NCBI RefSeq assembly: GCF_015999335.1
Contig: NZ_JAEACP010000004.1
Coordinates: 124,001 to 188,000 of the forward strand
Direction of reading: 5' to 3'
From: Tabrizicola soli
Lineage (GTDB): Bacteria; Pseudomonadota; Alphaproteobacteria; Rhodobacterales; Rhodobacteraceae
Length of the DNA: 64,000 bases
The notes beneath the pieces are model-generated. The model searched no databases. It was not told the origin of the DNA and saw only the letters and a program-made list of their open reading frames with translations. This document shows, in pieces, positions 1 through 64,000 of this stretch. Made by a program: the position numbers and the translations under genes. The stretch's first letter is position 1. Each line of letters starts with the position of its first letter.

Positions 1-2346
1 GGCCATGAACTCGGCCGGGTAGTTGGCCTTGAGGTAGCCGGTCTGGTAGCTGACGACCGCATAGGCGGCGGCGTGGGACTTGTTGAAGCCGTAGTTGGCG
101 AATTTTTCCAGGAGGTCGAAGACCTCGCCGGCCTTCTTGGCGTCGATGTTGTGGGTGGCCTTGCAGCCCTGGATGAACTTCGGGCGTTCCTTGGCCATCT
201 CCTCGGCGATCTTCTTGCCCATCGCGCGGCGGAGGAGGTCGGCGCCTCCCAGCGAATAACCCGCCATGACCTGGGCGATCTGCATCACCTGTTCCTGGTA
301 GACGATGATGCCCTGGGTCTCGGCGAGGATGTGGTCGATGGTCGGGTGGATGGATTCCAGGTCGCGCAGGCCGTTCTTGACCTCGCAATAGGTCGGGATG
401 TTCTCCATCGGGCCGGGGCGGTAGAGGGCCACGAGGGCGACGATATCCTCGATGCAGGTGGGCTTCATCCGGCGGAGCGCGTCCATCATGCCGGAGCTTT
501 CCACCTGGAAGACGGCGACGGTCTTGGCGCTGGCGTAGAGGTCGTAGGTGGGCTTGTCGTCCAGCGGGATCAGGTTGATGTCGAAGCTGATCCCGCGCAG
601 GGCCAGAAGGTCCATCGCGTTCTGGATCACGGTCAGGGTCTTCAACCCGAGGAAGTCGAATTTCACCAGACCCGCGGCCTCGACCCATTTCATGTTGAAC
701 TGGGTCGCGGGCATGTCCGAGCGCGGGTCGCGGTAGAGCGGCACCAGCCGGTCCAAGGGGCGGTCGCCGATCACGACACCGGCGGCGTGGGTCGAGGCGT
801 TGCGGTAGAGGCCTTCGATCTTGGCGGCGTAGTCGAGGAGGCGGCCGACGACTTCCTCTTTCGCGGCCTCGCGCAGGCGGGGCTCATCCGCCAGCGCCTT
901 GGTGATGCTGACGGGCTTCACGCCTTCCACGGGGATCATCTTGGAAAGCTTGTCGACGTGGCCGTAGGAGAGTTGCAGCACCCGGCCCACGTCGCGGACG
1001 GCGGCCTTTGAGAGCAAGGCACCGAACGTGATGATCTGGGCCACCTTGTCGCGGCCGTATTTCCCCTGGACGTAGGAGATCACCTCTTCCCGGCGGTCCA
1101 TGCAGAAGTCGATGTCGAAGTCAGGCATCGAGACGCGTTCGGGGTTCAGGAAACGCTCGAACAGCAGCGCATAGCGCAGAGGGTCGAGGTCGGTGATGGT
1201 GAGGGCATAGGCGACGAGGCTGCCGGCGCCAGAGCCCCGGCCGGGACCGACGGGAATGTTGTGGTCCTTGGCCCATTTGATGAAGTCCGACACGATCAGG
1301 AAATAGCCCGGGAACCCCATCTTCTCGATGATCCCGAGTTCGAAATCGAGGCGGGCCTGATATTCCTCGGGCGTGGCGGAATGGGGGATGACCTTGAGCC
1401 GGGCCTGCAGCCCCTCGTTGGCCTGACGGCGCAGTTCCTGCACCTCGTCGTCGGCGAAGCGCGGCAGGATCGGCTTGCGCTTCTGGGCCGCATAGGCGCA
1501 GCGTCTGGCGATCTCGACCGTGTTTTCCAGGGCCTCGGGCAGGTCGGCGAAGAGGGCGACCATCTCCGCCTCGGACTTGAAATAGTGCTGCGGGGTCAGA
1601 CGGCGGCGGGGCTGCTGCTGGTCGACATAGGCGCCCTCGGCGATGCAGATCAGGGCATCGTGCGCCTCGTACATCTCGGTCTTGGGGAAGTAGACGTCGT
1701 TGGTGGCGACGATCGGCAGGTCGAGTTCGTAGGCGAGGTCGATGGCGCCACGTTCGGCGAGGGCTTCGTTCTCGGGCAGGGCGCCGCCGGGGCCGGGGTG
1801 GCGCTGGAGTTCGACGTAGAGACGTTTGGGGTAGATGTGTGCCAGCCGTTCCAGGATGGCGCGGGCCTTGGCCTGCTGGCCGGTTGCGTGGAAGCGGCCG
1901 AGCGGGCCTTCGGGGCCACCCGTCAGGCAGATCAGCCCCTCGGCGTTCTGGGCCAGTTCGTCCAGCGTCACCTGCGGCAGGTTGGCAGAGCCGGTCATCG
2001 CGCCGTCGATGTAAAGCCGCGTGTTGAGCCGCATCAGGTTCATGTAGCCCTGCTCGGTCTGGGCGAGGAGGACGATGGGCGCTGGGGAACGGGGCTTCTC
2101 GCCCGGCTGGGCGGGATCGTGGGCGATGGAGATCTGGCAGCCGAGGATGGGCTGGACCCCTGCCCCCATGGCGGTGACGGAGAACTCCAGCGCGGCGAAC
2201 ATGTTGTTCGTGTCGGTCACGGCCACGGCGGGCATGGCCTGCGCGGTGCAGAGGCCGACGAGCTTTTTCACCGGCACCGCGCCTTCGAGGAGCGAGTGTT
2301 CGGTGTGGGTGCGAAGGTGGATGAATCGAGGAGAGGCGCCGGGCAT
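1..2346 (-). CDS. dnaE: DNA polymerase III alpha subunit (5' part, cut by window edge)
   Basis: Replicative polymerase catalytic subunit of the cytoplasmic replisome. Only the first 782 codons are present; the frame leaves the window at base 1, and the family usually has about 1,150-1,200 residues. RFIHLRTHTEHSLLEGA at residues 7-23 is the PHP-domain signature, PGRGSGAGSL and PDFDIDFCMDRREEVI mark the palm with its catalytic aspartates, and GFNKSHAAAYA lies close to the edge. The start is ATG at 2346; the nearest upstream in-frame stop is at 2389-2391, which is also the stop codon of the preceding gene, so the two are in tandem 42 bases apart. No frameshift or odd composition is seen. Confidence 0.97.
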   Translation of the reverse strand, partial: MPGASPRFIHLRTHTEHSLLEGAVPVKKLVGLCTAQAMPAVAVTDTNNMFAALEFSVTAMGAGVQPILGCQISIAHDPAQPGEKPRSPAPIVLLAQTEQGYMNLMRLNTRLYIDGAMTGSANLPQVTLDELAQNAEGLICLTGGPEGPLGRFHATGQQAKARAILERLAHIYPKRLYVELQRHPGPGGALPENEALAERGAIDLAYELDLPIVATNDVYFPKTEMYEAHDALICIAEGAYVDQQQPRRRLTPQHYFKSEAEMVALFADLPEALENTVEIARRCAYAAQKRKPILPRFADDEVQELRRQANEGLQARLKVIPHSATPEEYQARLDFELGIIEKMGFPGYFLIVSDFIKWAKDHNIPVGPGRGSGAGSLVAYALTITDLDPLRYALLFERFLNPERVSMPDFDIDFCMDRREEVISYVQGKYGRDKVAQIITFGALLSKAAVRDVGRVLQLSYGHVDKLSKMIPVEGVKPVSITKALADEPRLREAAKEEVVGRLLDYAAKIEGLYRNASTHAAGVVIGDRPLDRLVPLYRDPRSDMPATQFNMKWVEAAGLVKFDFLGLKTLTVIQNAMDLLALRGISFDINLIPLDDKPTYDLYASAKTVAVFQVESSGMMDALRRMKPTCIEDIVALVALYRPGPMENIPTYCEVKNGLRDLESIHPTIDHILAETQGIIVYQEQVMQIAQVMAGYSLGGADLLRRAMGKKIAEEMAKERPKFIQGCKATHNIDAKKAGEVFDLLEKFANYGFNKSHAAAYAVVSYQTGYLKANYPAEFMA

Positions 2347-2388
2347 GGGTGAAGGGTTACCCGGCCCGGCGCGTCGTGTGAAGGGTCG

Positions 2389-2925
2389 TCAGGCCAGGCG
2401 CGGCATCGGTCGCAGGGCGGCGAGGCTGGCCACGGCGATCACGGCGGCGAGGCCTGCGAAGATCGCGATGTCCTGCCAGCCGGGTTTCACCACCATCAGG
2501 AAGACGATGGCGAACTGGACCGCATAGTCCATCACCGCCAGCCGCCGGACGCGGCGCAGCGCGGGGATCGCGGCCTCGGCCCCCCGGGTGTCGGCGGTCT
2601 TCAGCGCGGCCTCGCAGGACGGGCCGAGGACCGTGGCGCCGAAGGTGGAGGTGAAGAGCACGCCGGCAAGGCCGAGGGTGGTGAAGGGCTGCCAGCCCCA
2701 GCCGGCGAGGAAGAGCAGCGCCACCCCGGAGGCGAGGGTGAAGACGCTGGCCGGGATGAAGAGGCGTGGCGCAAGCAGCGTGGTGGCGCGGACGACGGCC
2801 AGCTGCGCCTCGGCCGGGCTGCGGCGGGCGAGGAGGGTGCTGGCGAGGATGATGGTAAAACCGCCGCCGACCCAGAGGACGGCGGCGATGACATGTGCGA
2901 ATTTCAAGAGCGAAAGGTAGTCCAT
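2389..2925 (-). CDS. Small integral membrane protein, DUF2269-like
   Basis: A protein of 178 residues that is almost all hydrophobic, with about five predicted membrane helices. It opens with LLKFAHVIAAVLWVGGGF, the His-containing first helix typical of the DUF2269/CopD-like group of inner-membrane proteins, whose biochemical role is not established. I chose ATG at 2925 because the hydrophobic N-terminus begins there; the open frame continues upstream to 3618 but that part overlaps xdhA and looks non-coding. It is divergent from xdhA and lies 42 bases upstream of dnaE on the same strand. The family assignment is from pattern only; the membrane topology is plain from the sequence. Confidence 0.75.
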   Translation of the reverse strand: MDYLSLLKFAHVIAAVLWVGGGFTIILASTLLARRSPAEAQLAVVRATTLLAPRLFIPASVFTLASGVALLFLAGWGWQPFTTLGLAGVLFTSTFGATVLGPSCEAALKTADTRGAEAAIPALRRVRRLAVMDYAVQFAIVFLMVVKPGWQDIAIFAGLAAVIAVASLAALRPMPRLA

Positions 2926-3205
2926 GGGGAGAAATCCATTCCTGTGCAAATAATGCGCTTCGCATAGAGCCGGGTGAATGTTAGCGCGAGTAAGGTATGC
3001 CTTACCCCGCGTCATCCGGCGCGTTCGCGCGGACTTTCGGCAAATGCGGATAGCAGCTTCGTCTTTTGGCAGATAGTTTGAGCTTGCCTTGACTCGGGCC
3101 GGGTTGCTTGATGGAGGCAAGAACAATGGGCGCGTGGCCCGCTTTACGCCGCATCGGGCGGCCACGCAGAATGCCCAGAACGGGGAGAAGGCGGCGGACA
3201 GACGG
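2926..3205. promoter_or_regulatory. Divergent intergenic region with a short inverted repeat
   Basis: This 280-base gap separates the divergent membrane-protein gene and xdhA, so it should hold both promoters. A 6-bp inverted repeat, GTAAGG (2990-2995), 4-base gap, CCTTAC (3000-3005), could be an operator, but no regulator gene is adjacent and I cannot assign it. The segment 3089-3205 is open in the xdhA frame, but the encoded residues are not xanthine-dehydrogenase-like and I treat it as leader. Confidence 0.3.
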
Positions 3206-4582
3206 ATGAGCGTAGCGTTTCTGTTGAACGGAACGCCGGTTCGTGTCGCGGGGGAAGCTCCGACGCGGACCCTGCTGGAGTTCCTGCGCGAGGACCGGGG
3301 CCTGAGCGGCACCAAGGAGGGCTGCAACGAGGGCGATTGCGGCGCCTGCACGGTGATGGTGACCGATGCGGAGGGATCGCGGGCGCTGAACGCCTGCATC
3401 CTGTTCCTGCCGCAGTTGCATGGCAAGGCGGTGCGGACGGTCGAGGGGATCGCGGGGCCCTCGGGCGAGATGCATCCGGTGCAGGCGGCGATGGTGTCGC
3501 AGCATGGCAGCCAGTGCGGATTCTGCACTCCCGGATTTGTCGTGAGCATGGCGGTGGCGCATCTGAACGGCGACCGGGTGCATGACGATGCGCTGGCGGG
3601 GAACCTGTGCCGCTGCACCGGCTATGCGCCGATCGTGCGGGCGGCGGAAGTGGCGGCCGGAGAGCCGGTGCCCGAGTGGATGCGGACGGACCGGGCGGCG
3701 GTGGCGGCTTTCGCGGCCGGGGAGGCGGGGGCGTTCCGGCCCGAGGGCTCGGACGAACTGGCGGAGTGGTATCTGGCGCATCCCGAGGCCGTGCTGGTGG
3801 CCGGGGCGACGGATGTGGGGCTTTGGGTGACCAAGCAGCTGCGCGAGCTGGCGCCGGTGGCGTTCCTGGGCGGCGTGAAGGACCTGCAGGCGATCGAGGT
3901 GCAGGGCGGGCAGCTGCATGTGGGGACAGGCGTGACGATTGCCGCCCTGCGCGAGGCGGTGAAGGAGCGCATCCCCTCGTTCGGCGAGATGTTGCGGCGC
4001 TTTGCCTCGGCGCAGGTGCGCAACGCGGCGACGATCGGGGGGAACATCGCCAATGGCTCTCCGATCGGGGACGGGCCGCCGGCGCTGATCGCTTTGGGCG
4101 CGACGCTGCACCTGCGGCGGGGCGACGAGATGCGGTCGATCCCGCTGGAGGACTTCTTCCTGGAGTATCGCAAGCAGGACCGGCGGACGGGCGAGTTCGT
4201 GGCGGGAGTGTCCTTCCCGGAACAGGCCCCTGCCCTGCGGTGTTACAAGGTGTCGAAGCGGTTCGACCAGGATATCTCGGCGGTCTGCGGGTGTTTCAAC
4301 GTGACAGTCGAGGGGGGCGTGGCGACGGCGGCCCGGATCGCGTTCGGGGGCATGGCGGGGGTGCCGAAGCGGGCCCTTGCGGCCGAGGCGGCTTTGCTCG
4401 GCATGGCCTGGTCCGAGGCGACGGTCGAGGCGGCGGCGGCGGCGATGGCGGGGGATTTCACGCCCCTGTCGGACATGCGGGCGAGTGCGGGCTACCGGAT
4501 GCTGACGGCGCAGAACCTGCTGCGGCGCTATTTCCATGAGCTGAACGGAGTGGGCGTGTCGGTGCTGGAGGTGTTACCATGA
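3206..4582 (+). CDS. xdhA: Xanthine dehydrogenase small subunit (2Fe-2S and FAD)
   Basis: Electron-transfer subunit of the cytoplasmic heterotetrameric xanthine dehydrogenase that oxidises hypoxanthine and xanthine to urate with NAD+. Length is 458 residues, normal for bacterial XdhA. The plant-type [2Fe-2S] cysteines are in [14 protein letters not shown] (Cys40, 45, 48), the second [2Fe-2S] domain has QCGFCTPGF and [10 protein letters not shown], and the FAD domain shows [19 protein letters not shown] start at ATG 3206 rather than the upstream ATG at 3089 because [14 protein letters not shown] is the expected N-terminus. Its stop overlaps the xdhB start by four bases (ATGA), so the subunits are translationally coupled. 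Confidence 0.96.
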
Positions 4583-6999
4583 GCATGGGGAAAGCCCTGC
4601 CGCATGACGCGGCGCCGCTGCATGTGACGGGGCAGGCGCGGTATATCGACGACCTGTCCGTGGCCAATGCGCTGCATCTGGCCTTCGGGCTGTCGACGGT
4701 GGCGCATGGCGAGATCACCGGGATCGACCTGTCGGCGGTGCGGGCCGCGCCGGGCGTCGTGGCGGTGCTGTCGGCGGAGGATCTGCCGGAGATGCCGGAT
4801 TGCTCGCCCTCGGCCGAGGATGAGCCGCTCTTGGCGGTGGGGAGGGTGCATTACGTCGGCCAGCCGGTGTTCCTGGTCATCGCCGATAGCCACCTCGCGG
4901 CGCGGAAGGCGGCGCGGCTGGGGAAGATTTCTTATCGCGAGCTGCCGGCGCTGCTGACGGTGGACGAGGCGCTGGCGGCGGACAGCCGCTTCGAGGGCGG
5001 GCCGGTGATCTGGGCCAAGGGCGATGCGGCTGGGGCGATCTCGGCAGCGCCCCAGGTGGTCGAGGGGTCGTTCGAGGTCGGCGGGCAGGAGCATTTCTAC
5101 CTGGAGGGCCAGGTCGCCGCCGCCATCCCGCAGGAAGGCGGGGACATGGTGGTGCATTCCTCGACCCAGCACCCGACCGAGGTGCAGCACAAGGTGGCCC
5201 ATGCGCTGCACCTGCCGATGAGCGCGGTCCGGGTGGAGGTCCGCCGGATGGGCGGCGGCTTCGGCGGCAAGGAAAGCCAGGGGAATGCGCTGGCCATCGC
5301 CTGTGCGGTCGCGGCACGGCGGACCGGGCGGCCCTGCCGGATGCGGTACGACCGCGATGACGACATGGTCATCACCGGGAAGCGGCACGACCTGCGCATA
5401 CTCTACCGGGCGGGGGTGGATGAGCAGGGGCGGATTCTCGGGCTGGAGTTCACCCATCTTTTCCGCTGCGGCTGGTCGCAGGACCTGTCGCTGCCGGTGG
5501 CGGACCGGGCGATGCTGCATGCGGACAACTGCTATCACCTGCCGCATGTGCGGATCGAGAGCCACCGGCTGAAGACCAACACCTGCAGCGCAACGGCCTA
5601 TCGCGGCTTCGGCGGACCGCAGGGGATGGTGGGGATCGAGCGGGTTCTGGATCACGTGGCCTTTGTGGTGGGGCGGGAACCCTTGGAGGTGCGCAGGGCC
5701 AACTTCTATCGCGGGATGGCTGCCCCCGGGGGCGCTTCGCCCCCCGGACCCCCAGAGGATATTTCCGCAAAGATGAAAGGCGGGAGTGAGGAGGTGGACC
5801 TGACCTCCCGGGGCGCGGCGCTGCCGGTGGGGTCGCATGACCTGCCGGCGGATGGGGCGGTGCAGACGACGCCCTACCACATGCCGGTGGAGGATTTCAT
5901 CGGGCATGAGCTGGTGGCGGAGCTGGAGCGGACCTCGGATTACCGGGCGCGGAAGGCGGAGATCGCGGCGTGGAATGCGGGCTCGCCCGTGTTGAAGCGG
6001 GGGATCGCGCTGACGCCGGTGAAGTTCGGGATTTCCTTCACGCTGACCTGGCTGAACCAGGCGGGCGCCTTGGTGCATGTCTACCAGGACGGCTCCATCG
6101 CGCTGAACCATGGCGGGACCGAGATGGGACAGGGGCTGTTCCAGAAGGTCGCGCAGGTGACGGCTTCGGTCTTCGGCCTCGACGTGGGCAAGGTGAAGAT
6201 CACCGCGACGGATACCGGGAAGGTGCCGAACACCTCGGCGACCGCGGCGTCGTCGGGGTCGGACCTGAACGGGATGGCGGCGAAGGCGGCGGCGGAGACG
6301 ATCCGGGCGCGGCTGGCGGAGTTCATCGCCGAGAAGCATCAGGCGGAGCCCTCTGCCGTGACCTTCGTCGACGGGACGGTGAGGGTCGCGGACGCGGTCT
6401 ACGAGTGGGAGAAGGTGGTGGCCTGGGCCTATCAGGCGCGCGTCAGCCTGTCCTCGACCGGCTATTACGCCACGCCGAAGATCGTCTGGGACCGGGTCAA
6501 GGGCACCGGGCGGCCGTTCTTCTATTTCGCCTATAGCGCGGCGGTGACCGAGGTGGTGATCGACCGGCTGACCGGCGAGAACCGGGTGCTGCGGGCGGAT
6601 CTTCTGCATGACACGGGGACCAGCCTGAACCCGGCGATCGACATTGGCCAGATCGAGGGCGCCTATGTGCAGGGCGTGGGCTGGCTGACGACCGAGGAAC
6701 TGGTCTGGGACGGCAAGGGGCGGCTGGCGACGCATGCGCCCTCGACCTACAAGATCCCGGCCTGCTCCGACCGGCCGCGGGATTTCCGGGTGAAGCTCTG
6801 GGGCAAGCCCAACCGCGAGGACTCGGTCGGCAAGTCGAAGGCGGTGGGCGAACCGCCGTTCATGCTGGGCATCTCGGCGCTGTATGCGCTGTCGGATGCG
6901 GTGGCGGCCTGCGGGGATGGCGGCGTCTATCCGGCGCTGGATGCCCCGGCGACGGCGGAGCGGGTGCTGATGGCGGTGCGGAGGGTCGAGGGTGTTTGA
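4579..6999 (+). CDS. xdhB: Xanthine dehydrogenase large (molybdopterin) subunit with an in-frame repeat insertion
   Basis: Molybdenum-cofactor subunit of xanthine dehydrogenase, where the purine is hydroxylated. Length is 806 residues; family members are usually nearer 775-780. Active-site motifs are intact: [21 protein letters not shown] with the substrate-binding Arg, and [12 protein letters not shown] with the catalytic Glu. Between RRANFYRG and [12 protein letters not shown], about residues 380-425, there is a Pro/Gly/Ser/Glu-rich segment whose DNA at 5719-5779 is an intergenic-type palindromic repeat read in frame. It overlaps xdhA by 4 and xdhC by 8 bases. The enzyme is probably functional, because the insertion is in a region between conserved blocks; that is inference. 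Confidence 0.95.
5719..5779. repeat. Family C palindromic element inside xdhB
   Basis: A GC hairpin GGGGGCG (5728-5734), 3-base loop, CGCCCCC (5738-5744), is followed by GGATATTTCCGCAAAGATGA (5757-5776). The same tail pattern, GGATATT then AGA.(G/A)A, recurs at 9764-9787 between genes. It is translated in frame here as part of XdhB. Confidence 0.8.
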
Positions 7000-8095
7000 C
7001 CTTGGGTCATTGTCGGCGGCCTTGCAGGCGCATGGGCGCGTGGCCCGGGTGGTGATCGCGGGCGTGGAGGGGTCGTCTCCGCGCGAGGTCGGGGCGTCGA
7101 TGCTGGTCTGGGATCGGGGCCAGTCGGGGACCATCGGCGGCGGGGCGCTGGAGTTCGAGGCGGCGGCGAAGGCGCGCGGGATGCTGGCGTCGAGCCCGTT
7201 GTCCTGCGCGGGAAGTGGCGAGGCGCTTTCGGCGACCGGGGGCGAGCGTCCGATGGCGAGCCCCCCCATCCCATCCCTCCCACATGGAGGGGGGAGGGGG
7301 TCTGTTGCGCCTCTCATCGAGCGCGGCGCTGCCATGGAGGCGCCTCCCTCCCCCCGCGCGGGGGAGGGATGGGGTGGGGGGGCCCGCATCGAGCGGGTCG
7401 CGCTCGGCCCGAACCTTGGCCAATGCTGCGGCGGGGCGGTGGTGCTGTGGACCGAGATCTTCGACACGCCTCCGGAAGCGGTGGCGGGCGTCGTCCTGCG
7501 CGGGCCGGGGCAGATGCCGCTGGCCGTGAAGCGCATCCTGGCGGCGGCGCGGGGGCAGGGCCTGCGGCCCGCGCCCGGCCTGGTTGGCGGCTGGCTGGTG
7601 GAGCCGGTGATGGAGGCGGAGCGGCAGGTCTGGATCTGGGGCGCGGGGCATGTGGGGCGGGCCTTGGTCAGCGTGCTGGCGCCCCTGCCGGGGATTGCGG
7701 TGACCTGGGTAGATGTGAGCGCCGAGCGGTTTCCGGATATGGTGCCGGAGGGGGTGACGGTGATTCCGGCCGGTGATCCGGCTCTGGTGGCGGATCACGC
7801 CCCGCCGGACGCGGAGCATCTGGTGCTGACGTTTTCCCATGCACTGGATCTGGAGCTGTGCCATCGGTTGCTGGGCCGGGGATTCCGGGGGCTGGGGCTG
7901 ATCGGCTCGGCGACGAAATGGGGGCGGTTCCGGTCGCGGCTGAAGGCGCTGGGGCATGAGGCGCGGGCGGTGGGGCGGATCCGCTGTCCGATCGGCGATC
8001 CGGCGCTGGGCAAGCATCCGCAGGCGATTGCGATTGGCGTGGTGGCGGAGATGCTCCGCGCGCCCAAGGTGGCGGTGGGGGAGAAGCGGGCATGA
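6992..8095 (+). CDS. xdhC: XdhC-type molybdenum cofactor insertion/sulfuration protein, with large in-frame insertion
   Basis: XdhC binds the molybdenum cofactor and delivers it, sulfurated, into XdhB; it is not part of the finished enzyme. This one has 367 residues, against about 300 for the family. The N-terminal XdhC/CoxI block has GSSPREVGASMLVW and GTIGGGALEFEA; then LGPNLGQCCGG carries the cofactor-binding Cys pair; the C-terminal Rossmann domain has WIWGAGHVGRALV. About 60 extra residues (roughly 68-130) separate the first two blocks, of which 90-130 are encoded by a family B element. Start is GTG 6992, overlapping xdhB by eight bases; the stop overlaps the next gene as ATGA. Confidence 0.93.
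   Translation: MFDLGSLSAALQAHGRVARVVIAGVEGSSPREVGASMLVWDRGQSGTIGGGALEFEAAAKARGMLASSPLSCAGSGEALSATGGERPMASPPIPSLPHGGGRGSVAPLIERGAAMEAPPSPRAGEGWGGGARIERVALGPNLGQCCGGAVVLWTEIFDTPPEAVAGVVLRGPGQMPLAVKRILAAARGQGLRPAPGLVGGWLVEPVMEAERQVWIWGAGHVGRALVSVLAPLPGIAVTWVDVSAERFPDMVPEGVTVIPAGDPALVADHAPPDAEHLVLTFSHALDLELCHRLLGRGFRGLGLIGSATKWGRFRSRLKALGHEARAVGRIRCPIGDPALGKHPQAIAIGVVAEMLRAPKVAVGEKRA
7261..7382. repeat. Family B terminal-inverted-repeat element inside xdhC
   Basis: A 122-bp element bounded by a C-rich 21-mer (7261-7281) and its G-rich inverted copy (7362-7382); the two arms match at 20 of 21 positions. Each end also folds locally: CCCTCCC/GGAGGG near 7275-7300 and CCTCCCTCCCCC/GGGGGAGGG near 7343-7368. 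It is read through in frame as residues of about 90-130 of XdhC. Confidence 0.88.
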
Positions 8096-9618
8096 CGCGG
8101 CCGGAGTTGTTGCGGGTCGAGGGGATCACCAAGGCCTATCCGGGGGTGGTGGCGAATTCGGACGTGTCGTTCTCGATCGGCGAGGGGGAGATCCATGCCC
8201 TCCTTGGCGAGAACGGGGCGGGGAAGTCGACCATGGTCAAGATGATCTATGGTCTGATCCGGCCGGACAGCGGGACCATGACGCTGCGCGGGGCGGGTTA
8301 TGCGCCCACGAAGCCGGCCGAGGCGCGGCGGCTGGGCGTGGCGATGGTGTTCCAGCATTTCTCGCTGTTCGAGGCGCTGAACGTGGCGGAGAACGTGGCC
8401 CTGGGGATGGAGAGCCCGCCGCCGATGCGCGAGCTGGCGGCGCGGATCCGGGCGGTGTCCGAGGAATACGGGCTGCCGCTGGACCCTTCGCGGATGGTCG
8501 GCGACCTGTCGGCTGGCGAGCGGCAGCGGGTGGAGATCATCCGCTGCCTGTTGCAGGATCCGAAGCTTCTGATCATGGACGAGCCGACCTCGGTGCTGAC
8601 GCCGCAGGAGGTGGAGATCCTGTTCAAGACGCTGCGGCAGCTCAGCAGCGAGGGGACGGCGATCCTGTATATCAGCCACAAGCTGGAGGAGATCCGGAGC
8701 CTCTGCGACGAGGCGACGATCCTGCGCCGCGGCAAGGTGGTGGCGAGTTGCACCCCGCGCGAGCGCACGGCGCGGGAGATGGCGGAGCTGATGGTGGGTG
8801 CCAGCCTGAAGACGCCGGAGCGGCGGGTGGCGGCGAAGGGCGAGGTGGCGCTGGGGGTCTCGGACCTGTCGGTGGACTCTCCGATCGCCTTCGGGACCAG
8901 CCTGAAAGGGATCAGCTTCACGGTGGCGAAGGGCGAGGTGCTGGGGATCGCGGGCGTTGCGGGCAACGGGCAGGACGAGCTTTTGCTGGCGCTTTCGGGC
9001 GAGTTGAAGGCGGCAGCGGACAAGGTGCGGGTCGCGGGGCGGCCGGTGGGCGACCTGGGGCCGGTGGAGCGGCGGCGCGCGGGCCTCGTGGCGGCGCCGG
9101 AGGATCGCTATGGCCATGCGGCGGCGCCGGACATGAGCCTGGTGGAGAATGCCTTCCTGACGGCGGGGGTACGCAAGGAGCTGACACGGAACGGATTCGT
9201 CGACTGGGCAGGCACGCGGGCCTTTGCCGAGGAGATCATCGCGGCCTATGACGTGCGCACGCCGGGGCCGGATGTGGCGGCGCGGGCGCTGTCCGGGGGG
9301 AATCTGCAGAAGTTCCTCATGGGGCGCGAGTTGATGCAGGGGGCGGGCGTGATCGTGATCAACCAGCCGACCTGGGGGGTGGACGCGGCGGCGGCGGCCT
9401 CGATCCGGCAGAGCATCCTGGACCGGGCGGGCGAAGGCGCGGCGGTGGTGGTGATCAGCCAGGATCTGGATGAGCTGCTGGAAGTGTCGGACAGCTTTGC
9501 GGTGCTGAACGAGGGGCGGCTGACGAAGCCCCGGCCGACCGAGGGGCTGACGATGGACGAGATCGGCCTGATGATGGGCGGGGCGCATGGGATGGAGGTC
9601 GCGCATCATGCGGGCTGA
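8092..9618 (+). CDS. ABC transporter ATP-binding protein, double NBD, purine nucleoside type
   Basis: Cytoplasmic ATPase of a BMP-family (PnrA/NupA-like) importer, built like RbsA with two nucleotide-binding domains in 508 residues. NBD1: Walker A GENGAGKST, signature LSAGERQRVEI, Walker B LLIMDEPTS. NBD2: degenerate Walker A GVAGNGQDELL, signature LSGGNLQKF, Walker B VIVINQPTWGVD; such asymmetry is normal in this family. The ATG overlaps the xdhC stop (ATGA), so purine import and oxidation are tied at the level of translation. The cognate permeases and binding protein follow. The purine or nucleoside substrate is inferred from the family and xdh linkage. Confidence 0.93.
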   Translation: MTRPELLRVEGITKAYPGVVANSDVSFSIGEGEIHALLGENGAGKSTMVKMIYGLIRPDSGTMTLRGAGYAPTKPAEARRLGVAMVFQHFSLFEALNVAENVALGMESPPPMRELAARIRAVSEEYGLPLDPSRMVGDLSAGERQRVEIIRCLLQDPKLLIMDEPTSVLTPQEVEILFKTLRQLSSEGTAILYISHKLEEIRSLCDEATILRRGKVVASCTPRERTAREMAELMVGASLKTPERRVAAKGEVALGVSDLSVDSPIAFGTSLKGISFTVAKGEVLGIAGVAGNGQDELLLALSGELKAAADKVRVAGRPVGDLGPVERRRAGLVAAPEDRYGHAAAPDMSLVENAFLTAGVRKELTRNGFVDWAGTRAFAEEIIAAYDVRTPGPDVAARALSGGNLQKFLMGRELMQGAGVIVINQPTWGVDAAAAASIRQSILDRAGEGAAVVVISQDLDELLEVSDSFAVLNEGRLTKPRPTEGLTMDEIGLMMGGAHGMEVAHHAG

Positions 9619-9635
9619 ATTGGTCACGGGCCGGA

Positions 9636-9788
9636 TGCCCCCCACCCCCGGCCCCTCCCCACGGAGGGGGAGGGGAGGTGCGGGTTGCGGCGTCAGGTGC
9701 GAACGCGCGGCGGCGCGACTGCCGAGCCGCCGGAATGGGGGGCCAGCCCCCCAAGCCCCCCGGGATATTCGTGGACAGAAAATGGGGG
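9636..9788. repeat. Composite of repeat elements (families B and C) between transporter genes
   Basis: The only wide gap (176 bases) in an otherwise coupled operon. 9636-9677 is half of a family B element, a C-rich arm CCCCTCCCCAC followed by GGAGGGGGAGGGG. Near 9737-9765 come C/G-rich complementary runs GGGGGGCC/GGCCCCCC-like, then a family C tail beginning GGGATATTCGTGG. A frame from 9608 (MRAELVTGR) overlaps the previous gene but is not permease-like. Confidence 0.65.
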
Positions 9789-9794
9789 CCGGTC

Positions 9795-10874
9795 GTGCTG
9801 AGGCTTGAGAAGCGCCCTACCCCGAGCAGGTTCTGGCTTTACGCGACCCCTCCCGTTGCGGTGATCCTGACCATGATCGCGGGCGGAATCCTGTTCGCGG
9901 CGATGGGGAAGAACCCGGTCGAGGTGATCCGCACGATCTTCTGGGACCCGATGTTCGGCGAATTCGCCTTCTACCTGCGCGGGCAGCTTCTGGTGAAGGC
10001 GGGGCCGCTGATCCTGATCGCGATCGGCCTGGCGCTGGGATTCCGGGCCGGGATCTGGAACATCGGGGCCGAGGGCCAGTACATCATGGGCGCGATCTTC
10101 GGCGCCTCGGTGGGGCTGGCGGTATTCCCGACGGAAAGCCGCTGGATCTTTCCGGTGATGATCGTCGCGGGGGCCTTCGGCGGCTGGCTCTGGGCGATGA
10201 TCCCGGCGATCCTGAAGACGCGGTTCAACACCAACGAGATCCTTGTCAGCCTGATGCTGGTCTATGTGGCCGAGACGATCCTGGCCAAGGCCTCGACCGG
10301 GTTCCTGAAGAACCCCGAGGGGATGGGATTTCCGGGGAGCCGCAATTTCTCGGGCTATCCTGCCGCGCAGAACGCCTTCCTGTATGAGCCGCTGGGCCTG
10401 CATTGGGGCGGGGTCGCGGCGCTGGTGACGGGGGTTCTGGCCTGGGTGCTGCTGACGCGGCACCAGGCGGGGTTCCAGATCCGGCTGGCCGGGCAGGCCC
10501 CGAGGGCGGCGCGGTTCCATGGCGTCTCGCCCGCGCGGCTGGTGGTCCTGTGCATGGGGATCTCGGGCGCGCTGGCGGGGCTGGCGGGGATGTTCGAGGT
10601 GACGGGACCGGCGGGGCAGATCAGCATCGACTTCAACACCGGCTACGGGTTCACGGCGATCATCGTGGCCTTCCTGGGGCGGCTGAACCCCTTGGGGATC
10701 GTGCTGGCCGGGTTCCTGATGGCGCTGACCTATGTCGGCGGCGAGATGGCCTCGACCAACCTGGGCCTGCCGGATGCGGCGATCCAGGTGTTCCAGGGAA
10801 TGCTGCTGTTCTTCCTTCTCGGGGTGGATGTGCTGACGAATTATCGGTTCCGGCTGGCTGTGGGAGCGCTGTGA
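9795..10874 (+). CDS. ABC transporter permease, BMP/nucleoside type (first subunit)
   Basis: Inner-membrane permease of the purine nucleoside importer, BPD_transp_2 family (as in RbsC-like and YufP-like proteins). With GTG 9795 as start it is 359 residues and begins VLRLEKRPTPSRFWLYATPP; a G-rich stretch GGGGG lies eight bases upstream. The open frame reaches back to 9678, but those residues come from the repeat elements and are not kept. Eight to ten hydrophobic helices are evident, with GFRAGIWNIGAEGQYIMGAI, the characteristic EAA-like block of this family, near residue 80. It ends at 10874, where the next permease begins with a one-base overlap. Confidence 0.9.
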   Translation: MLRLEKRPTPSRFWLYATPPVAVILTMIAGGILFAAMGKNPVEVIRTIFWDPMFGEFAFYLRGQLLVKAGPLILIAIGLALGFRAGIWNIGAEGQYIMGAIFGASVGLAVFPTESRWIFPVMIVAGAFGGWLWAMIPAILKTRFNTNEILVSLMLVYVAETILAKASTGFLKNPEGMGFPGSRNFSGYPAAQNAFLYEPLGLHWGGVAALVTGVLAWVLLTRHQAGFQIRLAGQAPRAARFHGVSPARLVVLCMGISGALAGLAGMFEVTGPAGQISIDFNTGYGFTAIIVAFLGRLNPLGIVLAGFLMALTYVGGEMASTNLGLPDAAIQVFQGMLLFFLLGVDVLTNYRFRLAVGAL

Positions 10875-11806
10875 TGGATTTCGGTGGGATCAATCCGGTC
10901 ATCCTGATCGCGACCCTGATGGCCTCGGCGGTGCCGATCCTGCTGGCGGCGCTGGGCGAGACGGTGGTCGAGCGCTCGGGCGTGCTGAACCTGGGCGTCG
11001 AGGGGATGATGATCATCGGCGCGCTCGGCGGCTTCGTCGTGGCGGTCCAGACAGGAAGCCCGGTGCTGGGCTTCATCGGCGGGGCGGTGGCGGGGGCGGC
11101 GCTGAGCCTGATCTTCGCGGCCCTGACGCAGGTCTTCCTGGCGAACCAGGTGGCGACGGGGCTGGCGTTGACGCTGTTCGGGCTGGGGGTCTCCTCCTTG
11201 GGCGGGCAGGGCTACAACGGGATCAAGCCGCCTGCGACCGGGCAGCTGCTGCCGGATGCGCTGGCGGACCTGCCGGTGGTGGGGCCGATCCTCTTCGGCC
11301 ATGACTGGGTGGTCTATTTCAGCATCGCGATGACGGCGGTGCTGTGGTGGGTGCTGAAGGCGACGCGCGTCGGGCTGGTCATCCGGGCGGTGGGCGAAAG
11401 CCATGAGGCCGCCCATGCGCTGGGCTACAAGGTGAACCGGATCCGGCTGATGTGCATCGCCTTCGGCGGGGCGATGGCGGGGATCGGCGGGGCCTATGTC
11501 AGCCTGGCGCGGGTGCCGCAATGGGTGGACGGGATCACCTCGGGCGCGGGCTGGATCGCGCTGGCGATCGTGGTCTTCGCCAGCTGGCGGCCCTGGCGGG
11601 TGCTGCTGGGGGCCTGGCTGTTCGGCGGCATCACCGTGCTGCAGCTGAACCTGCAGGTCGCCGGGTCCGGCATCCCGGTCGAGTACTTGTCCATGGCCCC
11701 CTATCTGATAACCATCCTCGTGCTGGTCGTCATGTCGGCCGGGCGGCGGGGCAAGGCCAATGGCGCGCCCGCCGCGCTGGGACAGAATTTTCACGCCTCG
11801 CGCTGA
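10874..11806 (+). CDS. ABC transporter permease, BMP/nucleoside type (second subunit)
   Basis: Second membrane subunit of the same importer, 310 residues, with about eight helices. ERSGVLNLGVEGMMIIGA matches the conserved cytoplasmic block of BPD_transp_2 permeases that touches the ATPase. ATG 10874 shares its first base with the stop of the upstream permease, so the pair is coupled. The heterodimer of a YufP-like and a YufQ-like permease is the usual arrangement for PnrA-type nucleoside transporters. A 48-base gap separates it from the binding-protein gene. Confidence 0.92.
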   Translation: MDFGGINPVILIATLMASAVPILLAALGETVVERSGVLNLGVEGMMIIGALGGFVVAVQTGSPVLGFIGGAVAGAALSLIFAALTQVFLANQVATGLALTLFGLGVSSLGGQGYNGIKPPATGQLLPDALADLPVVGPILFGHDWVVYFSIAMTAVLWWVLKATRVGLVIRAVGESHEAAHALGYKVNRIRLMCIAFGGAMAGIGGAYVSLARVPQWVDGITSGAGWIALAIVVFASWRPWRVLLGAWLFGGITVLQLNLQVAGSGIPVEYLSMAPYLITILVLVVMSAGRRGKANGAPAALGQNFHASR

Positions 11807-11854
11807 GGCAGATACCGCGGGGCCGGAGGGTTCCGCCACCAAGGGGAGAAGAAG

Positions 11855-12946
11855 ATGAAACGGAGAACTCTGCTGGCAAGCGCGGCGATGGGGCTGATGC
11901 TGGCCTCGGGCGCCTTCGCGCAAGGCATGGACAAGGTGAAGGCCTGCTTCGTCTATGTCGGCCCGATCGGCGATGGCGGCTGGACCTACCAGCACCATCA
12001 GGGCGCGCTGGCGGTGCAGGAGAAGTTCGGCGACAAGGTCGAGATCCAGTATCAGGAGAACGTGCCCGAGGGCGCCGATGCCGAGCGGGTGCTGACCCAG
12101 ATGGCGCTGGGCGGCTGCAACATCATCTTCACCACCTCGTTCGGCTACATGGATGCGACGAACGCCGTGGCCGCCAAGTTCCCCGACGTGAAGTTCGAAC
12201 ATGCCACCGGCTTCAAGCGCGAGCATCCGAACGTCTCGACCTACAACGCGCGCTTCTACGAGGGCCGCGCGGTGGAAGGCCTGATCGCGGGGCGGATGAC
12301 CAAGTCGAACAAGATCGGCTATATCGGGTCCTTCCCGATCCCCGAGGTGATCATGGGGATCAACAGCTATTACCTGGCCGCCAAGAAGGTGAACCCGGAC
12401 GTCCAGCTGTCGGTGGTCTGGGCCTTCACCTGGTTCGACCCGGCCAAGGAGGCCGATTCCGCCAAGGCGCTGATCGACCAGGGCGTCGACGTGATCGCCA
12501 GCCACACCGATTCGACCGCGCCCCTGGCCGAGGCCGCCAAGACCGGCGGCAAGGTGATCGGCTTCGGTCAGGCCTCGGACATGGCGGTGCCGGAATACAT
12601 GCCGACGCCGCGCGTCACCTCGATCATCGACAACTGGGCGCCCTATTACGTCGAGCGGGTCGGCGCGCTGCTGGACGGGACCTACGAGCAGAAGGACACC
12701 TGGGCCGGCATCGGCGGCGGCGAGGTGCAGATCGGCGAGATCACCGAGGCGATCCCGGCCGAGGTCAAGGCCGAGGCGGAAGCCCTGCGCGATGCGATCG
12801 GGGCGGGCACGCTTCACCCGTTCACCGGGCCGATCAACAAGCAGGACGGCTCGCCCTGGCTGGCGGAAGGCGCGACCGCGCCGGATGGCGACCTTTTGGG
12901 GATGGGGTTCTACGTCGAAGGGATCACCGGCGACATTCCGCAGTGA
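11855..12946 (+). CDS. BMP family periplasmic binding protein of the nucleoside/purine ABC transporter
   Basis: Substrate-binding protein of 363 residues. The first 22 residues, ending LASGAFAQ, form a Sec signal peptide with an AXA site and no lipobox, so it should be a soluble periplasmic protein rather than a lipoprotein like spirochaete BmpA. VYVGPIGDGGWTYQHHQG near residue 35 and IGYIGSFPIPEVIMGIN are typical of the BMP (basic membrane protein) fold. RBS GGGGAGAAG lies just before ATG 11855. It ends the xdh/transport operon, followed by a hairpin at 12996-13024. A purine or nucleoside ligand is inferred from the family and operon. Confidence 0.92.
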   Translation: MKRRTLLASAAMGLMLASGAFAQGMDKVKACFVYVGPIGDGGWTYQHHQGALAVQEKFGDKVEIQYQENVPEGADAERVLTQMALGGCNIIFTTSFGYMDATNAVAAKFPDVKFEHATGFKREHPNVSTYNARFYEGRAVEGLIAGRMTKSNKIGYIGSFPIPEVIMGINSYYLAAKKVNPDVQLSVVWAFTWFDPAKEADSAKALIDQGVDVIASHTDSTAPLAEAAKTGGKVIGFGQASDMAVPEYMPTPRVTSIIDNWAPYYVERVGALLDGTYEQKDTWAGIGGGEVQIGEITEAIPAEVKAEAEALRDAIGAGTLHPFTGPINKQDGSPWLAEGATAPDGDLLGMGFYVEGITGDIPQ

Positions 12947-12976
12947 CCGACGGGGGTTTCGGCCCCCCACATCTTT

Positions 12977-13024
12977 GAGTATTTGAGCCAAGAGGAAGGG
13001 GCATGGGGTTTCCCGTGCCCCTTT
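12977..13024 (+). terminator. Intergenic motif and probable terminator after the purine operon
   Basis: GAGTATTTGAGCCAAGAGGA (12977-12996), a motif repeated almost exactly at 53381, runs into a hairpin AAGGGGCA...TGCCCCTT (12996-13024) whose 3' arm ends in CTTT. It closes the xdh-transport operon before the oxidoreductase gene at 13044. Confidence 0.6.
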
Positions 13025-13043
13025 CCGTATCGGGAGGGACGGG

Positions 13044-14120
13044 ATGGACGCGGATTTTCTGATCGTCGGCGGCGGGATCGCCGGGATCTCGGCGGCGGCG
13101 CGGTTGTCGGAGTTGGGGCGGGTGATCCTGCTGGAAGCGGAGGACGGGCTGGCGCATCATGCCAGCAGCCGCTCGGCGGCGCTGTACGAGCCGCGCTATG
13201 GCGCGCCTGCGGTGGTGGGGTTGTCGATGGCCTCGGAGGCGCATTTCCGGGCGTTGCCGGGGGTGCTTTCGCCGCGCGGGCTGTTGCTGGTGGGAAAGGC
13301 CGGGGCGGGGGAGGCCTTCGGACATGACCTGAAAGCGATGGCCTTCGACCCGATCAGCGTCGAGGAGGCGCGGCGGATCGTGCCGATCCTGAATCCCGAG
13401 ACCGTGGCGCTGGCGGGCTATGCCGCCCATGCCGAGGATGTGGATACCGACCTTCTGGTCCAGGGCTTCGCCCGTGAGGCCAGGGGGCGGGGAGCGCAGG
13501 TGCTGACCAAGGCGAAGGTGACGGCGATTGCGAAGGACGGCGCTGGATGGCGGGTGTCCTCGGCCGCGGGGGAGTTCACCGCGCGGATGGTGGTGAACGC
13601 GGCCGGGGCCTGGGTGGACCAGGTGGCGGCGCTGGCGGGGGTGCGGCCGCTGGGTTTCACCCCCTACCGCAGGTCGATGGCGCGGATCCCGGCGCCGGGC
13701 GGGCATGATGTGGGCAAATGGCCGATGATGTTCGGGCCGGGCGAGGACTGGTATGCCAAGCCGGACGCGGGGGCGCTGATCGTCTCGCCCGCCGAGGAGG
13801 ACCTGATGGAGCCGCATGACGCCTGGGCCGACGACATGGTCCTGGCCGAGGGGCTGGCGCGCTATGAGGAGATGGTGACCGAGCCGGTCACGCGGCTGCT
13901 GGCCAGTTGGGCGGGTCTGCGCACCTTCTCGCCCGACCGGGTGCTGGTGATCGGACCGGATGCGCGCGAGCCCGCGTTCTTCTGGCTGGCGGGCCAGGGC
14001 GGCTATGGCTTCCAGACCTGCCCGGCGGCCAGCCGGCTGGCGGCGGATCTGATCGGGGGCCGCGCGCCCGAGCTGGAGCCGGATCTGGTCGCGCAGCTGT
14101 CGCCGTCGCGCTTCGGTTGA
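13044..14120 (+). CDS. FAD-dependent oxidoreductase, DAO/DadA-like family
   Basis: A 358-residue flavoprotein of the D-amino-acid oxidase fold. The N-terminus IVGGGIAGISAAARLSELG is the dinucleotide-binding motif, followed by EAEDGLAHHASSRSAA as the flavin loop; PDARVLVIGPD-like and GQGGYGFQTCPAASRLAAD near the C-terminus close the FAD domain. Family members oxidise amines or amino acids such as glycine, sarcosine or D-amino acids, but the substrate cannot be told from the sequence. [15 protein letters not shown] precedes ATG 13044. It lies behind the terminator of the purine operon and is probably a separate unit with the next small gene. Confidence 0.85.
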   Translation: MDADFLIVGGGIAGISAAARLSELGRVILLEAEDGLAHHASSRSAALYEPRYGAPAVVGLSMASEAHFRALPGVLSPRGLLLVGKAGAGEAFGHDLKAMAFDPISVEEARRIVPILNPETVALAGYAAHAEDVDTDLLVQGFAREARGRGAQVLTKAKVTAIAKDGAGWRVSSAAGEFTARMVVNAAGAWVDQVAALAGVRPLGFTPYRRSMARIPAPGGHDVGKWPMMFGPGEDWYAKPDAGALIVSPAEEDLMEPHDAWADDMVLAEGLARYEEMVTEPVTRLLASWAGLRTFSPDRVLVIGPDAREPAFFWLAGQGGYGFQTCPAASRLAADLIGGRAPELEPDLVAQLSPSRFG

Positions 14121-14180
14121 GGCAGGTCAAGGCGCGGCCTCCGCCGCCCGTGCCAATTGGGCGCGACAAAGGAGGCCGCG

Positions 14181-14534
14181 ATGAGCGATGTGAGCTATCA
14201 GGAAAAGATCAGCGGGATGCGCAAGGAGTTGCGCGCCCTGAACGCGCTGATGCCCGAGACGGCGAAGGGCTTTGCCCAGCTCTCGAAGGCGGTCAAGGAC
14301 AACGGGCCGCTGGGCGTGAAGGAGAAGGAATATGTGGCGCTTGGCATGTCGGTCGTGCTGCGCTGCGAGCCCTGCATCAACTTTCACGTCGAGGCGCTGA
14401 TGAAGGCGGGCGCCACGCGCGAGGAGCTGGGCGACGTGCTGGCGATGGCGGTGCAGATGGGCGGCGGGCCGGGGCTGATGTATGCCGGGCACGCGCTGGC
14501 CTGCTGGGACGAGCTGGCGGCCAGGGCGGCGTGA
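14181..14534 (+). CDS. Carboxymuconolactone decarboxylase (AhpD-like) family protein
   Basis: A cytoplasmic protein of 117 residues with the all-helical CMD/AhpD fold. EKEYVALGMSVVLRCEPCINFHVEAL carries the AhpD-type Cys-x2-Cys...His active site in which the thiols act as a peroxidase or disulfide reductase; true decarboxylases lack the cysteines. I chose ATG 14181 because AGGAGG stands at 14170-14175; a TTG at 14157 is in frame but has no RBS. The native partner is not obvious from the context. Confidence 0.88.
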   Translation: MSDVSYQEKISGMRKELRALNALMPETAKGFAQLSKAVKDNGPLGVKEKEYVALGMSVVLRCEPCINFHVEALMKAGATREELGDVLAMAVQMGGGPGLMYAGHALACWDELAARAA

Positions 14535-14601
14535 CGGGGTTTCCGCCGAGGGGCGAAAATCCCGCGTGACAGGCGGCGCGCGGCGCGGCAGCATCTGCGC
14601 C

Positions 14602-15378
14602 ATGCGCACCCTTCCCCTGCTTCTCGTCCTGCTGCTTGCCGCCTGCGGCGGCACCTCACGCCAGGCGCAGGAGGAGACGATCACCGTCACCTCCTCGAAC
14701 TTCAGCGACGCCGATCCGACCGACTGGACGGGCCGGTCCCCGGACCGCTATCCGGTGCATGGGGTGGACCTGTCGCGGTTCCAGACCCAGGTGGACTGGA
14801 CCACGGCGCGGGCCAACGGGGTGAACTTCGCCTTCATCAAGGCCACGGAAGGCGGGGACATGCTGGACCCGATGTTCGAGTCGCACTGGCGCACGGCCGG
14901 ACGGGCGGGGGTGAAGCGCGGGGCCTACCATTTCTTCTACCATTGCCGCCCGGCGGCCGAGCAGGCGCGGTGGTTCATCCGGCATGTGCCCAAGGTGCCG
15001 GGCGCCCTGCCCCCGGTCCTGGACATGGAATGGACGCCCACCAGCCCGACCTGCACCATCCGCCGCGACGGGGCCACGATCCGCGAAGAGGCGCGGATCT
15101 TCATGGAGATCGTGGCGCGGCATTACGGCCAGCGGCCGATCATCTATACGACGGTGGATTTCTACGAGGATACCGAGCTCTGGCGGCTGGGCGGGGCCGA
15201 GTTCTGGCTGCGCTCGGTCGCGGGGCATCCGGGCGAGGTCTATGGCGGCAAGGACTGGAGCTTCTGGCAGTATACCTCGACCGGGGTGGTGCCGGGGATC
15301 GCGGGCAAGGTGGACATCAACGTCTTCGCCGGGTCCAAGGCGAACTGGGCGCGCTGGCTGGGCGCACGCGCGCTTTAG
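14602..15378 (+). CDS. Glycoside hydrolase family 25 lysozyme-like lipoprotein
   Basis: A predicted peptidoglycan muramidase of 258 residues. The leader ends in the lipobox LLAAC with Cys15, so it is anchored to a membrane, probably the outer membrane facing the periplasm. The mature part shows the GH25 signatures: GVDLSRFQ with the first catalytic-site Asp, FAFIKATEGGDM, GAYHFFYHC, and LDMEWTP with the DxE pair. DWSFWQYTSTG and VDINVFAG end the barrel. ATG 14602 is chosen since it gives the lipoprotein signal. The stop codon TAG overlaps the stop codon of the convergent gene at 15375. Confidence 0.92.
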   Translation: MRTLPLLLVLLLAACGGTSRQAQEETITVTSSNFSDADPTDWTGRSPDRYPVHGVDLSRFQTQVDWTTARANGVNFAFIKATEGGDMLDPMFESHWRTAGRAGVKRGAYHFFYHCRPAAEQARWFIRHVPKVPGALPPVLDMEWTPTSPTCTIRRDGATIREEARIFMEIVARHYGQRPIIYTTVDFYEDTELWRLGGAEFWLRSVAGHPGEVYGGKDWSFWQYTSTGVVPGIAGKVDINVFAGSKANWARWLGARAL

Positions 15379-15680
15379 CGGTTGCGCCAGCGGCGCAGCA
15401 GGGCCCTGCCCCGGCGGCGGCAGCGGATCATCAGGACCGAGATCGGCCCGCGCAGGATCGGCAGGTCCACGGCCAGAAGCAGAAGGCCGAGGGGCAGCAT
15501 CCAGACGCCGAGCACGGGCATGAAGGCGAAGAAGCCGCCGGCGATCAGGATCAGGGCGAGCGGGAAGCGGATCGGAAACCAGCTGTCGCGGCGCAATGTG
15601 GACATCGGGCCGCGCAGGACGGGGACCATCCGCTCCAGCGCGTCGAACTGCCGTTGAAACCTGCGTTCGCGTGGGCCCAT
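15375..15680 (-). CDS. Small membrane protein of unknown function
   Basis: A protein of 101 residues with a basic N-terminus (GPRERRFQRQ), two closely spaced hydrophobic helices around FPLALILIAGGFFAFMPVLG and WMLPLGLLLLAVDLP, and a very basic C-terminal tail rich in Arg. The tail suggests a cytoplasmic C-terminus. GGAGG is five bases upstream of ATG 15680, supporting the start. The stop overlaps that of the lysozyme gene by four bases tail to tail. I do not recognise a named family; two-helix proteins of this type are common conserved hypotheticals in Rhodobacterales. Confidence 0.7.
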   Translation of the reverse strand: MGPRERRFQRQFDALERMVPVLRGPMSTLRRDSWFPIRFPLALILIAGGFFAFMPVLGVWMLPLGLLLLAVDLPILRGPISVLMIRCRRRGRALLRRWRNR

Positions 15681-15779
15681 GATTCCTCCCGAGGGCAAGA
15701 GATGGAGGTTGCGGGGCACGGCTTCAAGACGGGAACCGAAGCGGAGCCGAAGGGTTGAAACCCCGAGGAGGACGCGGCC

Positions 15780-16115
15780 ATGGCGCGGTTTCTGACCATC
15801 GGATACGGCACGCGTGCGGGCTATGACCGCACGCCGGAGAACCTGCGCGCGGCGGCCCATGCGGCGGATGCCCGGCTGGTGGCGCGGGGCGCGGTGACGG
15901 GGATCGCGGGCGCGCCGGTGCAGGTGCGCAATCCGGAAAGCTCGGGGGTGGAAGTGACCGAGGGGGCCTTCCTGGCCTCGGCCCTGCCGGTCGCGGGCTT
16001 CGGGCTGATCGAGGCGGAGAGCCTGGAGGAGGCCATCGCCCTGGTAAGCGAAACCCCATGCGCTGTGGCGCATGGGGTGGTGGAAGTCTGGCCGCTCAGG
16101 GAGCAGAACGGTTAA
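15780..16115 (+). CDS. YCII-related domain protein
   Basis: A 111-residue protein of the YCII/DGPF superfamily, a ferredoxin-like fold of uncertain function often linked to regulators. ARFLTIGYGTRAGYDRTP is the first strand and loop, and AIALVSETPCAVAHGVVEVWPL is the typical C-terminal strand. The codons for TPCAVAHGV contain a perfect 11-bp inverted repeat at 16053-16078. RBS GAGGA is eleven bases before the ATG. The stop overlaps, tail to tail, the stop of the dehydrogenase gene at 16112. Confidence 0.8.
   Translation: MARFLTIGYGTRAGYDRTPENLRAAAHAADARLVARGAVTGIAGAPVQVRNPESSGVEVTEGAFLASALPVAGFGLIEAESLEEAIALVSETPCAVAHGVVEVWPLREQNG
16053..16078. repeat. Perfect 11-bp stem inside the YCII coding sequence
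   Basis: ACCCCATGCGC (16053-16063), loop TGTG, GCGCATGGGGT (16068-16078). It sits about 40 bases before both convergent stop codons and could act as a bidirectional terminator structure, although it lacks a T-tract. Confidence 0.6.
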
Positions 16116-18610
16116 GCGTCCACGCGGATCCGCGCGTTCGTCGGGTCGAAGGGGCTGTCCTCGGTGACGACGGCGTCCCATTCCTTGAGCTGGATCTTCA
16201 CCTTCAGCTTCTGACCCGGTTCCGCCAGTTCGGCCGGAACATAGCCCATGCCGATCTGCTTGCCGAAGGCGACCGAGTAGCCGCCGGAGGTCAGGCGGCC
16301 GACCTTGATGCCGTCATGGATGAGGGCTTCCTTACCCCAGGGGTCGGCATCCGACGGGCCGTCGATCAGCAGCGTCACGCATTTCGACCGGATGCCGGTG
16401 TCCAGCATCTTCTGCTTGCCGCGGAAGTCCTTGGTCAGGTCCACGAAGCGGTCGAGCGCGGCTTCCAGGGGCGTGGCGTCGCGGCCAAGCTCGTTGCCGA
16501 AGGCGCGGTAGCTCTTTTCCTGCCGCAACCAGTTCTGGGCGCGGGCGCCGACGCCCTTCAGGCCGTGCTTGGCGCCGACCGACCAGAGCAGGTCCCAGAG
16601 GTAGCGGCCGAATTCGATCGGGTAGTGCAACTCCCAGCCAAGCTCGCCCGTATAGGCCACGCGGACGGCGCGGACGGGGCACATGCCCAGTTCGATGTCG
16701 CGGTAGGACAGCCAGGGGAAGCGCTTGTTGCCAAGGACGGTGTCGGGGTCGGCGTCCTTGACGATGTCCTTGAGAAGGGCGCGGGCGTTCGGGCCGGCCA
16801 GCGCATAGACGCCCCATTGCGTCGTCACGTCATGGATGTCGATGGCGCCCTTGCCAGCGGCCATCCAGTCGTCGGCGGATTTCTGCAGGAAGTCGTAGTC
16901 ATAGGCGGTCCAGGCCCCGGCGGAGATCAGGTAGTATTCGTCCTGTTTCAGGCGGACGATGGTGTATTCGATCCGCGTCGTGCCGTGGTCGGTCAGGGCA
17001 TAGGTCAGGTTGATCCGGCCCACGTTCGGCAGCTTGTTGCAGGTGAAGTGGTCGAGGAAGGCGGTGGCACCCGGACCCCGGACAAGGTGCTTGGTGAAGG
17101 CCGAGGCGTCTATGATGCCCACCGTGTTCCTCACCGCTTCGGCCTCGGCCTTGGCGTATTGCCACCAGGCGCCGCGGCGGAAGCTGCGGCTATTGTGGTC
17201 GAAGTCAGCGGGGGCGTCCTTCGGCCCGTAGTAGTTCGGGCGTTCCCAGCCGTTCACCTGGCCGAACTGCGCGCCCATCTCCTTCTGGCGGTCATAGGCC
17301 GGGGCGGTGCGCAGCGGGCGGCAGGCTTCACGCTCTTCGTCCGGGTGGTGCAGGATGAAGACGTGGTCGTAGCACTCTTCGTTCTTGCGCGAGGCGTATT
17401 CCGTGGTCATCCAGCCGCCGAAGCGCTTGGGGTCGAGAGAGGCCATGTCGATCTCGGCCTCGCCCTGGGTCATCAGCTGGGCGAGGTAGTAGCCGGTGCC
17501 GCCCGCGGCGGTGATGCCGAAGGAGAAGCCCTCGGCCAGCCACATGTTGCGCAGGCCCGGGGCGGGGCCGACCAGCGGGTTGCCGTCAGGGGTATAGCAG
17601 ATCGGGCCGTTGTAATCGTCCTTGAGGCCCACGGTTTCCGAGGACGGAATCCGGTGGATGAAGGACATGTATTCCTGCTCGATCCGTTCGAGGTCGAGCG
17701 GGAACAGGTCGGCGCGGAAGCTGTCGGGGACGCCGTACTGGAAGCGGGCGGGGGCGCCCTTTTCGTAGGGGCCAAGGATCCAGCCGCCGCGTTCCTCGCG
17801 CACATACCATTTGGCGTCGGCGTCGCGCAGGACCGGATGCTGCGGGTTGGTCTTGCGCCATTCGACAAGGGCGGGGTCGGGCTCGGTCACGATATACTGG
17901 TGCTCGACCACGACGGCGGGGGTCTTGATGCCGAGGAGCTTGGCGGTGCGCTGGGCGTGGTTGCCGGTGGCGGTGACGACATGTTCGGCGGTGATGTCGA
18001 ACTTGTCGTCGGTGGCGACGAGGTTGCCGCCGCGTTCTTCAAGCCGGGTGCAGGAGACGATCCATTCGCTGCCGGTCCAGCGGTAGCCGTCGACCTGGAC
18101 CTTGCGTTCGATGGTCGCGCCGTGCTGGCGGGCGCCCTTGGCCATGGCTTGCGTCACGTCGGCCGGGTTGATGTAGCCGTCCTGCGGGTGGTAGAGCGCG
18201 CCGATCAGGTCCTCGGTGCGTACCAGCGGCCAGCGCTCCTTGATCTCCTTCGGCGTCAGGAATTCGTGGTAGACCCCGGCGGTTTCGGCGACGGAGGAGT
18301 AGAGCATGTACTCGTCCATCCGCTGCTGGTGCTGCGCCATCCGCAGGTTGCCGACGACGTAGAAACCGGCGTTGAGGCCGGTCTCGGCCTCCAGCCCCTT
18401 GTAGAAGTCGACCGAATACTTGTGGATATGGGTCGTCGCATAGCTCATGTTGAAGAGCGGCAGGAGACCGGCGGCGTGCCAGGTGGAGCCGGAGGTCAGC
18501 TCGTCGCGTTCGACCAGCATGGTGTCCCAGCCGGCCTTGGCCAGGTGATAGGCGATCCCGGTGCCGACTGCGCCGCCGCCGACGACAAGGGCTTTCACGT
18601 GGGTTTTCAT
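16112..18610 (-). CDS. Dimethylglycine/sarcosine dehydrogenase-type flavoprotein (DAO + GcvT domains)
   Basis: A cytoplasmic 832-residue enzyme expected to demethylate dimethylglycine or sarcosine, passing the one-carbon unit to tetrahydrofolate. The N-terminal FAD domain has ALVVGGGAVGTGIAYHLAKAG and TSGSTWHAAGL, whose His is the covalent flavin site in dimethylglycine dehydrogenases. The C-terminal half (about residues 430-832) is the GcvT/aminomethyltransferase domain, with VTQWGVYALAGPNAR and GELGWELHYPIEFGRYLW. The length fits the family. It begins at ATG 18610 (MKTHVKALVV) and is transcribed alone. Whether the substrate is sarcosine or dimethylglycine cannot be read from the sequence. 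Confidence 0.9.
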   Translation of the reverse strand: MKTHVKALVVGGGAVGTGIAYHLAKAGWDTMLVERDELTSGSTWHAAGLLPLFNMSYATTHIHKYSVDFYKGLEAETGLNAGFYVVGNLRMAQHQQRMDEYMLYSSVAETAGVYHEFLTPKEIKERWPLVRTEDLIGALYHPQDGYINPADVTQAMAKGARQHGATIERKVQVDGYRWTGSEWIVSCTRLEERGGNLVATDDKFDITAEHVVTATGNHAQRTAKLLGIKTPAVVVEHQYIVTEPDPALVEWRKTNPQHPVLRDADAKWYVREERGGWILGPYEKGAPARFQYGVPDSFRADLFPLDLERIEQEYMSFIHRIPSSETVGLKDDYNGPICYTPDGNPLVGPAPGLRNMWLAEGFSFGITAAGGTGYYLAQLMTQGEAEIDMASLDPKRFGGWMTTEYASRKNEECYDHVFILHHPDEEREACRPLRTAPAYDRQKEMGAQFGQVNGWERPNYYGPKDAPADFDHNSRSFRRGAWWQYAKAEAEAVRNTVGIIDASAFTKHLVRGPGATAFLDHFTCNKLPNVGRINLTYALTDHGTTRIEYTIVRLKQDEYYLISAGAWTAYDYDFLQKSADDWMAAGKGAIDIHDVTTQWGVYALAGPNARALLKDIVKDADPDTVLGNKRFPWLSYRDIELGMCPVRAVRVAYTGELGWELHYPIEFGRYLWDLLWSVGAKHGLKGVGARAQNWLRQEKSYRAFGNELGRDATPLEAALDRFVDLTKDFRGKQKMLDTGIRSKCVTLLIDGPSDADPWGKEALIHDGIKVGRLTSGGYSVAFGKQIGMGYVPAELAEPGQKLKVKIQLKEWDAVVTEDSPFDPTNARIRVDA

Positions 18611-18895
18611 TCTGGGACTCCCCGCAATGGTTTGCCCCTATCTGACAGAGGCGCGGCAAACCGGGCAAGTCTGCCCGACATTTGGCGTCAGAAAACGACA
18701 TGCCTTTCCGCGAAGGGCGGGCTTTGCCGGCTTGAGAGGACGGAGCGGGAGGGTAACCTGATTCCGGCGCAAGAGCCGTGCTGGCTGAGGTTGTCCGGTG
18801 GGCGCCGGGATTCGCTCGTCGATGACTTCGTCACTCCTCGCGGCGCGCCGACGAGGAGACGAAGTCGAACGAGGAGGGGCCGGGAGGAGGAGGAG
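18611..18895. promoter_or_regulatory. Divergent intergenic region with family A repeat
   Basis: 285 bases between the divergent dehydrogenase and phosphoribosyltransferase genes. It must contain both promoters, but no clear -35/-10 pair could be chosen by eye. The right part is a family A palindrome (18814-18877) that runs into the RBS of the next gene. Confidence 0.35.
18814..18877. repeat. Family A palindromic element, copy 1
   Basis: Left arm GCTCGTCGATGACTTCGTC (18814-18832) then ACTCCTCG; right arm CGACGAGGAGACGAAGTCG and AACGAGGAGG. The arms form an imperfect inverted repeat, ACTTCGTC pairing with GACGAAGT and CTCCTCG with CGAGGAG. Other copies are at 26268, 41863, 49839 and 62015, all in the same orientation. 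Confidence 0.9.
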
Positions 18896-19564
18896 ATGGA
18901 GCCATTTGCCGACCGCCGCGCTGCGGGGCGCGCGCTTGCCGAGCGGCTGGTTGCCTTCGGGGGGACGGATACGGTGGTGCTGGGCCTGCCGCGCGGGGGG
19001 CTGCCGGTGGCGGATGAGGTGGCGCGGGCGCTGGGGGCGGCGCTGGACATCGTCCTGGTGCGCAAGATCGGCATGCCGGGAAACCCCGAGCTGGCGCTGG
19101 GGGCGATTGCCGGGCCGGAGGGCAGGACCATGGTTCTGAACGACGAACTGGTCCGCCTCTGCGGCCTCGACCGGGCCGGGATCGAGGCGCGCGCGGCCCC
19201 GCAGCGGGCGGAACTGCGGCGCCGCCGCGCGCTCTGGGGCTCGCGCCTGCAGCCGGGGGCGCTGCGGGCCAAGCGGGTGATCCTGGTGGATGACGGGATC
19301 GCCACCGGGGCCACGATGCGGGCCGCCATCGGGGCGGTGCGGGCCGATGGTCCGGCCGAGGTGATCGTGGCGGCTCCGGTCGCGGCCCCCGACACGCTGG
19401 AGGCGCTGGGGCGGCTGGCGGACCGGGTGGTCTGCCTGCGGGCGCCGGCGGGGTTCACGGCGGTCGGGCGGCATTACGCCAGCTTTCCGCAGCTTGAGGA
19501 TGCCGATGTGCAGGCTATCCTCACCGCCGGGCCGCAGCCCGGGCCGACAGGAGGAGAGACATGA
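18896..19564 (+). CDS. Phosphoribosyltransferase-domain protein (type I PRTase)
   Basis: A cytoplasmic protein of 222 residues with the type I phosphoribosyltransferase fold; VILVDDGIATGATM is the PRPP-binding loop with its acidic pair. LPRGGLPVADEVARALGA and VRKIGMPGNPELALGAIA are typical of the stand-alone predicted PRTases of the COG1926 kind, for which the base substrate is unknown. The start ATG 18896 follows GGGAGGAGGAGGAG, partly derived from the family A repeat. The stop overlaps the ureohydrolase start as ATGA, so the two enzymes are coupled. Confidence 0.85.
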   Translation: MEPFADRRAAGRALAERLVAFGGTDTVVLGLPRGGLPVADEVARALGAALDIVLVRKIGMPGNPELALGAIAGPEGRTMVLNDELVRLCGLDRAGIEARAAPQRAELRRRRALWGSRLQPGALRAKRVILVDDGIATGATMRAAIGAVRADGPAEVIVAAPVAAPDTLEALGRLADRVVCLRAPAGFTAVGRHYASFPQLEDADVQAILTAGPQPGPTGGET

Positions 19565-20535
19565 GCCAGTTCAACCAGCCGCTCGGCGGCAACGAGATGC
19601 CGCGCTTCGGCGGGCCCGCGACGATGATGCGGCTGCCTGCCGCCGCCACCGCCGAGGGGCTGGACGTGGCCTTCATCGGGATTCCGATGGACCATGGCAC
19701 CAGCAACCGGCCGGGCACGCGGCTGGGGCCGCGCCAGATCCGGGACGAGTCCCGGATGCTGCGGCCCTACAACATGGCGACCGGGGCGGCGCCCTTCGAC
19801 CATCTGCAGGTGGCGGACCTGGGCGATGTGGCGATCAACACCTTCGACCTGAAGAAATCGGTCGAGATCATCGCCGACCACTACCGGCAGGTGCTGGCGC
19901 AGGGCGCGATCCCGCTGACCCTGGGCGGCGACCACACGCTGACCTGGCCGATCCTGCGCGCGATGAAGGAACGGCACGGGCCGGTCGCGCTGATCCATGT
20001 CGACGCCCATGCCGACATCAACGAGACCATGTTCGGAGAGACGGCCGCGCATGGCTGCCCCTTCCGCCGGGCCTGGGAAGAGGGCTGCCTGCAGAATGAC
20101 AAGGTGTTCCAGATCGGGCTGCGCGGCACCGGCTATGCGCCCGAGGATTTCGACTGGGCGCGCGGCCAGGGCTGGACGGTGGTCCAGGCCGAGGAATGCT
20201 GGTGGAAGTCGCTGACCGGGCTGATGGAGATCGTCCGGCAAAGGATCGGGGATGCGCCGGTCTATCTCAGCTATGACATCGACAGCCTGGATTCGGCCTT
20301 CGCGCCGGGCACGGGCACGGTGGAGCCGGGCGGGCTGACCACCTGGCAGGCGCTGGAGATCATCCGGGGCTGCGCCGGGCTGAAGATCGTCGGCGGCGAT
20401 CTGGTCGAGGTCTCGCCGCCCTGGGATCCGTCGGGCAATACGGCGCTGATCGGGGCGAACCTCTTGTACGAGATGCTCTGCGTCCTGCCGGGCGTGCCGC
20501 AGGCGCCGTCGCGCTTTTCGGGGCTGCGTTTCTAG
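19561..20535 (+). CDS. Ureohydrolase, guanidinobutyrase/agmatinase family
   Basis: A binuclear manganese hydrolase of 324 residues that releases urea from a guanidino compound. All metal-binding blocks are present: GGDHTLTW, IHVDAHADIN and SYDIDSLDSAFAPGTGT. The MFGETAAHGCPFRRAWEEG loop and the sequence RGTGYAPEDFDW resemble guanidinobutyrases (GbuA) more than E. coli SpeB agmatinase, so 4-guanidinobutyrate is my preferred substrate, with agmatine or a guanidino acid possible. It is coupled to the phosphoribosyltransferase upstream (4-base overlap). Confidence 0.88.
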   Translation: MSQFNQPLGGNEMPRFGGPATMMRLPAAATAEGLDVAFIGIPMDHGTSNRPGTRLGPRQIRDESRMLRPYNMATGAAPFDHLQVADLGDVAINTFDLKKSVEIIADHYRQVLAQGAIPLTLGGDHTLTWPILRAMKERHGPVALIHVDAHADINETMFGETAAHGCPFRRAWEEGCLQNDKVFQIGLRGTGYAPEDFDWARGQGWTVVQAEECWWKSLTGLMEIVRQRIGDAPVYLSYDIDSLDSAFAPGTGTVEPGGLTTWQALEIIRGCAGLKIVGGDLVEVSPPWDPSGNTALIGANLLYEMLCVLPGVPQAPSRFSGLRF

Positions 20536-20562
20536 GACCCAATCGGCGTGGACAGCCGGGGG

Positions 20563-21414
20563 CTACCGCGCGGCGGCCTCGGCCCCGTCCCAGCCGAAGA
20601 TCGTACCGAAGAGACTGCCGCCCCGGTCGCGGGGGGCGGCTGCCGTCGCAGGCTCTGCCGTCGGGCGCGCGGCCGCACGCGCGGCGACGTCGGCCTCGAA
20701 CGCGGCGCGGGCCTCCTTGCCCAGGGCCGAGGCGAGGACAATCATCGGCACCTGGCCCAGGCCCGGCCGCCGGTCGAAGACGCTGTCATTCAACGCCGCG
20801 ACATCGAGCGTCTGGAGGAAGGGAACCAGATCCCGGTCCTTCATCCGCGCGGAGACCAGGAGGTTGAGCCGGATCTGCCCGCCGATATCGGCCAGGAACA
20901 GCCGGGCGCGGGCGGATCCGGGCAAGGCGGCCTCGGCCAGGTCAAGGCCGCGGACGGTCATGGCGGGCGTCAGGGGGATGGCGTCGGAAAGGGGCATCTG
21001 CGCCAGGGGCGGGGCGGGATGGCGGATGGCCTGGACGATCACCTGCCGCCCTCCCCGCTTGTAGGTGAGGATCGCGGTCTGGACGCCGCTGCCGGGATTC
21101 GGGGCGGCGCCGGCCTCAAGCAGGGCCAGCACCTCGTCCGGCAGGGAGGTGCGGTCTGCAGGCAGGAAAGCGTCGAGATCGCCGGGTTCGGTCGGATGGA
21201 CGGTCCAGCCTTCGGGCGGCTTCGGCAGCATCGCCTGAAGGCCCTGCGGGCGGTCCGCCCCGCGCGGCAGGGGCATCATGGCGCGCAGGTATTCGGCGAA
21301 GGTCAGCCCCTCGACCGCGCGCCCGGTCCAGCGGCCGGACAGGGAGTAGTCGAGGGCGAGAAAGCCGCTCACCCCCAGGACAAGGAAAACCACGATACGG
21401 ATCAGGCGCAACAA
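20563..21414 (-). CDS. Hypothetical membrane-anchored protein
   Basis: A protein of 283 residues with a single N-terminal helix (about residues 5-23, IRIVVFLVLGVSGFLALDY), probably an uncleaved anchor with the rest in the periplasm. The body has no motif I recognise; it ends in an Ala/Arg/Pro-rich linker (AARPTAEPATAAAP) and a hydrophobic tail GSLFGTIFGW. It lies alone between the ureohydrolase and znuB and has its own start at ATG 21414. No function is proposed. Confidence 0.7.
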   Translation of the reverse strand: MLRLIRIVVFLVLGVSGFLALDYSLSGRWTGRAVEGLTFAEYLRAMMPLPRGADRPQGLQAMLPKPPEGWTVHPTEPGDLDAFLPADRTSLPDEVLALLEAGAAPNPGSGVQTAILTYKRGGRQVIVQAIRHPAPPLAQMPLSDAIPLTPAMTVRGLDLAEAALPGSARARLFLADIGGQIRLNLLVSARMKDRDLVPFLQTLDVAALNDSVFDRRPGLGQVPMIVLASALGKEARAAFEADVAARAAARPTAEPATAAAPRDRGGSLFGTIFGWDGAEAAAR

Positions 21415-21506
21415 GGCGGTACGTTCCCAGGTTGTCTTTCAAAGGCTTGGCGGCGAATTCTGGCAAGCTTCGGGCAGAGGGCGGGCAATTTGCCGCCCTG
21501 CCCGTC

Positions 21507-22289
21507 TTATCCCCTCTGCCGCAGCGCGGTCAGGGCGAAGAGGCCGGAGGCCACGACGATGATCGACGGCCCGGCCGGCGTGTCCTGCCAGAGCGAGAGG
21601 CCAAGCCCGCCCAGCCCCGCGACCATGCCGATCACCACCGCGCCGAGCGCCATCGCCTCGGGCGTGCGGGCGAGGGCGCGCGCGGCGGCGGCGGGAATGA
21701 TCAGCATGGCGGCGATCAGCAGCGCACCGACGATCTTGAGCGCCAGCGCGACGACCAGGGCGAGTGCGATCACCAGCACCAGACGCTCGCGATCCGGGCG
21801 GATGCCGGCGGCATGGGCGAGATCCTCGCTCAGCGTGGCGGTGAGGAGCGCCTGCCAGCGCCAGGCCAGAAGCGCCAGGACCAGCAGCGCGCCGCCCCAG
21901 ATCACGGCAAGATCGGTGCGGCTGACAGCGAGGATGTCGCCGAAGAGCCAGGCGGAAAGATCGGTGCGGACGGTGGGGAAGAAGCTGACCGCCACCAGCC
22001 CGAAGGCCAGCGCGGAATGGGCAAGGACGCCAAGCGTGGTGTCCATCGCCCAGCCCCGCGACGAAAGCGCGGCGACGGTGACGGCCATGGCCAGCGCCAC
22101 GACAAGGGTGCCAAGGCCGATGGGCAGGTCGGTGGCCAGCGCCAGCGCGACGCCGAGGATGGCGGCATGGGCAGTGGCATCGCCGAAATAGGCCATCCGC
22201 CGCCACACGACGAAGGAGCCCAGGGGTCCGGTCGCGAGGCTGAGGCCGGTCGCGGCCAGGGCGGCGCGGGTCAGGAAGTCGTCAAGCAT
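21507..22289 (-). CDS. znuB: Zinc ABC transporter permease
   Basis: Inner-membrane channel of the high-affinity Zn2+ importer, 260 residues and about eight helices, ABC-3 family. GSFVVWRRMAYFGDATAHAAILG is the conserved block that contacts the ATPase, and PTVRTDLSAWLFGDILAVSRTDL is typical of ZnuB. Its ATG at 22289 overlaps the end of znuC by eight bases, and the three genes zur-znuC-znuB form one coupled minus-strand operon under the Zur-like boxes at 23566. Confidence 0.95.
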   Translation of the reverse strand: MLDDFLTRAALAATGLSLATGPLGSFVVWRRMAYFGDATAHAAILGVALALATDLPIGLGTLVVALAMAVTVAALSSRGWAMDTTLGVLAHSALAFGLVAVSFFPTVRTDLSAWLFGDILAVSRTDLAVIWGGALLVLALLAWRWQALLTATLSEDLAHAAGIRPDRERLVLVIALALVVALALKIVGALLIAAMLIIPAAAARALARTPEAMALGAVVIGMVAGLGGLGLSLWQDTPAGPSIIVVASGLFALTALRQRG

Positions 22290-23040
22290 GGTGGTGGTCG
22301 TGGTGATGGTGGTGGGGATGCGGCTCGTCGGCCGGGTGGTCGTGGTCGTGCTCGTGCCGGTAGAGCGCCAGCGCGCCTTGCGTCCCCAGGCCGAAGAGCG
22401 CGCGGTATTCCGGCGCGGTCGAGACGACGCGGGGTGTTCCCTCGCAGCAGATATGGCCGTTCAGGCAGATCACCCGGTCCGATGCCGCCATAACGACATG
22501 CAGGTCGTGGCTGACCATCAGGATCGCGGCGCCGGTGTCGTGGCGGACCTCCTCGATCAGGCGGTAGAAGGCGGCCTCGCCGGGCTGGTCCAACCCCTGG
22601 GTGGGTTCGTCCAGCATCAGGACCTGCGGCTGGCCCAGAAGCGCCCGCGCCAGAAGGACTCGCTGAAGCTGGCCGCCGGACAGCTGGGTCATCTGGTCGG
22701 CCTCGCGCCCCGCCATGCCGACGCGGGCCAGCGCCTCGGCCGCCGCCGTGTCGGTGGTGCGGACGGGAAGCGACAGGAAGCGACGCACGGTGATAGGCAT
22801 GGTCCGGTCGATCATCAGGCGCTGCGGCACATAGGCCAGCCGCAGGCCTGGCGCGCGGGTGACGCTGCCCTCGGCCACCGGGACGATGCCGAGAAGCGCG
22901 CGCAGGAGCGTGGACTTGCCGGAGCCGTTCGGGCCGAGGATGGTCACGATCTCGCCCGGGGCGAGGGACAGGCTGACGTCGTGCAGGACCTCCTCGGCAC
23001 CGAAGCGGACGCAGATGTGGCTGGCGGTGACGAGACTCAT
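22282..23040 (-). CDS. znuC: Zinc ABC transporter ATPase with histidine-rich C-terminal tail
   Basis: Cytoplasmic ATPase of the zinc importer, 252 residues. Walker A GPNGSGKST, signature LSGGQLQRV and Walker B VLMLDEPTQ are intact, with the switch His in MVSHDLHVV. The last 24 residues alternate His and Asp (RHEHDHDHPADEPH, then a run of His), a strong potential zinc-binding tail that E. coli ZnuC lacks. The start overlaps the zur stop as ATGA. The tail might sense or store zinc at the cytoplasmic face; that is inference. Confidence 0.95.
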   Translation of the reverse strand: MSLVTASHICVRFGAEEVLHDVSLSLAPGEIVTILGPNGSGKSTLLRALLGIVPVAEGSVTRAPGLRLAYVPQRLMIDRTMPITVRRFLSLPVRTTDTAAAEALARVGMAGREADQMTQLSGGQLQRVLLARALLGQPQVLMLDEPTQGLDQPGEAAFYRLIEEVRHDTGAAILMVSHDLHVVMAASDRVICLNGHICCEGTPRVVSTAPEYRALFGLGTQGALALYRHEHDHDHPADEPHPHHHHHDHHHA

Positions 23041-23552
23041 GCGGCAGCCTTGCAGCTGGGGCAGAGGCCGAGGGCCTCGAGCGTGGTGCGTTCGATGGCA
23101 AAGCCCAGGCGGCCGGCCTCACGGTCAAGGGCCTCGCGAGCCGGGGCGGCCTCGGCCTCGGCGACGGAATGGCAGGCACGGCAGATCAGGAAGGCGGGGG
23201 CGTGCGCCTCGCCGGGATGGGCGCAGGCGGTAAAGGCGTTCAGGCGCTGGATGCGGTGGGCAAGGCCTTGTTCGACAAGGAATTCCAGCGCGCGATATGC
23301 GACGGGGGGCTGGTTGCCGAAGCCGTCGGCCGCCAGGCGGGCGAGCACGTCATAGGCCCCCAGCGCGCGGTGATCTTCCAGCAGGATCTCCAGCACGCGG
23401 CGGCGGACGGGGGTGAGGCGGCTGTTGTTCGCCGCGGTGACGGCCTCGGCCCGGGCCAGGGCATCGGCGGCGCAATGGGCATGGTCATGCGCCGCGAAGG
23501 CGAGATCCGGCGCAGCGCAACCGGGACAGTCGGGGGGATGGGTCTGGGGCAT
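23037..23552 (-). CDS. zur: Zinc uptake regulator, Fur family
   Basis: DNA-binding repressor of 171 residues that shuts the znu genes when zinc is plentiful. After a 36-residue Cys/His-rich N-terminal extension (DCPGCAAPD, HDHAHCAAD) the winged-helix part has LTPVRRRVLEILLEDHRALGAYDVL, and the dimerisation part carries the structural zinc cysteines CRACHS and LCPSCK. ATG 23552 is chosen as the first in-frame start; it faces znuA across 65 bases that hold two Zur-like boxes. It heads the znuCB operon and so controls its own synthesis. Confidence 0.93.
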   Translation of the reverse strand: MPQTHPPDCPGCAAPDLAFAAHDHAHCAADALARAEAVTAANNSRLTPVRRRVLEILLEDHRALGAYDVLARLAADGFGNQPPVAYRALEFLVEQGLAHRIQRLNAFTACAHPGEAHAPAFLICRACHSVAEAEAAPAREALDREAGRLGFAIERTTLEALGLCPSCKAAA

Positions 23553-23565
23553 CGGGGCTTGACCT

Positions 23566-23578
23566 GTTATGATATTAC
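23566..23578. promoter_or_regulatory. Zur-type operator 1 (zur-znuCB / znuA)
   Basis: GTTATGATATTAC in the divergent zur/znuA gap, an AT-rich imperfect palindrome of the Zur type. It lies 14 bases from the zur start. The reverse complement of the second box reads GTTATGATATAAC, differing at one position. Confidence 0.7.
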
Positions 23579-23617
23579 ATACATAGACCTTCCCCGAACC
23601 AGATGGAAGGCTCCGCC

Positions 23618-24511
23618 ATGCGTTATATCATAACTCTGCTGTTGACCAGCGCCCCTGCCATGGCCGAGGTCCCGCGCGTGGTGACCGACATCCCGCCGGT
23701 CCATGCGCTGGTGGCGCAGGTGATGGGGGATCTGGGGCAACCGGACCTTCTGCTGGCCAGGGGCGCGGACGAGCATGACTTTCAACTGCGGCCCAGCCAG
23801 GCGGGGGCGGTGGCGGATGCGGATCTGGTGGTCTGGATCGGGCCGGAACTGACGCCCTGGCTGGCCAGCGCACTGAAGACACGGCCCGAGGGCGCGGCGG
23901 CGCTGGGGCTGCTGGATGCGGAAGGGACCGCGCTGCGGGAATATGGCGCGGACGCAGCGCATGGGGGGGAGCATGAAGGCCACGATCACGCCGGAATGGA
24001 TCCGCATGCCTGGCTGGACCCAGGCAACGGCCTGGTCTGGCTGGACCTGATCGCGGCGGAACTGGCGCGGCTGGACCCGGAGAATGCCGGAGCCTATGCG
24101 GCCAATGCGGCGCAGGCGGCGGGGCAGCTGAAGGAGCTGGATGCCGGGATCGCGGCACGGTTGGCTGCGGTCAAGGGCAAGCCGCTGGTCACCTTCCACG
24201 ACGCCTATGGCTATTTCGCCGCGCATTACGGGCTGGATGTCGCGGGCAGCGTGGCGCTTGGCGATGCGGCCGCGCCCGGCGCGGCACGGTTGCAGGACCT
24301 GCGGGCGGTGCTGGAGGCGGGCGAGGTCCCCTGCATCTTCCCCGAGGCGCAGCATGACCCGGCGCTGATCGAGCGGATGGCCGAGGGGACGGGGGTGAAG
24401 ATCGGCGGGGCGCTGGATCCGGTCGGCTCGTCGCTGGAGCCGGGACCGGGGGCCTATGCGGCGCTGCTGACCGGGATGGCCGGGACGATCGCGTCCTGTC
24501 TTGGCGAGTAA
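23618..24511 (+). CDS. znuA: Zinc ABC transporter periplasmic binding protein
   Basis: Cluster A-I metal-binding protein of 297 residues that delivers Zn2+ to ZnuBC. The leader MRYIITLLLTSAPAMA is a Sec signal peptide. Metal ligand motifs are ARGADEHDFQLRPSQ, MDPHAWLDP, TFHDAYGYF and FPEAQHDP. The His-rich loop usual in ZnuA is short here (GGEHEGHDHAG near residue 115). I prefer ATG 23618 over ATG 23603 because GGAAGG lies seven bases upstream and the shorter form starts directly with the signal peptide. It is divergent from zur. Confidence 0.94.
   Translation: MRYIITLLLTSAPAMAEVPRVVTDIPPVHALVAQVMGDLGQPDLLLARGADEHDFQLRPSQAGAVADADLVVWIGPELTPWLASALKTRPEGAAALGLLDAEGTALREYGADAAHGGEHEGHDHAGMDPHAWLDPGNGLVWLDLIAAELARLDPENAGAYAANAAQAAGQLKELDAGIAARLAAVKGKPLVTFHDAYGYFAAHYGLDVAGSVALGDAAAPGAARLQDLRAVLEAGEVPCIFPEAQHDPALIERMAEGTGVKIGGALDPVGSSLEPGPGAYAALLTGMAGTIASCLGE
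23622..23634. promoter_or_regulatory. Zur-type operator 2, inside the znuA reading frame
   Basis: GTTATATCATAAC, the inverted twin of the first box, falls in codons 2-6 of znuA (start ATG 23618). A repressor bound here would block znuA transcription just after initiation. Confidence 0.6.
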
Positions 24512-24522
24512 GATGGGCGGAC

Positions 24523-24548
24523 CTGTAGGGTGGGTGATTCACCCACCC
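24523..24548. terminator. Palindrome between convergent znuA and the kinase gene
   Basis: GTAGGGTGGGTG...CACCCACCC: a 9-bp stem (24528-24536 with 24540-24548) around ATT, between two convergent genes. It probably works as a terminator in both directions. A related motif, GTAGGGTGCGC...GCGCACC, overlaps the trmD stop at 34059-34080 on the other strand. Confidence 0.55.
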
Positions 24549-24556
24549 AGGGATCG

Positions 24557-25540
24557 TCAGATCAGCCCTTCCTTGCGGAACAGCGCCTTCAGGTCGGTCT
24601 CGGGCCTTGCACCGAAATGGCTGATCACCTCGGCCGCCGCGACGCAGCCCATCCGGCCCGCCGTGGCAAGCGGCTGGCCGGTCGCCAGGCCATAGAGGAA
24701 CCCGGCAGCGAACTGGTCCCCTGCCCCGGTGGCATCCACCGGCACCACGCGGCGGACCGGGACCACCGCCTCTTCCGCCCCGCGCACGACGATCACGTCA
24801 TGGCCCGACCGGGTGCAGACCACGAGGCCCGAATCGCGCGCCGCCTGCTCCAGCGCGCCGGAAAGGTCGGTCTGGTAGAGCGAGGACCACTCGTGCTCGT
24901 TGCCGATCACATAGTCCAGCGACTTCACCAGGCGGCGGAAGTCGTCGCGGTGGCGATCGACGCAGAACGGGTCGCTGAGCGCGATCCCGGCCTTGCCTCC
25001 GGCGCGGTGGCAAAGCTCGACCGCGCGCTCGAAAGCCTGCTTGCCCTTGGGCTTGTCGTAGAGATAGCCCTCGAGGAACAGGATCTCGGCCTTGCCCGCC
25101 ACCGAATCCGACACGTCGTCGGGGCCAAGCTCGGACGAAATCCCGAGGTAGGTGTTCATCGACCGCTCGCCATCGGGCGCGACGAAGATCATGCTGCGCG
25201 AGGTGGGAAGCTCCCCTCCCCGAACCGGCGGATTGACGAAATCGGTGCCTTCCTGCGCCATGGTCTGCGCGTAGAACCGCCCCAGCGCGTCGTCATGGAC
25301 GCGGCCGATGAAGGCGGTGGTCAGGCCGAGGTTGCCCAGTCCCGCCAGCGTGTTCGCCACCGACCCGCCGGGCGCCTGCTGGCGGTTGGTCATCGCGCTG
25401 TACAGAAGCTCGCCCCGCTCGCGCTCGACCAGCTGCATGATGCCCTTCTGGATGCCCATCAGGTCGAGGAAGCTGTCGTCGGCCGAGGAGAACACATCGA
25501 CGATGGCATTGCCGATGCCGACGACCTGGTAGGACTTCAT
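24557..25540 (-). CDS. PfkB-family carbohydrate/adenosine kinase
   Basis: A cytoplasmic kinase of 327 residues of the ribokinase/PfkB family. APGGSVANTLAGLGNLG is the first PfkB signature (substrate site), and VDATGAGDQFAAGFLYGL is the second, holding the catalytic Asp and anion hole. The FSSADDSFLDLMGIQKG region and overall length fit the adenosine kinase-like branch widespread in alphaproteobacteria, but ribose-type sugars cannot be excluded. The ATG overlaps the nth stop (ATGA), so it follows nth in one operon. Confidence 0.9.
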   Translation of the reverse strand: MKSYQVVGIGNAIVDVFSSADDSFLDLMGIQKGIMQLVERERGELLYSAMTNRQQAPGGSVANTLAGLGNLGLTTAFIGRVHDDALGRFYAQTMAQEGTDFVNPPVRGGELPTSRSMIFVAPDGERSMNTYLGISSELGPDDVSDSVAGKAEILFLEGYLYDKPKGKQAFERAVELCHRAGGKAGIALSDPFCVDRHRDDFRRLVKSLDYVIGNEHEWSSLYQTDLSGALEQAARDSGLVVCTRSGHDVIVVRGAEEAVVPVRRVVPVDATGAGDQFAAGFLYGLATGQPLATAGRMGCVAAAEVISHFGARPETDLKALFRKEGLI

Positions 25541-26181
25541 GCGGTCTTCTCCGGGTAAAGGCACCAGTCCCGGATCGGGCAGATGCCGCATTTTGGGTTG
25601 CGCGCAGTGCAGATATACCGGCCGTGCAGGATAAGCCAGTGATGCGCGTGGCCCTGGTATTCGGCGGGGACATTGTCCTCGATCGCGCGCTCGACGGCGG
25701 CCTCGTCCTTGCCCGGCGCGATGCCGGTGCGGTTGCCGACGCGGAAGATATGGGTGTCGACCGCCTGGGCCGGGTGGTGGAACCACATGTTCAGCACCAC
25801 ATTCGCGGTCTTGCGCCCCACCCCCGGCAGGGTGGTGAGCGCGGCGCGGGAGCTTGGCACCTCGCCACCGAAATTCTCGATCAGCAGGCGCGAGAGCCTG
25901 ATGACGTTCTTCGCCTTGTTGCGGTAGAGGCCGATGGTTCTGATGTGCTCGATCAGCCCCTCCTCGCCAAGGGCCAGCATCTTTTCCGGCGTGTCGGCGA
26001 TCTGGAAAAGCTTGCGGGTGGCCTTGTTCACGCCGGCATCGGTGGCCTGGGCCGAAAGCGCCACGGCGACCAGCAGGGTGAAGGCGTTGGTGTGCTCCAG
26101 CTCGCCCTTCGGGTGCGGCTCGGCCTCGGCGAAGCGGGCGAAGATCTGTTTCAGCGTGGCATAAGGAAGCTGTGGGGTCAT
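25537..26181 (-). CDS. nth: Endonuclease III, DNA glycosylase/AP lyase
   Basis: Base-excision repair enzyme that removes oxidised pyrimidines and nicks abasic sites. It has 214 residues, the family's size. The helix-hairpin-helix LPGVGRKTANVVLN contains the catalytic Lys, AVDTHIFRVGNR the catalytic Asp, and the C-terminal CTARNPKCGICPIRDWC (C-x6-C-x2-C-x5-C) binds the [4Fe-4S] cluster. I start at ATG 26181 (MTPQLPYATLKQIFARF); the open frame further upstream to 26244 has no family likeness. It is divergent from the repair gene at 26362. Confidence 0.96.
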   Translation of the reverse strand: MTPQLPYATLKQIFARFAEAEPHPKGELEHTNAFTLLVAVALSAQATDAGVNKATRKLFQIADTPEKMLALGEEGLIEHIRTIGLYRNKAKNVIRLSRLLIENFGGEVPSSRAALTTLPGVGRKTANVVLNMWFHHPAQAVDTHIFRVGNRTGIAPGKDEAAVERAIEDNVPAEYQGHAHHWLILHGRYICTARNPKCGICPIRDWCLYPEKTA

Positions 26182-26267
26182 GCGCCCCTTGCAGCATGAA
26201 ACGCGGCGCCGGACAAGGCGCAGGAAACGGGTCGCGGCGGGCAAGGCGAGGGGCTAGATTGCAGGAG

Positions 26268-26337
26268 GCTCGTCGAGCACTTTGTGCACTCCTCGCAGGG
26301 GACCCCGCGCGAGGAGGAGACGAAGTCGAACGAGGAG
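26268..26337. repeat. Family A palindromic element, copy 2
   Basis: Left arm GCTCGTCGAGCACTTTGTGC then ACTCCTCG; right arm GAGGAGGAGACGAAGTCGAA and CGAGGAG. It lies between divergent nth and the ada-like gene, 24 bases before the latter's ATG. Confidence 0.9.
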
Positions 26338-26361
26338 CAGCCCCCCAGCCGGACAAAAGCC

Positions 26362-27192
26362 ATGAACGACCTTTCCCCCTCCTACCACTACCAGGTGATC
26401 GGCCGCGCCCTGCAGGTGATCGACGCCGAAGGGCCGTCGCTCGGCCTTGAGGATCTGGCCGCAAGGATGCAGATGAGTCCCGCGCATTTCCAGCGGCTGT
26501 TCAGCCAGTGGGTCGGGGTCAGCCCGAAGCGGTATCAGCAATATCTGGTGCTGGGCCATGCCCGCCGCCTGCTGGCGGAGCGCCATACGATGCTGGGAAC
26601 GGCGTTGGCGGCTGGACTTTCCGGGCCGGGCCGCCTGCACGACCTGTTCCTGACCTGGGAGGCGATGTCGCCGGGCGAGTACGCGCGGGGCGGCGCGGGG
26701 CTGGTGATCCGCTGGGGCTGGTTCGAGAGCCCCTTCGGCCCGGCCCTTGCCATGGCGACAGACCGGGGCATCTGCGGCATGGGCTTTGCCGATGAAATCG
26801 GCGATCCGGCCGCGCTGGAGGACATGATGCGGCGCTGGCCGGGGGCGGAATTCGTCGAGGACCCCGATGCGATCCGCCCGATGGTGGAGGCGGCCTTCCG
26901 GGGCGAGGCGACGCGGCTGCATCTTCTGGGCGGGCCGTTCCAGATCAAGGTCTGGGAGGCGCTCTTGTCGATCCCCTCGGGCCATGTGACGACCTATGCC
27001 GACATCGCGGGCGCGATCGGCCATCCGCAGGCGCACCGGGCCGTGGGGACTGCCGTGGGACGAAACCCGATCAGCTTCCTGATTCCCTGCCACCGGGCGC
27101 TGCGCCGTGACGGGGGGCTGGGCGGCTATCACTGGGGTCTGCCGCGCAAGCGCGCGATGCTGGCCTGGGAGGCCGCGCGCACGGGTTTGTGA
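26362..27192 (+). CDS. AraC-type HTH fused to O6-methylguanine-DNA methyltransferase (Ada-like)
   Basis: A 276-residue protein that should remove O6-alkyl groups from guanine by self-methylation. Residues 1-100 are an AraC-type HTH (LEDLAARMQMSPAHFQRLF, then SPKRYQQYL); the C-terminal half is the MGMT domain with IPSGHVTTYADIA and the active-site motif FLIPCHRAL. The N-terminal metal-binding phosphotriester domain of true Ada is absent, so it lacks the usual adaptive-response sensor. I start at ATG 26362; the frame extends upstream through the family A repeat, which encodes a spurious Glu-rich N-terminus. Confidence 0.92.
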   Translation: MNDLSPSYHYQVIGRALQVIDAEGPSLGLEDLAARMQMSPAHFQRLFSQWVGVSPKRYQQYLVLGHARRLLAERHTMLGTALAAGLSGPGRLHDLFLTWEAMSPGEYARGGAGLVIRWGWFESPFGPALAMATDRGICGMGFADEIGDPAALEDMMRRWPGAEFVEDPDAIRPMVEAAFRGEATRLHLLGGPFQIKVWEALLSIPSGHVTTYADIAGAIGHPQAHRAVGTAVGRNPISFLIPCHRALRRDGGLGGYHWGLPRKRAMLAWEAARTGL

Positions 27193-27305
27193 TGCGCGGA
27201 ACCCTGCCGAAATCGCAGGGAACCGGCTTCGTCCGGCGGGCGTTCATGTAATATGGCGCGGGACCGGCGAACCGGCCCGACGGCAACATCGAGGCGAGAG
27301 CGAGA

Positions 27306-27962
27306 ATGATGATGAAGACCCCCCTGATCCTGGCTGCGGCCGGAACCCTGTTCCTGACCGCCTGCGTCGATCCGAATGCCTATCCCGACGATCCGAACGC
27401 CCGCCAGCGCAGCGGCGCGGTTATCGGCGGCATCGTGGGTGCGGTCTCCGGGGCCGCGGTCTCGAGCGATGACGACAGGCTGAAGGGCGCGATCATCGGC
27501 GGGGCGCTCGGCGCGGGGACCGGGGCGCTGATCGGCGCGGACCTGGACCGCCAGGCGGCGGAACTGCGCGGCTCGCTCAACTCGAACATCAGCGTGATCA
27601 ACCATGGCGATTATCTGGTCGTGCAGATGCCGCAGGATCTGCTGTTCGCGGTCGACAGCGCCTCGGTCCGGCCGGACCTGCGCTCGGACCTCTACACCGT
27701 GGCGTCGAGCCTGATGAAATATCCCAACAGCCGGATCGAGGTGATCGGCCATACCGACAACACCGGGTCGGCCGCCTATAACCAGGACCTGTCACAGCGC
27801 CGCGCCGTGGCGGTGGCGGGCGTACTGCGCGAAAGCGGCGTGCCGGGCGCGCGGATCGCGGCCTATGGCCGGGGCGAGGACCAGCCGATCGCGTCGAACC
27901 TGACGCCGGACGGTCGCGCCAAGAACCGCCGGGTCGAGATCATCATCCGCCCGACGCGCTGA
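27306..27962 (+). CDS. OmpA-family peptidoglycan-associated lipoprotein
   Basis: An outer-membrane lipoprotein of 218 residues. The leader ends at the lipobox LTAC (Cys20). Two glycine-zipper segments follow, GAVIGGIVGAVSGAAV and GAIIGGALGAGTGALIG (about residues 38-78). The C-terminal OmpA domain has FAVDSASVRPD, EVIGHTDNTGS and NRRVEIII, the residues that hold diaminopimelate of peptidoglycan. This YiaD-type layout anchors the envelope. Three ATG codons in a row at 27306-27314 leave the exact start open. A strong terminator follows at 27983. Confidence 0.93.
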   Translation: MMMKTPLILAAAGTLFLTACVDPNAYPDDPNARQRSGAVIGGIVGAVSGAAVSSDDDRLKGAIIGGALGAGTGALIGADLDRQAAELRGSLNSNISVINHGDYLVVQMPQDLLFAVDSASVRPDLRSDLYTVASSLMKYPNSRIEVIGHTDNTGSAAYNQDLSQRRAVAVAGVLRESGVPGARIAAYGRGEDQPIASNLTPDGRAKNRRVEIIIRPTR

Positions 27963-27982
27963 TCGGCGGCCTTACACCGAGA

Positions 27983-28012
27983 AGGGGCCGGCCGGCTGGC
28001 CGGCCCCTTTTC
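27983..28012 (+). terminator. Rho-independent terminator after the OmpA lipoprotein gene
   Basis: GGGGCCGGCC (27984-27993), loop GGCT, GGCCGGCCCC (27998-28007), then TTTT. A perfect 10-bp GC stem followed by a T-tract 21 bases after the stop codon. Confidence 0.88.
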
Positions 28013-28030
28013 CGTTGTGCATCCCGCGTT

Positions 28031-28052
28031 TTGGTCATAATTTCAAACCAAT
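28031..28052. promoter_or_regulatory. Possible GntR-type operator upstream of the regulator gene
   Basis: TTGGT (28031-28035) and ACCAA (28047-28051) are inverted half-sites flanking an AT-rich core just before the gntR start at 28068. FadR/PdhR-type regulators bind TGGT..ACCA sites, but their usual spacing is shorter, so this is only a candidate autoregulatory site. Confidence 0.4.
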
Positions 28053-28067
28053 CAGCCGGATTGCGCC

Positions 28068-28835
28068 ATGCCCTTCGTAAAAGTGACCCCCGAGAAGCTG
28101 TCGCAGACCGTCGTGCGGCAGATCGAGCAACTGATCCTGCGCGGCATCTTGCGGCCGGGGGAGCGCCTGCCCTCGGAACGTGACCTGGCAGAGGAGCTGG
28201 GCGTCTCGCGTCCCTCGCTGCGCGATGCGCTGGCGGATCTGTCGGAGCGGGGGTTGCTGGTCAGCCGGGCAGGCTCGGGCGTGTTCGTCGCGGATGTGCT
28301 GGGCTCGGCCTTCTCGCCGGCGCTGATCCAGCTCTTCGCCTCCCATGACGAGGCGGTGTCGGACTACATCGCCTTCCGCCGCGACATCGAGGGCCTGGCG
28401 GCAGAGCGGGCGGCGAAGCTGGGCTCGGAGACCGACCTGCGCGTGATCGACACGATCTTCCGCAAGATGGAGGCCGCGCACCAGAAGCGCGATCCTTCGG
28501 ACGAGGCGCAGCTGGACGCCGAGTTCCACATGGCGATCATCGAGGCGAGCCACAATGTCATCATGCTGCACATGCTGCGGTCGATGTTCGACCTTCTGCG
28601 GCAGGGAGTATTCTACAACCGGCAGATGCTGTTCCGCAACCGGATGACGCGCGACCAGCTTCTGGACCAGCACCGGGCGATGAACACGGCGCTGCAGGCG
28701 CGCGACCCGGCGGCGGCGCGGGCGGCGGTCGAGGCGCATCTTGCCTATGTCGAGCAGGCCTTCGCCGAACAGCTGCGCGCGGAAAAGCACGAGGCGATTG
28801 CGCGGCAGCGGCTGGACCATGAGGCGCGGCGCTAG
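28068..28835 (+). CDS. GntR-family transcriptional regulator (FadR/PdhR-LldR subfamily)
   Basis: A 255-residue regulator. The N-terminal winged helix has GERLPSERDLAEELGVSRPSLRDAL; the C-terminal FCD ligand-binding domain is all helical with DAEFHMAIIEASHNVIMLHM containing the metal-coordinating Asp and His, and a third His in DQHRAMNTAL. Members respond to small carboxylates such as lactate, pyruvate or glycolate. No metabolic gene is adjacent (an ATP synthase operon lies convergent), so the effector and targets cannot be named. PdhR/LldR similarity is from sequence pattern only. Confidence 0.88.
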   Translation: MPFVKVTPEKLSQTVVRQIEQLILRGILRPGERLPSERDLAEELGVSRPSLRDALADLSERGLLVSRAGSGVFVADVLGSAFSPALIQLFASHDEAVSDYIAFRRDIEGLAAERAAKLGSETDLRVIDTIFRKMEAAHQKRDPSDEAQLDAEFHMAIIEASHNVIMLHMLRSMFDLLRQGVFYNRQMLFRNRMTRDQLLDQHRAMNTALQARDPAAARAAVEAHLAYVEQAFAEQLRAEKHEAIARQRLDHEARR

Positions 28836-28847
28836 GGCCGGGGGGCC

Positions 28848-28891
28848 AAAATCCTTCGAAGGATTTTGCAAATCTTTTCGAAAAGATTTGC
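28848..28891. repeat. Two adjacent perfect palindromes
   Basis: AAAATCCTTCGAAGGATTTT (28848-28867) is a perfect 20-bp palindrome, and 28868-28891 is a perfect 24-bp palindrome centred on TTTTCGAAAA with ends GCAAATC and GATTTGC. They lie between convergent gntR and the ATP synthase operon, and the first could terminate both ways because of its A/T ends. Confidence 0.85.
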
Positions 28892-28902
28892 CGCTCCATA
28901 TG

Positions 28903-28931
28903 AAAACGGCGGCCCTTTGCGGAGGCCGCCG
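28903..28931 (-). terminator. Rho-independent terminator of the F0 ATP synthase operon
   Basis: On the minus strand an 8-bp stem (28931-28924 with 28914-28907, CGGCGGCC pairing) is followed by TTTTCA. It starts 25 bases past the stop of the b subunit gene. Confidence 0.8.
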
Positions 28932-28955
28932 CTTCAAGGATATTGTCTTCGGCCG

Positions 28956-29510
28956 TCAGTGCAGGCGGGCTTCGACCTGGGCGATGGCCGCGTCGATCGA
29001 AGCCGAAGCCGCATCGGCGGTCATCTGCTTGGCCAACACGTCCCCGGCCGCCGCGACGGCAACCGAAACCGCCTGTTCGCGGACCTGGCGGATGGCGCCG
29101 GCCTCGGCAGAGGCGATCTGTTCGGTCGCCGCAGCCAGCCGACGGGCGATCGAGGCCTTGAGGTCCGCCTTGGCCTGTTCGGCCGCCGACAGAGCCTCGT
29201 CCCGGGCCTGGGCGACGATGCGCTCGGCCTGTTCCTGAACCTCTTTCTGGCGACGCTCATAGGTCGCGAGGATCGTCTTTGCTTCTTCCCGCAGGCTGCG
29301 CGCCTCGTCCAGTTCGGACTTGATCACCGCCGCGCGGGCATCGAGCATTCCGGTCAGCCGCGAGGGAACCTTGACGTAGACCAGAAGCGCCACGAAGGCA
29401 ATGAACGCCACCAGAACCACGAAGTTCGAGTTCTGCAGCGAGAAGAACGGGCCCGAGGCCGCCAGCGCGGGGCTGGCGAGCAGGGCGAAGAGGATGGAAA
29501 GCCGTTTCAT
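28956..29510 (-). CDS. atpF: ATP synthase F0 subunit b
   Basis: Peripheral-stalk subunit of the F1F0 ATP synthase. 184 residues: an N-terminal hydrophobic leader KRLSILFALLASPALAASG, a membrane helix FVVLVAFIAFVALLVYVKV (about residues 30-48), then a long charged Ala-rich coiled coil with EEAKTILATYERRQKEVQEQ. The signal-like leader before the true anchor is a feature of Rhodobacter b subunits. It is last in the operon atpI-B-E-X-F and four bases after the b' gene, so the two stalk subunits are probably made together. Confidence 0.94.
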   Translation of the reverse strand: MKRLSILFALLASPALAASGPFFSLQNSNFVVLVAFIAFVALLVYVKVPSRLTGMLDARAAVIKSELDEARSLREEAKTILATYERRQKEVQEQAERIVAQARDEALSAAEQAKADLKASIARRLAAATEQIASAEAGAIRQVREQAVSVAVAAAGDVLAKQMTADAASASIDAAIAQVEARLH

Positions 29511-29514
29511 CGTC

Positions 29515-30039
29515 TTACCCTTTCAGCCGTTCGGTGACCGCCGCGCCGACGGCCGCCGCATCGGCCGAGCCGCCAAGCGCCGCCACCAGCTCCGCCGCCG
29601 TGTCGCGGGCCACTTCGGCGACCGCCGCAGCGGCGCCGTCGCGGATCGCGGCGATGGATTTCTCGGACTCGGCGGCCTTGGCCGAAATCTCGGCATCCGC
29701 TTTCGCGGTTGCGGCGTCGAGGTCCTTCTGGATCTCGGCCTTCGCGGCCGCGATGATCTTGGCCGCTTCGGTACGGGCATTGGCCAGCGCGTCGTTATAG
29801 GCCTTCTCGGCCGCGACCGCCTTCTGCTTCAGCTCTTCCGCCGCAGCGAGATCGTTGGTGATCGTGCTTTTCCGATCCGCCAGCACCGCGCCGATGCGCG
29901 GCAGGGCGACCTTGGACAGCACGAGGTAGATCACGACCAGCGTGACCAGAAGCCAGAAGATCTGGTTCGGCCAGGTCGAGAAATCCAGCTGGGGCATGCC
30001 CACTGCCTTTCCCGCCTCGGCAGTTGCTTCGGTTGCCAT
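29515..30039 (-). CDS. atpX: ATP synthase F0 subunit b' (b-prime)
   Basis: Second, diverged stalk subunit found in photosynthetic and many alphaproteobacterial ATP synthases; b and b' form a heterodimer. 174 residues: a short soluble N-terminus, one membrane helix ([20 protein letters not shown], about residues 28-47) and an Ala/Lys-rich coiled coil. It follows the c subunit gene and precedes b. The symbol atpX is the older Rhodobacter name; atpG or atpF2 are also used. Confidence 0.92.
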
Positions 30040-30107
30040 CTCGTCTCTCCTGAACCCTTGGAACCAGGGCCAGCCCGCGGACTGGCCCGGAAATCAGGCG
30101 GGAAAGA

Positions 30108-30344
30108 TCAGACGGCGAACATCAGCAGCAGAGCGATCAGGAACGAGAAGATCCCGAGAGCTTCCGCGAAGGCGATGCCGACGAAGAGGGTCGCGGTCTG
30201 ACCGGCAGCGGCCGAGGGGTTGCGCAGGGCGCCGGCCAGGAAGTTGCCGGCGACATGGCCCACGCCGATGCCGGCGCCGCCGAGACCGATGGTGGCCAGG
30301 CCGGCACCGATGTATTTGCCGAGGAGCGCGAGTTCGCCTTCCAT
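30108..30344 (-). CDS. atpE: ATP synthase F0 subunit c
   Basis: The proteolipid that forms the rotor ring. 78 residues, two membrane helices: the first contains the packing motif [10 protein letters not shown], and the second [15 protein letters not shown] holds the proton-carrying Glu61. The loop between them has RNPSA, the conserved polar loop that touches the central stalk. No sodium-binding signature is seen, so it should be proton-driven. Gaps of 45 and 68 bases separate it from atpB and the b' gene. Confidence 0.96.
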
Positions 30345-30389
30345 GATGTATCTCCTATGGAATGGAATGTTGATGGTTGGGGTTCGGGC

Positions 30390-31145
30390 CTAGTGGTGCG
30401 CGTCGCCGACGGCGTCACGCAGATACACGCAGGTCAGAATGGTGAAGACATAGGCCTGGACGGCCGCGACGAGGATTTCCAGCCCGTAGATCGCGGCGAT
30501 CCCGGCGATCGGGACGATCGAGGCCACGCCCATCACGCCGGCGAAGCCCGCGAAGACCTTGATCACGGCGTGACCGGCCATCAGGTTGCCGCCAAGACGG
30601 ATGGAGTGCGAGACCGGACGCACGAAATAGGAGATCAGTTCGATCAGCGCGAGGACGGGGCGCAGCGCCAGGGGCGCCGAGGAGACCCAGAACATCGCCA
30701 GGAAGCCGATGCCCTTGCGGTAGAAGCCGACCAGGGTGACGGTCAGGAACACCAGCAGCGCCAGCACCGCGGTCACCGCGATATGCGAGGTGGTGGTGAA
30801 GGACATCGGGATCAGGCCCAGCATGTTCGACAGGAAGACGAACATGAAGAGGGTCATGACATAGGGGAAGTACTTCAGCCCTTCATGGCCGGTGACGTCT
30901 TCCACCATCTTGTGGATGAAGCCGTAGAACAGCTCGGCCACCGATTGCCCGCGCGAGGGGACGATGGCGCGGCGGCGGGTGGACAGGACCAGAAGCGCCA
31001 CCACGGCCAGGATGGCGATGCCCATCCAGAGGGTGACGTTGGTCGGGGTATACCACTCGACCGGACCGTCGCCGAACAGCGGCTTGACCACGAACTGATC
31101 CATCGGGTGGATCTGCAGCCCGCTGCCGTGCTCTTCCGTCGCCAT
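30390..31145 (-). CDS. atpB: ATP synthase F0 subunit a
   Basis: Stator channel subunit, 251 residues with five to six membrane helices. The essential Arg is in [19 protein letters not shown], which faces the c-ring Glu. The N-terminus ([18 protein letters not shown]) is typical of alphaproteobacterial subunit a. It begins at ATG 31145, two bases after the atpI stop, so it is coupled to atpI. Confidence 0.96.
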
Positions 31146-31147
31146 CG

Positions 31148-31474
31148 TCAGTTCCCTTCGTCGTTCCCGGCCTTGCCGGCCTTTCGTCCCAGTTCCCTCG
31201 CCGTGCCCAGCATCGTCTTGATGCCCGCGGCGAAGCCGAAGAGCGAGAAGATGATCAGGAAGATGGGAAGCGTGCCCGCGAGAGCGTCGATCCCGTAACC
31301 GATGGCGGCCCCCAGCATGATGCCGGTCGCCAGCTCGATCACCATCCTCCAGGCCACCTCGCCCTGCGAGAAACCCTTGCCCGTGGCGGACCTTTCCACC
31401 CCGGGCTTTTCCTTCGCCTGTTCCAGCCGCGCCTCAAGCGCGCGCAGCCGGTCGGGATCGGGTTCAGACTCCAT
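31148..31474 (-). CDS. atpI: ATP synthase assembly/accessory protein I
   Basis: First gene of the F0 operon. 108 residues: a charged N-terminal coil with [15 protein letters not shown], then two membrane helices ([20 protein letters not shown] and [20 protein letters not shown]). AtpI proteins help assemble the c-ring or supply Mg2+; they are not part of the finished enzyme. The promoter should lie in the 180 bases shared with the divergent ArsR gene. Confidence 0.9.
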
Positions 31475-31654
31475 GGGCAGGCCCTTTACGGTCGCGGCGG
31501 AAACTAGGGGCCGGAGGGCGCAGAGTCAAGCGGGCAGGTCGCGAGGCAAGCCTTTGAAAACGTGCTGTCTTTTCTGGCGGCAGTCCGGCGGGGCGGCCCT
31601 GGCATATTCAACCGCGAGGTTGACGATCCGCCGCGGGCGGCGGATAGTCGCGCG

Positions 31655-31996
31655 ATGAGCGACCGTCTGGATGCCGTCTTCTCTGCCTTGGCCGACCCGA
31701 CCCGGCGGGCGATCCTGGCCATGCTGCTGGAGGACGACATGGCCGTCACCGATGTCGCCGAGCCGTTCCGGGTCAGCCTTGCCGCGATCTCGAAACATCT
31801 GGCGGTGTTGGCCGAGGCCGGGCTGATCAGCCGCGAGAAACGGGGCCGGGTGATCTGGTGCAAGCTGGAGCCGGACGCGCTGCGGGCGGCCTCGGTCTGG
31901 ATGCGCGGTTTCGGCCAGTTCGAGCCGCTGGACCTGGACGCCTTCGAGCGGTTCCTTGCGGTGGAGTTACAGCCGGAGCCGGACGACGGGCTCTGA
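31655..31996 (+). CDS. ArsR-type winged-helix regulator
   Basis: A dimeric repressor-like protein of 113 residues. VFSALADPTRRAILAMLLED opens the winged helix and VSLAAISKHLAVLAEAGLIS is the recognition helix. It lacks the metal-binding Cys box of true ArsR/SmtB sensors, and so belongs to the group usually paired with an SRPBCC/AHSA1 or membrane protein gene; no such partner is present here. ATG 31655 is the chosen start, because the residues upstream in frame are not of this family. Confidence 0.87.
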   Translation: MSDRLDAVFSALADPTRRAILAMLLEDDMAVTDVAEPFRVSLAAISKHLAVLAEAGLISREKRGRVIWCKLEPDALRAASVWMRGFGQFEPLDLDAFERFLAVELQPEPDDGL

Positions 31997-32113
31997 ATAC
32001 CAGACGAAACAATCCGTTTCTGTCTGCTGCAGACATGTCCCAGAACCAGCCACGGCTTGCCACAGTCCTGCCCTGCTTGCGCAGGATATGGGGGGCAACG
32101 GCAAGAGGACGCG

Positions 32114-32293
32114 ATGATGGAAAAGGCCCTGACCCTGCTGCGGAAGATCGGTCTGAAGAAGGAGAAGCCCGCGGAGGAGGAACTGAGCATCTTCGACAAG
32201 CGCCTGAAGATGGTGAACCGGGCGCGGGTGGTGAACCAGGCGGGCCTTGGCGGGCCGGTGTTCAGAAGCCGCCCATCGGACCCGGAAGCCTGA
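32114..32293 (+). CDS. Small hypothetical protein (59 residues)
   Basis: A short basic protein beginning MMEKALTLLRKIGLKKEKP, probably an amphipathic helix, followed by a charged stretch and FDKRLKMVNRARVVNQAG. A weak RBS AGAGGA precedes ATG 32114. Its last 32 bases overlap the end of mipZ on the other strand. I do not recognise a family; the codon pattern looks coding (GC-rich third positions) but the call is tentative. Confidence 0.45.
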   Translation: MMEKALTLLRKIGLKKEKPAEEELSIFDKRLKMVNRARVVNQAGLGGPVFRSRPSDPEA

Positions 32294-33044
32294 GCCCGGC
32301 CATCAGGTCGCGCAATTCCTGCCGGGCGGCGATGTTCGACAGGCTCAGCTGGTCGATCCCGGTATCCTTGAGGTCGAGCAGCGTCAGGCCGCGAGGGAAC
32401 AGCTCGCGGAAGATCACGCGCTCGGAAAAGCCGGGCAGGACGCGAAAGCCGATGCGGCGGGACAGTTCCTCCAGCGCGGCGCCGACCTTCTTCTTGTTGT
32501 GCATGGCCTGGGTGCCCAGCCGGTTGCGCACCACGATCCAGTCGATCGGCTTCAGCCCCGCCTCGGCGCGCATCTGCCGCGCGCCCCAGACCATCTCGGC
32601 ATAGATCGAAGGGCCCTTGACCCTGCCCGTGGTGGGATCGACGCGGGCAAGCAGGTCGAAATCCACGAAACTGTCGTTCAGCGGCGTGATCAGCGTGTCG
32701 GCCATCGTATGCGCCAGCTGCGACAGCCGGGTATGGCTGCCGGGGCAGTCGATCACGATGAACTCGCAGCGCGCGTCCAGCTCCTCGACCGCCTGGGTCA
32801 GGCGGGCATCCTGGACCTCGCCCTCGGGCAGGTCGCGGTATTCGGGGGTGGGCAGATCGAGACCGGCCCGGTCCAGATAGGCGCGGCGGTTCTCGAGGTA
32901 GCGGGCGAAGGAGCGTTGCCGCAGGTCAAGATCGACCGCGCCGACGCGCTGCCCCAGCCGCGCAAGAGCGGTGGCGACATGCATGCAGGTGGTGGACTTG
33001 CCCGAGCCGCCCTTCTCGTTCCCGACGACGATGATATGCGCCAT
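32262..33044 (-). CDS. mipZ: MipZ-type ParA ATPase, division-site regulator
   Basis: Cytoplasmic ATPase that in alphaproteobacteria is bound to ParB at the origin and inhibits FtsZ polymerisation away from mid-cell. 260 residues. The deviant Walker A NEKGGSGKSTTCMHVA, DLDLRQRSFARYLENRR and IVIDCPGSHTRLSQLAH are characteristic. I start at ATG 33044, where the nucleotide-binding strand begins and GGGAAG is upstream; another ATG at 33056 adds four residues. A terminator-like hairpin lies on the far side at 33154. Confidence 0.93.
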   Translation of the reverse strand: MAHIIVVGNEKGGSGKSTTCMHVATALARLGQRVGAVDLDLRQRSFARYLENRRAYLDRAGLDLPTPEYRDLPEGEVQDARLTQAVEELDARCEFIVIDCPGSHTRLSQLAHTMADTLITPLNDSFVDFDLLARVDPTTGRVKGPSIYAEMVWGARQMRAEAGLKPIDWIVVRNRLGTQAMHNKKKVGAALEELSRRIGFRVLPGFSERVIFRELFPRGLTLLDLKDTGIDQLSLSNIAARQELRDLMAGLRLPGPMGGF

Positions 33045-33153
33045 ACCGCTTCCCATGCTTCCCGGATGTCGTCATATGCGCAAGGGATGGTGGACGGAAG
33101 CGGGAAGCTGTGGATAGGTGGGGTCGGCCGGGCGATTTCAGCGGCGCAAACGC

Positions 33154-33185
33154 AAAGGGGCGCGTGTCGCCACGCGCCCCTTTTT
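33154..33185. terminator. Bidirectional rho-independent terminator downstream of rpmE
   Basis: GGGGCGCGTG (33157-33166), loop TCGC, CACGCGCCCC (33171-33180), flanked by AAA and TTTTT. It ends the translation cluster on the minus strand 17 bases after the rpmE stop. Confidence 0.85.
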
Positions 33186-33202
33186 CCGAAACGCCGGCGG
33201 GA

Positions 33203-33424
33203 TCAGAAGCCCAGGCCGGCGTATTTGTTCTTGAACTTCGACACGCGGCCGCCGGTGTCCATCAGCTTGGCCTGCTGGCCGGTCCAGGCCGGATGCGCCA
33301 AGGGGTCGATGTCGAGCGACATGGTGTCGCCGTCCTTGCCCCAGGTCGAACGGGTCTGGTAGGTCGAGCCGTCGGTCATCTTGACGGTGATCGTGTGGTA
33401 ATCGGGGTGAATCTCGGCTTTCAT
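33203..33424 (-). CDS. rpmE: Ribosomal protein L31, zinc-free (C-minus) type
   Basis: Large-subunit protein of 73 residues, [20 protein letters not shown] at the N-terminus and [21 protein letters not shown] later, both typical of L31. The CxxC zinc ribbon of C-plus L31 is replaced, so it needs no zinc. It is the last gene of the ffh-rplS cluster, 11 bases after rplS, and is followed by a strong terminator. Confidence 0.94.
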
Positions 33425-33435
33425 CGTCCCGCTCC

Positions 33436-33810
33436 TTATTCGGCTTTGGCTTTGTAGGTCGCGTCTTCGGCGATCCGGGCGGATTTGCCGCGGCGCGAAC
33501 GCAGGTAATACAGCTTGGCGCGGCGGACCTTGCCGCGACGGACGACCTCGATCGAGTCGATGTTGGTCGAGTAGAGCGGGAACACGCGCTCCACGCCTTC
33601 GCCGAAGGAGATCTTGCGGACGGTGAACGAGGCGGACAGGGTCGCGCCGCCCTTGCGGCCGATGCAGACGCCTTCATAGGCCTGAACGCGGCTGCGCGAG
33701 CCTTCGGTCACCTTGTAGCCGACGCGAACCGTGTCGCCGGCCTTGAAATCTGGGATGGTCTTGCCGAGGGCGGCGATCTGCTCCGCCTCGATCTGCGCGA
33801 TGAGGTTCAT
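33436..33810 (-). CDS. rplS: Ribosomal protein L19
   Basis: Large-subunit protein at the 30S-50S interface, 124 residues. [39 protein letters not shown] and [20 protein letters not shown] are the conserved L19 blocks. ATG 33810 gives the expected N-terminus [11 protein letters not shown]. Between trmD and rplS there is an unusually long gap of 256 bases. Confidence 0.96.
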
Positions 33811-34066
33811 GCGCTGTCTCCGTTTTGCCTGCGGTGTGCCGCAGAGGTGATGCCGCGCCAGAGCTTTCGGTCTTCGTCCGGGTCCCCCCTGAAGGCCAGG
33901 GAGCCCGCCGCAGGTGGCGCCTGCTTGGTGTGGTCCGCCCCCCTGCGGCGACCCTGCGGAAGAAGGCAGGCAGGCAAGGGGAATCGGGTCCGACGGGCAT
34001 TCCGCCCCGGACCGGCCGCGTATAGGAGGAAGGCGGGGTCCGGTCAAGGGGGCCGGAAGGTGCGCT
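33811..34066 (-). promoter_or_regulatory. Long rplS leader / trmD-rplS intergenic segment
   Basis: 256 bases in a cluster where other gaps are 0-45. The trmD end is marked by a hairpin GGTGCGC...GCGCACC (34059-34076) that contains the trmD stop codon. The rest is GC-rich with several local complementarities (for example GCCGCAG/CTGCGGC near 33838 and 33949) that could form a leader structure or contain a promoter for rplS-rpmE. No known riboswitch class was recognised. Confidence 0.35.
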
Positions 34067-34867
34067 TTAGCGCACCCTACGCTTGTTCCAGAGGTCCGGC
34101 CTGCGGGCGCGGGTCAGTTCCTCGGCCTGGGCGCGGCGCCATTTCGCGATCTCGGCATGGTTGCCCGATTGCAGGACGGCGGGGATCTCCTGCCCTTCCC
34201 AGACGGCGGGACGGGTGTATTGCGGATGTTCCAGCAGGCCGTCGGAAAAGCTTTCCTCCTCGGTCGAGGCGGCATTGCCGAGGACGCCGGGAAGAAGGCG
34301 CACGGTCGCGTCCAGCAGCGCCTGGGCCGCGATCTCGCCGCCGGTCAGGACGAAATCGCCGAGGCTGATCTCCTCGACCCGGTGACGGTCGAGAACGCGC
34401 TGGTCCACCCCCTCGAACCGGCCGCAGAGGAGGGTCACGCCGTCGCAGGCGGCAAGACGGCGGGCGGTGGCCTGGTCGAAAGGCCGCCCCCGCGGCGAGA
34501 GATAGACGACCGGCCAGCGGGCGCGGTCGGCGGGCGTGCCTTCGCCGGCGGCACGGAAGGCCGCATCCACCACATCGGCGCGCAGCACCATGCCCGCGCC
34601 GCCGCCGGCGGGCGTGTCGTCGACGTTACGGTGCCGGCCTTCGCCGAAGGGGCGCAGGTCGATCGTCTCCAGCCGCCAGCGGCCCATGTCCAGCGCCTTG
34701 CCGGTCAGCGACAGGCCCAGCGTGCCGGGGAAAGCCTCGGGGAAGAGGGTGATGACCCTGGCGATCCAGGCACCTTTCACCAGCCGCGGTTCCTCCATCA
34801 GGTCGCGGGGTTGCAGGCTGGCGCGGATCGACAGGCGGCCGTGGCTTTTGGGCGGATCGTCGGACAT
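34067..34867 (-). CDS. trmD: tRNA (guanine37-N1)-methyltransferase
   Basis: SPOUT-family enzyme that methylates G37 next to the anticodon and prevents frameshifting. 266 residues: the knot has [45 protein letters not shown] and [44 protein letters not shown] is the C-terminal helical domain. The N-terminus carries about 25 extra residues before the fold, as in many alphaproteobacteria; an internal Met is a possible alternative start. Confidence 0.95.
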
Positions 34868-34906
34868 GGCCCGGCTTTAGCGCGAAACCCTGCGCCGGGA
34901 AAGGGA

Positions 34907-35875
34907 TCAGGCGTGCCGGGCGGTGGAGGCGCGGACGGGTTCTGCGGCAGGGGGCTCGGGCGCGTCCTGAAGGGCGGCCTCGACCGCGCGGGCCAGCGCG
35001 CGCAACCCGTCGCGCAGGTCGTCGCGCAGATGCGCCGGAAGGTCGGCGTTCGGATCGGCGCTCATCCCGGCGGCGGCGGCCTGGCGCAGGCGGGCGGCGG
35101 TGGGGAACCCCTGGGCGCGGAAGGGGAAGGCCGCGACCAGCGCCAGCGCGCGCGGCACGAAGAGGCGCAAAAGATCGGGATTGCCTTCGGCGATGGCGAA
35201 GGCGGAAGCGGCGGCATGGGGGACGCGGCCGGGCGCGATGATCTCGGGCTCGGTCGCCCACATCACCAGCGCACGGCGCAAGGCGGCATGGCTGCGGGCG
35301 GGATTGGACAGCGCGGCGGCCAGCGCCTTGAGCCGGACATCGCCGCCCGTCCCGCCCAGGATGCGGGCGACGGCCTCGGAGATCTGGGAGTCCGGGGCAT
35401 CGTCGGGCAGGTTCAGCAGCGGGGTGACGGCATTGCCGGCCTCGGCCGCGACGCGGGGAAGATGGGCGGCGGCGGCCTCGTCATCCAGGAAGATGCCCTG
35501 GTCGGCGGCCTCGCGCGCGTCCCAGAGCATGCGGCAGATCGGGATGGCGAGGAAGGAGACCGAGAGCGGCAGCACCGGGTTCACCACCGGCAAGACCCCG
35601 GCGACGGCACCGATGCCCCGGCCGATGCCGAAAAGGACTGCGACCAGCGCGACCTGCGACAGGACCTGCGCCAGCGCGGCAAGCCAGGCGCTGCCCGTCA
35701 GCCATTCCTCCGGTGAGGCGGGCCATTGCTCGGGGCGCAGGATCATCAGCCAGACCACGAAGATCGCCGAAAAGGGCAGCACGAGGCCCCAGCCGAAGCC
35801 GCACATCCCCGCGAAAAGCGGGCCGATGTAGAGAAGCGCCGTTGCCCCTTTCAGAAGCCGCATGCGATTGGGCAT
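34907..35875 (-). CDS. Hypothetical integral membrane protein in the translation cluster
   Basis: 322 residues. The N-terminal half holds about four helices (GATALLYIGPLFAGMCGFGW, LVLPFSAIFVVWLMIL, LAQVLSQVALVAVLFGIG, PVLPLSVSFLAIPICRML); the C-terminal half is soluble, Ala-rich and helical, with acidic stretches, ending in PEPPAAEPVRASTARHA. I recognise no domain. It lies between rimM (43 bases) and trmD (40 bases) on the same strand and is probably co-transcribed, which does not by itself indicate a role in translation. Confidence 0.7.
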   Translation of the reverse strand: MPNRMRLLKGATALLYIGPLFAGMCGFGWGLVLPFSAIFVVWLMILRPEQWPASPEEWLTGSAWLAALAQVLSQVALVAVLFGIGRGIGAVAGVLPVVNPVLPLSVSFLAIPICRMLWDAREAADQGIFLDDEAAAAHLPRVAAEAGNAVTPLLNLPDDAPDSQISEAVARILGGTGGDVRLKALAAALSNPARSHAALRRALVMWATEPEIIAPGRVPHAAASAFAIAEGNPDLLRLFVPRALALVAAFPFRAQGFPTAARLRQAAAAGMSADPNADLPAHLRDDLRDGLRALARAVEAALQDAPEPPAAEPVRASTARHA

Positions 35876-35917
35876 CCTGATCCCCCTTGCCGCACCACCT
35901 GGCCATGGCGGGCCGAG

Positions 35918-36421
35918 CTATTCAACATCCTCGGGCAGGTCGACGATCAATCGACCGGCCGAAAGATCGACATTGGGCACGATTGCCTTGGTAAAGGGCA
36001 AAAGCAGGGCCGATTTGTGACCGGGTGGAGATATTTCGACGATATCCCCCGCGCCGTGATTATGCACCGCCGTGACCTTGCCCAGAAGCACCCCGCCGGT
36101 GTCGAAGGCGGAAAGGCCGATCAGGTCGGCATGGTAGAACTCGTCATCCGGCAGACTGGGCAGGCGGTCGCGGGTGACGTAAAGGCTGGTGCCGCGCAGG
36201 GCTTCGGCCTCCTCGCGGGTGGCGATGCCCTGGATCCGGGCGCCGAAACCGCCCGCGACGGGGCGGGTCAGGGCGATCTGGAAGGCGCGGCTGCCGTCCT
36301 CGGAGGTCAGCGGGCCATAGGTGGCGATGTCGGAAGGCTCGGCGCAGAAGCTTTTCAGCCGCACCTCGCCGCCGACGCCGAAGGCCCCGGCGATGGCGCC
36401 GATGCAGATGCGGTCGGACAT
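35918..36421 (-). CDS. rimM: 16S rRNA processing/ribosome maturation factor
   Basis: Binds S19 and helps mature the 30S head. 167 residues. [21 protein letters not shown] is the N-terminal RimM barrel and [21 protein letters not shown] with [15 protein letters not shown] is the PRC-like C-terminal barrel. I start at ATG 36421, whose T/G overlap the bluB stop (ATGA). Confidence 0.94.
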
Positions 36422-37053
36422 CAGCGCCTCTCCATATGCAGGGCGGGCGAACGGCTTTCCCAGCCGGCGCGTTCCAGTTCGGGCACGATGTCGTCCTCCT
36501 CGGGCCAACCGATGCAGAGATAGCCGATGAAACGCCAGCCGTCGGGAACGTCAAGCTCCGTCGCCAGCCGGAGGGGATCGAGGATCGAGATCCAGCCAAG
36601 ACCCAGCCCCTCGGCCCTGAGCGCGAGCCAGAGGTGGATGATGGCCCCGACGACGGAATAGGCGCGGGTCTCCGGCATGGTCGCGGCGCCGAGGCCCGCG
36701 CCCTTGGTCGTGGTGTCGTCGCAGAAGACGGCAAGCTGGATCGGGGCCTCGGCCATGCCCGAGAGCTTGAGGCGGCTGTAGGTCGCGGCGCGGTCGCCGT
36801 CGAAGCCGTCCAGGGCCCGGGCGTTGCAGTCGCGGAAATTGGCAAGGCAGGCGGCGCGACGGGCGGGGCTTTCGACCCGCAGGAGGCGCCAGGGTTCGGA
36901 AAGGCCCACCGAGGGAGCCAGCGCAAAGACCTGCAGGGCGCGCGCGAGGCTATCCTCGGGCACGGGGTCGGCGCGGAAGCGGCGCACGTCGCGCCGCCAC
37001 CGCATGAGAGCGGCCAGCTCTTCCCGGAAGGCAGGGCTGAACTGGCCGGTCAC
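36421..37053 (-). CDS. bluB: 5,6-dimethylbenzimidazole synthase
   Basis: Flavin-destroying enzyme that turns reduced FMN and oxygen into dimethylbenzimidazole, the lower ligand of vitamin B12. 210 residues of the nitroreductase fold: [46 protein letters not shown] and [20 protein letters not shown] are characteristic of BluB and separate it from ordinary nitroreductases. It sits inside the ribosomal cluster, four bases after rpsP and overlapping rimM by ATGA, far from the cob genes at 42-61 kb. No riboswitch is seen near it, so it is presumably expressed with translation genes. Confidence 0.9.
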
Positions 37054-37057
37054 CGGG

Positions 37058-37411
37058 TCACTCGGCAGCCGGTTCGGCGGCGCGGGCGGCCTTCTTGGCG
37101 GCGCGCTCGGCCATGGCCTTGCCGGGCTGGGCGGATTTCGGGTTGTTGCGAACGGTCTTCGGACGCGCGCCGGCGGCTTCCAGGAAGCGGGCGACGCGGT
37201 CGGTCGGCTGGGCGCCCTGGCTCAGCCAGTGCTGCACGCGCTCCATGTTCATGACGACGCGCTTTTCGTCGTCCTTGGCGAGGAGCGGGTTGTAGGTGCC
37301 GAGCTTCTCCAGGAAGCGGCCGTCGCGCGGCATGCGCGAGTCGGAGGCGACGATGGAATAGAACGGGCGCTTCTTGGAACCACCGCGCGCAAGACGGATC
37401 TTCATAGCCAT
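37058..37411 (-). CDS. rpsP: Ribosomal protein S16
   Basis: Small-subunit assembly protein, 117 residues. [20 protein letters not shown] and [14 protein letters not shown] are the conserved S16 blocks; [16 protein letters not shown] follows. The C-terminal extension rich in Ala/Lys ([18 protein letters not shown]) is usual in alphaproteobacteria. The start may be ATG 37411 or the second ATG at 37405. Confidence 0.96.
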
Positions 37412-37453
37412 GATGTTACTCCTTTGGATGGCTGGGTGCCGGGGGGATCCCGG

Positions 37454-37750
37454 TCATTTCTGGAAGGTTTCGTGGTGCCTGATGACTTCGGAAATGATGA
37501 AGTTCAGGAATTTCCGGGCGAATTCCGGGTCGAGGTCGGCCTCCTCGGCCAGACGCTGCAGCCGGTCGATCTGCCGTGCCTCGCGCGCCGGGTCCGAGGG
37601 CGGCAGCGCGTGTTCGGCCTTGAGCCGCCCCACCGCCTGGGTGCGCTTGAAGCGTTCGGCCAGGGTGAAGACCAGAATCGCGTCCAGCCGGTCGATCGAC
37701 TCGCGATGGTCCTTCAGAAGCGCGGCGGCGCGGGCGGCGGCGTCGGTCAT
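37454..37750 (-). CDS. Chorismate mutase, AroQ type
   Basis: Converts chorismate to prephenate for Phe and Tyr synthesis. 98 residues, all helical: RESIDRLDAILVFTLAERFK is helix 1 with the active-site Arg/Asp, and VGRLKAEHALPPSDPAREARQ and FARKFLNFIISEVIRHH complete the fold. It is translationally coupled to the acetyltransferase upstream (ATGA). Its place between ffh and rpsP recurs in Rhodobacterales as far as I know; the link to translation is positional only. Confidence 0.9.
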   Translation of the reverse strand: MTDAAARAAALLKDHRESIDRLDAILVFTLAERFKRTQAVGRLKAEHALPPSDPAREARQIDRLQRLAEEADLDPEFARKFLNFIISEVIRHHETFQK

Positions 37751-38301
37751 GCGGGGGTCTCTGCGGCTGGAGGGCGTGGCTGCGGGTGGCGGTAGACGTG
37801 GTGGCTGCCCCGGTCGTCGTGGAGGGTGCGTTCCAGCACCGCGCCAAGGCGCAGCGCCAGCGCCTCGGACCGGGTGTTGGCCGGGTCGATGTAGCTGATC
37901 GGCGGGCGCGAGGTGATCCGGGCGTGATAATCCGTGCGGGCTGCACGGGCGGCCTCGGCGGCATAGCCCTGGCCCTCGAACCCGTCGTAGAGGTGCCAGG
38001 CAAGCTCGGGTTCGTCCCAGCCGTCGTGGAAGATCACGCCGACGCGGCCGATGAACTCGCCCTGAAGCGTGTCCACCGAGTAAAAGCCATAGCCGCGCAG
38101 CACCCAGTGGCCGATATTGGCCAGAAGCCCGCGCCAGACCTGCTGGCGCTGCATTCCGCCGCCGATGAAGGAGGAGCGGGGGCCGGAGTTGAAGGCGAGC
38201 ATGGCGGGAAGGTCGGCCTCGCGCGGTTCGCGCAGGACCAGCCGCTCGGTCTCGAGGACCGGGATCGCAAGGCTGATCTGGTGCGCGGGGCGGGTCATCA
38301 C
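37747..38301 (-). CDS. GNAT-family N-acetyltransferase (RimJ/RimL-like)
   Basis: A 184-residue acetyl-CoA-dependent transferase. ETERLVLREPREADLPAML is the typical RimJ/RimL-type N-terminus, GEFIGRVGVIF and YEGQGYAAEAARA-type residues (here DGFEGQGYAAEAARAA) form the acetyl-CoA loop, and YIDPANTRSEALALRLGAVL is the C-terminal motif B. The substrate is unknown. It is coupled by 4-base overlaps to ffh upstream and the chorismate mutase downstream. Confidence 0.88.
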   Translation of the reverse strand: MMTRPAHQISLAIPVLETERLVLREPREADLPAMLAFNSGPRSSFIGGGMQRQQVWRGLLANIGHWVLRGYGFYSVDTLQGEFIGRVGVIFHDGWDEPELAWHLYDGFEGQGYAAEAARAARTDYHARITSRPPISYIDPANTRSEALALRLGAVLERTLHDDRGSHHVYRHPQPRPPAAETPA

Positions 38302-39806
38302 TTCTTCCGCATCAGGCCCGAAAGGCCCGCCGGCAGGGTGATGCCGCGCGGCAGGCCAAGGCCCGGCGGCAGCGCGCCGCCCATGCCGCCCGCGCCCTGC
38401 TGGACGCCCTTGGCCAGTTCGGAAAGCTGCTCGGGCGACATCTTGGACGGGTCCGGCATGCCGCCCTTGCCCATGAACTGGCGGATCATCTGCTTCATCA
38501 TCCCGCCCTTGCCCATCTTCTTCATCATGTCGGCCATCTGCTTGTGCTGCTTCAAGAGGCGGTTGAGATCGGCCACGTCCAGACCCGCACCGGCGGCGAT
38601 GCGCTTCTTGCGGCTGGCCTGCAAGAGATCGGGATTCGCGCGTTCCTTCTTGGTCATCGAGTTGATCAGCGCGATCTGGTGGTGCAGCATCCTGTCGTTC
38701 AGGCCCGCAGCCTCGGCCTGGGCGGACATCTTGCCCATGCCGGGCATCATGCCCATCAGGCCCTGCATCCCGCCCATCTTCAGCATCTGGTCGAGCTGCA
38801 TCCTTAGGTCGTTCATGTTGAACAGGCCCTTGGCGAAGCGCTTGGCCATGCGTTCGGCCTGTTCGGCCTCGAAGGTCTCCTGCGCCTTTTCCACGAGTGC
38901 GACGATGTCGCCCATGCCCAGGATGCGGCCCGCGACGCGCTCGGCCTCGAAGGGCTCGATCGCGTCCATCTTCTCGCCGAGGCCGACGAAGCGGATCGGC
39001 TTGCCGGTGATCGCGCGCATCGACAGCGCCGCGCCACCGCGGCCGTCGCCGTCCATCCGGGTGAGGACCACGCCCGAGATGCCGACCTTGCCGTCGAATT
39101 CGGTCGCGACGTTCACCGCGTCCTGGCCGGTGAGGCCGTCTACCACCAGCAGCGTCTCGCGCGGCTGGGCGATGTCGCGCACCGCTTGCACCTCGTCCAT
39201 CAGGACTTCGTCGATATGCAGACGCCCGGCCGTATCCAGGAAGACGACGTCATAGCCGCCGAGGTTCGCCTGGGTCTTCGCCCGTTTGGCGATCTGGACG
39301 GCGGTTTCGCCCTTGACGATGGGCAGCGAGTCCACGCCGATCTGCGTCCCGAGGATCGCCAGCTGCTCCATGGCGGCCGGGCGGTTGGTGTCGAGCGAGG
39401 CGAGGAGAACCTTCTTGCCGTTCCGCTCCTTCAGGCGCTTGGCGAGCTTGGCGGTGGTGGTGGTCTTGCCCGAGCCCTGGAGGCCCACCATCAGGATCGT
39501 CGCGGGCGGGTTGTCGATCTTCAGCGCCTCGGCGGGGCCATCGCCCGCCAGCACGCGGATCAGCTCGTCATGGACGATCTTCACGACCATCTGGCCGGGG
39601 GTGATCGACTTGGTGACAGCCGAGCCGGTGGCCTTTTCGGTGACGCGCTTGATGAAGTCGCGGGCGACGGGCAGCGAGACGTCGGCCTCGAGGAGCGCGG
39701 TGCGGACCTCGCGCAGCGCGGTGACGACATCGGACTCGGTCAGCGCGCCGGCCTTGGTGAGACGGTCGAACACGCCGCCAAGGCGTTCGGAGAGGCTTTC
39801 GAACAT
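38298..39806 (-). CDS. ffh: Signal recognition particle GTPase
   Basis: SRP54 homologue that binds signal sequences and 4.5S RNA. 502 residues: N domain (MFESLSERLGGVFDRLTKAG), G domain with GLQGSGKTTTTAKLA, DTAGRLHIDE and TRMDGDGRGGAALS, and a Met-rich M domain (LKMGGMQGLMGMMPGMGKM, MMKKMGKGGMMKQM). ATG 39806 is the obvious start. It is the first gene of the minus-strand translation cluster. No ffs (4.5S RNA) gene is visible nearby. Confidence 0.97.
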   Translation of the reverse strand: MFESLSERLGGVFDRLTKAGALTESDVVTALREVRTALLEADVSLPVARDFIKRVTEKATGSAVTKSITPGQMVVKIVHDELIRVLAGDGPAEALKIDNPPATILMVGLQGSGKTTTTAKLAKRLKERNGKKVLLASLDTNRPAAMEQLAILGTQIGVDSLPIVKGETAVQIAKRAKTQANLGGYDVVFLDTAGRLHIDEVLMDEVQAVRDIAQPRETLLVVDGLTGQDAVNVATEFDGKVGISGVVLTRMDGDGRGGAALSMRAITGKPIRFVGLGEKMDAIEPFEAERVAGRILGMGDIVALVEKAQETFEAEQAERMAKRFAKGLFNMNDLRMQLDQMLKMGGMQGLMGMMPGMGKMSAQAEAAGLNDRMLHHQIALINSMTKKERANPDLLQASRKKRIAAGAGLDVADLNRLLKQHKQMADMMKKMGKGGMMKQMIRQFMGKGGMPDPSKMSPEQLSELAKGVQQGAGGMGGALPPGLGLPRGITLPAGLSGLMRKK

Positions 39807-40084
39807 CGCGTCACCCTTTCGTTGCTTTGCCCCGATATGGAGCGGCCGGAGTCTTGCGGCAATCCGGCCCCGGCGGCAAAGCGGAATGGCACCCGTGGGC
39901 GCAAACGCGCTGACGGATGGCGATCCCGGGCAATGCCCAAGGGACCGGAAGCATTGCGGCCTCCGGGAATTCCAGTCGCGGATACGCCTTCGGCGCTGCA
40001 GAGTCAACAAGAGCCGTGGGGGCTTGCACCCGGCGGCGGCTTGGCGTTCCCTGTGCATGAATGCACAAGGGATGTGGCCGAGAG
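39807..40084. promoter_or_regulatory. Divergent intergenic region, ffh / LysR
   Basis: 278 bases holding the promoters of ffh (minus) and of the LysR gene (plus). Apart from a short TGCATGAATGCA palindrome (40055-40066), a possible LysR operator, nothing was recognised. Confidence 0.3.
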
Positions 40085-40969
40085 ATGGAAAACTGGGACG
40101 AGATCCGCACCGCTTTCCAGGTCGCACGGCTGGGCACGGTCTCGGGCGCGGCCGAGGTGCTCGGGGTTCACCACGCGACGGTGATCCGCCATATCGACGC
40201 GCTGGAGAAGCGGCTGGGGGTCAAGCTCTTCCAGCGGCATGCCCGGGGCTATACGCCGACGGAATCAGGGCGCGACCTTCTCGCGGTGGCGCAGACCACC
40301 GAAGAGCAGTTCGCCCATCTCGCCAGCCGGATCAAGGGCCAGGGCGAGACCGTCTCGGGCGAGCTGGTGGTGACCTCGATCGCGGGAATGGCGGACCTGC
40401 TGACCCCGGTGATGGTCTCGTTCCAGGAACTCTGGCCCGAGGTGCGGGTGCGCTTCCTGACCGACATGCGGGTGTTCCGGCTGGACTATGGCGAGGCGCA
40501 TGTCGCGATCCGCGCCGGGGCCGCGCCGGAGGAGCCGGACAATGTGGTGCAGCCGCTGGTGCGAATGATGACCGGGCTTTACGCGGCGCGCTCTTATATC
40601 GCGCGCTTCGGCCAGCCCGAAAGCGAGGCGGATTTCACCTCGCACCGCTTTGTCTGCTCGGACAGCGAGACCACCCGGGCGCCGTTTCACAAATGGCTGC
40701 GCACGACGGTCCGGCCCGACCAGATCGTCTATACCGCCACCGAGCCCGCCGCGCTGGAACAGGCGGTGCGCGGGGGTGCGGGGCTGGGCTTCGTCTCCTC
40801 CTTCCGGGCGGCAGGCGACCCCGACCTGGTCGAGATCCTGCCCTCGCGCCCCGAATGGGAGGCGCCGCTGCGGATCGTGACCCATGTGGACCTGCACCGC
40901 ACGCGGAAGGTGCAGGCCTTCCTCACGCATCTGAAAGAGGCGGCGAAGGACTGGAAATGCTGCGGGTGA
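40085..40969 (+). CDS. LysR-type transcriptional regulator
   Basis: A 294-residue regulator: winged HTH with TVSGAAEVLGVHHATVIRHI and ALEKRLGVKLFQRHARGYTP, then a periplasmic-binding-like effector domain (about residues 90-290). The start is ATG 40085. The regulator is followed after only four bases by a DMT exporter gene on the same strand, so it may control that exporter, although LysR genes are more often divergent from their target. Confidence 0.92.
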   Translation: MENWDEIRTAFQVARLGTVSGAAEVLGVHHATVIRHIDALEKRLGVKLFQRHARGYTPTESGRDLLAVAQTTEEQFAHLASRIKGQGETVSGELVVTSIAGMADLLTPVMVSFQELWPEVRVRFLTDMRVFRLDYGEAHVAIRAGAAPEEPDNVVQPLVRMMTGLYAARSYIARFGQPESEADFTSHRFVCSDSETTRAPFHKWLRTTVRPDQIVYTATEPAALEQAVRGGAGLGFVSSFRAAGDPDLVEILPSRPEWEAPLRIVTHVDLHRTRKVQAFLTHLKEAAKDWKCCG

Positions 40970-40973
40970 CGGC

Positions 40974-41855
40974 GTGGCGCTGAGTCAGGGCCAGCGCGGC
41001 CACCTTGCGATGCTGGCCTTTTCGGCGCTGGTGGCGGGGTCCTTCTCGCTGGGGGCGCTGGCCGCGCCGCATGTCGATCCGGCGGCGCTGACCGTCCTGC
41101 GCTTCCTTCTGGCCGGGGCGCTGGTCGGCGTGGCGGCTCTGGCGACGACGGGCATCCCGCGCAGCGCCTGGCGGGCACCCTGGCGCTATCTGGTGCTGGG
41201 CGCGCTGATGGCGGCCTATTTCGTCCTGATGTTCGAGGGGCTGCGCACCGCTGCTCCGGTCCCGACCGCCGCGGTCTTCACCCTGACGCCGGTGATGGCG
41301 GCGGGCTTCGGCTGGCTATTCCTGCGCCAGCGCCTCGGCGCGCGGATGGCCGCCGCGCTGGCGATCGGGGCGGTGGGGGCGCTGTGGGTGATCTTCCGGG
41401 GAAACCTCGCCGCGCTGATGGCGCTGGAGATCGGGCGCGGCGAGGCGATCTATTTCGCGGGCTGCGTCGCCCATGCCGCCTATACGCCGCTGGTGCGCAA
41501 GCTGAACCGGGGCGAGCCCGCGGTGGTCTTCAGTTTCGGAATGATGGTGGCGGGGACGGGGTTGCTGCTGCTTTACGCCTGGCCCGAGGTCGTGGCGACG
41601 GACTGGGCCGCCCTGCCCCGGATCGTTTGGGTCGCGCTGGTCTATGTTGCGGTGGCGGCCAGCGCGATGACCTTCGTCCTGCTGCAATACGCGACGCTGC
41701 GGCTGCCGGCGGCGAAGGTGATGGCCTATACCTACCTGGTGCCCAGCTGGGTGATCCTGTGGGAGATCGCGTTGCATGGCGCGGTGCCGCCGGGGCTGGT
41801 GCTGGCCGGGGTGGCCCTGACCGCGCTGGCGCTGGGAATGCTTCTGAAGGAGTGA
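40974..41855 (+). CDS. EamA/DMT superfamily transporter
   Basis: A membrane exporter or carrier of 293 residues with ten helices in two EamA repeats: LAMLAFSALVAGSFSLGALA starts the first, and FAGCVAHAAYTPLVRKL the second, with SAMTFVLLQYATLRLPAAKV near the end. Members export amino acids, nucleosides or drugs; the substrate here is unknown. The start is GTG 40974, four bases after the LysR stop, consistent with co-transcription. A family A palindrome follows its stop. Confidence 0.9.
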   Translation: MALSQGQRGHLAMLAFSALVAGSFSLGALAAPHVDPAALTVLRFLLAGALVGVAALATTGIPRSAWRAPWRYLVLGALMAAYFVLMFEGLRTAAPVPTAAVFTLTPVMAAGFGWLFLRQRLGARMAAALAIGAVGALWVIFRGNLAALMALEIGRGEAIYFAGCVAHAAYTPLVRKLNRGEPAVVFSFGMMVAGTGLLLLYAWPEVVATDWAALPRIVWVALVYVAVAASAMTFVLLQYATLRLPAAKVMAYTYLVPSWVILWEIALHGAVPPGLVLAGVALTALALGMLLKE

Positions 41856-41862
41856 GGGGGAC

Positions 41863-41928
41863 GCTCGTCGGTGACTTCGTCCCTTCTCGCCGGGTTCTCC
41901 GACGAGGAGACGAAGTCGAACGAGGAGG
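41863..41928. repeat. Family A palindromic element, copy 3
   Basis: GCTCGTCGGTGACTTCGTCC, TTCTCG, then GACGAGGAGACGAAGTCGAA and CGAGGAGG. It fills the 75-base gap between the convergent DMT and kinase genes, so may act as terminator for both. Confidence 0.88.
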
Positions 41929-41930
41929 GG

Positions 41931-42875
41931 TCAGGGGCGGAACCGTGCCAGCCCGTCGAGAAGGAAACCCTCGGCAAGGTCCAGCGTGCCCCCGGTATAG
42001 CCCGCCCCGCCCAGCGCCTGCGCGGTGTCGCTGTCGGCACGGGTCGCCAGCCAGGCGGTCAGCAGCACCCGGCGCAGGAAGATCAGCGCCGGGATCATCG
42101 CCCGGTCTTCGGCGCGCAGCGGGGCGACCCGCGCATAGCCGTCGCACCAGCGGGCGATGAGGTCGGGAAGCCTCGGGTCGGTCTCGATGAAGCTGAGCGC
42201 GGCAGCAAGGTCATAGACCCACCAGCCGAAGCCGCAATCGTCGAAGTCGATGGCGGTCAGGCTCTCGCCATCGGTCATCAGGTTGGCCAGCCGCAGGTCG
42301 GCATGGATCAGGCCGAAGGTCTCGGGCCCGGTGCCATAGGCGTGCAGCCCTTCGGCAAGGCCCTGGGTCGCGCGGGCCAGCAGGGCCTCGCCGTCGCGGT
42401 CGAGGCCCTGCGCCTGGCGCCAGTGGCCCCAGTGCGGCGCGGGGCCAAGGATCGTCTCCACATCCCACCGCTTGCGGTTGAAGCCCGACGGCGGGGTCCA
42501 TTGCCGGGATTGCAGGTGCAGCCGGGCGGTGATCTCCCCGAGCGGCGCGAACCAGCGGGGGAGGTCGTCGCCGGGCTGCAACTCCTGCCCGGGGATCGGA
42601 GCGAAGGCAACGAGATAACGGCCGTCGCGTTCTGTCACCAAGCCCTCGGCGCCGGGGACCGGGCGGACGGCGTTCAGGCCGGGGAGGTCTTGCAAGGCGG
42701 TCAGCCAAGCGAGTTCCGAGGCGATTTCCTCGGGCCGGTGGTAGCCCTGGCGATGCAGCCGCAGGACCAGCGGGCCGGCGCGCCAGGTCTCGTTCTCGGA
42801 TCGGTTGAGGAGGGTGAGCGGCGTGTCCTCGGGCAGACCGTAAACCGGGAGCGCGCGGCGCAAAAGGTCAGACAT
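41931..42875 (-). CDS. APH/choline-kinase-fold small-molecule kinase in the cobF operon
   Basis: A cytoplasmic kinase of 314 residues, of the aminoglycoside phosphotransferase / type II homoserine kinase superfamily. The Brenner motif GLIHADLRLANLM holds the catalytic Asp and Asn, and AIDFDDCGFGWWVYDLAAAL the metal-binding Asp. It overlaps the end of cobF by eight bases and so is third in the operon that starts at the cobalamin riboswitch (44382). Homologues phosphorylate hydroxyls of amino alcohols, amino acids or sugars. A role in supplying threonine phosphate for the B12 linker is possible from context only; simple co-transcription is the alternative. Confidence 0.85.
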   Translation of the reverse strand: MSDLLRRALPVYGLPEDTPLTLLNRSENETWRAGPLVLRLHRQGYHRPEEIASELAWLTALQDLPGLNAVRPVPGAEGLVTERDGRYLVAFAPIPGQELQPGDDLPRWFAPLGEITARLHLQSRQWTPPSGFNRKRWDVETILGPAPHWGHWRQAQGLDRDGEALLARATQGLAEGLHAYGTGPETFGLIHADLRLANLMTDGESLTAIDFDDCGFGWWVYDLAAALSFIETDPRLPDLIARWCDGYARVAPLRAEDRAMIPALIFLRRVLLTAWLATRADSDTAQALGGAGYTGGTLDLAEGFLLDGLARFRP

Positions 42876-43614
42876 CGCCCCCGCGCCGCAACAGGTAGAT
42901 GTCCATGATCCAGCCATGTTCCTTGCGCAGCCGGGCGCGGGTGGCGAGGATATGGCCGGAGACTTCGGCGAGCGGGCCGTGGATCAGGGTTTCCTCGGGC
43001 ATGCCGACATAGGCGCCCCACCAGATTTCCGTATCTTCGGCGGCGATGCTGGTGAAGGCCCCGCCCTTGTCCAGCATCACGGCCAGGGTCGTCGCGCCCT
43101 CGGGCCAGCCGTGGTCGCGCAACTGGCGGCCGGTGGTGATGGTGACGGGCGCGGCGAGGGTGTTCAGCGGGATGGCATGGGCGGCCGTGAGGGCCTGAAG
43201 GCTGGTGATGCCGGGGATGACCCTGACGCCCAGGCCCGGCAGGCGGGCGGCGATGCGCAGCGTGCTGTCGTAGAGCGAGGGATCGCCCCAGACCATCAGC
43301 GCGACATTGGCCGCGTCGGGGCGGTGGGCTGCGATGGTCTCGGCCCAGGTCTGCGCGATGGCGTCGTGCCAGTCGTTCACGGCGCCGAGGTAGTCGTCCT
43401 GATCGGCACGCTGCGGCACGTCGTAGTCGGCGACCGGGACCGGGGCGGTCAGGACCTGGGACAGGATCTGGCGGCGGAGGTCGGCAAGGTCGGACTTCGC
43501 CTCTCCCTTCCTCGGGATCAGGATGAGGTCGGCGGCGTTCAGCGCGCGGATGGCCTGGCCGGTAACATGGTCGGGGTTGCCGGTGCCGATGCCGATGAGG
43601 GAAAGCGTGATCAT
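42868..43614 (-). CDS. cobF: Precorrin-6A synthase (deacetylating), C1-methyltransferase
   Basis: SAM-dependent methyltransferase of the aerobic B12 pathway: methylates C-1 of precorrin-5 with loss of acetate to give precorrin-6A. 248 residues of the tetrapyrrole methylase fold, with SLIGIGTGNPDHVTGQAIRAL at the N-terminus, MVWGDPSLYDSTLRIA, and VIPGITSLQALTAAHAIPLN. ATG 43614 matches the family. CobF is a marker of the oxygen-dependent pathway. It lies 53 bases after the cbiM-like gene and under the same riboswitch. Confidence 0.95.
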   Translation of the reverse strand: MITLSLIGIGTGNPDHVTGQAIRALNAADLILIPRKGEAKSDLADLRRQILSQVLTAPVPVADYDVPQRADQDDYLGAVNDWHDAIAQTWAETIAAHRPDAANVALMVWGDPSLYDSTLRIAARLPGLGVRVIPGITSLQALTAAHAIPLNTLAAPVTITTGRQLRDHGWPEGATTLAVMLDKGGAFTSIAAEDTEIWWGAYVGMPEETLIHGPLAEVSGHILATRARLRKEHGWIMDIYLLRRGGDV

Positions 43615-43633
43615 GCCTTGGGCTTTAGGTAGT

Positions 43634-43659
43634 GGCGCGGCCCTGTGCAAGGCCGCGCC
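43634..43659 (-). promoter_or_regulatory. GC hairpin between cbiM and cobF
   Basis: GGCGCGGCC (43634-43642), loop CTGTGCAA, GGCCGCGCC (43651-43659), a perfect 9-bp stem without a T-tract. It may stabilise or attenuate the cbiM-cobF transcript. Confidence 0.45.
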
Positions 43660-43667
43660 CCTTGGGT

Positions 43668-44336
43668 TCAGGCGTAAAGCCGCGGGGTGACAAGGGCCGA
43701 GCCCTGGCCCTTCAGCGACTTGGCAAGGCCGAGGATGGCAAGATCGGCCAGCGGCTCGAACAGGACGACGGCCATGTAGGCCACGCCGAAGGTACCGATC
43801 GCAGCCAGGTTCGCCGCGCCGAAGCCGGCGCCGTAGACGGCCCAGAAAGCGACCCAGGCGACGACCCCGCCCTGATAGACGGTCGAAAGGGCAAGGACCT
43901 GCTTGTACTGCAGATCGACATAGGCCGTGCCGGGCGCGATGACGCGCTTGGCGACCTCGTGCAGGGCGAAGAGCGGGACGAGAAGCGTCGTCAGGTTCAT
44001 CCCGTATTGCGGCAGGTCGAAGGGCGCGAAGAACAGGCCCTGGATCAGAAGGCCCAGCGCCAGGCCGATGGCGGCCGGGCCTGCGCCCAGGATCAGGAAC
44101 AGCGTCGAGCCGAGGATGAAGTGAACCTCCGATACGCCGACCGGGAAATGCGGCAGGATCTCGAAGAAGGTGAAGACGCCCGCCGTCGCGATCAGCGAGC
44201 GGAGCGCGACCGAGGCGATGCCGCTTTGCCGGCTGGCCTGGGCGATGTGGTAAAGCGCGGTGCCGCCCGCGGCGGTGGCAGTGGCGTAGCTGAGCGCGAT
44301 CTTGGCCCCGTCGACGAGGCCCGGTTCGATATGCAT
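43668..44336 (-). CDS. CbiM-like cobalt uptake membrane component (ECF type)
   Basis: Substrate-specific membrane component of an energy-coupling-factor cobalt importer, 222 residues and about six helices. The N-terminus MHIEPGLVDGAKIALSYATA has the Met1-His2 that with a second His (here in ILPHFPVGVSEVHFILGS) binds Co2+ or Ni2+ in CbiM/NikM proteins. CbiN, CbiQ and CbiO partners are not adjacent. AGGAGG precedes ATG 44336, and a cobalamin riboswitch 45 bases upstream ties it to B12 supply, supporting cobalt rather than nickel. Confidence 0.85.
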   Translation of the reverse strand: MHIEPGLVDGAKIALSYATATAAGGTALYHIAQASRQSGIASVALRSLIATAGVFTFFEILPHFPVGVSEVHFILGSTLFLILGAGPAAIGLALGLLIQGLFFAPFDLPQYGMNLTTLLVPLFALHEVAKRVIAPGTAYVDLQYKQVLALSTVYQGGVVAWVAFWAVYGAGFGAANLAAIGTFGVAYMAVVLFEPLADLAILGLAKSLKGQGSALVTPRLYA

Positions 44337-44381
44337 GTTGTCCTCCTGTCCGTCACACCCGACGGCGGTTGCTGTCCATGC

Positions 44382-44575
44382 AGGGCCGGTCTCCTGGCTG
44401 GCGGATCGCGGCGGGCCCTTGCCTTCCCGCCCTTCGGGGCAGTGGCGCAGATGGGCCCGCTCACCGCTGACAGTCGCGGGGGCGGCTGATGTCACGGGCG
44501 CCCGCTGGGGTTCGCCCGCTCCTCATTCCCGTTTCAGTCCCGACGCTTTGCGTCTTGATGGGACACCTTGCCCGC
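44382..44575 (-). ncRNA. Cobalamin riboswitch 1 (upstream of cbiM-cobF)
   Basis: Read on the minus strand it shows in order GGTGTCCC, AAACGGGAAT, GCCGCCCCCGCGACTGT, CCACTG...GGGAAGGC and the B12 box GCCAGGAGACCGGCC. These are the conserved parts of the AdoCbl-binding fold. It ends about 45 bases before the cbiM start, so high B12 should reduce cbiM, cobF and kinase expression, either through RBS masking or termination. Confidence 0.93.
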
Positions 44576-44628
44576 CCTGTCTGCGCCTTCGCCGCCCCCC
44601 GGTCAATGCGGAAGGCGACGCGGGGCGA

Positions 44629-45357
44629 TCAATCCGCGACGCCCTCGGCCAGACGACCGACGAGGATCAGGCCCGGCAGGGGCGAGCGGTCCCCCTCCAG
44701 CCGCCGGGCAAGCTCGGCCACAGTGGAGCGATGCAGCATCTGCTCGGGCGTGCTGACGGATTCGGCGAGGAGAGCGGGGGTCTCGGGCGGCAGGCCATGG
44801 GCGACCAGCGCCGCGGCCAGTGCGGGAAAGGTGCGCTTGCCCATGTAGATCACGGTGGTTACGCCGGGATCGGCGAGGGCTGCCATGTTCAGGCCGGGCG
44901 GCAATTCTCCGGTCACGTCGGCGGCGGTGATGAACTGGACGCGCTGCGCATGCTGGCGGCGGGTCAGCGGGATGCCGGCGGCGGCGGCGGCGGCCGAGGC
45001 GGCGGTGACGCCGGGGATGATCTCGCAGGCGATCCCGGCGGCGCGGATGGCCGTCAACTCCTCCTCCAGCCGGCCGAAGATGCCCGAATCGCCGGATTTC
45101 AGCCGCACGACATTCGCGCCGGTCAGGGCGTAATCGACCAGGAGACGACTGACGTGGTCCTGCTTCGGCGAAGCGCGCCCGGCCCGCTTGCCGACGCCGA
45201 CCATGTCCGCCCCCGGCCGCGCCAGCGCCAGGATCGGGCCGGAGGAGAGGTCGTCGAACAGGACGGCATCGGCGGCGGCGAGGGCCTTCACCGCCTTGAC
45301 GGTCAGCAGGTCCGGGTCACCGGGCCCGGCGGAAACGAAGGTGACGAAGCCGGTCAT
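44629..45357 (-). CDS. cobA: Uroporphyrinogen-III C-methyltransferase
   Basis: Makes precorrin-2 by adding methyls at C-2 and C-7 of uroporphyrinogen III, the entry step to cobalamin (and sirohaem). 242 residues of the tetrapyrrole methylase fold: FVSAGPGDPDLLTVKAVKAL, VRLKSGDSGIFGRLEEE, EIIPGVTAASAAAAAAGIPL. It is the last gene of the long minus-strand run cobL-E-M-B-A, with a 4-base overlap to cobB. Riboswitch 1 lies 54 bases downstream and therefore does not control it. Confidence 0.95.
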   Translation of the reverse strand: MTGFVTFVSAGPGDPDLLTVKAVKALAAADAVLFDDLSSGPILALARPGADMVGVGKRAGRASPKQDHVSRLLVDYALTGANVVRLKSGDSGIFGRLEEELTAIRAAGIACEIIPGVTAASAAAAAAGIPLTRRQHAQRVQFITAADVTGELPPGLNMAALADPGVTTVIYMGKRTFPALAAALVAHGLPPETPALLAESVSTPEQMLHRSTVAELARRLEGDRSPLPGLILVGRLAEGVAD

Positions 45358-46673
45358 GACGCGCCTGCGATCAGGTGGAAGAAGGTGCCGGTCGATAGCC
45401 CGCCGCCGGGCTGGAGTCGATAGCTGCCGGTCTCGGGGACAGTGGCCCCGGTCGCGTCGATGACTTCGGCCAGGGGCGCGTCGGGCTGGTCGAGAATGGT
45501 GGAATAGTGGAACTCGTGCCCGCGCGGCGCGCTGCCCGCCGGATGGCCGGGGATCGCCCGTTTCAGCCGCGCAAGGCGGTAGCCGAGATGCATCCTGCGC
45601 TTCTCGAAACTGGTCACCAGGCCCAGGAGCCCCGCCATCCGGTGCCGCTGGCCGTCCTTGTCCACGATCGCCGCGCCCATCGCCATGTAGCCGCCGCATT
45701 CGCCATGGACGGGCTTGGTCCCGGCAAAGGCGCGCAGCCCTTCCCGGAAGCGGTCGGCCCGCGCCAGCACGGCGCCGTGCAGTTCCGGATAGCCGCCCGG
45801 CAGCCAGCAGACGTCGGCGGTCGGATCCGGGGCCTCATCCGCCAGCGGCGAGAAGGGCAACACCTCGGCCCCCGCCGCGCGCCAGCCGTGCAGCTGGTGC
45901 GGGTAGACGAAGCTGAACGCCGCGTCGCGGGCAAGGGCGATGCGCTGGCCGGGGGGCGTGGTCTTCCGCGCAGACGCAGGCCGGGCATGGGACGCGGCGG
46001 CAGCGACCAGCGCGTCAAGGTCGACACCTTCACGCATCAGCGCCGCCGCCTCGGCGATCAACGTCTGGAGCGCTGGTTGCTCTTCGGCCTGCACCAGCCC
46101 GAGGTGCCGCTCGGGCATCGCGATGGCCGCGCGTTTCGGCAGGATGCCCAATACCGGCAGGCCCGCCTCCGCCATCCCGGCGCGCACCAGGGCCTCGTGC
46201 CGGGGCGAGGCGATGCGGTTGACGATCACCCCGGCCACGGTGACTCCGGGCCGGAACCGCGCCAGCCCCTGCGCCACCGCCGCCGCCGTCTGCGCCTGCC
46301 CGCTTGCGTCCAGCACCAGCACCACCGGCCAGCCCATCCGCTGCGCCAGGTCGGCCGAGGCCCCGGTGCCCGAGGCGCCCGGCGCGGCCACCCCGTCGAA
46401 CAGGCCCATCGAGCCTTCCGCCAGCACCAGATCGGCCCCTTCGGCCGCCGCCAGCATCCCGTCCAGCATCCCCCCGGGCATCGCCCAGGTATCCAGGTTG
46501 AACGACCAGCGCCCCGACGCCGCGCGGTGGAAGGCCGGGTCGATGTAATCCGGCCCGTTCTTGAAGGGCTGCACCCGCAGTCCCTTCTCGCGCAGCGCCG
46601 CCAGCAGCCCCAGCATGACCGTGGTCTTGCCGGTGCCCGAGGCCGGGGCGGCGATGATCAGGCCGGGGATCAT
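45354..46673 (-). CDS. cobB: Hydrogenobyrinic acid a,c-diamide synthase
   Basis: ATP- and glutamine-dependent amidation of side chains a and c. 439 residues: an N-terminal dethiobiotin-synthetase-like ATPase with [20 protein letters not shown] and [13 protein letters not shown], and a C-terminal glutamine amidotransferase with [12 protein letters not shown] containing the nucleophilic Cys. [20 protein letters not shown] is typical of CobB/CbiA. ATG 46673 overlaps the cobM stop by four bases. Confidence 0.95.
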
Positions 46674-47455
46674 CGGCCGGTCCCGGGAAAGCGCGGGTGG
46701 GTGCCGACGGGCCGGTAGCGGCGGTCGTAGTCGCCGGCGTAAAGCCGGCTTTCCTCGAACCCCTCCTGCGCCAGCGCGGGGCCGACGAGGATCAGGGCGG
46801 TGCGCTCCACCTCCTCCGGCACGGCATCCTTCAGCGTGGCCAGCGTCGCCCGAATGATCCTCTGGTCGGGCCAGGAGGCGCGCCAGACCACGGCCACCGG
46901 GCAATCCGCGCCGTAATGCGGGATCAGCTCGGCGGTCAGCTTGTCGATCAGGTGGATCGAGAGATGCAGCGCCAGCGTCGCCCCCGTCGCCGCGAAAGCG
47001 GGCAGGCTCTCGCGCGAGGGCATCTGCGTCGCCCGCCCCTCGGTCCGCGTCAGCACCACCGATTGCGCCAGGCCCGGCAGCGTCAACTCCACCCCCAGCG
47101 CCGCCGCCGCCGCCGCGAAGGAGGGCACGCCCGGCGTCACGTCATAGGGGATTCCCAGCTCGCGCAGCCGCCGCAGCTGCTCGCCCATCGCCGACCAGAC
47201 CGAGAGGTCTCCGGAATGGAGCCGCGCCACATCCTGCCCGGCCGCATGCGCCGCCTGGATCTCGGCGACGATCTCGTCCAGCGACAGCGGCGCGGTGTTC
47301 ACGATCCGGCAGCCGGGCGGGCAATGCGACAGCACGCCTTCTGGCACCAGCGACCCGGCGTAGAGACAGACGGGCGAGGCGGTGATCAGGTCCCGCCCCC
47401 GCAGCGTCAGAAGGTCCGGCGCGCCCGGCCCGGCCCCGATGAAATGAACGGTCAT
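46670..47455 (-). CDS. cobM: Precorrin-4 C11-methyltransferase
   Basis: Adds a methyl at C-11 to form precorrin-5. 261 residues, tetrapyrrole methylase fold, with [39 protein letters not shown] and [21 protein letters not shown]. Its stop overlaps cobB. 121 bases separate its start from the cobE stop; that gap includes a family C-like motif. Confidence 0.94.
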
Positions 47456-47576
47456 CGCTTCCCCCCGCAGAGGCGCGCCCCTGCCCTTTCACATTGCTCC
47501 GAATATCCCCGCCGGAGGCCCTTCGCCCGCGCCGGTTGCGCTGCAAGCCGCGCAATCTGGCCAGCACCCGACGCCG
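47456..47576. repeat. Short gap between cobE and cobM with a family C-like motif
   Basis: GAATATCCCCGCCGG near 47501 is the reverse complement form of the GGATATT-type tail seen at 5757 and 9764, here with CCTCCGGCGGGGATATTC on the minus strand. Nothing else was recognised in the 121 bases. Confidence 0.4.
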
Positions 47577-47936
47577 TCATGCCTGCGCCTCCGCAATCGC
47601 CGCCGTCGCCGTCCCGTCCGCCGAGACCGCCCGAGGCCCCCGAAGCCGTGCCCCCCGCCCCGTCGCCGCCAGCGCCGCCGCCTCGGCCACCGAGCCGGTG
47701 CCGTAAAGCGCCTCCACCCGGTCCGAGCGGGTCAGGGTCGGCTGCCCCTGCAGCGCCTCGGGCTCCAGCGCCAGGATGGGCAGGTTCAGCGCCTGGGCCA
47801 GCGGCCCGAGCCCCCCGGCCTTGGCGGAAAGCGTCGCCAGATGCGTCACGCCTTCTGGCCCCCCTGCCCGCGCAAGCGCGTCCCGCAGCGCGGCGAGACT
47901 CGCGCCCGAACGGAAGCCGAACCCCGCGACGATCAT
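47577..47936 (-). CDS. cobE: Cobalamin biosynthesis protein CobE (CbiG C-terminal-like)
   Basis: A 119-residue protein related to the C-terminal domain of CbiG; its exact step in the aerobic pathway is unsettled. VAGFGFRSGASLAALRDAL is the characteristic N-terminus, SVAEAAALAATGRGARLRGP the C-terminal block. ATG 47936 overlaps the cobL stop at 47933 by four bases, placing it in the cobL-E-M-B-A run. Confidence 0.9.
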   Translation of the reverse strand: MIVAGFGFRSGASLAALRDALARAGGPEGVTHLATLSAKAGGLGPLAQALNLPILALEPEALQGQPTLTRSDRVEALYGTGSVAEAAALAATGRGARLRGPRAVSADGTATAAIAEAQA

Positions 47937-49102
47937 CGGGTGACACTCCATTGCAGGATCGGCAGCGCCGATTTCCAGCCGCGCTTGCGGCCGATGGGGC
48001 CGGGTTCGGCCAATTCGATCTTCAGGAGCTGGCCGCCGTGGCGGGCGGACCAGTCGAGCACGAGCGCCTCGGTTTCCAGCGTCACGGCATTCATCACCAG
48101 CCGGGTGCCGGGCGGAATCAGGTCCCAGAGCGCCAGCAGCAGCGCCCCGGAGGCGCCGCCGCCGATGAAGACGGCATCGGGGATGGGCAGGCCGGAAAGG
48201 CCCTCGGGCGCGCGGGCCTCGGTCAGGCGGTGGCGGTGGGCCAGGCCGAAGGCCTCGACATTGCCGCGCGCGCGGGCGGCGCGGGTGGGGTCGGCTTCCA
48301 GTGCCTCGACCCGCGCTCCACCGGCCAGCAGCCACTCGATGCCGATGGAACCGGAACCCGCGCCGATGTCCCAGAGCAGCTCGCCCGCTCGGGGCGCAAG
48401 GGCCGAGAGGGTCAGCGCGCGGACGGGCCGCTTGGTGATCTGGCCGTCGTGCCGGAACAGCGCGTCCGGCAGGCCGCCGGCCCGCGGCAGCCCGGGATCG
48501 GTGGCCTCGATGGCCGCCGAGACCGGGGCCCCGATCGCATCGGCGGGCAGGCCATGGGTGATCCGCTCCTGCGGCCCGCCCAGGCGTTCCAGCACGGTCA
48601 GCCTGGCGTTGGGGTGGCCGTTGTCGGCCAGCCAGCGGGCCAGATCCGCCACCGCCGCCCCGTCGCGCAGGGTGCAGACGGCGCGCACCCCGCGCGCCAG
48701 GACCGGGCGGAGCCGGGCGAAGGGCGCGGCGTGCAGGCCGAGGGTCAGCACCTCCTCCAGCCGCCAGCCGAGGCGGTTCGCCGCCAGCTGGAAGGTCGAA
48801 GGCCCCGGATGCGAGACCCATTCGCCCGGCAGAAGACCGGCCATCAGGCTGCCTCCCGCGCCGAACCAGAACGGGTCGCCCGAGGCGAGGACGACGGTCG
48901 GCCTGCCCCGGTGGGCAAGGACGGGAGTGGCGTCGAAGGGGACGGGCCAGGGCTGGCCCCGGACGCCTGCGTCGACCAGGGACAGATGGCGGGGACCGCC
49001 GAAGATCGTTTCGGCCGTCGCAAGCGCGGCGCGACTTGCGGGCGACAGGCCCTCCGGTCCATCTTCGCCCAGACCGATGATCGTCAGCCAGGGATCAGCC
49101 AT
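47933..49102 (-). CDS. cobL: Precorrin-6B C5,15-methyltransferase (decarboxylating)
   Basis: Bifunctional enzyme of 389 residues converting precorrin-6B to precorrin-8. The N-terminal CbiE-like methyltransferase has WLTIIGLGEDGPEGL and LASGDPFWFGAGGSLM; the C-terminal CbiT-like methyltransferase/decarboxylase has LWDIGAGSGSIGIEWLLAGG and FIGGGASGALLLAL. The start at ATG 49102 shares the tetranucleotide CATG with the divergent cobK start at 49101, so there is no intergenic space. An upstream ATG at 49147 would overlap cobK even more. Confidence 0.94.
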   Translation of the reverse strand: MADPWLTIIGLGEDGPEGLSPASRAALATAETIFGGPRHLSLVDAGVRGQPWPVPFDATPVLAHRGRPTVVLASGDPFWFGAGGSLMAGLLPGEWVSHPGPSTFQLAANRLGWRLEEVLTLGLHAAPFARLRPVLARGVRAVCTLRDGAAVADLARWLADNGHPNARLTVLERLGGPQERITHGLPADAIGAPVSAAIEATDPGLPRAGGLPDALFRHDGQITKRPVRALTLSALAPRAGELLWDIGAGSGSIGIEWLLAGGARVEALEADPTRAARARGNVEAFGLAHRHRLTEARAPEGLSGLPIPDAVFIGGGASGALLLALWDLIPPGTRLVMNAVTLETEALVLDWSARHGGQLLKIELAEPGPIGRKRGWKSALPILQWSVTR

Positions 49103-49832
49103 GAACCGCGTCCTGCTTCTGGGCGGAACCACCGAAGCCGCCCGCATGGCCCGCGCCCTGGCCGAGGCAGGGGTGGCGGCAGTCTACTCCTACGCCGGCC
49201 GGACCGAGGCCCCGGTGGCGCAGCCCCTGCCGGTGCGTGTGGGCGGTTTCGGTGGCATCGAGGGGCTTGCGGCCTACCTGAAGGCCAATGGCATCACCCA
49301 TGTGATCGACGCCACCCATCCCTTTGCCGCGCAGATGAGCCGCAACGCCGTGGAAGCCTGCGCCAGCGCGGGCGTGCCCCTGCTGGCGCTGGAGCGCGAG
49401 CCGTGGCGGGCGGCGGAGGGCGACCGCTGGACCCATGTCCCCGACCTGGAAACCGCCGTCGCGGCGCTGGGAGAGGCCCCGCGCCGGGTGTTCCTTGCCA
49501 TCGGGCGACAGAATCTGACGGCCTTCGCCGCGGCTCCACTGCACCATTACCTGTTGCGACTGGTGGACCCGCCGACCGGGCCCCTGCCCCTGCCCCGCGC
49601 CGAAGCCGTGATCGCGCGCGGTCCGTTCACGCTGGAAGGCGACCGGGAACTGCTGCAAGCGCATCGCGTCGACGTGATCCTCGCCAAGAACGCGGGCGGC
49701 GCGGGGGCCGAGGCGAAGCTCATTGCCGCGCGGGAACTGAGGCTGCCGGTGGTGCTGATCGACCGGCCGCAGGTGCCCATGCGCCGGGTGGCGAGGAGCG
49801 TGGCCGAGGTCATGGCCTGGCTGGTCCCATGA
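49101..49832 (+). CDS. cobK: Precorrin-6A reductase
   Basis: NADPH-dependent reduction of precorrin-6A to 6B. 243 residues: VLLLGGTTEAARMARALAEA at the N-terminus, VIDATHPFAAQMSRNAVEA and FLAIGRQNLTAF in the middle, DVILAKNAGGAGAEAKLIAA near the end. It is the only cob gene in the biosynthetic run on the plus strand, apart from cobO. Its promoter and RBS (AGGGA) must lie within cobL. A family A palindrome separates it from convergent cobJ. Confidence 0.95.
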   Translation: MNRVLLLGGTTEAARMARALAEAGVAAVYSYAGRTEAPVAQPLPVRVGGFGGIEGLAAYLKANGITHVIDATHPFAAQMSRNAVEACASAGVPLLALEREPWRAAEGDRWTHVPDLETAVAALGEAPRRVFLAIGRQNLTAFAAAPLHHYLLRLVDPPTGPLPLPRAEAVIARGPFTLEGDRELLQAHRVDVILAKNAGGAGAEAKLIAARELRLPVVLIDRPQVPMRRVARSVAEVMAWLVP

Positions 49833-49838
49833 ACGAAA

Positions 49839-49906
49839 GCTCGTCGAGCACTTCGTGCACTCCTCGCGGGGCGCCTCCGAGGAGGACACGAAGTGAACGA
49901 CGAGGG
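49839..49906. repeat. Family A palindromic element, copy 4
   Basis: GCTCGTCGAGCACTTCGTGC, ACTCCTCG, then CCGAGGAGGACACGAAGTGA and ACGACGAGGG. Compared with copies 1-3, the right arm reads CACGAAGTG, matching its own left arm CACTTCGTG: a compensatory change that keeps the stem. It lies between convergent cobK and cobJ. Confidence 0.88.
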
Positions 49907-49915
49907 ATGGCAGGC

Positions 49916-50650
49916 TCATCGCACACTCCGGGGGGAATAGACCCAGCGCCCGACGCGGCGGGTGGCGGAGTTTCCCACAATCACCACGGTGCGCATGTCG
50001 GCCATCTCGGGCGTGGCTTCGCCGAGGGCGACGGTCACGATCCGCTGGTCCGGGGTAGAGACGGCACGGGCGAAGGTGATCAGCCGTCCCTCGCCGCATT
50101 CCTCGCGCAGCACGGCGAGGGCCTTGGTGAAGCCTTCGGGGCGGCTGGCCGAGCGCGGATTGTAGAAGGCCATCGCGAAATCGGCACGGGCGGCGTGGCG
50201 CAGGCGGGTCTCGATCACCTCCCAGGGCTTCAGGTTGTCGCTCAGGTTGATGCAGCAGAAGTCATGGCCCAGGGGCGCACCAGAGGCAGCGGCGGCGGCG
50301 AGCATGGCGGTGATGCCGGGCAGGACCCGGATGTCGAGGGTTTGCCAGTCCGGCCGGCCCTCCAGCGCCTCGAACACGGCGGAGGCCATGGCGAAGACTC
50401 CGGGGTCGCCGGAGGAAACGACGACCACCCGCTTGCCCTCGGCCGCCATCTGCAGGGCGGCCCGGGCGCGGTCGAGTTCGACACGGTTGTCCGAGGGGTG
50501 CAGGGTCAGGCCGGGTCGCGGGGCGACGCGGGCGACGTAGGGGATGTAGCCGACCACATCCGTTGCCTCGGCCAGGGTCGCCGTGACTTCGGGCGTCACC
50601 AGCCGGTCATCCCCCGGCCCGAGACCCGCGATGGCAAGCCAGCCGCTCAT
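49916..50650 (-). CDS. cobJ: Precorrin-3B C17-methyltransferase
   Basis: Performs ring contraction with C-17 methylation to give precorrin-4. 244 residues with LAIAGLGPGDDRLVTPEVTA, VVSSGDPGVFAMASAVFEAL, and FCCINLSDNLKPWEVIETRL, the last being typical of CobJ/CbiH. FYNPRSASRPEGF follows. Four-base overlap with cobI. Confidence 0.95.
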   Translation of the reverse strand: MSGWLAIAGLGPGDDRLVTPEVTATLAEATDVVGYIPYVARVAPRPGLTLHPSDNRVELDRARAALQMAAEGKRVVVVSSGDPGVFAMASAVFEALEGRPDWQTLDIRVLPGITAMLAAAAASGAPLGHDFCCINLSDNLKPWEVIETRLRHAARADFAMAFYNPRSASRPEGFTKALAVLREECGEGRLITFARAVSTPDQRIVTVALGEATPEMADMRTVVIVGNSATRRVGRWVYSPRSVR

Positions 50651-51387
50651 TCGGCGATCTCCGGACGGCGGCCATGGCCGTGGACCAGGACGATCGCGAA
50701 ATAGGGCACGTCATGCGGGTCGACTTCGGTCAGGCGGGCGACGCGCTGGCCGGGCATGGTGCCGCGCTCCACCAGCCAGGCGGAGTCGAGCCGCCCCGTC
50801 CGCTCCAGCGCGCGGCGGACGCGGGGGAGGTTCCGTCCGGTCTTCATCACGACCAGCGCGTCGGAATGCTCCATGTGGCGCACCAGGTCCTCCTCGGAGA
50901 GCGTGCCCATCAGGACCGTCAGCACGTCATCGCCCCAGGTTATCGGCATGTCGGTGGCGTTCCAGCAGCCGGTCATGCCGGTGATGCCGGGGATCACCTC
51001 GACCGGGACGCGGCCCTGCAGGCGGGAATGCAGGTGCATGAAGCTGCCGTAGAAGAAGGGATCGCCCTCACAGAGGACCAGCACCTCCTCGGTCGCGGCC
51101 AGCGCCGCCAGGCGGTCGGCCCAGTCGTCGTAGAAGCGGGCCAGGGCATCGGTGTATTCCGGGCTGTCGAAGGGGAGTTCCGTCGTGACCGGGTATTCCA
51201 TCGGATATTCGACGGCCGAGGGCGAGAGCATCCCCTCGACGATCCGCCGGGCCTGGCCGGCGCGGCCCGCTTTGCGGAAATAGGCGACATGGTGCGCGCC
51301 GGCGATGGCGCGGGCGGCGCGGAGACTCATCAGGTCGGGGTCGCCGGGGCCGAGGCCGGCACAGATCACCTTTCCGGTCATGGTCAT
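50647..51387 (-). CDS. cobI: Precorrin-2 C20-methyltransferase
   Basis: Adds a methyl at C-20 to give precorrin-3A. 246 residues, tetrapyrrole methylase fold: VICAGLGPGDPDLMSLRAAR, LCEGDPFFYGSFMHLHSRLQ and VIPGITGMTGCWNATDMPIT. The start can be ATG 51387 (overlapping the cobH stop) or ATG 51381 two codons later. Confidence 0.95.
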   Translation of the reverse strand: MTMTGKVICAGLGPGDPDLMSLRAARAIAGAHHVAYFRKAGRAGQARRIVEGMLSPSAVEYPMEYPVTTELPFDSPEYTDALARFYDDWADRLAALAATEEVLVLCEGDPFFYGSFMHLHSRLQGRVPVEVIPGITGMTGCWNATDMPITWGDDVLTVLMGTLSEEDLVRHMEHSDALVVMKTGRNLPRVRRALERTGRLDSAWLVERGTMPGQRVARLTEVDPHDVPYFAIVLVHGHGRRPEIAE

Positions 51388-52013
51388 TCCTTCCGGCTGG
51401 CGAGGGCGTTGACGGCGGCGACGGTGATGGCGCTGCCGCCGAGGCGACCCTTGACGATGAGGCCGGGGACCGGCGGCGCCTCCATCAGCGCGTCCTTCGA
51501 TTCCGCCGCGCCGACGAAGCCGACCGGGCAGCCGATGATCGCGGCGGGACGGGGACAGGCGGGGTCTTCCAGCATGTTGAGGAGGTGGAAGAGTGCGGTG
51601 GGGGCGTTGCCGATGGCGACGATGGACCCGGCGAGATGCGGGCGCCAGAGTTCCAGCGCGGCGGCGGAGCGGGTGTTGGCCATCTCCTTCGCCAACGCGG
51701 GGACCTGGGGGTCGTGCAGGGTGCAGATGACCTGGTTGTCCTTCGGCAGGCGTGCGCGGGTGATGCCCTCGCTGACCATGCGCGCGTCGCAGAAGATCGG
51801 CGCGCCGTCTTCCAGCGCGGCGCGGGCGGCGATCGCCATGCCGGGAGTGAAGCGGATGTGGGGGGCAAGTTCCACCATCCCGGCGGCGTGGATCATCCGG
51901 ACGGCGACCACCTCTTCCTCGGGCGTGAAGCGGGCGAGGTCGGCCTCGGCCCGGATCATGGCGAAGGATGCCAGGTAGATTGCGGCGCCGTCGGTTTCAT
52001 AGGTGTGGGGCAT
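51384..52013 (-). CDS. cobH: Precorrin-8X methylmutase
   Basis: Moves the C-11 methyl to C-12, giving hydrogenobyrinic acid. 209 residues; VRMIHAAGMVELAPHIRFTP contains the catalytic His, and IFCDARMVSEGITRARLP and IGCPVGFVGAAESKDALM complete the family signature. Overlaps: 17 bases with cobG upstream, four bases with cobI downstream. Confidence 0.95.
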   Translation of the reverse strand: MPHTYETDGAAIYLASFAMIRAEADLARFTPEEEVVAVRMIHAAGMVELAPHIRFTPGMAIAARAALEDGAPIFCDARMVSEGITRARLPKDNQVICTLHDPQVPALAKEMANTRSAAALELWRPHLAGSIVAIGNAPTALFHLLNMLEDPACPRPAAIIGCPVGFVGAAESKDALMEAPPVPGLIVKGRLGGSAITVAAVNALASRKE

Positions 52014-53283
52014 CGGAGGCTTTCAGGTGCTCAAGGATCGCCAGCGGGGACAAGCCCGTCAGGCTGGGAGTGTCATGGGCGGTGCCGTTGCGGATCAGGT
52101 CATGGCCCTGGCCGGTGGCGGTGAGGGTCAGGTCGGCCGGCGCGGGATGGGCGCAGCCCTTGGCGCAGCCGGAGAGGTGGAGGGTCCGGCCTTCGGGCAG
52201 GTGCGGGGCGAGCTGCCGGGCGAGGTTGCGGGTGTCGCCCAGGGCCTGAGGACAGCCGGGGGCCCCGGTGCAGGCCGTGACGCGGAGGACGGGGTCGGCC
52301 GGGTCGGTGATCAGGCCGGGGATGGAAGGAAGGGTCGTCGCGCCGACGAGGAGGAGCATGCGCCAGGGCGTCGGGCGGATTTCGTGGCCGAGGGCGGCGA
52401 GTTGCCGAAGGATCCCGGCGGAGATCTGGCCGAAGGCGAGGGCGACGAGGGCGCCGTCCTCATGGAGGCCGGGGTGCGGTTGCGGCAGCGGATCGGCCGG
52501 GGCGAGGGTGCAGCCGGGGGGAATGGCGCCCTTGGCGACCAGGGCAGCCATGCGGCCACGGCCGTTGGTGATGCCGCCCTGGGCGACGAACCATCCGGCC
52601 ATCGCGATGGCGTCCTCTGCGAGGTCGGTGACGGGCCGGCCGAGCGGGTGGCCCTCGGGGCGGAGGATCAGGCACCCGTCCGCGGCCCGTTCGACGCGGA
52701 TGTCGACCGAGGCTTGCGTCAGGACCGGACGCGGGCCGGTGTCGAGGGCGAAGCCGAACTTGCCGGGGAGGCGGGGCATCCGTGCGAGAGCAGCGGTCAG
52801 GGTGGCGGCGAGGGCGTCGGTGTCGTCGTACGCCTGGCTGGCCGGGTGCCCCCCTCCCCCATCCCCTCCCCACGGGGGGGAGGGGAGGCGTGGGGCATCG
52901 GCGTTGCGCGGGACGGGCGGCGTGTTCGGCTCCTTTCCCCCTGTGTGTGGGAGGGATGGGGTGGTGGGGCCGGTCCGGAACGGGGTGACGATCAGGTTCC
53001 GCAGCGACTCCGTTTCGATGTCGGGGTCGATGAGGCCCTGGGCGCGGAGGTCCTCGATGAGGCGGGGGTGGCTGGCCTCGGTCACGCCGCGCAGTTGCAG
53101 GTTGGCGCGGGCGGAGAGGTCGATGATGCCGTTGCCGTGGCTCTGGGCGGCTTGCGCGATGGCCTCGGCCTGCGCGGGGGTGAGGCGACCCATTGGCGGG
53201 CGGATGCGGGTGACGAGGCCGTCGCCGGACAGCATCGGGCGCAGGGCTCCGGGGCACCAGCCCTTGATGTCCCAGGCGGTCAT
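51997..53283 (-). CDS. cobG: Precorrin-3B synthase (sirohaem/[4Fe-4S] monooxygenase) with in-frame repeat insertion
   Basis: Oxygen-dependent hydroxylation and lactone formation on precorrin-3A, the step that defines the aerobic route. 428 residues, related to sulfite/nitrite reductases. WCPGALRPMLSGDGLVTRIR starts it, LSARANLQLRGV is the NirA-type block, and VTACTGAPGCPQALGDTRNL with LHLSGCAKGCAHP gives the four Cys that hold the cluster next to sirohaem. Residues about 103-150, rich in Pro and Gly and starting TGPTTPSLPHTGG, are encoded by a family B repeat (52848-52970) placed between RNLIVTPF and DDTDALAATL. The insertion is in frame and all cluster ligands remain. Confidence 0.93.
   Translation of the reverse strand: MTAWDIKGWCPGALRPMLSGDGLVTRIRPPMGRLTPAQAEAIAQAAQSHGNGIIDLSARANLQLRGVTEASHPRLIEDLRAQGLIDPDIETESLRNLIVTPFRTGPTTPSLPHTGGKEPNTPPVPRNADAPRLPSPPWGGDGGGGHPASQAYDDTDALAATLTAALARMPRLPGKFGFALDTGPRPVLTQASVDIRVERAADGCLILRPEGHPLGRPVTDLAEDAIAMAGWFVAQGGITNGRGRMAALVAKGAIPPGCTLAPADPLPQPHPGLHEDGALVALAFGQISAGILRQLAALGHEIRPTPWRMLLLVGATTLPSIPGLITDPADPVLRVTACTGAPGCPQALGDTRNLARQLAPHLPEGRTLHLSGCAKGCAHPAPADLTLTATGQGHDLIRNGTAHDTPSLTGLSPLAILEHLKASDAPHL
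52848..52970. repeat. Family B terminal-inverted-repeat element inside cobG
   Basis: 123 bp. Left end GCCCCCCTCCCCCATCCCCT (52848-52867) and right end AGGGATGGGGTGGTGGGGC (52952-52970) are inverted with a few mismatches. The left end agrees with that of the cobN copy at 25 of the first 26 bases. It has no stop codon in the cobG frame. Confidence 0.87.
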
Positions 53284-53334
53284 GCGGCGGTTCTCCCGGT
53301 TGGGGCGGTTATGATGATGGGCGCTTCGCGCAAG

Positions 53335-53402
53335 CCTTTTGTCTCGCCTCTGGCCTGCGGCCAACCGGCTCGGCGAGAATGAGTATTTGGGCCAAGAGGA
53401 AG
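53335..53402. repeat. Intergenic hairpin and GAGTATTT motif between cobG and cobN
   Basis: CTGGCCTGCGGCCAA-type hairpin at 53350-53364 is followed by GAGTATTTGGGCCAAGAGGA (53381-53400), which differs at one base from the motif at 12977-12996. The gap of 127 bases is otherwise featureless. Confidence 0.55.
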
Positions 53403-53410
53403 CCGCAGGG

Positions 53411-56400
53411 TCATGCCACACCGTCCAGTGTCGCGGCGATGGAGTTGCGGCGGGTGAGCCAGAGGCCGGCGTCGCGGAGGCGGCGGAAGAGATCTTCCAT
53501 CGCGGCGAGGGCGGCGGGATTCTCGCGGGCGAGGAAGTCGCGGACGTCGTCGCGGCCGAGCGTGGCCTCGTGGTAGAGGTCGAAAAGGTGCGGCGGCACG
53601 ACCTGCGCGAGATGCGCGAAGGCGGCCATGTGGTCGAGGGTCGCGGCGATCTCGGCTCCGCCGCGGAAGCCGTGGTTCATCATGCCCCGCGCCCAGTCGG
53701 GATTGGCGGCGCGGGCACGGACGACGCGGGCGATCTCCTCGGTAAGCGTCCGGGCATGGGGGCTCTCCGGCCTTGTGGCGTCGAGGTGGTAGAGCGTGGG
53801 TCTGGCGCCGCCCAGTTTGGCAACGGCGGCGGCGAACCCGGCTTCGTGCGCGGCGTAGTCGGCGGCGATCAGGACGTCGGTCTCGGGCAGGTCCTGGGCG
53901 TGGACGAAGGCTTGGGCGGAGAGGACGCGTTGTTCCAGGGCGGCGCGGGCCTCGGTGGACTGGCCATCGGGGCCGATGGCCCAGGCGGAGGCATCGAGCC
54001 AGGCTTCGCCCGCCGCCTGGCGCGCTTCCTCGGTGAATGTGTCGGCGGCAGTCCCCATGCCAAGGCCATAAAGGCCGGGACGGGGGCCGAAGACGCGGGC
54101 CTGACGGGAAATGTAGGGGTTGTCCTCGGGGGCTTCGTCCCGGGTTGAAAGGGCTTCGGCCCCGGCTTCGAACAGCTGCGCAAGGCCGGGGAAGACGTCG
54201 CGGAAGAGGCCGGAGACGCGGAGGGTGACGTCGATCCTGGGCCGGCCAAGGAGGGCAAGCGGCAGGATCTCGACGCCCGAGACGCGGGCGGAGCCGTCGT
54301 CCCATTTCGGCGCGAGGCCGGCAAGGTGGAGCGCCATGGCGAATTCCTCGCCGGCGGTGCGCATGGTGGCGCTGCCCCAGAGGTCGACCACCAGCCCGCG
54401 CGGATAGTCGCCGTGGTCCTGCAGATGGCGGCGGATCAGTTCCTCGGCCAGCTTCACCCCCTGCGCATGGGCATTGCGCGAGGGCACGGCGCGGGGATCG
54501 ACGGAGAAGAGGTTGCGGCCGGTGGGCAGCACGTCGGAGCGGCCCCGGTTGGGGGATCCCGCAGGGCCGGGGGCGACCTTCCGGCCGTCCAGGGCGGCAA
54601 GGAGGCCGGCGCGTTCACCTTCTCCTGCCCCGAAGATGTGCAGGCCCTGGCCGAACTGGCTTTCCTTCAGGTCGCAGACGAAGCGGTCGATCCGGGTGAT
54701 CGCCTCGGCCGGGGTGGCATCGGCGGCGAGGCCGAGGTCGGCGGCGACGCCGGAGGCGCTGGCCTCGTCGCGGATGCTGGCGATCAGCCGGGTGCGCCGG
54801 GCGGGGTCGAGGCCGTCGGCGGTGGAATATTCGTCGAGCAGGCGTTCGAGGCGCTGCAACTCGGGTGGGACCTCGCTGGCCTGCATCGGCGGCGGCAAGT
54901 GGCCGAGGGTGACGGCGCCGATCCGGCGCTTGGCCTGGGCGGCCTCGCCGGGATCGTTGACGATGAAGGGGTAGATCACCGGCAGGGGGCCGACCAGCGC
55001 CTCGGGCCAGCAGGTTTCCGACAGGGCGACGGATTTGCCCGGCAGCCATTCCAGCGTGCCATGGGCGCCCATGTGGATCAGCGCATGGAGGCGCTGGGAG
55101 CGGAGCCAGAGGTAGAAGGCGACATAGGCGTGGCGCGGGGTGCGGGAGAGGTCGTGGTAGTCGCTGTCCCGTGTCGCAACCTCGCCGCGCTCGGGTTGCA
55201 GGGCGATGAGGGCGTTGCCGCGCCGGGTGGCGAGGAAGTGGAAGGCGCCGTCCTTGACCGAAGGGTCGGAGGCCGGCTCACCCCAGGCCTGCGCGAGGTC
55301 CTGGCGCAGGGGTTCCGGCAGGGTGTCCAGCGCCGTGAGGTAGTCGCAGAGCGGCCAGGCGAGGGTTTCGGTCAGCGCTGCGGGCAGCGCGGTGCCTTCG
55401 GTGACATGGTAGCCCTCGGCGGCGAGGGTGATCATGAGCGCCTCGGTCGAGGCCAGCGCGTCAAGACCGACGGCATGCGCGATCTGGTGCGCCCGGCCGG
55501 GATAGGTGGAAAGAATGACGGCCAGTTGCCGCTCGGCCGCCGGGGTGGCGGCGAGGCGGTGCCAGTGCTTCACGCGATCGACCACGGCTTTGATGCGGCC
55601 GGGGTCGGAACGATGGGCAAAGCGGGAAAACTGCAGCTCGGGGTGGCGCCTGCCGGGAGACTTGTGGCTGATCAGCCCGGCAAGAAGGCGGCCGTCGACC
55701 TCGGGCAGGACGACATGCATGGCAAGGTCGGCGGGCGAGAGGCCACGGTCGGAGTCCAGCCAGTCGCGGCGGCGGGCGGTGGAGAGGGCGGCCTGGAACA
55801 CCGGGCAGGCGGCGGCGTCGAAGGGGGTGGAGCCGTCGTCGGCGCGGGCCGAGAAGGCGGTGGCGTTGATGATCGCCACCGGCGGATTCCGCACCAGGTG
55901 GGCCGAGAGCCAGTCGGCGACGCCGGGGGCCTTGAGGCTGGGGGCGAAGGCGCCATAGGCCGCGAAGCCCTCGGCGCGCAGCGCGTGGATCAGCGCGTCG
56001 ACCGGGTCGGTGTCGCCCGAGGTGAGGTAGCTGCGGTAGAAGGTGACAAGAACCGGGCCTTCGGGTTGCGGCCCCCCGCCCCCATCCCCTCCCCACAGAA
56101 GGGGATGGGGGGAGGCGTTTGGATGGGTCTGCGGCGTCGGATAGGCTGTAAGGTCGGAGGCTTGCCGCCTCCCCTCCCCCTCTGTGGGGAGGGGATGGGG
56201 GTGGGGGGCATCCGGCGCGGGGATCACGCCCTGGTCGGGGTCGTAGAAGCCCATCTGCGGCACGGTCTTGTCGCCTGCGACGGGCGCCACGTAGATCCCC
56301 GCCGCCAGCGCCAGTTGCGCCAGCGCGGCATGGGCGGCGACCGCACCCCCCTCGTCACACAGCGCCTGCAACCGGCGCAGGGTGGAAACCGGAAGCGTGG

Positions 56401-56794
56401 AGAGCTGGTCGAGGCGCGGGTCGGGGCGGCCGTCGGCGGGAAGGATCGCGAGCGCGGTGCCCTGGCGGCGGGCGAGGTCCTGCAGCGTGGCGAGGCCGTA
56501 GGGCCAATAGGCCTCGCCCCCGATCAGGCGGACGAGGATGGCTTTCGCGTCGGAGAGGGTGCGTTCGACATAGGTGTCGACCGAGATCGGGTGCTTCAGC
56601 GCGACGATGTTGGCGAGACGCAAGGTAGGATGGGTGACACCACCCGCCCTGCGCAGGCGCTCATACCCCGCCGCAAAGGCGCCGAGGTCGCTGTCGGACA
56701 GGGAAAGCACCACCAGCTCGGCCGGGTCCTGGGCCAGGTCGAACGGCGTTTCGGTTTCCTCGAGCCCATGGCTTTCGCGGAAGACGACGTGCAT
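53411..56794 (-). CDS. cobN: Cobaltochelatase subunit CobN with in-frame repeat insertion
   Basis: Large porphyrinoid-binding subunit of the ATP-dependent chelatase that inserts cobalt into hydrogenobyrinate a,c-diamide, together with CobS and CobT (not in the window). 1,127 residues. Family blocks include SVDTYVERTLSDAKAILVRL with GGEAYWPYGL, VLVTFYRSYLTSGDTDPVDA, ALIHMGAHGTLEWLPGKSVA with the conserved His, and NPDWARGMMNHGFRGGAEIA. Residues about 195-246 are Pro/Gly/His-rich and come from the family B element at 56071-56209, between FYDPDQGVIPAPD and GPVLVTFYRS, two blocks normally close together. ATG 56794 starts MHVVFRES. It is 106 bases after cobW in the riboswitch-2 operon. Confidence 0.95.
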   Translation of the reverse strand: MHVVFRESHGLEETETPFDLAQDPAELVVLSLSDSDLGAFAAGYERLRRAGGVTHPTLRLANIVALKHPISVDTYVERTLSDAKAILVRLIGGEAYWPYGLATLQDLARRQGTALAILPADGRPDPRLDQLSTLPVSTLRRLQALCDEGGAVAAHAALAQLALAAGIYVAPVAGDKTVPQMGFYDPDQGVIPAPDAPHPHPLPTEGEGRRQASDLTAYPTPQTHPNASPHPLLWGGDGGGGPQPEGPVLVTFYRSYLTSGDTDPVDALIHALRAEGFAAYGAFAPSLKAPGVADWLSAHLVRNPPVAIINATAFSARADDGSTPFDAAACPVFQAALSTARRRDWLDSDRGLSPADLAMHVVLPEVDGRLLAGLISHKSPGRRHPELQFSRFAHRSDPGRIKAVVDRVKHWHRLAATPAAERQLAVILSTYPGRAHQIAHAVGLDALASTEALMITLAAEGYHVTEGTALPAALTETLAWPLCDYLTALDTLPEPLRQDLAQAWGEPASDPSVKDGAFHFLATRRGNALIALQPERGEVATRDSDYHDLSRTPRHAYVAFYLWLRSQRLHALIHMGAHGTLEWLPGKSVALSETCWPEALVGPLPVIYPFIVNDPGEAAQAKRRIGAVTLGHLPPPMQASEVPPELQRLERLLDEYSTADGLDPARRTRLIASIRDEASASGVAADLGLAADATPAEAITRIDRFVCDLKESQFGQGLHIFGAGEGERAGLLAALDGRKVAPGPAGSPNRGRSDVLPTGRNLFSVDPRAVPSRNAHAQGVKLAEELIRRHLQDHGDYPRGLVVDLWGSATMRTAGEEFAMALHLAGLAPKWDDGSARVSGVEILPLALLGRPRIDVTLRVSGLFRDVFPGLAQLFEAGAEALSTRDEAPEDNPYISRQARVFGPRPGLYGLGMGTAADTFTEEARQAAGEAWLDASAWAIGPDGQSTEARAALEQRVLSAQAFVHAQDLPETDVLIAADYAAHEAGFAAAVAKLGGARPTLYHLDATRPESPHARTLTEEIARVVRARAANPDWARGMMNHGFRGGAEIAATLDHMAAFAHLAQVVPPHLFDLYHEATLGRDDVRDFLARENPAALAAMEDLFRRLRDAGLWLTRRNSIAATLDGVA
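56071..56209. repeat. Family B terminal-inverted-repeat element inside cobN
   Basis: The best-preserved copy, 139 bp. The 29-base left end (56071-56099) and right end (56181-56209) are inverted copies matching at 28 of 29 positions. The G-rich strand of each end has four runs of 4-6 G separated by 1-2 bases (GGGGAGGGGATGGGGG), a G-quadruplex pattern. Inner bases 56100-56180 are not conserved with other copies. Confidence 0.92.
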
Positions 56795-56816
56795 GGGTCA
56801 CATCCTCCGGAAGAAT

Positions 56817-56884
56817 GCATCCCCCCACCCCTGCCTTCCCCCACGGCGGGGGGAGGGAGGCGCCAGGCGGCCAGGGGTGGGGAA
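56817..56884. repeat. Short family B-like element between cobN and cobW
   Basis: ATCCCCCCACCCCTGCC at the left and GGCCAGGGGTGGGGA at the right are inverted, around an inner hairpin CTTCCCCC/GGGGGGAGGG. About 68 bp, in the 106-base cobW-cobN gap. Confidence 0.8.
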
Positions 56885-56900
56885 AAGGCGGATCACGGTT

Positions 56901-57935
56901 TCAGGCCCCCAGGACCTTGCGAATCGCGGCTTCGTCAATGTCGTCATGCTCGGCGATCACCACCAGCTGCGAACGGCGCGGCGCGGCACCCCAGGGCTTG
57001 TCGAACTGCATCCGCACCCGGTCGCCGACGGCCTGGACCAGCAGGCGCAGGGGCTTGCCCGCGACCGCGACATGGCCCTTGACCCGCAGGACCCGCTGCT
57101 CGCGCGCAAGGCGCTGGATGGCGGCGGCCAGGGTCTCGGGGTCGGCGATCTCCGGCAGGTCGATGACCGCGGAGTCGAAGTCGTCATGCTCGTGGTCGTC
57201 GGCCCCGTCGTGGTGCGAGGGGCGCGCGGCGAGGTCGTCCTCGGCGGCGGCGGCAAGGCCCAGGACGACGCGCGGGTCGATGACGCCTTCGGTCATCGGC
57301 AGCATCGGGACCGGCCGGTTCAGCTCCGCCGCGATGACTTCCCTGGCGGCGGCGAGGCCCGCGTCCCCGGCGAGGTCGGCCTTGGAGAGAAGGATCAGGT
57401 CGGCGCAGAGGATCTGGTCCTCGAAGACCTCCGACAGCGGGGTTTCGTGGTCGAGGCTGGGATCGGCGGCGCGTTGAGCCTCGACCGCATCGACGTCGGG
57501 GGCGAAGCGGCCGGCGGCCACCGCCTCGGCATCGGCGAGCGCGATGACGCCGTCGACGGTGATGCGGCTGCGGATCGCGGGCCAGTCGAAGGCTTTCAGG
57601 AGCGGCTTCGGCAGGGCCAGGCCCGAAGTCTCGATCAGGATGTGGTCGGGGCGCTGGGGCATGGCCATCAGGCTTTCGATGGTCGGGATGAAATCATCGG
57701 CGACGGTGCAGCAGATGCAGCCGTTGGCAAGCTCGACGATGTTCTCCTCGGGGCAGTTCTCGTCGGCGCAGGATTTCAGGATGTCGCCGTCGACGCCCAC
57801 GGTGCCGAACTCGTTGACCAGGATCGCAAGGCGCTTGCCCTGGGGGTTCTGCATCAGGTGGCGGATCAGCGTGGTCTTTCCCGATCCGAGGAAGCCGGTG
57901 ATCACGGTCACGGGGATTTTGGTCAGGTCGGTCAT
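56901..57935 (-). CDS. cobW: CobW GTPase, metal chaperone of cobalamin synthesis
   Basis: G3E-family GTPase thought to deliver Co2+ to the CobNST chelatase. 344 residues: Walker A ITGFLGSGKTTLIRHLMQ, the metal site NGCICCTVADD (CxCC), ILIETSGLALPKPLL, and LSKADL as the guanine motif. A His/Asp-rich linker, SHHDGADDHEHDDFD (about residue 240), and the CobW C-terminal domain follow. ATG 57935 overlaps the DUF1636 stop. Confidence 0.95.
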   Translation of the reverse strand: MTDLTKIPVTVITGFLGSGKTTLIRHLMQNPQGKRLAILVNEFGTVGVDGDILKSCADENCPEENIVELANGCICCTVADDFIPTIESLMAMPQRPDHILIETSGLALPKPLLKAFDWPAIRSRITVDGVIALADAEAVAAGRFAPDVDAVEAQRAADPSLDHETPLSEVFEDQILCADLILLSKADLAGDAGLAAAREVIAAELNRPVPMLPMTEGVIDPRVVLGLAAAAEDDLAARPSHHDGADDHEHDDFDSAVIDLPEIADPETLAAAIQRLAREQRVLRVKGHVAVAGKPLRLLVQAVGDRVRMQFDKPWGAAPRRSQLVVIAEHDDIDEAAIRKVLGA

Positions 57936-58291
57936 GGGGCCTCCAGGGGCGGGATGCGCGCGATGCTTTGCTTGCGGAAGACGGTCGGACGATCGCGCCA
58001 GGGGACGATCCCGTCCGGGCTGGCCGCGTATTTCCCCGCGCCATCCAGGATCGCAGAGACGTCGTCAAGGGTGAGACGGCCGTAGACATAGGCCCAGGCG
58101 CCGGGCTTGGACAGCGAGACGGCGCAGCCGGTATTGCAGGCGGACAGGCACTCGACCCCGACGATGCGCACACCCTCGGGCAGCTCGGCAGCCGTCAGCG
58201 CGGCGTGCAGCCTCGCGCCAGGGGGCACATCGCCCTCAGGCACCGGCTCGCCGGCCTTGCAGGTGGTGCAGACATGTAGGGTCGCGCCCAT
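57932..58291 (-). CDS. DUF1636 ferredoxin-like protein next to cobW
   Basis: 119 residues with four conserved Cys in two pairs, HVCTTCKAGE near the N-terminus and VECLSACNTGCAVSLS in the middle, a thioredoxin-like [2Fe-2S] or metal-binding pattern. DUF1636 genes accompany cobalamin genes widely, but their role is not known; metal delivery or electron transfer are the usual guesses. ATG 58291 is the start that yields the Cys motif at residue 8. First gene after riboswitch 2; a second member is partly seen at 63796. Confidence 0.88.
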   Translation of the reverse strand: MGATLHVCTTCKAGEPVPEGDVPPGARLHAALTAAELPEGVRIVGVECLSACNTGCAVSLSKPGAWAYVYGRLTLDDVSAILDGAGKYAASPDGIVPWRDRPTVFRKQSIARIPPLEAP

Positions 58292-58387
58292 TGCAGCCTT
58301 CCAGTGGCGTCGGGGGCATGGGCCAGCAAAGGCGTCCTTCGCCTTTACCCGGTCGCGGTACACCCCGTCCGCCGGTTCATCCTATGC

Positions 58388-58565
58388 GCTGGCAGGTCTC
58401 CCGGCTTGCGGATACGGGGCTTGTCCCCACGGCCCCCGCCTTCCCGACCCTGGCGGGTCAGTGGCCATGGAACCTCTCCGGTCACGGTCGCGGGGGCGGC
58501 TGCTTGGGGTCGTTTCCGACCTGTCACATTCCCTCTTCGCCTGTCATAAACAGGAACCAGCGCAA
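58388..58565 (-). ncRNA. Cobalamin riboswitch 2 (upstream of DUF1636-cobW-cobN)
   Basis: On the minus strand it reads GGTTCCTG, GAGGGAATGTGACAGGT, GCCGCCCCCGCGACCGT, CCACTG...GGGAAGGC, and the B12 box AGCCGGGAGACCTGCC. It ends about 97 bases before the DUF1636 start. High AdoCbl should reduce DUF1636-cobW-cobN and perhaps the genes downstream to cobJ. Confidence 0.92.
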
Positions 58566-58613
58566 GGTTCACCTGAGCCATGCACCCCCCTCTTGTCAAG
58601 GACGCGACCGACC

Positions 58614-59249
58614 ATGACCGAAGCTGATGCGACACAAGACACCGAAGCCGAGCTGGCCCGGCATGCGCATAAGATGGCCAAGAAGAAGGCCGCGCGGGAC
58701 AAGATCATGGCCGGGAAGGAAGGCGAGAAGGGGCTGATCATCGTCCATACCGGCGCGGGGAAGGGCAAGTCCTCGTCGGGATTCGGGATGATCCTGCGCT
58801 CGATCGCGCACGGAATGCCCTGCGCGGTGGTGCAGTTCATCAAGGGCGCCTGGGACACCGGCGAGCGGCGGCTGATCACCACCCATTTCAGCGATCTCTG
58901 CCAGTTCCACGCGATGGGCGAGGGTTTCACCTGGGAGACGCAGGACAAGACCCGCGACATCGCGGCGGCGCGGGCGGGCTGGGGAAAGGCCAAGGAGCTG
59001 ATCCGGAACCCGGAGATCAGGATGGTGTTGTTGGACGAGATCAACATCGCGCTGCGCTACGACTATCTGGACATCGGCGAGGTGCTGGAGTTCCTGACGA
59101 CCGAGAAACCGCCCCTGACCCATGTGGTCCTGACCGGGCGGAATGCGAAGGAAGAGCTGATCGAGGCGGCGGATCTGGTGACCGAGATGACGCTGGTCAA
59201 GCATCCGTTCCGCGCAGGGATCAAGGGCCAGCCGGGGGTGGAGTTCTGA
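58614..59249 (+). CDS. cobO: Cob(I)yrinic acid a,c-diamide adenosyltransferase
   Basis: Attaches the 5'-deoxyadenosyl group to the reduced cobalt, CobO/CobA/BtuR family. 211 residues: VHTGAGKGKSSSGFGMILRS is the unusual P-loop of the family, PCAVVQFIKGAWDTGERRL follows, MVLLDEINIALRYDYLD contains the Walker B-like acid, and LTGRNAKEELIEAADLVTEM is the C-terminal block. ATG 58614 is the only start giving the family N-terminus. It is divergent from the riboswitch operon, and its promoter lies in the 322-base gap that contains riboswitch 2 on the other strand. Confidence 0.95.
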   Translation: MTEADATQDTEAELARHAHKMAKKKAARDKIMAGKEGEKGLIIVHTGAGKGKSSSGFGMILRSIAHGMPCAVVQFIKGAWDTGERRLITTHFSDLCQFHAMGEGFTWETQDKTRDIAAARAGWGKAKELIRNPEIRMVLLDEINIALRYDYLDIGEVLEFLTTEKPPLTHVVLTGRNAKEELIEAADLVTEMTLVKHPFRAGIKGQPGVEF

Positions 59250-59320
59250 GGGCTTCCGGTATGGACAAGGGTGGGCCGGAGGCATCAAGCTCGGCCAGAC
59301 TTGGACAAGGAGGGATCGGG

Positions 59321-59464
59321 ATGCGGAAGACGGGTCTGGTGGCGGTCATGGCGCTGCTGACGCTGGCGACGGCGGCTTGTGCGCCGCTGGTCGTGGGCGG
59401 CGCGGCGGCGGTGGTCGCGGATGAGGCGATCGAGCAGGAGAAGGGCGGCGACGGGCTGTTCTGA
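59321..59464 (+). CDS. Small lipoprotein (47 residues)
   Basis: MRKTGLVAVMALLTLATAAC is a lipoprotein signal with the lipobox Cys at position 20; only APLVVGGAAAVVADEAIEQEK and a short tail follow, a hydrophobic Gly/Ala stretch and acidic end. AAGGAGG is nine bases upstream of ATG 59321. Such short Rhodobacterales envelope lipoproteins have no known function; no role in B12 synthesis can be claimed from its place between cobO and cobQ. Confidence 0.75.
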   Translation: MRKTGLVAVMALLTLATAACAPLVVGGAAAVVADEAIEQEKGGDGLF

Positions 59465-59516
59465 GCATTGGAGCGGGGTGGGCGATATTGCCCGCCCTGC
59501 GCCTGCACCGGGCGGT

Positions 59517-60956
59517 CTAGGCCAGAGCCAGCAGGCGGCGGCTGTCGACATGCTCTGCCAGGTGGTCGGCCAGGGCGTCGAGCGTTTCCTCGACCGTCCG
59601 GTCGTAGCTCTCGGCCCCCGGCCTGGCGCCAAGACCGCCGAGGAAGGCGCGGCGGAAGGCGTCCTCGGTGAACATGCCATGCAGGTAGCTGCCCATGACG
59701 CGGCCATCGGCGCGGATTGCGCCTTCGGGCTGGCCCGCGACGGTGAACATCGGGAGGGCGCGGTCCGGGCCGGAGGTCGCGCCGAGGTGGATCTCGTAGC
59801 CGCGGACGCGCGTGCCTGATGCGGGATGCAGCGCCTCGGTCTCGGTCACCCGCTTGTCGGGGGTCATGGTGGTGGTGAGGTCGAGAAGGCCGAGACCGGG
59901 GACAGAGCCCGGCTTGCCCTCGATGCCCTCGGGGTCGGCGATCTCGCGCCCCAGCATCTGGTAGCCGCCGCAGAGGCCGAGGACCCGCGCCCCCCGGCGC
60001 AGGGCGGCGGCAAGGTCGATGTCCCAGCCCTGGGCGCGGAAATGCGCGAGGTCGGCGATGGTGGCTTTCGATCCCGGCAGGATGATCAGGTCGGCCTCGA
60101 CCGGGAGGGGCTGGCCGGGCTTGACGATCTTCAGCGTCACGCCGGGTTCCTGCGCCAGGGGATCGAGGTCGTCGAAATTGGCAATGCGGTTCAGATGCGG
60201 GACGGCAATCAGGAACTCCCCCGTCCCACGCGTGCCGCCCAGATCGGCGGCGTCCTCGGCGGGCAGGCGGTGGGCGTGGGGGAACCAGGGGACGACGCCG
60301 AGGCCGGGCCAGCCGGTACGGGCCGCGATCAGGCGGTAGCCGTCGTCGAAGAGGCGCGGATCGCCGCGGAACTTGTTGATCAGGAAACCGCGGATCATCG
60401 CCGCATCCTCGGGGTCGAGGACGGCCTGGGTGCCGACGAGCTGCGCGATGACGCCGCCGCGGTCGATGTCCCCGGTCAGGATCACCGGCACATCGGCGGC
60501 GCGGGCGAAGCCCATGTTGGCGATGTCGCCCGGGCGCAGGTTCACCTCGGCCGGGCTGCCGGCGCCCTCGACGAGCACGAGGTCGGCCTGGGCCCGCAGG
60601 CGGCGGAAGCTCTCCAGCACCGGGGCCATCAGCTGCGGCTTCAGCGCGGCATAGTCGCGGGCCTTCACCGTGGTCAGGCGCTGGCCCCGGACGATCACCT
60701 GCGCCCCGGTTTCCGATTCGGGCTTGAGAAGCACCGGGTTCATGTCGACATGCGGCGCGACCCCGCAGGCGCGGGCCTGCAAGGCCTGGGCGCGCCCGAT
60801 CTCGCCTCCGGTGGCGACGGCGGCATTGTTCGACATGTTCTGCGGCTTGAAGGGCCGGACGGCCAGGCCCTGACGGGTGTAGAGGCGGCAGAGGCCCGCC
60901 ACCAGCATCGACTTGCCGACATTCGAGCCGGCCCCCTGGATCATGATGCGTTTCAT
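59517..60956 (-). CDS. cobQ: Adenosylcobyric acid synthase
   Basis: Glutamine-dependent amidation of side chains b, d, e and g. 479 residues: an N-terminal ATPase with [19 protein letters not shown] and [40 protein letters not shown] in the middle, and a C-terminal amidotransferase with [12 protein letters not shown] (nucleophilic Cys) and the His in GSYLHGMF. The start at ATG 60956 overlaps the stop of the ABC permease gene, so it is translated with the transporter. Confidence 0.96.
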
Positions 60957-62008
60957 GGCTTGCGCGCCATCAGCACGAGGAAGAACACCCCGCCGACAAG
61001 GCCGGTGACGACGCCGATCGGCATGTCCTCGGGCGCCATGACGATGCGGGCCACGGTATCGGCGACGACGAGGAATATCGCCCCGGTCAGGGCCGAGAGC
61101 GGCAGGACGCGGGAGTTGTCGCCGCCCACGGCGAAGCGGACGAGATGCGGCATCATCAGGCCGACGAAGCCGATGAGGCCGGAGAAGGCCACCATGACGC
61201 CGGTGATCAGCGCGCCCACGACGAAGACCGAGAGGCGGAAGCGGGCGACGGGAATGCCGAGCGAGGCGGCGGTCTCGTCGCCAAGGCTCATCGCGTTGAG
61301 GGCGGGGCCCTGGCTCCAGAGCCAGAGGCCGGCGGGGACAAGGACGGCGAGCGGGTAGACCAGATGCGACCATTGGGCAAGGCCGAGGCCGCCGAGCATC
61401 CAGAAGACAACGGTATGGGTGGCCTTGGGATCGCCGAGGAAGATCAGGATGTTGGCCCCGGCCATGATGATGAAGCTGACCGCGACTCCCGCCAGGACCA
61501 GACGATCGGCCGAGGTGGCCCCGGTGACGCGGGCGACCATCAGGACCAGGAGCGTGGCGGCCAGGGCTCCGCCGAAGGCCATGAGCGGGACGGTGAGGAG
61601 ACCGAGGAAAAGGCCGGTGTGCAAGAGCGCCGCGATGGCGCCGAAGGCCCCGCCCGAGGAGATGCCGAGGAGATGCGGGTCGGCCAGCGGGTTGCGGGTG
61701 ACGGATTGCAGCGCGGCCCCGGTGATCCCGAGGCCCGCACCGACCAGGGCGGCAAGGAGAGCGCGGGGGAAGCGGATGTCCCAGACGATGGCCTCGCGCC
61801 CCTGCGCCCAGTCGGGGGTGACGAGACCGGGGCTCAGGTGGTTGGCCAACACGCCCCAGACGGTCGCAAGGGGAATGGGGACCGCCCCAACCGTGACGGC
61901 AAGGAGGACGGCGAGGACAAGGATCCCGCCGCCACCCAGAACGGCCCCGGCGCTGCGCGTGAGGCGCAGGGCGGAGCGGGCGGGGGTGGCGAGCGGGGTT
62001 TCGGTCAT
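60953..62008 (-). CDS. ABC transporter permease, BtuC/FecCD family
   Basis: Inner-membrane channel for iron chelates or cobalamin-type ligands, 351 residues with about ten helices. [20 protein letters not shown] and [20 protein letters not shown] are the family blocks near the N-terminal third, [20 protein letters not shown] and [19 protein letters not shown] the ATPase contact and last helices. I start at ATG 62008 ([12 protein letters not shown]). Coupled to cobQ by ATGA. With the binding protein and ATPase upstream it forms a BtuFCD-like importer; a corrinoid or cobalt-chelate substrate is inferred from linkage to cobQ and DUF1636. Confidence 0.9.
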
Positions 62009-62014
62009 GTCAAT

Positions 62015-62090
62015 GCTCGTCGATGCACTTCGTGCACTCCTCGCAGGCGTCCCCGCGCCAGCGAAGAGCGGCGAAGCCATGCGATGAGCT
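62015..62090. repeat. Family A palindromic element, copy 5 (degenerate right half)
   Basis: GCTCGTCGATGCACTTCGTG and CACTCCTCGCAGG are clear; the right half (CGAAGAGCGGCGAAGCCATG and GCGATGAG) is diverged. It lies in the 93-base gap between the permease and binding-protein genes. Confidence 0.7.
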
Positions 62091-62101
62091 TTGGTGCGGC
62101 A

Positions 62102-63031
62102 TCATTTCCCCCGGAAGCCCGCCACCAGCTTTTCCACCGCGCGGATGTTGCGCGGGCCGGGCGTGGCCTCGACATATTCCAGCACCACATAGCGGTCATT
62201 CTTCACCGCGTCGACAGCGGCGAAGGCCGGGTTGCCCTCCAGGAAGGCGATCTTCTGCTCGGCCGTCACGTCGCCGTAGTTCACGATGATGATGACCTCG
62301 GGGTTCCTCTCGACCACGGCCTCCCAGGTAACGGTGGCCCAGCTTTTCTCGAGGTCGTCCATGACGTTCGTGCCGCCCGCCGCCTCGATCAGGGCGGTCG
62401 GCATGGCGTAGGCGCCGGCGGTGAAGGGGCTTTCCTCGCCCGAGTCGTAGACGAAGACCCGCAGGGGCGTGGTCCGGTCGATGCCTGCGGTGATCTCGGC
62501 CAGTTCCGCCTCATAGCCGGCGACCAGCGCCTTGGCCTCTTCCTCGACGCCGAAGATCGCGCCGAGGTTCAGGAGATCGACATACATGTCCTGCATCGAG
62601 CTGCGCGCCTTGGGGCCGATGTGGATGCAGCTTTCGGTCAGCTCGTAGGTCTTGATCCCCAGGGGCTCCAGCGACTCGGGCGTCACCTCGCCGCCGACCT
62701 TCATGCCATAGTTCCAGCCGGCGAAGAAGAAATCGGGCTCCGCCCCCAGCAGCACCTCGCGGGTGGGATATTGCGCCGAGAGCTCCGGCAGTTCCTCGAT
62801 CCCGGCGCGAAGCTCCTCGTCCAGCGTCTTCCAGCCCGAGACGCCGGTATAACCGACCATCCGGTCGCGCAGGCCGAGCGCCAGCATCATCTCGACCAGG
62901 TTCACGTCATTGGCGATGGCCTTCGCGGGGGGCGCGTCGAAGGTGACGTCGCGGTTGCAGCTTTTCACCGTGACCGGGAAGGCCAGGGCGGGGGCGGCGG
63001 AGAGCAGGAGGGCGAGGAGGGCGAGTTTCAT
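62102..63031 (-). CDS. Periplasmic binding protein of a BtuF/FhuD-like ABC transporter
   Basis: 309 residues with a Sec signal peptide (MKLALLALLLSAAPALA, then FPVTV). A class III helical-backbone fold: ANDVNLVEMMLALGLRDRMV, VLLGAEPDFFFAGWNYGM, YELTESCIHIGPKARSSMQD, VFVYDSGEESPFTAGAYAMP and NVMDDLEKSWATVTWEAVVE are typical of siderophore or corrinoid binding proteins. The start is ATG 63031, one base away from the ATPase stop. The ligand is probably a corrinoid or metal chelate; this is inference. Confidence 0.9.
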   Translation of the reverse strand: MKLALLALLLSAAPALAFPVTVKSCNRDVTFDAPPAKAIANDVNLVEMMLALGLRDRMVGYTGVSGWKTLDEELRAGIEELPELSAQYPTREVLLGAEPDFFFAGWNYGMKVGGEVTPESLEPLGIKTYELTESCIHIGPKARSSMQDMYVDLLNLGAIFGVEEEAKALVAGYEAELAEITAGIDRTTPLRVFVYDSGEESPFTAGAYAMPTALIEAAGGTNVMDDLEKSWATVTWEAVVERNPEVIIIVNYGDVTAEQKIAFLEGNPAFAAVDAVKNDRYVVLEYVEATPGPRNIRAVEKLVAGFRGK

Positions 63032-63799
63032 CTAGAGGTCCAGTTGGAAGGAAAAATGGGGGCTGCCGCCCGAGCGGTCGATTCGGGTGGCGACACGGAA
63101 GGCCTGGGCGATGGTGGCTTCGGTCAGGGCCTCCTCGGGGGGGGCGTCGGCGATCACGCGGCCCTGGTCCAGGATCAGCACCCGGTCGGCGAAGTCCGCC
63201 GCCAGGGTCAGGTCGTGCAGCGTGCAGACCACGGCAAGGCCGAGACCGCGCAGGAGGCGCAGGAGTTCCAGCTGATGCCGGATGTCGAGGTGGTTCGTCG
63301 GCTCGTCCAGCACCAGGATGCGGGGGTCCTGCGCCAGGGCGCGGGCGACCATGACTCGCTGGCGCTCGCCGCCCGAAAGCGTGCCGAAGCGGCGGTCGGC
63401 CAGGTGGCCAAGGTCCATCCGGATCAGCGCGGCGTCGGTGACCGCCTTGTCGCGCGCGCCCGGCCCCATCCCCTGCCGGTGCGGCAGGCGGCCCAGCGCC
63501 ACGATCTCGCGGCAGGTCAGGGCGAAATCGGTCGGCTGCTCCTGCAACACGGCGGCGACGATCCGCGCCGCCTCGCGCGCCGGGCGAAGCCAGAGGTCGC
63601 GGCCCTCGACGATCACCGATCCCGAGAGGGGCGCCTGGTGGCGGTAGAGGAGCCGGAGGAGCGAAGACTTCCCCGCACCGTTCGCACCGCAGACGGCCAG
63701 GACCTCACCCTCGGAAAGGGTGAAGGAAATGTCATGCAGGATCGCGGGCGCCCGCTTCGGCCCCCAGGTCACCCCCCGCACCTCCATCACATGGGTCAC
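63032..63799 (-). CDS. ABC transporter ATPase, BtuD/FecE family
   Basis: 255 residues. Walker A CGANGAGKSSLLRLL, signature LSGGERQRVMVARAL, Walker B ILVLDEPTNHLD, and switch His in CTLHDLTLAADF. I prefer GTG 63799 because it overlaps the stop of the upstream gene as GTGA, which gives translational coupling; ATG 63787 four codons later is an alternative. It is part of the BtuFCD-like importer in the order ATPase, binding protein, permease, cobQ. Confidence 0.92.
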   Translation of the reverse strand: MTHVMEVRGVTWGPKRAPAILHDISFTLSEGEVLAVCGANGAGKSSLLRLLYRHQAPLSGSVIVEGRDLWLRPAREAARIVAAVLQEQPTDFALTCREIVALGRLPHRQGMGPGARDKAVTDAALIRMDLGHLADRRFGTLSGGERQRVMVARALAQDPRILVLDEPTNHLDIRHQLELLRLLRGLGLAVVCTLHDLTLAADFADRVLILDQGRVIADAPPEEALTEATIAQAFRVATRIDRSGGSPHFSFQLDL

Positions 63800-64000
63800 T
63801 GGATCGCCCCCTCGCGGGTGACGATCATCGCGGCGGGAATGCGGGCCAGCGTGGCGTCGCACAGATGCTGGGGCAGCGCCTTGCCGGACATCCAGCTATC
63901 CTCGCGCGCGGCGTAGAGCCGGGCGAATTCGATCAGCTCGTCCAGCGGCTGGTCGGGGTCGATGTCGCCGAACAGCCAAGTCGCCTTGCCGGTCGCGCGC
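63796..64000 (-). CDS. DUF1636-like protein, C-terminal part (cut by window edge)
   Basis: The last 67 codons of a gene that enters from the right edge. WLFGDIDPDQPLDELIEFAR, LYAAREDSWMSGKALPQHL and DATLARIPAAMIV match the C-terminal half of the DUF1636 protein at 57932 in pattern (there VYGRLTLDD, YAASPDGIV, SIARIPPL). The stop TGA at 63798-63796 overlaps the ATPase start. It should have N-terminal Cys motifs outside the window. The pairing of DUF1636 with both cobW and this transporter supports a role in cobalt or corrinoid handling. Confidence 0.75.
   Translation of the reverse strand, partial: RATGKATWLFGDIDPDQPLDELIEFARLYAAREDSWMSGKALPQHLCDATLARIPAAMIVTREGAIQ

Follow-up and report, generated by a model that had tools for sequence, protein, structure and literature searches.

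The cobN gene of Tabrizicola soli very probably carries a REP-like palindromic element, here called family B, that was inserted into a linker of the CobN protein and is read in frame, at a site that would then have been remodelled. The repeating entity is a hairpin unit of about 43 bp, found alone or in inverted pairs, and not the 139-bp element seen in cobN. The window is the whole stretch of 64,000 nucleotides that was analysed, and it covers positions 124001-188000 of contig C34 of the source genome (G000), a 4.68-Mb draft in 57 contigs.

The insert in cobN

The features at and around the insert are as follows.

53411..56794, minus strand: cobN, cobaltochelatase subunit, 1127 aa, a single open frame with the insert at about residues 196-242
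56071..56209, minus strand: in-frame palindromic insert in cobN, an inverted pair of B units with G-rich tails outward
56071..56113, minus strand: B unit 1, type B1, the right (downstream) arm on the coding strand, loop TTCTGT
56114..56165, no strand: 52-bp spacer between the two cobN B units
56166..56209, plus strand: B unit 2, type B1, the left (upstream) arm on the coding strand, loop CTCTGT
56820..56861, minus strand: lone degenerate B unit in the interval from the cobN start to the following gene
56901-57935: next gene beyond the cobN start, cobW-like by reading alone

The cobN product matches Pfam CobN-Mg_chel with E = 6.7e-240. The original prediction placed a 139-bp palindromic segment at 56071-56209, with arms matching at 28 of 29 positions, and both arm comparison and folding bear this out. 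The outer 29 bases of the arms match at 28, and the inverted repeat as a whole (56071-56116 against 56164-56209) runs for 46 nt with 89% complementarity. Folded as RNA, the insert reaches -107.8 kcal/mol (z -8.4), and folded as DNA it has z -9.2, with 0 of 200 shuffles as stable in either case. By ORF reading, the insert is stop-free across its whole length, and it adds 48 residues compared with the 13-aa linker of congeners, with all later CobN sequence in frame, in keeping with the predicted translation as about 50 residues. The proposed anatomy is the part that does not stand, because the insert is real but consists of REP-like units of about 43 bp in an inverted pair rather than one 139-bp element with terminal repeats. 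Parts of the 52-bp spacer recur, as judged by eye, in the cobN inserts of G004, G010, G016, and G026. Rfam at gathering score gives 0 matches in 52500-57000.

A blastn search of the host genome with the 139 bp finds one full-length copy, the one in cobN. Related copies, whose absence was to have told against the prediction, do exist, but it is the unit of about 43 bp that repeats. A second full-length match (C34:27-165, 94%) was rejected and read as an assembly artefact of the cobN locus, because 26 bp of the flank seen at cobN accompany it and poly-G junk adjoins it at a contig end. The contig start as a whole (G000:C34:1-165) is made of that 26-bp flank plus the element, followed by poly-G/C junk. 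It is extremely unlikely that the cobN insert is itself an assembly artefact of a region difficult for short reads: a contig that begins with cobN flank, element, and poly-G does imply that the assembly broke at the hairpin, and single bases inside the cobN hairpin could be wrong in the assembly, but congeners whose genomes were assembled separately have related inserts at this site, among them Rhodobacter sp. YIM 73028 and Tabrizicola flagellatus.

A dispersed family of hairpin units

A covariance model of the B unit returns 58 matches at E up to 0.1, with 150 of 3124 candidates scored. Three matches were removed, 2 from the contig-start artefact (C34:27-69 and C34:123-165) and one that is an opposite-strand overlap of the cobG unit (C34:176858-176896), leaving 55 units at 38 sites in the source genome. 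An exact pattern for the hairpin has 19 matches, versus 0 for the reversed control. The suggestion that we are dealing with a repeated event and not with chance low complexity is upheld as to the repetition, although what is repeated is the unit and not the whole element.

The consensus of the unit is CGCCTCCCCTCCCCC..., with no GTAG or CGTC head tag beside the stem, and the stem sets C/T against G/A, with 9 pairs in model R1. There are 2 subtypes, B1 and B2, of different stem length; the typing rule miscalls B2 units with a AGGGGGGG tail. Units form 13 inverted pairs, 10 with heads inward and 3 in the other inverted orientation, and B1 is combined with B2 in 6 of the 13, a count affected by the miscalling of some B2 units. 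The spacer is 36-38 bp in 7 of the 10 heads-inward pairs, as a raw count with no null model, and 52 bp in the cobN pair. The largest cluster among the 55 units is a group of 6 within 0.8 kb (G000:C9:71775-72576).

A classical miniature inverted-repeat element (MITE), flanked by terminal inverted repeats and mobilised by an insertion-sequence transposase, would have the inverted-repeat anatomy and could have the 139-bp length of the cobN insert. We nevertheless regard it as very unlikely, given that what recurs is one hairpin unit, in many cases unpaired, that the spacers of the pairs are unlike one another by eye, and that no target-site duplication is apparent in the flanks viewed, which were looked at unsystematically. 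A RAYT was considered as the B mobiliser and rejected, since PF01797 (Y1_Tnp/RAYT), the sole transposase family searched, is over its cut-off in 0 of 32 congeneric genomes, with weak matches in 2 of them at about 21 bits against a cut-off of 23; the same search is positive in 5 of 14 control genomes.

B units occur in 31 of the 32 congeneric genomes, with 1-97 matches each at E up to 0.001, a threshold at which the source genome counts 51, including the 2 artefact matches. Under stricter filters, they are found in 9 of 61 genomes spread over the family, the source genome included. By analogy, this patchy distribution across the family is REP-like. A member of another genus of the family, G089, has 39 B units, and no B unit is found at E 0.001 in 52 of the 60 other genomes of the family.

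The window also holds, at 49840-49904, a terminator-like 27-nt inverted repeat (85%) of another sequence type than B, between the convergent 3' ends of ORFs named by reading as cobK-like and cobJ-like.

Copies read in frame inside genes

Three further B sites in the window are these.

52848..52970, minus strand: B pair within the cobG reading frame, giving a linker of 51 aa versus 3 aa in 14 of 22 genomes, the source genome included in the 22
7260..7383, plus strand: B pair within the xdhC reading frame, giving a linker of 82 aa versus 21 aa in 9 of 30 genomes, the source genome included in the 30
9637..9679, minus strand: single B1 unit, outside genes by the ORF/codon screen

The cobG and xdhC pairs, which had been predicted as structures like the one in cobN, indeed lie in open frames of Pfam-recognised proteins, with the Pfam domain after the cobG insert scoring below cut-off. 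At least 8 of the 38 B sites are of this kind, in genes for CobN, CobG, XdhC, an HrpB-like helicase, and Kdo-transferase-like, AMP-binding, Amidase_2, and tRNA-synt_1c (GluQ-like) proteins. Pfam support for the Amidase_2 and Kdo-transferase proteins extends to one side of the insert, with codon scores as the basis for the other. Intragenic copies were identified by a codon/ORF screen with no gene caller, which puts the other 30 sites outside genes. The figure of 8 is a minimum, because that screen missed one gene, xdhC, which was found by reading.

Across the 8 genes, the inserts are read in several different frames. Neither strand of 53 of the 55 units has a TAA, TAG, or TGA triplet. With all six frames thus open, a B unit can be read in any of them, and in-frame survival of insertions becomes understandable. 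This need not be an adaptation, as the lack of stops follows from the G/C make-up. Six open frames are not a requirement either, since C23:224977, one of the 2 units that do have a stop triplet, lies inside a gene.

Linker lengths in other genomes show what these inserts add. CobG was read in 22 genomes (25 loci tried, 3 unmatched), with a linker of 3 aa in 14, a B-containing linker of 51 aa in 3, one of 36 aa with a second palindrome family, A, in 2, and 7-19 aa in 3. XdhC has 21-30 aa in 15 of 30 genomes, 33-36 in 8, 48 in one, 59-62 in 5, and 82 in the source genome, lengths that roughly match the expectation for none, one, or two B units. In the GluQ-like protein, the loop is 19 aa in 15 of 17 genomes, 44 in the source genome, and 48 with a B-type peptide in G002. 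Another 13 of the 30 GluQ-like loci tried were unmatched, and those of G004, G006, G025, and G027 may hold inserts, with tblastn matches spanning the stretch.

The CobN linker in relatives

The CobN linker is measured between the blocks ...GFYDP and VLVTFYRS. It was read in 26 of the set of 32 congeneric genomes, the source genome included; left out were G005, in which a contig end truncates CobN, and G002, G007, G014, G017, and G021, which have distant CobN-like matches only. Eleven of the 26 have a linker of 13 aa, and in the other 15 it is expanded, to 29-88 aa. Three of the expanded linkers hold one B unit (29-33 aa, by DNA reading) and 8 hold 2 (55-88 aa, decayed in one, G031), while family A is found alone in 2 (40 and 52 aa) and precedes a B right arm in 2 more (74 and 77 aa). 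Family A translates in CobN as ...TRPGLDPGP...GPGSSPGR...

Of 592 named loci, we took the best 80. Reading by regular expression left 42 of 110 loci unmatched, 38 of them among the 80 named, and all 80 named loci were then measured by tblastn. The linker is 11-19 aa in 75 of these best 80, and the 5 longer ones have 21, 27, 29, 64, and 88 aa. The first named CobN among the matches listed is that of Tabrizicola flagellatus, 84% identical on its best segment.

With the short linker in 75 of the best 80 named loci and in 11 of the 26 congeners, the segment 56071-56209 is, on this comparative evidence, an insertion between blocks that are normally adjacent, as the original prediction had it, and not an ancestral loop, the finding that was to have told against it. 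The competing idea, that an ancestral and perhaps functional loop was lost in most lineages, could draw on the expanded linker in 15 of 26 congeneric genomes; we think it most improbable, since apart from the prevalence of short linkers in named loci, the 3 longest named linkers (29, 64, and 88 aa) exactly match the linkers of congeners G024, G026, and G016, those of 29 and 64 aa belonging to Tabrizicola flagellatus (L059) and Rhodobacter sp. YIM 73028 (L061), and the added stretches come from one or other of two unrelated families, A and B, of which B matches dispersed repeats.

The CobN tree, built without G018, G025, and G030 (sequences too short), is weakly resolved, with 6 of 24 inner branches starred, and filled and empty linkers are intermingled in it: a starred branch pairs G016 (88 aa) with G011 (13 aa). 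Because of this weak and mixed tree, one old insertion with many losses or exchanges is indistinguishable from several insertions.

There are other CobN-like sequences as well. A fragment at G000:C37:11113-11490 is 29% like CobN and has 3 in-frame stops, and many congeners have a second CobN-like gene, open and about 31-33% identical.

Position of the insert in the protein

The AlphaFold model of CobN, made with 40 CobN sequences (that of the source genome plus 39 from the 80 named loci), has a mean pLDDT of 79.5 and a pTM of 0.63. Residues 198-242 have pLDDT under 50 and no secondary structure, and the insert is flanked by a strand at 189-191 and a strand at 247-253, with folded domains on both sides. 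The low pLDDT may partly reflect how few alignment rows have the insert. Alignment to the solved CobN 9uk9 breaks at the insert, into query 1-167 and 244-291, the second piece being weak (i-Evalue 0.0038). From the modeled disorder together with the break in the 9uk9 alignment, the insert is predicted to lie in a disordered interdomain linker. From the intact frame and the conserved blocks, we infer that the chelatase tolerates the insert, and the position in a disordered linker fits such tolerance, without proving it.

An alternative is that the element is kept for a function, in that the very stable hairpin in the cobN mRNA slows translation at the domain border or serves as an RNase III site, or the longer linker alters chelatase assembly. 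The predicted position between two domains, the -107.8 kcal/mol fold, and the presence of some form in 15 of 26 congeneric genomes would suit this. Congeners without the element, with half of it, or with another palindrome do not, nor does G031, which retains extra residues despite a decayed hairpin, and on balance we hold a retained function to be very unlikely.

Probable remodelling of the linker

Family A, a palindrome unrelated to B, occupies the same linker of cobN and of cobG in other species. In the source genome, it has 0 matches at up to 3 mismatches, in a search run without a positive control.

A likely exchange of one family for the other is found in the sister genomes G020 and G001, where the CobN linker holds B in G020 versus A in G001. 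Outside the linker, their cobN genes are 91-100% identical in 150-bp windows. The 59 bases just before the linker are identical, and to the right of it, identity is 90.7% over the first 150 bp and 98.0% over the following 450. A short imported recombination tract, with either lineage as the recipient, best explains this pattern of identity.

No clean empty B site was found in about 60 kb compared between G020 and G001, and the sole presence/absence site there is a 54-bp family A pair directly upstream of cobN in G001:C22 (L234), which G020 lacks at an otherwise similar site; deletion via a shared CGGG and insertion are both possible. Two candidates for an empty B site were rejected, the B unit at G001rc 34352, which is present in both genomes, and the cluster at 47883-48070, where the 2 genomes differ wholesale.

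The arms of the B pair differ among genomes too. In G004, G008, and G018, the cobN insert has B1 on the left (loop CTCTGT) and B2 on the right, and the G020 insert is likewise B1 plus B2, with loop CTCGGT. The source genome has a right arm of type B1, whose loop is TTCTGT, and this arm resembles the left one. The loops CTCTGT and TTCTGT are confined to the 2 cobN units among the 49 of 55 units with a parsed loop; one of the 6 unparsed, the degenerate C1:353049, reads CCTCTGT. One arm being a copy of the other is the outcome expected of a template switch in which a quasipalindrome is perfected. With several relatives having unlike arms, and our own right arm resembling the left, the near-perfect arms of the source cobN are probably a derived state that reflects later palindrome correction, and not the inserted state. 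G006 has a B1 right arm with loop CTCTGT, which weakens the story of a single arm-rewriting event, and the B1/B1 pair might be older.

Relation to known repeats

REP sequences and REPINs are described as short imperfect palindromes, often in inverted doublets folding into one long hairpin, with hundreds of copies per genome (PMC3116915). B units are similar in being short, palindromic, dispersed, and mostly extragenic (30 of 38 sites by the screen), and in forming inverted doublets with a common spacer that are able to fold as one hairpin. They differ in having no GTAG or CGTC head and a long G-rich tail, in the lack of a RAYT over cut-off in the genus, and in having about 50 copies versus the hundreds per genome of REPs.

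As Di Nocera et al. 2013 (PMC3733652) describe them, CGTC REPs are mostly alphaproteobacterial, apparently have no dedicated transposase, and form predominantly HH dimers; they have a CGTC tag, an 8-9-bp stem starting with AT, and a CCA tail. Intragenic REPs occur, and different REPs are found at about the same recB site in 2 Xanthomonas species. Compared by eye with that description, family B is alike in being alphaproteobacterial, with no transposase detected, heads-inward pairs, and intragenic copies, and it is unlike in lacking the CGTC tag, the AT-starting stem, and the CCA tail. In family A, CGTC adjoins the palindrome, and by the same description that family may be nearer to CGTC REPs.

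Rickettsia palindromic elements are described as palindromes of about 150 bp that lie in frame in unrelated protein genes (PMC10969869). The B palindromes read in frame in at least 8 unrelated genes resemble them in this respect, and they differ in that most B sites are extragenic by our screen.

Given that transposase-free CGTC REPs and intragenic REPs are reported in PMC3733652, the general phenomenon is already known. The present data add a family without the tag, B, a series of alleles at individual linkers, the presence of another palindrome family in two of the genes, and the likely exchange tract. No description of the B family in Rhodobacterales was found in open-licence PMC papers.

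Proposed history and implications

The history that we favor is that a non-autonomous B pair, heads inward and G-rich tails outward, would have entered the CobN linker, between the first two folded domains, in an ancestor within the genus. B insertions in flexible linkers whose length is a multiple of three would persist as extra Pro/Gly/His residues. Later changes at the linker may have included unit loss and replacement by family A, alleles may have passed between species by homologous recombination, and in the source genome, the right arm may have been rewritten as a copy of the left via a quasipalindrome template switch. The recombination, the template switching, and the direction of these changes are what we infer from the alleles.

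A wider reading, which we put forward tentatively and at rather less than even chances, is that certain interdomain linkers of core enzymes in the genus, those of CobN, CobG, and XdhC, are exchangeable docking sites where selfish palindromes of families A and B land, replace each other, hybridise, spread by short recombination tracts, and are rewritten by template switching. Occupation of the same codons by A and B has so far been seen in CobN and CobG.

With no RAYT detectable beside the B repeats, the question of which agent moves alphaproteobacterial REPs becomes sharper, and sequenced strains such as Tabrizicola flagellatus SYSU G03088 are among the carriers. The comparative series of empty, half, full, other-family, and hybrid linkers shows small palindromes entering and changing proteins outside Rickettsia, and the CobN linkers are natural insertion-tolerance experiments in cobaltochelatase. 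If the docking-site reading is true, hairpin DNA would be a running source of new protein linkers.
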